Shown here: in pieces, positions 1 through 13,621 of the stretch
How the letters are laid out: each line of letters opens with the position of its first letter
How positions within the stretch are numbered: position 1 is the stretch's first letter
The notes under the pieces: generated by a model
Told to the model about the DNA's origin: nothing
The model's database searches: none
What the model saw: the letters and a program-made list of their open reading frames with translations, nothing else
Source of the DNA: Thiobacillus sp.
Lineage (GTDB): Bacteria; Pseudomonadota; Gammaproteobacteria; Burkholderiales; Thiobacillaceae
Length of the DNA stretch: 13,621 nucleotides
NCBI GenBank assembly: GCA_020217265.1
Contig: JAIWOS010000034.1
Location: 1-13,621, forward strand
Direction: 5' to 3'
Position numbers and translations under genes: made by a program

Positions 1-1
1 C

Positions 2-640
2 ACCCAGCTCAAAAGCTCGCAGCGCGAGCCGGCCGTGGCGCCCAGCTGGCCCACCGACGGCCACAGCCGCGCCGCCTTCGTCGTGCGCGACAACTTTGCC
101 CACCGCCGCGATATCGAGCGCACCTACCTCGCCGCGCTGGCGCTCGCGCAGGACGAAATCCTCATCGCCAACGCCTATTTCCTGCCCGGCCGACGCTTCC
201 GCAAACTCCTGAAAAACGCCGCCGCGCGCGGCGTGCGCGTGCGGCTCCTGGTGCAGGGGCACACCGACCACCCCTTCTTCCTGGCCGCCGCGCGCGCGCT
301 GTACCGGGATCTGCTCGCCGCCGGTGTGGCCATCCACGAGCACCACGCCAGCGAACTGCACGCCAAGGTCGCCGTCGTCGATGGCCGCTGGGCCACCGTC
401 GGCTCCAGCAACATCGACCCGTTCAGCCTCTTGATGGCGCGCGAAGCCAACGTCGTCGCCGACGACCCGGCGTTCGCCCGCACACTGCGCCAGCGCCTGC
501 AAACCGCCTTTGACGCCGCCCCCGCCCTCGATGCCGCCCACTGGCAGCGCCGGCCCTGGCCGCGTCGCCTGCTGTCGTGGCTCGCCTATGGCGCGGTGCG
601 GGCGATGGTGGGGCTGGCGGGGGGCGGACGCTGGGCGTGA
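2..640 (+). CDS. clsB: Cardiolipin synthase ClsB-like, phospholipase D superfamily (3' part only)
   Basis: The reading frame is open from the first complete codon of the window, so this is the C-terminal 212 residues of a longer protein; a GTG at 35 is internal. The PLD catalytic motif HxKxxxxD is seen as HAKVAVVD (CAC at 359), followed by GSSNIDP, the usual second HKD motif of cardiolipin synthases. The sequence LAAGVAIHEHHASELHAK and the basic-aromatic tail (RRPWPRRLLSWLAYGAVR) resemble ClsB/YbhO proteins, which join phosphatidyl groups to make cardiolipin at the inner membrane. The N-terminal HKD half lies outside the window. The family is secure. The ClsB subtype rests on the tail and on single-motif context, so another PLD-type cardiolipin synthase is possible. 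The stop TGA at 638 is directly followed by the AT-rich control region of the next operon. Confidence 0.85.
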   Translation, partial: TQLKSSQREPAVAPSWPTDGHSRAAFVVRDNFAHRRDIERTYLAALALAQDEILIANAYFLPGRRFRKLLKNAAARGVRVRLLVQGHTDHPFFLAAARALYRDLLAAGVAIHEHHASELHAKVAVVDGRWATVGSSNIDPFSLLMAREANVVADDPAFARTLRQRLQTAFDAAPALDAAHWQRRPWPRRLLSWLAYGAVRAMVGLAGGGRWA

Positions 641-665
641 TATCATTTATATAAATTGTTATATC
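639..665. promoter_or_regulatory. AT-rich palindrome upstream of vapB: likely -10 region and operator
   Basis: A perfect 12-bp palindrome ATTTATATAAAT (645-656) sits within flanking GATAT (639-643) and ATATC (661-665) arms. It is an abrupt AT-rich island in very GC-rich DNA. Several -10-like hexamers overlap it (TATCAT at 641, TATAAA at 650), but no convincing -35 was found. RHH antitoxins commonly bind such palindromes to repress their own operon, so an autoregulatory operator is inferred. Confidence 0.5.
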
Positions 666-676
666 GCGAGGGCGCC

Positions 677-913
677 ATGAGCAGAACCCTGATCACCCTG
701 GATGCAGAAGCCAAAGCCTGGCTCGCGCAGCAAGCCGTACGCGAGCGTGTTTCCATGAGCGAAATCGTGCGCCGTGCCGTTGACCGCCTGCGTGCCGAGG
801 AGGAACGTCGGCGCGCGCTCGAGGCGGGTGTTGCGCGCACCCGTGGCATCTGGCGGCACGGCGACGGGCTCGCCTGGCAAAACCAGTTGCGCGGCGAGTG
901 GGACGAGCGGTGA
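677..913 (+). CDS. VapB-type antitoxin, ribbon-helix-helix
   Basis: This 78-residue protein has an N-terminal ribbon-helix-helix signature (residues 1-35: SRTLITLDAEAKAWL, then SMSEIVRRAVDRL), followed by a charged helix and a tryptophan-containing tail (GIWRHGDG, LAWQNQLRGEW) typical of the toxin-wrapping end of VapB antitoxins. The ATG at 677 is preferred to a TTG at 656 because GAGGG at 668-672 gives a correctly spaced ribosome site. Its stop overlaps the toxin start (GTGA, 910-913). This is the standard antitoxin-first layout of type II systems. It is expected to neutralise the downstream PIN toxin and repress the operon through the palindrome just upstream. The protein is assigned by fold pattern and context; no exact subfamily is claimed. 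Confidence 0.83.
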   Translation: MSRTLITLDAEAKAWLAQQAVRERVSMSEIVRRAVDRLRAEEERRRALEAGVARTRGIWRHGDGLAWQNQLRGEWDER

Positions 914-1278
914 ACCGCGTGCTGGATTCGGTCATCCTGATCGATCACTTCAACGGCGTGCCCGCCGCCACCGATTTCCTGGCGCGCTGGGCAAGCGAGT
1001 GCGCGATTTCCGCCATCACCCGCGCCGAAGTCCTGACGGGGTTCGAGGAAGCCGATTGGGCCGCGCCCATGATGCTGCTCGCCCATTTTCCGGTGCTGCC
1101 CGTAGACGCGGCCGTGGCGGACGAAGCGGCGCGCCTGCGCAGGCAATACCGCTGGAAGCTGCCCGATGCCCTGCAGGCGGCGTTCGCCATCACGCGGGGC
1201 TTGCGTCTCGTCACGCGCAACACACGCGATTTCCCGCCGGCGCGTTTTGGCTTCGTCGAGGTTCCGTACCTGCTGTGA
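910..1278 (+). CDS. vapC: VapC toxin, PIN-domain ribonuclease
   Basis: This 122-residue PIN-domain protein carries the expected acidic active-site set: Asp6 (VLDSVILIDHF), Glu40 (ITRAEVLTG), Asp86 (KLPDALQAA) and Asp107 in TRNTRDF. VapC toxins are magnesium-dependent RNases that cut tRNA or rRNA and arrest growth unless bound by VapB. The start is taken as GTG 910, which overlaps the antitoxin stop by four bases. A GTG at 898 would only add four residues and lacks family support. There is no independent ribosome site, so translation is probably coupled to the antitoxin. All catalytic residues are present, so the toxin appears intact. A 10-bp inverted repeat follows the stop. Confidence 0.9.
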   Translation: MNRVLDSVILIDHFNGVPAATDFLARWASECAISAITRAEVLTGFEEADWAAPMMLLAHFPVLPVDAAVADEAARLRRQYRWKLPDALQAAFAITRGLRLVTRNTRDFPPARFGFVEVPYLL

Positions 1279-1284
1279 GAGGAC

Positions 1285-1333
1285 TCAGGGCGGCAATCCT
1301 TTGCCGGCGCTGGCTACACCCGCGCCGCCCTGA
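1285..1333. terminator. Inverted repeat between convergent genes, possible weak terminator
   Basis: TCAGGGCGGC (1285-1294) and GCCGCCCTGA (1324-1333) form a perfect 10-bp GC-rich stem with a 29-nt loop. It sits at the convergent 3' ends of vapC and the metallopeptidase gene, overlapping the last codons of the latter. There is no T run on either strand, so classical intrinsic termination is not shown. It may slow polymerase or protect 3' ends. Confidence 0.35.
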
Positions 1334-2174
1334 ACGTATCGCACTGCCCCGGGTCGCCCGTCTGCATGCCGCGCGTGAACCAGCGCATGCGCTGTTCCGA
1401 TGAACCGTGGGTGAACGACTCCGGCACCACGTAGCCGCGCGCCTGCTGCTGCAGGCGGTCGTCGCCCACCCCGGCCGCCGCCGCCAGCGCTTCCTCGGTG
1501 TCGCCCGGCTCCAGAATCTGCCGCTGCGTGTTCGCGTGGTGCGTCCACACCCCCGCGAAGCAATCGGCCTGCAGTTCCATCTTCACCTGCAGGGCATTGC
1601 CTTCGGCCTCGCCCGCGCGGCTGCGGGCGGCGTGGACTTTTTCCGAAATGCCCAAGAGCGTCTGCACGTGGTGGCCCACCTCGTGCGCCACCACGTAGGC
1701 CTGCGCGAAATCGCCCGGCGCGTCGTGGCGGCTTGCCAGATCGTTGAAAAACGCCATGTCCAGATACAGCTTGTGGTCGCCCGGGCAATAAAACGGCCCC
1801 ATCGCCGCGCTGGCGTGGCCGCACGCCGACTCCACCGCGCCCGAAAACAGCACCAGCTTCGGCTGTTCGTAGCGCCGGCCCGAGCCCCGGAACAGCCCGC
1901 CCCACACGTCTTCCGTGTCCGCCAGCACCGCCGACATGAAATCCTTCAGCCGTTCCTCTTCCGGGCTCGAAGGCGCCGGCTGCGCGGTTTCCTGCGGCGC
2001 GCCGGTGAGCCCCCCGGCCTGGTTCAGCACCACCGACGGGTCCACCCCGAAATACATCGCCACCAGCGCCAGCACGATCGCGCCGATACCGCCGCCCGCC
2101 AGCCCTCGGCCGGAAACCCGCATCCCGCGCCGGTCTTCGATGTTCTCGCTGCGTCGTCCGTGTTCCCAGCGCAT
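1314..2174 (-). CDS. ypfJ: Membrane-anchored neutral zinc metallopeptidase (YpfJ family)
   Basis: A 286-residue protein of the putative neutral zinc metallopeptidase family (E. coli YpfJ). The N-terminus MRWEHGRRSENIEDRRG is a family signature. A single membrane segment follows at about residues 29-44 (GIGAIVLALVAMYFGV). The peptidase domain then has HEVGHH at 164-169 (zinc-binding HExxH) and ELQADCFAG from about 200, supplying the third ligand. Start choice: ATG 2174 has AGGAG six to seven bases upstream; an upstream in-frame codon at 2243 lacks such a site and adds a non-family leader. The active site probably faces the periplasm. Substrate and physiological role are not established for this family. 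It is transcribed away from the phd-vapC operon, sharing the 2175-2318 intergenic region. Confidence 0.9.
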   Translation of the reverse strand: MRWEHGRRSENIEDRRGMRVSGRGLAGGGIGAIVLALVAMYFGVDPSVVLNQAGGLTGAPQETAQPAPSSPEEERLKDFMSAVLADTEDVWGGLFRGSGRRYEQPKLVLFSGAVESACGHASAAMGPFYCPGDHKLYLDMAFFNDLASRHDAPGDFAQAYVVAHEVGHHVQTLLGISEKVHAARSRAGEAEGNALQVKMELQADCFAGVWTHHANTQRQILEPGDTEEALAAAAGVGDDRLQQQARGYVVPESFTHGSSEQRMRWFTRGMQTGDPGQCDTFRAARV

Positions 2175-2245
2175 GGCAGTCTCCTGGTGAAGTTGAATGC
2201 TTGCCCCGGCGCGCGCATTCAGCGCCCATGGGATTTGAGCCATTC

Positions 2246-2251
2246 ACTATA
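2246..2251 (-). promoter_or_regulatory. Possible -10 element of the metallopeptidase gene
   Basis: Read leftward the hexamer is TATAGT, five of six to the sigma-70 -10 consensus, about 72 bp upstream of the start at 2174. No good -35 was found at 16-18 bp, so this is tentative. Confidence 0.3.
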
Positions 2252-2265
2252 CGGTATCCAGGGTT

Positions 2266-2294
2266 TTGACAGGGCTATCTAGCCAGACTAGACT
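2266..2294 (+). promoter_or_regulatory. Sigma-70 promoter of the phd-vapC operon with overlapping operator
   Basis: TTGACA (2266-2271, perfect -35) is followed after 17 bp by TAGACT (2289-2294). An inverted repeat TCTAG-ccaga-CTAGA (2278-2292) overlaps the -10, placed as expected for an antitoxin operator. Binding there by the Phd-family protein would occlude polymerase. Promoter elements are seen directly; operator function is inferred. Confidence 0.7.
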
Positions 2295-2318
2295 AACCCT
2301 GCCAAAAGGAGGAACGCA

Positions 2319-2564
2319 ATGCCATCCGTCAACATGCTGCAAGCCAAGTCCTCGCTGTCCCGTCTGGTCGAGGCCATCGAGCAGGGGCGGGAACGCGAGA
2401 TCGTCATTGCGCGCAATGGTCGCCCGGCTGCCCGGCTGGTGCCCGTGGACGCGCCGCCGCCCGGCAAGCGCATTGGCGTCGCCAAGGGCAAATTCGAGGT
2501 GCCCGACGATATCGATACCCACAACGACGAGATCGCCCGCATCTTCCACGGTGCGCGCGATTGA
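2319..2564 (+). CDS. Phd/YefM-family antitoxin
   Basis: An 81-residue protein. The N-terminus MPSVNMLQAKSSLSRLVEAI and the stretch EIVIARNGRPAARLVPVD (residues 27-44) are the hallmark of the Phd/YefM fold, whose N-terminal half binds DNA. The C-terminal part (GKRIGVAKGKFEVPDDID) is the region that usually threads into the PIN toxin cleft. A near-perfect ribosome site AAAAGGAGG at 2304-2312 lies six bases before the ATG, much stronger than the toxin's own. That fits the need to overproduce antitoxin. The stop overlaps the toxin start as TTGA (2561-2564). It likely autoregulates through the inverted repeat over the -10. Confidence 0.9.
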   Translation: MPSVNMLQAKSSLSRLVEAIEQGREREIVIARNGRPAARLVPVDAPPPGKRIGVAKGKFEVPDDIDTHNDEIARIFHGARD

Positions 2565-2947
2565 ACGTCCTGCTCGACACCCACGTGGCCCTGTGGGCCA
2601 TTACAGACAGCCCCAGGCTGCCCGGCCGGGCCCGCGAGATGATTGAATCGCCCAGATCAACGGTGTGGATCAGCGCGGCCAGCCTCTGGGAAATCGCCAT
2701 CAAACATGGCCTGGGGCGGGGTGAAATGCCGGTTTCCAGCCAGGAGGCGCTGCGTTATTTCCAGGAATCCGGCTACCGGTTCTTGCCCATCGAGCCCGAG
2801 CACACCGTCGCCATCGAGGATCTGCCGCCGCACCACGCCGATCCGTTCGATCGTATCCTCGTGGCCCAGGCGCTGGTCGAACCGATGCGGCTGATCACGC
2901 ACGATCAGGCAGTCGCGCGCTACAGCGACACCATCATCGTGGTTTGA
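2561..2947 (+). CDS. VapC-like toxin, PIN-domain ribonuclease (Phd partner)
   Basis: A 128-residue PIN protein of the branch commonly paired with Phd-type antitoxins. The motifs are MNVLLDTHVALWAI (Asp6), SAASLWEIAIKHGLGR (Glu44), HHADPFDRILVAQA (Asp94/Asp97) and LITHDQAVARY (Asp115), so the metal-binding acidic residues are complete. The start is the rare codon TTG at 2561, forced by the N-terminal family motif and overlapping the antitoxin stop. Coupled, inefficient translation would keep toxin below antitoxin. Predicted activity is RNA cleavage causing growth arrest; the target cannot be read from sequence. It differs clearly from the VapC at 910-1278, so the two modules are not a recent duplication. 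Confidence 0.88.
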   Translation: MNVLLDTHVALWAITDSPRLPGRAREMIESPRSTVWISAASLWEIAIKHGLGRGEMPVSSQEALRYFQESGYRFLPIEPEHTVAIEDLPPHHADPFDRILVAQALVEPMRLITHDQAVARYSDTIIVV

Positions 2948-2987
2948 TGTCCGCTGTGCTCCGCGCACAGAAGACACAGAAGAAAGG

Positions 2988-3015
2988 CGGCCTCGTCCTG
3001 CGGCCGGTTGTTTTT
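2988..3015 (+). terminator. Weak candidate terminator after the phd-vapC operon
   Basis: A 5-bp stem CGGCC (2988-2992) and GGCCG (3002-3006) with a 9-nt loop is followed by GTTGTTTTT (3007-3015). The stem is short, so efficiency is doubtful, but it is the only T-tailed hairpin after the toxin gene. Confidence 0.35.
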
Positions 3016-3111
3016 CACACGGCGGGACACTTGGCCCCCCGAGCTGCAATCAGGCACGCTGCCCCTTGGCCGACGGGGAATCCTTGTGCTGATGCATGAC
3101 GCCGCCTCCGG

Positions 3112-3169
3112 GTGTTGTCCAGCTGCAACAAAACAACACTTTCACCCCGGTTGTGGCGAAAAAAACAAC
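3112..3169. promoter_or_regulatory. Array of GTTGT/ACAAC inverted half-sites upstream of the porin
   Basis: GTGTTGT (3112-3118) pairs with ACAACAC (3133-3139), a perfect 7-bp inverted repeat. A second pair, GTTGT (3150-3154) and ACAAC (3165-3169), follows. The four half-sites lie roughly 45-100 bp upstream of the likely porin transcript start, the usual place for activator or repressor binding. The regulator is unknown. Confidence 0.4.
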
Positions 3170-3177
3170 GGTTTTGC

Positions 3178-3205
3178 TTGTCGAGGACGCCGGGGTCTGG
3201 ATAAT
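3178..3205 (+). promoter_or_regulatory. Candidate porin promoter
   Basis: TTGTCG (3178-3183) and GATAAT (3200-3205) are spaced by 16 bp, giving a start near 3212 and a leader of about 80 nt. An alternative -35, TTGCTT at 3174, is too far away at 20 bp. The leader contains a 14-bp palindrome AGCTCTGCAGAGCT (3237-3250), which can fold as a small hairpin. Confidence 0.5.
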
Positions 3206-3294
3206 CGGCCCTGTCCTCAAGCAATCTTGCCCGGACAGCTCTGCAGAGCTCCAAACCAACAAGGTTTAATTTTTTACTTTCTTAGGAGAAAGCA

Positions 3295-4380
3295 ATGAAA
3301 AAATCCCTGATCGCCCTGGCCGTCGCCGGCGCCGTCTCCGCCCCCGCGTTCGCTGCCACCAGCAACGTCGACATCTACGGCCAGCTGACCCTGTCGTACG
3401 ACTACATCAACACCGACACCAACGTGGTTGGCGCTGACAAGAAACTGTCGCGCATCTCGTCCAACTCCAGCCGCATCGGCTTCAAGGGTTCGGAAGACCT
3501 GGGCGGCGGCCTGGCTGCCATCTGGCAGATCGAGAACCAGCTCGACATGGACAACGGCACCAACAACCTGACCGGCGGCACCCTGGGCGCCGGCGGCTTC
3601 TCCACCGCCATGCGCAACACCTTTGTCGGCCTGAAGAGCAACAGCTTCGGCACCGTGCTGCTCGGTAAGCACGACACCCCGTACAAGCTCGCCACTGGCA
3701 AGCTGGACATCTTCGCTGACACCCTGGGCGACTACAACAACATCGTCGGCAACGTCAACGGCAGCAACAACTTCGACCTGCGCCCGGGCAACGTCGCCGC
3801 CTACATCACCCCCACCTTCTCCGGTCTGCACGGCGCCATCGCTTACGTGGCCGGCAACGAAGTGGGTAACGGCACCGCTCCGAACCAGAGCGCCTGGTCC
3901 GCCATGGGCATGTACGACAACGGCCCGCTGTTCGCCTCGCTGGCTTACGAAAAGCACAACAACCTCAACGCCACGGGTGACGATCGTGACGCCTGGAAAG
4001 CCGGCGTGGGCTATAAGTTCGGCGACGCTCAACTCGGCCTGATCTATGAAGACGCGGAAACCGTCCTCGGCGCGAACAACGTCAAGTCCCGCAAGGCCTG
4101 GTACCTGAACGGCCAGTACACGATGGGTGCTATCGTCCTGAAGGCCGCCTACGGCCGCGCTGGCGACGTCAAGACCCAGGCTGACACCTCGGCCCGTACC
4201 TTCGACCTGGGCGCGGACTACAACCTGTCCAAGCGCACCAAGATGTACGCCGTGTACCAGAAGACCAACAACGACACCAATGGCACCTACGGTCTGGGCG
4301 CTGGCCAGGGTTCGGCCCTCACCCCGGGCGCGGGCGAGGATCCTTCGGCCTTCTCGATCGGCGTGCGCCACACCTTCTAA
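3295..4380 (+). CDS. Gram-negative trimeric porin (neisserial/Burkholderiales type)
   Basis: A 361-residue outer-membrane porin. Residues 1-20 (MKKSLIALAVAGAVSAPAFA) form a clear signal peptide ending in an AFA cleavage site. The mature protein begins ATSNVDIYGQLTLSYDY, the usual first beta strand. SRIGFKGSEDLGGGLAAIWQIE and FVGLKSNSFGTVLLGKHDTPYK are conserved porin segments, and the protein ends in a terminal phenylalanine (VRHTF) that directs assembly by the BAM complex. It should form 16-stranded beta barrels in trimers that let small solutes cross the outer membrane. Ribosome site AGGAG (3284-3288) is well placed. Codons favour C-ending choices strongly, as in highly expressed genes. A strong terminator follows 38 bp after the stop. 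Substrate preference cannot be assigned. Confidence 0.93.
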   Translation: MKKSLIALAVAGAVSAPAFAATSNVDIYGQLTLSYDYINTDTNVVGADKKLSRISSNSSRIGFKGSEDLGGGLAAIWQIENQLDMDNGTNNLTGGTLGAGGFSTAMRNTFVGLKSNSFGTVLLGKHDTPYKLATGKLDIFADTLGDYNNIVGNVNGSNNFDLRPGNVAAYITPTFSGLHGAIAYVAGNEVGNGTAPNQSAWSAMGMYDNGPLFASLAYEKHNNLNATGDDRDAWKAGVGYKFGDAQLGLIYEDAETVLGANNVKSRKAWYLNGQYTMGAIVLKAAYGRAGDVKTQADTSARTFDLGADYNLSKRTKMYAVYQKTNNDTNGTYGLGAGQGSALTPGAGEDPSAFSIGVRHTF

Positions 4381-4387
4381 TTCAAGG

Positions 4388-4401
4388 CTGGCGCAAGCCA
4401 G
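4388..4401 (+). other. GNRA-tetraloop hairpin in porin 3' UTR
   Basis: CTGGC-gcaa-GCCAG forms a perfect 5-bp stem closed by a GCAA tetraloop, eight bases after the porin stop and just before the terminator hairpin. A role in protecting the mRNA end is inferred. Confidence 0.5.
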
Positions 4402-4418
4402 TTGAGATTGGATGTGAA

Positions 4419-4446
4419 ACGGGCAGCTTCGGCTGCCCGTTTTTTT
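4419..4446 (+). terminator. Strong intrinsic terminator of the porin gene (UUCG loop)
   Basis: A 9-bp perfect stem ACGGGCAGC/GCTGCCCGT closes on a TTCG tetraloop with a C-G closing pair, a very stable fold, followed by seven T residues (4440-4446). Confidence 0.95.
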
Positions 4447-4513
4447 ATGCCGCTCATGGCACAATGGGATTGATGTTCAGCACAAGATTCCAGCGCGACA
4501 TTGTGATGACGTG

Positions 4514-4731
4514 ATGACCAGCCACGCGCAACTGCGCATGGATGCTCGTGGATTCGACGAAACCAGTTGCTGGAGATCATCGAATCAGGCGAGTTGCGAT
4601 ATCGCGATGCCACCTACCTGTGGGCTTACAAGGCTTTCAGCGAACGGGCGGACAATCTGCTGTGCGCGGTTCTGGTGCTGGAAGACAGTCTGATCGTGAA
4701 AACCGTGATGCATCATTTCGAGGCGACATAG
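4514..4731 (+). pseudogene. DUF4258-like gene broken by a one-base frameshift
   Basis: From ATG 4514 one frame encodes MTSHAQLRMDARGFDET, the usual start of DUF4258 proteins (HAxxRMxxRG). The frame then runs into unrelated sequence and stops near 4693. From CAG at 4564 the adjacent frame continues the family pattern: QLLEIIESGELRYRD, then AYKAFSERADNLLCAVLVLE and LIVKTVMHHF, to TAG at 4729-4731. One base appears to be missing near 4562-4566 (ACCAG where ACCCAG would restore a 73-residue protein). No start codon with a ribosome site serves the second frame. DUF4258 proteins often sit beside small antitoxin-like genes and are suspected toxins; that is inference. A real mutation, a sequencing error or frameshifting are all possible. 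The heptamer here is not a classical slippery site. Confidence 0.72.
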
Positions 4732-4741
4732 GAGCAAGGCA

Positions 4742-4936
4742 ATGCATACGACCTATTACGACGACGACATCTTGGTGATTCGCCTGTCGGACAAACCCAT
4801 CGTGCGTGAGGTGCCTCAAGATTGGAACACGCATGTCAGTTACACCGAGGATGGCACGACGGTGGAGATCGTGTTGCTGGAAGCGCGCGCGAATGGCGCT
4901 TATCCGTTTGAATTCAAACATGCGAGAGCCGCCTGA
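4742..4936 (+). CDS. DUF2283 small protein, probable partner of the DUF4258 gene
   Basis: A 64-residue protein with the DUF2283 pattern: YYDDDILVIRLSDKPIV at residues 5-21, then THVSYTEDGTTVEIVLLEARA. The family consists of short beta-rich proteins without known enzymatic function, frequently encoded next to DUF4258 or other toxin-like genes. An antitoxin role here is inferred from that pairing. AGGAG at 4730-4734 overlaps the stop of the preceding gene and lies seven bases before ATG 4742, showing the two were one operon. Unlike its partner it is intact, so if it is an antitoxin it may now be an orphan. A terminator follows at 5012. Confidence 0.75.
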   Translation: MHTTYYDDDILVIRLSDKPIVREVPQDWNTHVSYTEDGTTVEIVLLEARANGAYPFEFKHARAA

Positions 4937-5011
4937 CGGCGGCGTCTCTGCTTGCGCTTCCATTCGGGCACCCGGGCGTAAGCCAGGTCGAGGAGGGTGG
5001 GCGGGGATCAT

Positions 5012-5037
5012 CGGGCGGGTTTGGTCGCCCGTTTTTT
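5012..5037 (+). terminator. Intrinsic terminator after DUF2283
   Basis: CGGGCG (5012-5017) and CGCCCG (5026-5031) form a 6-bp GC stem with an 8-nt loop, followed by six T residues (5032-5037). It serves the rightward DUF4258/DUF2283 transcript. On the other strand there is no T run. Confidence 0.85.
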
Positions 5038-5061
5038 CCGCTGCATGAGGCGGCGACTGCT

Positions 5062-5478
5062 TCAGCCTTCGACAATCTCGAAATCGTGCGTGATCTCGGC
5101 CATCTTGCCGAGCATGATGCTGGCCGAGCAGTATTTTTCGGCGGAGAGCTTCACCGCCTGCTCCACCCGCTTGGGGTCGAGCGACTTGCCGGTGACGGTG
5201 AAGTGGACGTGGATCTTCGTGAACACCTTGGGGTCGGTGTCGGCGCGGGTGGCGGAAAGATCGGCCACGCAGTCGGTGATCTGCTGGCGGCTCTTGCGCA
5301 GGATCAGCACCACGTCGAAGGCGGAGCAGCCGCCCAGGCCCATGAGCAGCATTTCCATCGGCCGCACGCCGAGGTTCTTGCCGCCGGCTTCGGGCGCGCC
5401 GTCCATGACGACGCTGTGGCCGGATTCGCTCTGGCCGACGAACGAAACGCCTTCGATGAGTTTGACGCGGGCTTTCAT
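5062..5478 (-). CDS. yhfA: OsmC-family protein, YhfA-like
   Basis: A 138-residue protein closely matching the pattern of E. coli YhfA, an OsmC/Ohr superfamily member. It begins MKARVKLIEGVSFVGQSESG, contains RPMEMLLMGLGGCSAFDVV with Cys51, and LSAEKYCSASIMLGK with Cys117. Both cysteines occupy the positions of the redox pair in OsmC/Ohr peroxidases, but YhfA itself has no established substrate, so peroxide reduction is only suggested. The ATG at 5478 has GAGGAA close upstream. The gene starts 12 bp after the stop codon of a stranded copy of the ydcF 3' end (5491-5555), implying that it once followed ydcF directly in an operon. It now follows hicA. Confidence 0.9.
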   Translation of the reverse strand: MKARVKLIEGVSFVGQSESGHSVVMDGAPEAGGKNLGVRPMEMLLMGLGGCSAFDVVLILRKSRQQITDCVADLSATRADTDPKVFTKIHVHFTVTGKSLDPKRVEQAVKLSAEKYCSASIMLGKMAEITHDFEIVEG

Positions 5479-5490
5479 GATGTTCCTCGA

Positions 5491-5555
5491 TTAAAACAAC
5501 AAGCGGAGTTTGTACCACAGGATGCCCAGCCACTCGTGCAGGGCGAAGGTGCTGT
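5491..5555 (-). repeat. Stranded duplicate of the ydcF 3' end (copy 1)
   Basis: 5502-5555 is identical over 54 bp to 6161-6214. Extending to 5491 gives 65 bp with three mismatches. Read leftward it encodes STFALHEWLGILWYKLRLLF and a TAA stop, matching the C-terminus of the DUF218 protein (whose own end is SQF instead of LLF). Similarity fades beyond 5555, toward hicA. It is a gene remnant and one of the two repeats flanking hicBA. Confidence 0.9.
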
Positions 5556-5580
5556 TCCAGGCTCGGGTGACGAAACGGGC

Positions 5581-5823
5581 TCAATCAAACAAGGTGTGCA
5601 GGAGTTCGTCGCGTGTGATGCCGTGATGTGTGGCCACAACGGAAAGAATGGCGGCAAGCGTGCCAAGTTTCAGCGGGTCGTGCAGGGGTATCGTGAGGTG
5701 GTGTTCACCTCGAACCCGGCTGGTCAGGCGGAGGTGGCTGCCGGTTTGCCGGGTTGTTGCGTAGCCGAGTTTGGCAAGTCGTTTGACAAGATCGGTGCCT
5801 GTCAGGTCCCGCGGGATTTTCAT
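5581..5823 (-). CDS. hicA: HicA-family toxin (mRNA interferase)
   Basis: An 80-residue HicA/YcfA protein. Residues 8-33 (TGTDLVKRLAKLGY, then RQTGSHLRL) carry the double-stranded-RNA-binding-like fold with catalytic His30 in the GSH motif. HLTIPLHDPLKLGTLAAIL and GITRDELL complete the family pattern. HicA cleaves mRNAs independently of the ribosome and is held inactive by HicB. ATG 5823 is chosen because the family N-terminus starts there and it overlaps the hicB stop as ATGA (5820-5823). A much longer upstream reading frame is spurious. After its TGA stop the same frame stays open for 29 codons through the stranded ydcF end. Confidence 0.9.
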   Translation of the reverse strand: MKIPRDLTGTDLVKRLAKLGYATTRQTGSHLRLTSRVRGEHHLTIPLHDPLKLGTLAAILSVVATHHGITRDELLHTLFD

Positions 5824-6026
5824 GCCGCGAGAACTTCCTCGCGCGTGATGTGCAGGCGAATGACGCGAGGTGCTTCGCCCGCATCGAAATGGCAGTGAAC
5901 GGCGTCCCTGATGAGCGCATGAAGGCTCGGCATGTCCTCGGCTTCGGTGATGATGTCCTGGCCGACGCCGCGGGCGATGAACCCCCCCTCTGGCGACTCT
6001 TCGACGATGAAATGGATTTCGGTCAT
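5820..6026 (-). CDS. hicB: HicB-like antitoxin, short form
   Basis: A 68-residue protein with the HicB partial RNase H-like fold: IHFIVEESPEGGFIARGVG (residues 4-22) and DMPSLHALIRDAVHCHF (31-47). It covers only the toxin-binding domain and ends soon after, in RVIRLHITREEVLAA. The C-terminal RHH or HTH DNA-binding domain of longer HicB proteins is absent. Such short forms are common partners of HicA and are sometimes misannotated as dehydrogenase subunits. It precedes hicA with a four-base overlap. The ribosome site (AAAGGG, leftward) is embedded in the inverted repeat CAAAGG-c-CCTTTG at 6029-6041, so control may act on the mRNA or through another protein. Confidence 0.85.
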   Translation of the reverse strand: MTEIHFIVEESPEGGFIARGVGQDIITEAEDMPSLHALIRDAVHCHFDAGEAPRVIRLHITREEVLAA

Positions 6027-6028
6027 GG

Positions 6029-6041
6029 CAAAGGCCCTTTG
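6029..6041. promoter_or_regulatory. Inverted repeat covering the hicB ribosome site
   Basis: CAAAGG-C-CCTTTG, a 13-bp near-perfect dyad with a single central base, overlaps the presumed Shine-Dalgarno sequence three bases before the hicB start. The one-base centre disfavours an RNA hairpin on its own, so a DNA-binding operator or intermolecular pairing is equally possible. Function is inferred. Confidence 0.4.
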
Positions 6042-6149
6042 GAGTCAAACTGCGGTTTCAAGTATCGCCCAACTCGGGGGCGAGGTGAACCCGGGTGTGC
6101 TGGCTGTCTGACTCTGGAATGGGCTCGGATTTTGACGTTCTCCGCGCAG

Positions 6150-6214
6150 TTAAAACTGCGAGCGGAGTTTGTACCACAGGATGCCCAGCCACTCGTGCAG
6201 GGCGAAGGTGCTGT
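6150..6214 (-). repeat. ydcF 3' end, intact copy (copy 2) of the hicBA-flanking repeat
   Basis: This is the real end of the DUF218 gene, including its TAA (6150-6152). It is the 65-bp counterpart of 5491-5555, at an offset of 659 bp. The identical block is 6161-6214. Confidence 0.9.
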
Positions 6215-6908
6215 CGCGCAGACCAGCGGGACTGGGAACGAGGCCCATCACGTCGTCGAGCGCGGTGCGGGAAAACTGGATACCGGCGGGGACGACGGCG
6301 AGCCCCTGTGCTTCGAAGAGCGGCTGCGCGCGGCGCAGGTGCCAGGCGTGGGTGACGAGGGCGATGCGCGTCACGCGGTCGGTTTTCAGAAGCTGCGCGG
6401 CATGCCGGGCGTTGTCCCAGGTGGTGAGCGCGCTGTTTTCCACCCAGCGCGGCGCGATGCCGTATTCGTCCGCGAGGATGCGGCGCATGATGTCGCCTTC
6501 GGCGAGCGTGCCGCCGCCCGGTTTGCCGCCGGTGACGAGTACCGGCAGGCCGCTCGTGCGGGCGAGGTGCGCGCCGTAGCGCAGGCGTTCCAGGGTGATG
6601 GCGTTGACGGTGTCGCCGCCGTATTCGGCGGCGGCGATGCGGCGCCCGCCGCCCAGTACGACGATGGCGTCGGCGGATTGCAGCGCCTCCGGCGTGACGG
6701 GCGCGGAGATTTCGAGGCTCTTGAGCAACACGCCGCCTACCCAGGGCGTGGACAGGGCGTACAGCGCGGCGGTGGACAACAGGATCAGCGACATGGCCAG
6801 GCGGGGGTGGCGACGGTGGAGGAGCATCCCGGCGGCAAGCAGCAGAATCAGCGACAGCGGCGGCAACAGGGCGGCGGCGATGAGGTTTGTGGCGAGCCAG
6901 GCGGTCAT
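6150..6908 (-). CDS. YdcF/ElyC-type DUF218 membrane protein
   Basis: A 252-residue protein with two N-terminal membrane segments (about 8-30 and 36-54) and a DUF218 domain. That domain shows ADAIVVLGGGRR (80-90), LVTGGKPGGG (124-133), VENSALTTWDNA (156-167) and VTHAWHLRRA (185-194). This layout and length match ElyC, an E. coli envelope factor needed for normal peptidoglycan synthesis at low temperature, better than the shorter SanA or soluble YdcF. A biochemical activity is not settled for the family. The domain should lie in the periplasm. No clear ribosome site precedes ATG 6908. Its last 65 bp are duplicated at 5491-5555, on the far side of hicBA, so the original downstream partner was probably yhfA. 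Confidence 0.88.
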   Translation of the reverse strand: MTAWLATNLIAAALLPPLSLILLLAAGMLLHRRHPRLAMSLILLSTAALYALSTPWVGGVLLKSLEISAPVTPEALQSADAIVVLGGGRRIAAAEYGGDTVNAITLERLRYGAHLARTSGLPVLVTGGKPGGGTLAEGDIMRRILADEYGIAPRWVENSALTTWDNARHAAQLLKTDRVTRIALVTHAWHLRRAQPLFEAQGLAVVPAGIQFSRTALDDVMGLVPSPAGLRDSTFALHEWLGILWYKLRSQF

Positions 6909-6953
6909 GGCGGGCGATTGTAAGCCAGCCCGGCGGCGGATTCGCGAGAATGT

Positions 6954-6983
6954 TTGACTTTGTCACGCGGCGGCGGTTAGAAT
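6954..6983 (+). promoter_or_regulatory. Strong sigma-70 promoter of rplM-rpsI
   Basis: TTGACT (6954-6959) and TAGAAT (6978-6983) are separated by 18 bp; each hexamer matches five of six consensus bases. The -10 is identical to that of the rRNA promoter at 13321. The expected start is near 6990, giving a leader of about 37 nt. Confidence 0.85.
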
Positions 6984-7003
6984 GCCCGGCTTTCCGAGAT
7001 TGT

Positions 7004-7019
7004 CCTCTTATTGCAGAGG
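7004..7019 (+). promoter_or_regulatory. Leader hairpin sequestering the rplM Shine-Dalgarno site
   Basis: CCTCT (7004-7008) pairs with AGAGG (7015-7019) around a 6-nt loop. The right arm is the ribosome site, seven bases before ATG 7027. L13 is known to repress its own operon through the mRNA leader in E. coli. That this hairpin serves the same purpose is inferred. Confidence 0.5.
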
Positions 7020-7026
7020 TTGGGTC

Positions 7027-7464
7027 ATGAAAACCTATTCCGCCAAACCCGCTGAAGTCAAACGCGACTGGTACGTGGTCGATGCCGACAACAAAGTGCT
7101 GGGCCGTCTGGCTTCCGAAATTGCCCGCCGTCTGCGCGGCAAGCACAAGCCCGAATTCACGCCGCACGTCGATACCGGCGACTACATCGTCGTGGTCAAC
7201 GCCGGCAAGATGGTCGTCACCGGCAACAAGGGCCTCGACAAGAAATACTATCGTCACTCGGGCTTCCCCGGCGGCATCTACGAAACCAACTTCGACAAGA
7301 TGCAGGCGCGCTTCCCCGGCCGCGCGCTGGAAAAGGCCGTGAAGGGCATGCTGCCCAAGGGCCCCCTCGGCTACGCCATGATCAAGAAAATGAAGATCTA
7401 CGCCGGCGCGGAGCATCCGCACGAGGCGCAGCAGCCCAAGCCGCTGGAAATCAACGCTCAATAA
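7027..7464 (+). CDS. rplM: 50S ribosomal protein L13
   Basis: A 145-residue protein, close to the usual 142. It starts [20 protein letters not shown] and contains the L13 signatures [41 protein letters not shown] and [16 protein letters not shown]13 is an early-assembly protein that binds 23S rRNA in the large subunit. ATG 7027 has AGAGG seven bases upstream; an in-frame upstream codon at 6982 overlaps the promoter and is not used. rpsI follows after nine bases in the universal rplM-rpsI operon, so the two subunit proteins are made together. Regulation probably includes growth-rate control by the strong promoter and feedback by L13 on the leader hairpin. Confidence 0.98.
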
Positions 7465-7473
7465 GGTCACACC

Positions 7474-7866
7474 ATGATCGGTAACTACAACTACGGTACG
7501 GGTCGTCGCAAGGAATCGGTCGCCCGCGTGTTCATCAAGGCCGGCAGCGGCAAGATTATCGTCAACGACAAGCCGGTGGACGAGTATTTTTCCCGCGAAA
7601 CCGGCCGCATGGTCGTGCGCCAGCCGCTGGTGCTGACCGACAGCCTGAACAAGTTCGACATCATGGTGAACGTGTCGGGCGGCGGTGAATCCGGCCAGGC
7701 GGGTGCGGTGCGCCACGGCATCACCCGCGCGCTGATCGATTTCTCGGCCGAAATGAAGCCCACGCTGAAAGCCGCTGGTCTGGTGACCCGCGACGCCCGA
7801 GAAGTCGAACGGAAAAAGGTCGGCTTCCACAAGGCCCGTCGCCGCAAGCAGTTCTCCAAGCGCTGA
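7474..7866 (+). CDS. rpsI: 30S ribosomal protein S9
   Basis: The 130-residue length is typical. The sequence shows [14 protein letters not shown] [14 protein letters not shown], the [20 protein letters not shown] block and the basic C-terminal tail ending FSKR, which reaches into the ribosomal P site and contacts tRNA. An AAGG site overlaps the end of rplM. It is the last gene of the operon, with a terminator 15 bp beyond the stop. Nothing is unusual. Confidence 0.98.
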
Positions 7867-7880
7867 TCGCCTGGGCACAG

Positions 7881-7909
7881 AAAAGCCGTCCGCGTGGACG
7901 GCTTTTTTT
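7881..7909 (+). terminator. Intrinsic terminator of rplM-rpsI
   Basis: GCCGTCC (7885-7891) and GGACGGC (7896-7902) form a 7-bp stem with a GCGT loop, preceded by AAAA and followed by seven T residues, extending pairing to ten base pairs. Confidence 0.95.
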
Positions 7910-7931
7910 ATGGCTGTCAGGGCCGCTGGCA

Positions 7932-7937
7932 TAAAAT
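7932..7937 (+). promoter_or_regulatory. Candidate -10 of argC
   Basis: TAAAAT, five of six to consensus, lies 29 bp before the argC start and after the rpsI terminator. No good -35 is visible, so an activator or weak basal expression may apply. Confidence 0.4.
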
Positions 7938-7966
7938 AGGCAAACTCTAGGCAAGGACCATTCACC

Positions 7967-8995
7967 ATGATCAAAGTCGGTATCGTCGGCGGCACGGGCT
8001 ACACCGGGGTCGAACTGCTGCGCCTGCTGGCGCGCCATCCGCAGGTGGAATTGCGCGCGATCACCTCGCGCAAGGAAGCCGGAATGCCGGTCGCGGACAT
8101 GTTTCCCAACCTGCGCGGCCGCGTGGCGCTGGCGTTTTCCACGCCCGAGGAGGCGGGGCTGGAAACCTGCGACGTGGTGTTCTTCGCCACGCCCAACGGC
8201 GTGGCGATGCAACAGACGCGCGCGCTGCTCGACGCGGGCGTGAAGGTGATCGATCTGGCGGCGGACTTTCGCATCAAGGACATCGCGGTGTGGGAGCAGT
8301 GGTACAAGATGGAACACGCCTGCCCCGACCTGGTGGCCGAGGCGGTGTACGGCCTGCCCGAGATCAACCGCGACCAGATCCGCGGCGCGCGCCTCATCGC
8401 CAATCCCGGCTGTTATCCGACGGCGGTGCAGCTGGGATTCCTGCCGCTGCTCGAATCCGGCGCGGTCGATGCGGGGTTCCTGGTGGCGGACGCCAAATCG
8501 GGCGTGTCGGGCGCCGGGCGCAAGGCAGAAACGCACATCCTGTTCGCCGAGGCGGCGGACAATTTCAAGGCCTACGCGGTGGGCGGCCACCGTCACTGGC
8601 CGGAAATCAGGCAGGGGCTGGAGCGCTTCGCCGGCAAGCCGGTGGGCTTCACCTTCGTGCCGCATCTGACGCCGCTGATCCGGGGCATCCACGCCACGCT
8701 TTATGCGAGGCTCAGCAGGGACATCGATCTGCAGGCCCTGTTCGAGACGCGTTACGCCGGCGAAGCCTTCGTCGACGTGCTGCCGGCGGGCGCGCATCCC
8801 GAAACCCGCTCGGTGCGCGGCGCCAACACCTGCCGCATCGCGGTGCACCGGCCGCAGGGCGGCGATACTGTCGTGGTGCTGTCGGTGATCGACAATCTGG
8901 TTAAGGGCGCCGCCGGTCAGGCGGTGCAGAACATGAATATCCTGTTCGGCTTGCCGGAGGACACGGCGCTTGCCGACATCGGCATGCTGCCCTGA
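7967..8995 (+). CDS. argC: N-acetyl-gamma-glutamyl-phosphate reductase
   Basis: A 342-residue type 1 ArgC. It catalyses the NADPH-dependent reduction of N-acetylglutamyl phosphate to the semialdehyde, the third step of arginine synthesis in the cytoplasm. Visible are the nucleotide-binding start [18 protein letters not shown] (residues 4-21), [11 protein letters not shown] (70-80), the catalytic Cys149 in ANPGCYPTA, the [10 protein letters not shown] loop and a conserved histidine in [16 protein letters not shown] at 7953-7957 precedes ATG 7967. It stands alone between a terminator and the erpA promoter, apart from other arg genes, as is common in betaproteobacteria. No arginine operator was recognised. 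Confidence 0.97.
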
Positions 8996-9011
8996 GCGCG
9001 GAACTCCGCGC
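8996..9011 (+). terminator. GC hairpin after argC, doubtful terminator
   Basis: GCGCGGA (8996-9002) and TCCGCGC (9005-9011) begin right after the argC stop. The stem is very stable, but no T run follows, so termination is uncertain. Confidence 0.35.
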
Positions 9012-9029
9012 CCGGGCCGGGGTCTTTGC

Positions 9030-9057
9030 TTGACGCCGGCCGGGTGAAGCGGATAAT
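9030..9057 (+). promoter_or_regulatory. Promoter of erpA
   Basis: TTGACG (9030-9035) and GATAAT (9052-9057) with a 16-bp spacer. The transcript would begin near 9064 and carry AGGAG at 9075-9079. No IscR-like site was recognised. Confidence 0.7.
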
Positions 9058-9086
9058 CACCCCACACTTTTTTTAGGAGCAGTGCC

Positions 9087-9437
9087 ATGAATGCAGCCAC
9101 CGAAATGGAATCCCCGCTGATCTTCACCGACAGCGCCGCCGCCAAGGTCAAGAGCCTGATCGACGAGGAAGGCAACCCCGACCTGAAACTGCGCGTGTTC
9201 GTCTCCGGTGGCGGTTGCTCCGGCTTCCAGTACGGCTTCACCTTCGACGAATCGCAGAACGACGACGACACCGTGATGGTGAAGAACGGCGTGACCCTGC
9301 TGGTCGATTCGATGAGCTTCCAGTATCTGGTCGGCGCGGAAATCGACTACAGCGAAGGCCTGGAAGGCGCGCAGTTCGTGATCAAGAACCCGAACGCCAC
9401 CACCACCTGCGGTTGCGGTTCGTCGTTCTCGGCGTAA
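9087..9437 (+). CDS. erpA: Iron-sulfur cluster insertion protein ErpA
   Basis: A 116-residue A-type carrier. The three cluster-binding cysteines are present: Cys44 in [12 protein letters not shown], and Cys108/Cys110 in [11 protein letters not shown]. The acidic N-terminal and central features ([25 protein letters not shown]) fit ErpA rather than IscA. It accepts Fe-S clusters from scaffold proteins and delivers them to enzymes, including those of isoprenoid synthesis and respiration. Own promoter, strong ribosome site seven bases before the ATG, and own terminator make it a single-gene unit. It is not next to isc or suf genes. Confidence 0.96.
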
Positions 9438-9452
9438 GCGGGATTCGCATCC

Positions 9453-9490
9453 CCCAACAAAAAAGCGGCCGAGGCCGCTTTTTTGTTGGG
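9453..9490. terminator. Bidirectional terminator between erpA and anmK
   Basis: A perfect 18-bp inverted repeat, 9453-9470 against 9473-9490, with only GA between the arms. The GC core GCGGCC/GGCCGC is flanked by A6 and T6 tracts and CAAC/GTTG ends, so it works on both strands and separates the convergent transcripts. Confidence 0.95.
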
Positions 9491-9503
9491 TGCCCGGCCT
9501 GCC

Positions 9504-10619
9504 TCAGGCCGGATAGATGGCGCCGAGGATGCGCGGGCCGCGCGCACCCGTCACGGCGGGCAGGTTGCCGGGCTGGCGATGCAGGGTCTGGCGCGCCAGC
9601 CAGGCGAATGCCATGGCCTCGACCCAGTCGGGATCGATGCCCAGCACCGCCGTCGTCGCGACGCGCGTCCCGGGCAACAGTTCGGCGAGGCGCGTCATCA
9701 ACTGGCTGTTGTGCGCGCCGCCGCCGCACACATAGATTTCCTGCGCGTGGCGGCACTCATTTTTGATTGCGTGGGCAAGGCTGGCCGCGGTGAATTCCAG
9801 CAGGCTGGCCTGGACGTCCTGCGGTGCGATGGCGGGTTGTTGTGCGAGCAGATTGCCCAGCCAGTCCAGGTTGAATTGTTCGCGGCCCGCGCTTTTGGGC
9901 GGCGGGGAGGCGAGGTAGGGATGGGCCAGCAGCCGACCCAGCAATTCCGGGTTGACGGTGCCGCTGGCCGCCCAGGCGCCATCCCGGTCGTAACGCTGCT
10001 GGCGGTGACGCTGAATCCAGGCGTCCATCAGCATGTTGCCCGGGCCGGTGTCCCAGCCGCGCACCGGGCCGCCGGGCGGCAGGTCGGTGACATTGGCGAT
10101 GCCGCCAAGGTTGGCGATGATGCGGTGCCGGCTGGCGTCGCCCAGCACGTGCGCGTGAAACGCAGGCACCAGCGGTGCGCCCTGGCCGCCCGCCGCGATG
10201 TCGCGGCTACGAAAATCCGCGACGACGGTGAGGCCGGTGCGTTCCGCCAGCAAGGCGGCGTTGCCGATCTGCAGGGTGTAGCCGCGCGCGGGCTGGTGGC
10301 GCAGGGTCTGGCCGTGGCAGCCAACGGCGCGGATCGATTCGCGAACCTGGTCGGCGCAAAGTGCATCGACGGCGCAGGCGTAGAGTTCGGCCAGTTCGTT
10401 GGCCGCGCGTGCGGCCAGGTCGATTTCGTCGGCTTGCGGGGCGTGCAGGGCGAGAAGCTTCGCACGCAGCGCGTCGCTGTAGGGCAGGTAATGGGTTTTG
10501 AGCAGGCGGGGCGCCTGGCCTGGGGAAAACTCGGCCAGAACTGCGTCTACGCCGTCGAGGCTGGTGCCTGACATGAGACCGACGTAGCGCTCGGTCTCAT
10601 GCGATGCAGGATTGCTCAA
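9504..10619 (-). CDS. anmK: Anhydro-N-acetylmuramic acid kinase
   Basis: A 371-residue sugar kinase of the AnmK family. It phosphorylates 1,6-anhydroMurNAc, released by lytic transglycosylases, to MurNAc-6-phosphate during peptidoglycan recycling in the cytoplasm. Signatures include YVGLMSGTSLDGVDAVLAEF near the N-terminus (nucleotide binding), VGCHGQTLRHQ, LGGIANVTDLPPGG, RGWDTGPGNMLMDAW and ICVGGG-like YVCGGGAHN. No ATG is available before the conserved YVGLMSGTS, so the start is the TTG at 10619, which overlaps the TGA of the upstream M23 peptidase gene (10616-10619). Translation is probably coupled. An 11-bp perfect hairpin lies within codons 7-16, directly downstream of the start. Confidence 0.95.
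   Translation of the reverse strand: MSNPASHETERYVGLMSGTSLDGVDAVLAEFSPGQAPRLLKTHYLPYSDALRAKLLALHAPQADEIDLAARAANELAELYACAVDALCADQVRESIRAVGCHGQTLRHQPARGYTLQIGNAALLAERTGLTVVADFRSRDIAAGGQGAPLVPAFHAHVLGDASRHRIIANLGGIANVTDLPPGGPVRGWDTGPGNMLMDAWIQRHRQQRYDRDGAWAASGTVNPELLGRLLAHPYLASPPPKSAGREQFNLDWLGNLLAQQPAIAPQDVQASLLEFTAASLAHAIKNECRHAQEIYVCGGGAHNSQLMTRLAELLPGTRVATTAVLGIDPDWVEAMAFAWLARQTLHRQPGNLPAVTGARGPRILGAIYPA
10572..10601 (-). promoter_or_regulatory. Strong hairpin in the first codons of anmK
   Basis: CATGAGACCGA (10572-10582) and TCGGTCTCATG (10591-10601) are perfect reverse complements around an 8-nt loop, starting 18 nt after the TTG start codon. There is no T run, so it is not an intrinsic terminator. 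Effects on initiation or coupling are inferred. Confidence 0.6.
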
Positions 10620-11932
10620 TCGAGCGCGGCGAGGTTGGTGCCCCGCAGCAGCGAGAGCTTCTCGCTCCAGCCGGCGGTCTGCTGCAGGAAACGCGCGCGC
10701 TGCGCGGCTGCCAGCGGCGGCGAGCCGGGCAGCTTGACGGTGAGCGGGTTTTGCGGCGCGCCTGCGATGCGGACCTCGTAGTGCAGGTGCGGGCCGGTGG
10801 AGGCGCCCGTCGAACCGACGTAGGCGATAACCTCGCCCTGGCTGACGGCGCGGCCGCGACGCATGCCGGAGGCGAACGCGCTCAGGTGGGCATAATAGGT
10901 TTCGTAGCCATTGTGATGGCGCAGGATGACCAGGTTGCCGTAACCGCCCTTGCGCCCGGCGAATTCGACGGTGGCGTCGCCCGTGGCCTTGACGCGGGTG
11001 CCGGTGGGGGCGCCGAAGTCGACGCCGGTGTGTTTGCGGTGAAAGCCGTAGAGCGGGTGCTGGCGCGAGTTGCTGAAGCCGGAGGTGACGCGCGAAAACT
11101 CGAGCGGCGAACGCAGGAATCCCTTCTTGAGCGATTCGCCCTCGGGGGTGTAATAGGCTTCGGTGCCGAAGGGGTCGCGATAAAGAATGGCGCGATGGGC
11201 CTTGCCGGCATTGACGAATTCTGCGGCAAGCAGCTTGCCGGTGCCGACGGGTTCGCCGTTGCGGTAGTTCACGGTGTAAATCACCGAGAAGGTGTCGCCG
11301 CGCCGCAAGTCTTCGCGGAAGTCGATGGCGGTCGAGAAGGTTTCCGCCATCTGGTCGGCGATCTTGTCCGGGATGCCGGCGCTGTCGGTGGCGCCATAGA
11401 GCGAGGACTGGATGCGGCCGGAGCGCATGACCACGCGGGTTTCGGTCAGCTCGCTCGCGTCCTCGGCAACGAAGCTGTCGCCCGCGCGGCGAACCAGCAA
11501 GGCCGGCGCATTGCTGCGTTCGAACTGGACCGTCAGCAGGTCGCCGCCGGGGGCAGTGGTTGCCTGGATGCGTTTTCCAGCCTGAATACTGGCAGCCAGT
11601 TCGCGCACGACGGGGGTGGCGAGCAATCGTTGGATATCGAGGTCGTCGATCTTGAGCCGGGCGAGCGCGCTGGCGAGCGTATCGCCACTCTGGACGGTGC
11701 TCTCGCGTTCAAATGGCCCGTGATTGCCGGCTGAAACCAGAGCGGGCAGCGCGATCGCTTCGGTGATGGTTTCCGGCGGAACGTCTAGCGTGCGGGTATC
11801 AGGCGCGATGCCGAACGCGGCAACGACGCCGAACAGCGGCAAACTCGACAGTGCAACCAGCGTTCGCAGGCTGAAGCGGCGTTCCGCTCCGGTCAGGCGA
11901 TCGGTTAAGATTCTCAGCTTGGTAAGCGGCAT
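10616..11932 (-). CDS. Murein DD-endopeptidase, MepM-like M23 peptidase
   Basis: A 438-residue protein with an N-terminal membrane segment or uncleaved signal (about 23-43). An OapA/LysM-like segment follows at 78-105 ([21 protein letters not shown]), and a C-terminal LytM domain at about 280-400. Zinc ligands are His301 and Asp305 in HTGVDFGAP, and His384 in HLHYEV, with His349 (YAHLSAF) and His382 as active-site partners. All are present, so it should be catalytically active, unlike degenerate activators such as EnvC. MepM enzymes cut peptide cross-links to allow cell-wall growth in the periplasm. ATG 11932 is preceded by GGAAGGGA. Its stop overlaps anmK, joining wall cleavage and wall recycling in one operon. 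Confidence 0.92.
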
Positions 11933-11962
11933 GGACCGGTTCCCTTCCGTAATCGAGCCCGG

Positions 11963-11971
11963 AGTCTAACA
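11963..11971 (-). promoter_or_regulatory. Possible extended -10 of the M23 peptidase-anmK operon
   Basis: Read leftward it is TGTTAGACT, an extended -10 (TGn plus TAGACT, four of six), about 31 bp before the start. No matching -35 was found. Confidence 0.3.
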
Positions 11972-12039
11972 CACATCTCTCCGGGGGCATTTTTCAATCC
12001 AATCAGCACCTTGGCGCGTGCCGGGTGGAAGCCCATTCT

Positions 12040-12048
12040 TGTTATACG
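12040..12048 (+). promoter_or_regulatory. Possible extended -10 of tyrS
   Basis: TGTTATACG provides a TGn extension and TATACG, about 40 bp before ATG 12089. No clear -35 is present; the nearby TTGGCG at 12011 is too distant. Confidence 0.35.
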
Positions 12049-12088
12049 GCCCTGGACGGCCAAACTTGATCTGTCAGAGAGGAAATCG

Positions 12089-13279
12089 ATGCAGGACGCC
12101 TTGCAGGAAATCAAACGCGGCGCTGACGAGCTGCTGGTAGAAGCCGAGCTGGTCGACAAGCTGAAATCCGGCCGGCCGCTGCGCGTCAAGGCGGGTTTCG
12201 ATCCGACCGCGCCGGACCTGCACCTCGGCCACACGGTTCTGTTGAACAAGCTGCGGCAATTCCAGCAGCTGGGCCATCAGGTTGTGTTTCTGATCGGCGA
12301 CTTCACCGGCATGATCGGCGACCCCACCGGCAAGAACGCGACACGTCCCCCCTTGACGCGGGAGGCGGTCGCGGAGAATGCAAAGACCTACCAGGAGCAG
12401 GTGTTCAAGATCCTCGACCCGGCGCTGACCGAAGTCAGGTTCAATTCCGAATGGATGGAAGGGCTGGGTTCGGTCGGCATGATCCGGCTGGCGGCCTCGC
12501 ACACCGTGGCGCGCATGCTGGAGCGGGACGACTTCCACAAGCGCTACACCAGTCAGCAGCCCATCGCGATTCATGAATTCCTGTATCCCCTGATCCAGGG
12601 CTACGATTCCGTGGCGCTGAAGGCGGACGTCGAGCTCGGTGGCACCGACCAGAAGTTCAACCTGCTGATGGGGCGCGAGTTGCAGAAGCAGCACGGCCAG
12701 CCCGCGCAGTGCATCCTCACCATGCCTTTGCTGGAAGGGCTGGACGGCGTCAACAAGATGTCCAAGTCGCTGGGCAATTACGTGGGCATCAATGAGCCCC
12801 CGCAGGAAATCTTCGGCAAGCTGATGTCGGTTTCCGATGATCTCATGTGGCGCTACATCCACTTGTTGTCGTTCGAGTCGCTGCAGACCATTGAGGAATG
12901 GAAACGTCAGGTGGCCGAGGGCGCCAACCCGCGCAACATCAAGGTCGGATTCGCCAAGGAAATCGTGGCGCGCTTCCATGGCCAGGCGGCGGCACGGCAG
13001 GCGCTGGCCGACTTCGAGGCGCGCTTCCAGAAAGGCGCGCTGCCCGAAGACATGCCGGAAGTCAGCCTGCCAGGCCAGGATGGCGGTTTGGCCGTGCCAC
13101 AGTTGCTCAAGCTCGCCGGTCTGGTTGCCAGCACATCCGAAGCCATTCGCCAGATTGCTGGCGGGGGCGTGAAGCTCGATGGCGAGCGCGTCGCGGACAA
13201 GGGGGTGTGCGTGCCTGCCGGGGCGACGGTCGTGGCCCAGGTGGGCAAGCGGAAATTCGCGCGTGTTACGGTTGTTTGA
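12089..13279 (+). CDS. tyrS: Tyrosyl-tRNA synthetase
   Basis: A 396-residue class I synthetase that charges tRNA-Tyr. It has the HIGH-type motif HLGH (residues 45-48, in [13 protein letters not shown]), [16 protein letters not shown], the tyrosine-pocket region around [32 protein letters not shown] at 223-227, and a C-terminal S4 RNA-binding domain ([18 protein letters not shown]). The canonical KMSKS places it with the second bacterial TyrRS group rather than the E. coli type with KFGKT. ATG 12089 is preferred, with AGAGGAAA upstream; a longer in-frame start at 12011 covers the probable promoter. It is divergent from the M23 operon and runs straight into the rRNA promoter with no terminator between. 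Confidence 0.97.
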
Positions 13280-13326
13280 AAATAATTTGCGGAAAGTGTT
13301 GACGGATTCTTTTCGCTCTGTAGAAT
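13275..13326 (+). promoter_or_regulatory. rRNA operon promoter with UP element
   Basis: TTGACG (13299-13304) and TAGAAT (13321-13326) with a 16-bp spacer, followed by a GC-rich discriminator GCGCACC as expected for stringent control by ppGpp. The AT-rich stretch 13275-13288 lies at about -59 to -45 from the predicted start near 13333, the UP-element position, and overlaps the tyrS stop codon. Only one promoter was seen. Confidence 0.88.
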
Positions 13327-13332
13327 GCGCAC

Positions 13333-13533
13333 CTTCTCGAAACGCAGCGCGTTGTCCGAAACGACAGACGAACTGCTAATCGATTGATCTTTAACAATTA
13401 ACAGCCGATAGGTGTGGGTGTTTTTGCGGTAGCTGTCCTGGTTTTGGCTGGGGTAGCGCTAGCATAGATGCTCATGCCGAATGAAGTAATTCATTTGAGT
13501 TGAGCGAAGAAGTATTTAGTAATTGCAGAGATT
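13333..13533 (+). other. 16S rRNA leader with boxA antitermination site
   Basis: The transcribed leader contains a boxA-like TGATCTTTAACA (13385-13396), the site bound by NusB-S10 for rRNA antitermination. The AACAGCCGATAGGTGTGGG sequence after it is characteristic of betaproteobacterial rrn leaders. A hairpin AATGAA-gtaa-TTCATT (13480-13495) lies before the 16S start. A weak TGTC/GACA boxB-like stem precedes boxA. No coding sequence was seen. Confidence 0.8.
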
Positions 13534-13621
13534 GAACTGAAGAGTTTGATCCTGGCTCAGATTGAACGCTGGCGGAATGCTTTACACATGCAAGTCGAAC
13601 GGCAGCACGGGTGCTTGCACC
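13534..13621 (+). rRNA. rrs: 16S ribosomal RNA, 5' end only
   Basis: GAAGAGTTTGATCCTGGCTC, followed by AGATTGAACGCTGGCGG, is the universal 16S 5' region. The start at 13534 is placed by aligning GAAGAGTTTGATC to E. coli positions 6-18. The gene continues beyond the window; only helices up to the first variable region (CGGCAGCACGGGTGCTTGCACC) are present. The variable-region bases fit a betaproteobacterium. Confidence 0.98.

What the first reader, a model, noticed from the sequence alone, without database searches (positions are those of the whole stretch)
5491..6214. HicBA module flanked by a duplicated 3' end of the neighbouring ydcF-like gene
A 54-bp identical block (65 bp with three mismatches) flanks hicBA as direct repeats, 659 bp apart. 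One copy is the real C-terminus of the DUF218 gene; the other is a stranded end lying 12 bp before yhfA. This looks like insertion of a compact TA cassette at a gene 3' end with the end restored, as integrative elements do with tRNA or protein genes, but no integrase is present. Loss or exchange by recombination between the repeats would restore a ydcF-yhfA operon, while the toxin would penalise loss.
Basis: partly seen in the sequence, partly recalled or inferred. Interest (0 to 1): 0.75.

Follow-up and report, generated by a model that had tools for sequence, protein, structure and literature searches.

The report
Toxin module flanked by gene-end copies
In a Thiobacillus-like bacterium a tiny toxin-antitoxin pair has been inserted between two neighbouring genes together with a copy of the end of one of them, and the same kind of scar lies around related pairs at other genes in other bacteria, which hints at how such pairs, whose way of moving is unknown, may enter chromosomes.

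Summary
Observation confirmed: a 65-bp direct repeat (62/65; 54 identical) flanks a 594-bp hicBA insert at 5556-6149. One copy is the real ydcF 3' end, the other a stranded end 12 bp before osmC/yhfA. In all 46 other same-genus (Thiobacillus) genomes where ydcF was found, osmC follows within 14-93 nt: an insertion with duplication of the target gene's end. No integrase, attC or terminal inverted repeat was found. The pattern recurs: at osmC, 7 of 46 relatives carry a second osmC 3' end, and in 6 the interval holds a toxin-antitoxin-type module. Elsewhere hicA loci lie between an intact ROK kinase, NAD kinase or EngA gene and its stranded end, or beside a duplicated dinB 5' end. Cold-shock control loci gave 0 of 60, but nine E. 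coli K-12 modules gave 0 of 9 and my strict counts are at best borderline. Best reading: insertion with long target duplication, in print for restriction-modification systems, here with TA cargo; the enzymology is inferred. A review calls the route of TA integration unelucidated.

The parts
6150..6908 (-). ydcF-like DUF218 gene, intact; its last 65 nt are the real copy of the repeat
   Evidence: PF02698 E 1e-29; found in 46 other same-genus genomes
6150..6214 (-). repeat copy 1: true 3' end of ydcF, ends exactly at the stop codon
6140..6167 (-). predicted hairpin formed by the ydcF end and the first bases of the insert; of the three bases that differ from the stranded copy two are paired in its stem and one lies in its 2-nt bulge
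   Evidence: -16.3 kcal/mol, z -2.1 (9 of 200 shuffles as good); stranded end z 0.2
5556..6149 (-). 594-bp insert: hicBA with 123 bp before hicB and 25 bp after hicA; absent from this site in 46 of 46 relatives
5820..6026 (-). hicB-like antitoxin gene, 68 aa
   Evidence: match in 7 of 56 same-genus genomes, own included; no Pfam match; model weakly like TTHA1013 and a putative antitoxin, E 0.14 each
5581..5823 (-). hicA toxin gene, 80 aa; its start overlaps the end of hicB
   Evidence: PF07927 E 8e-11
5491..5555 (-). repeat copy 2: stranded 3' end of ydcF, at the same short distance from osmC as the ydcF end in relatives
5062..5478 (-). osmC/yhfA gene; its own 3' end is duplicated around other modules in relatives
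   Evidence: PF02566, PRK10738

Best explanation
hicBA entered the ydcF-osmC junction by insertion with long target duplication. SHOWN: the junction is empty in all 46 relatives examined; the insert carries hicBA and little else; the 65 bp duplicated are a ydcF 3' end, so both neighbours stay complete (ydcF keeps its end, osmC its leader). SHOWN elsewhere: the same layout around hicA loci or other TA-type modules at osmC, a ROK kinase gene, nadK and engA/der (3' ends) and at a dinB 5' end. INFERRED: the module has no ends or enzyme of its own and host repair or replication does the joining, either by capture of a fragment at a staggered break filled in over tens to hundreds of bases, or by template switching, in which a fork leaves the gene just past its stop codon, copies the incoming hicBA and returns upstream inside the gene. 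The clustered changes beside the junction, which help the real end to form a hairpin with the insert, are a weak hint of template switching. Selection would keep insertions whose duplication spares the neighbour, and the toxin may disfavour loss by recombination between the repeats.
For: Empty site in 46 of 46 relatives (29 junctions printed). A second osmC 3' end in 7 of 46, the interval holding a TA-type module in 6 of the 7. In G089 the stranded osmC copy is nearest to its own osmC (219/240; next four listed 191/226 to 193/234), so it was copied from the resident gene. HicB loci: 6 of 80 with a repeat spanning the module, 4 judged target duplications (L222, L252, L278, L299). HicA loci across the class: 8 of 30, 4 judged target duplications (L303, L306, L308, L320; L306 and L308 are one genus and the same gene). 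Controls: cold-shock loci 0 of 30 and 0 of 30; in 800 kb of one relative I saw no other case among the repeats looked at. Five units share no ends.
Against: Nine TA modules of E. coli K-12: 0 of 9. ParE loci across the class: 3 of 30 with spanning repeats, none a clear gene end. The three other TA-type modules of this window have none. Strict counts are weak: 4/30 v 0/30 p = 0.11; pooled 8/110 v 0/60 p = 0.052, with L222 a locus known beforehand and L306/L308 not independent; only the raw 8/30 v 0/30 gives p = 0.005 and it includes integron- and REP-like repeats. Shifted windows in the same HicB loci gave 3 of 70, two long and paralogue-like, one (82 bp) not examined. I classed repeats by eye after seeing them. 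The stranded copies of G064, G053 and G055 are not nearest to their own osmC. The hairpin is modest and only two of the three changed bases pair in it.
Confidence: 0.7

Rival explanations
1. Single-crossover (Campbell-type) integration, by homologous recombination, of a circle or transformed DNA that already carried a ydcF 3' end plus hicBA from another strain; the repeats are exchange scars, and modules travel as circles popped out between the repeats.
For: The layout is exactly what a single crossover gives. The modules at osmC in G064, G092 and G053 are 84-87% alike, so exchange or common descent is possible there. In G070 a DUF2283 module lies between two osmC fragments away from the resident osmC. 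The real and stranded ydcF ends differ in a cluster. Stranded copies of G064, G053 and G055 are not nearest to their own osmC.
Against: None of the 46 relatives has hicBA at ydcF as a donor. In G089 the stranded copy is own-derived. It does not explain how a first duplication arose, nor the several unrelated target genes.
Confidence: 0.15
2. Integration by a site-specific recombinase supplied in trans, using the ydcF end as attachment site as integrative elements do at tRNA or protein gene ends.
For: The repeat ends exactly at the stop codon here and in L306 and L278, and inside the stop codon in L303.
Against: No integrase among the window's main genes or in the insert; target genes and repeat lengths differ from case to case; units share no ends.
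Confidence: 0.05
3. Integron cassette.
For: TA loci of this survey do sit between attC-like repeats in L313 and probably L377 (attC motif recalled).
Against: The ydcF repeat is ordinary coding sequence, present in relatives without the insert.
Confidence: 0.02
4. Assembly artefact, or a plain duplication of a gene end unrelated to hicBA.
For: The window lies in a fragmented assembly (231 contigs, 84.6% complete). Short copies (35-59 bp) of the osmC end or the DNA just after it also lie downstream of osmC in a few relatives (L050, L051, L053, L066, L069, L089); I did not study them.
Against: The copies differ at three bases and have different flanks; the osmC counterpart occurs in a one-contig relative (G053) and the same layout in unrelated genomes.
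Confidence: 0.04

Closest known systems
Insertion with long and variable target duplication of restriction-modification systems (Nobusato 2000; Furuta 2010; not read, known through passages of PMC3874152 and PMC3031569)
   Same: Small selfish gene pair, no transposase, empty site in relatives, direct repeats of order 100 bp and variable length made from the target
   Different: Cargo is a type II TA module of about 0.6 kb; most duplications seen here cover the end of a neighbouring gene, which stays whole
Type II TA modules between genes of operons (relA-mazG, dinB-yafP, folA-apaH; PMC7167474, section 16 read)
   Same: TA pair between housekeeping genes, site empty in other strains, plastic insertion loci
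   Different: Route not known there; no flanking duplication at the nine K-12 loci tested, mazEF and yafNO among them
TA pairs with flanking direct repeats: Microcystis beside the orthocaspase gene (PMC7935541, passages) and Mycoplasma (PMC8562856, passages)
   Same: TA pair between direct repeats; the Mycoplasma authors call them scars of recombination
   Different: The Microcystis repeat (152 bp) begins 14 bp after the stop codon and holds an inverted repeat; the passages read do not describe copied gene ends
Integrative elements at tRNA or protein gene 3' ends (recalled)
   Same: Gene end restored, stranded end on the far side
   Different: No integrase, no constant core site

Membership tests
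HicBA type II toxin-antitoxin | HicA toxin domain | tested here: met
   PF07927 E 8e-11
HicBA type II toxin-antitoxin | Small antitoxin gene overlapping it in one operon | tested here: met
   hicB-like 5820-6026 overlaps the hicA start; pair kept in L034-L037
HicBA type II toxin-antitoxin | HicB family sequence or fold | tested here: inconclusive
   No Pfam or NCBIfam match; model pLDDT 75, best folds TTHA1013 and a putative antitoxin, E 0.14
HicBA type II toxin-antitoxin | Toxin stops growth, antitoxin rescues | not testable with these tools
   bench
Insertion with long target duplication | Empty site in relatives | tested here: met
   46 of 46 for this locus; not shown for L278, L299, L252, L303, L306
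Insertion with long target duplication | Direct repeats of order 100 bp derived from the target, variable between cases | tested here: met
   65 bp here; 38-240 bp elsewhere
Insertion with long target duplication | No transposase, no terminal inverted repeats | tested here: met
   (passages read also mention RM units that do have inverted repeats and short duplications, a different class)
Insertion with long target duplication | Cargo is a restriction-modification system, as in the passages read | tested here: not met
   cargo is a TA module: it works like these, with a new kind of cargo
Integrase-type integrative element | Integrase gene and constant attachment core | tested here: not met
   none among the main genes; targets differ
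Integron cassette | attC recombination site at the cassette end | tested here: not met
   repeat is conserved ydcF coding sequence

The most novel reading that the evidence does not exclude
TA modules, hicBA above all, are a class of mobile units without ends or enzymes: they enter chromosomes beside many different genes through host replication or repair that duplicates some 40-240 bp of the target, and are kept because the duplication leaves the neighbour whole and the toxin disfavours loss. This would be the missing general route of TA integration, shared with restriction-modification systems.
Probability: 0.4. Interest if true: 0.85.

Novelty: new variant of a known kind. Interest (0 to 1): 0.72.

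Why it matters
[quoted passage not shown] A scar that can be recognised by sequence, beside named housekeeping genes and with an empty site for comparison, makes that question testable in genome collections and ties TA modules to the way restriction-modification systems are thought to move.

Tried and rejected
Integron reading: rejected, the repeat is coding sequence of a gene conserved in relatives; L313 and L377 do look like integrons and were left out of the strict count. REP-like or palindromic repeats: L311, L325, L400 and L234 left out. L275 (57 bp, 75%), L327 (end of an antitoxin-like gene, spacing 1.6 kb) and L376 (AT-rich, intergenic) left out as unclear; L168 (40 bp) was not classed. 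Plasmid or phage origin: DNA search of plasmids no match; hicB protein 2 plasmid records at 51-52% and no phage record. Empty sites for L303 and L306 could not be shown: the one other held genome of G232's genus breaks off at the gene end, and both held genomes of G168's genus carry the module; L278, L299, L252 and L320 were not tested. In the 800-kb scan (windows of 5 kb, step 2.5 kb) 6 of the 26 repeat rows (one cluster near 247 kb) were dropped and 3 of more than 300 nt were set aside as paralogue-like without a look at genes. Literature: eight answered full-text searches; in their listings, and in the passages read of seven papers (PMC3874152, PMC3031569, PMC8562856, PMC7167474, PMC7935541, PMC4615327, PMC2701414), I saw no account of a TA module inserted with a copy of its neighbour gene's end. 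The library lacks most subscription journals, and neither primary RM paper could be read.

Full report
OBSERVATION. The repeat is real: 65 nt at 5491-5555 and 6150-6214, three mismatches, 54 nt identical, far beyond chance. Copy 6150-6214 is the true end of the DUF218 (ydcF-like) gene and stops exactly at its stop codon; copy 5491-5555 is stranded 12 bp before osmC/yhfA. Between them lie 594 bp with hicB-like and hicA.

INSERTION. ydcF was found in 46 other same-genus genomes; nine more gave no match. In all 46, osmC starts 14-93 nt after the end of the ydcF match; in the window it is 674 nt (in two genomes a contig ends inside osmC). Twenty-nine junctions were printed. Only the window has hicBA there. 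In most relatives the gap is 14-21 nt, so an insertion without duplication would have had almost no room.

A CLUSTERED DIFFERENCE. The three mismatches lie together next to the junction. The real ydcF end and the first bases of the insert are predicted to form a hairpin (6140-6167, -16.3 kcal/mol, z -2.1); the stranded end is not. Two of the three differing bases pair in that stem, the third lies in its bulge. One templated change during strand switching would explain this; chance, or selection for a terminator, cannot be excluded.

NO KNOWN MOBILITY PARTS. None of the window's main genes scanned is an integrase or transposase, and no inverted repeat of 10 nt or more has its arms at the two ends of the unit. 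Five hicBA units aligned share the two genes and a little of the DNA before them, but no ends.

THE NEIGHBOUR GENE IS A HOT SPOT. A second osmC 3' end lies downstream of osmC in 7 of the 46 relatives (L040-L044, L078, L084). The intervals hold DUF2283 with a partner ORF that reads like DUF4258 but has no Pfam match (L040, L041, L044, L078), ParE with a ribbon-helix-helix protein (L042), DUF2442 with DUF4160 (L043), DUF5615 with DUF433 (L078), hicBA (L040), and in L084 what reads like a REP-associated transposase (the last by eye only). L040, L041 and L044 may share one old event (84-87% identity). G080 has a DUF2283 and a ParE gene after osmC without any osmC copy. In G070 a DUF2283 module stands between two osmC fragments at another place. 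In G089 the stranded copy is clearly own-derived (219/240 against 191/226 to 193/234 for the next four); in G076 and G092 own is best by a small margin; in G064, G053 and G055 it is not. In 800 kb of G053 the scan gave 26 direct repeats; among those looked at, as I read them, only the osmC locus fits.

OTHER LINEAGES. Of 80 hicB loci from named genomes (58 with full flanks), 6 have a repeat spanning the module. I judge 4 to be target duplications: L222 (Thiobacillus 63-78, osmC, the locus of L040), L278 (uncultured Burkholderiales, 229 bp of a ROK gene 3' end, 91%, ending at the stop codon), L299 (Chloroflexia, 86 bp, 95%, in the leader of a methyltransferase-domain ORF but not in its frame) and L252 (Sulfuritalea, 83 bp at or before the 5' end of a gene reading like mreB, name recalled). 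Of 30 HicA loci across the class (22 with full flanks), 8 have one; I judge 4: L303 (98 bp of the engA/der 3' end, reaching into the stop codon), L306 and L308 (38 bp of the nadK 3' end, one genus), L320 (177 bp with the start of dinB). In L303 and L306 the HicA domain was tested, the partner was not. The other 4 are integron-like, REP-like or unclear.

CONTROLS AND CONTRARY RESULTS. Cold-shock loci: 0 of 30 in the genus and 0 of 30 in the class. DUF2283 loci in the genus: 5 of 30, four of them osmC cases already in view and L139. ParE loci in the genus: 2 of 30, one (L180) the G076 osmC locus again, the other (L168) not classed. ParE loci across the class: 3 of 30, none clear. E. coli K-12 modules: 0 of 9. 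Shifted windows in the hicB loci: 3 of 70, two long and paralogue-like, one not examined. Raw HicA against control p = 0.005; strict p = 0.11; pooled strict p = 0.052. So the kind of scar is striking; its rate is not settled.

MECHANISM. Long and variable target duplication is described for restriction-modification systems (PMC3874152 and PMC3031569, passages). The present cases look the same with TA cargo. I favour host-driven joining, by fill-in of a staggered break or by template switching, over homologous integration of a donor circle, because no donor was found among the 46 relatives and one good case is own-derived. The steps are inferred.

KNOWN OR NEW. Direct repeats around TA pairs are in print in two papers of which I read passages, Microcystis (PMC7935541) and Mycoplasma (PMC8562856); neither passage describes copied gene ends. 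A survey of TA systems (PMC2701414, passages) notes fresh insertions of a TA-like pair inside operons of related strains. The review PMC7167474 calls the route of TA integration unelucidated. I rate this a new variant of a known kind.

Noticed in passing
window 656-1278, 2319-2947, 4511-4936: Three more TA-type modules in 13.6 kb (an 85-aa ORF without Pfam match followed by a PIN protein, Phd/YefM with PIN, and a small ORF with DUF2283); none has flanking direct repeats.
   Followed up: yes
L048:3253-3440 and 4290-5175; L047:17-693 and 2817-3259: hicB homologues of two relatives (G088, G057) lie on the same contig as arrays of about 71-nt period that look like CRISPR arrays; in L048 the hicB match stops at a lone copy of the array's repeat, about 1 kb from the array.
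   Followed up: partly
L139:1176-2190: DUF2283 module between two osmC 3' fragments, next to a porin-like and a TPR-like gene, away from that genome's own ydcF-osmC.
   Followed up: partly
L040:5743-5978: hicA of G064 reads in two frames and is probably broken, while its hicB is open.
   Followed up: no
L050, L051, L053, L066, L069, L089: Short copies (35-59 bp) of the osmC end or the DNA just after it lie downstream of osmC without a large insert in most of them.
   Followed up: no
L313 and L377: HicA and ParE loci between attC-like repeats, probably chromosomal integrons.
   Followed up: partly
L100:12326-13589 (G053 172326-173589): A 117-nt, 82% direct repeat lies on both sides of a gene reading like glyceraldehyde-phosphate dehydrogenase; perhaps a shared regulatory region.
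   Followed up: no
L234 (L035) around hicA: Many short near-identical repeats and a partial hicA 3' end copy beside hicBA of Thiobacillus 65-29.
   Followed up: no
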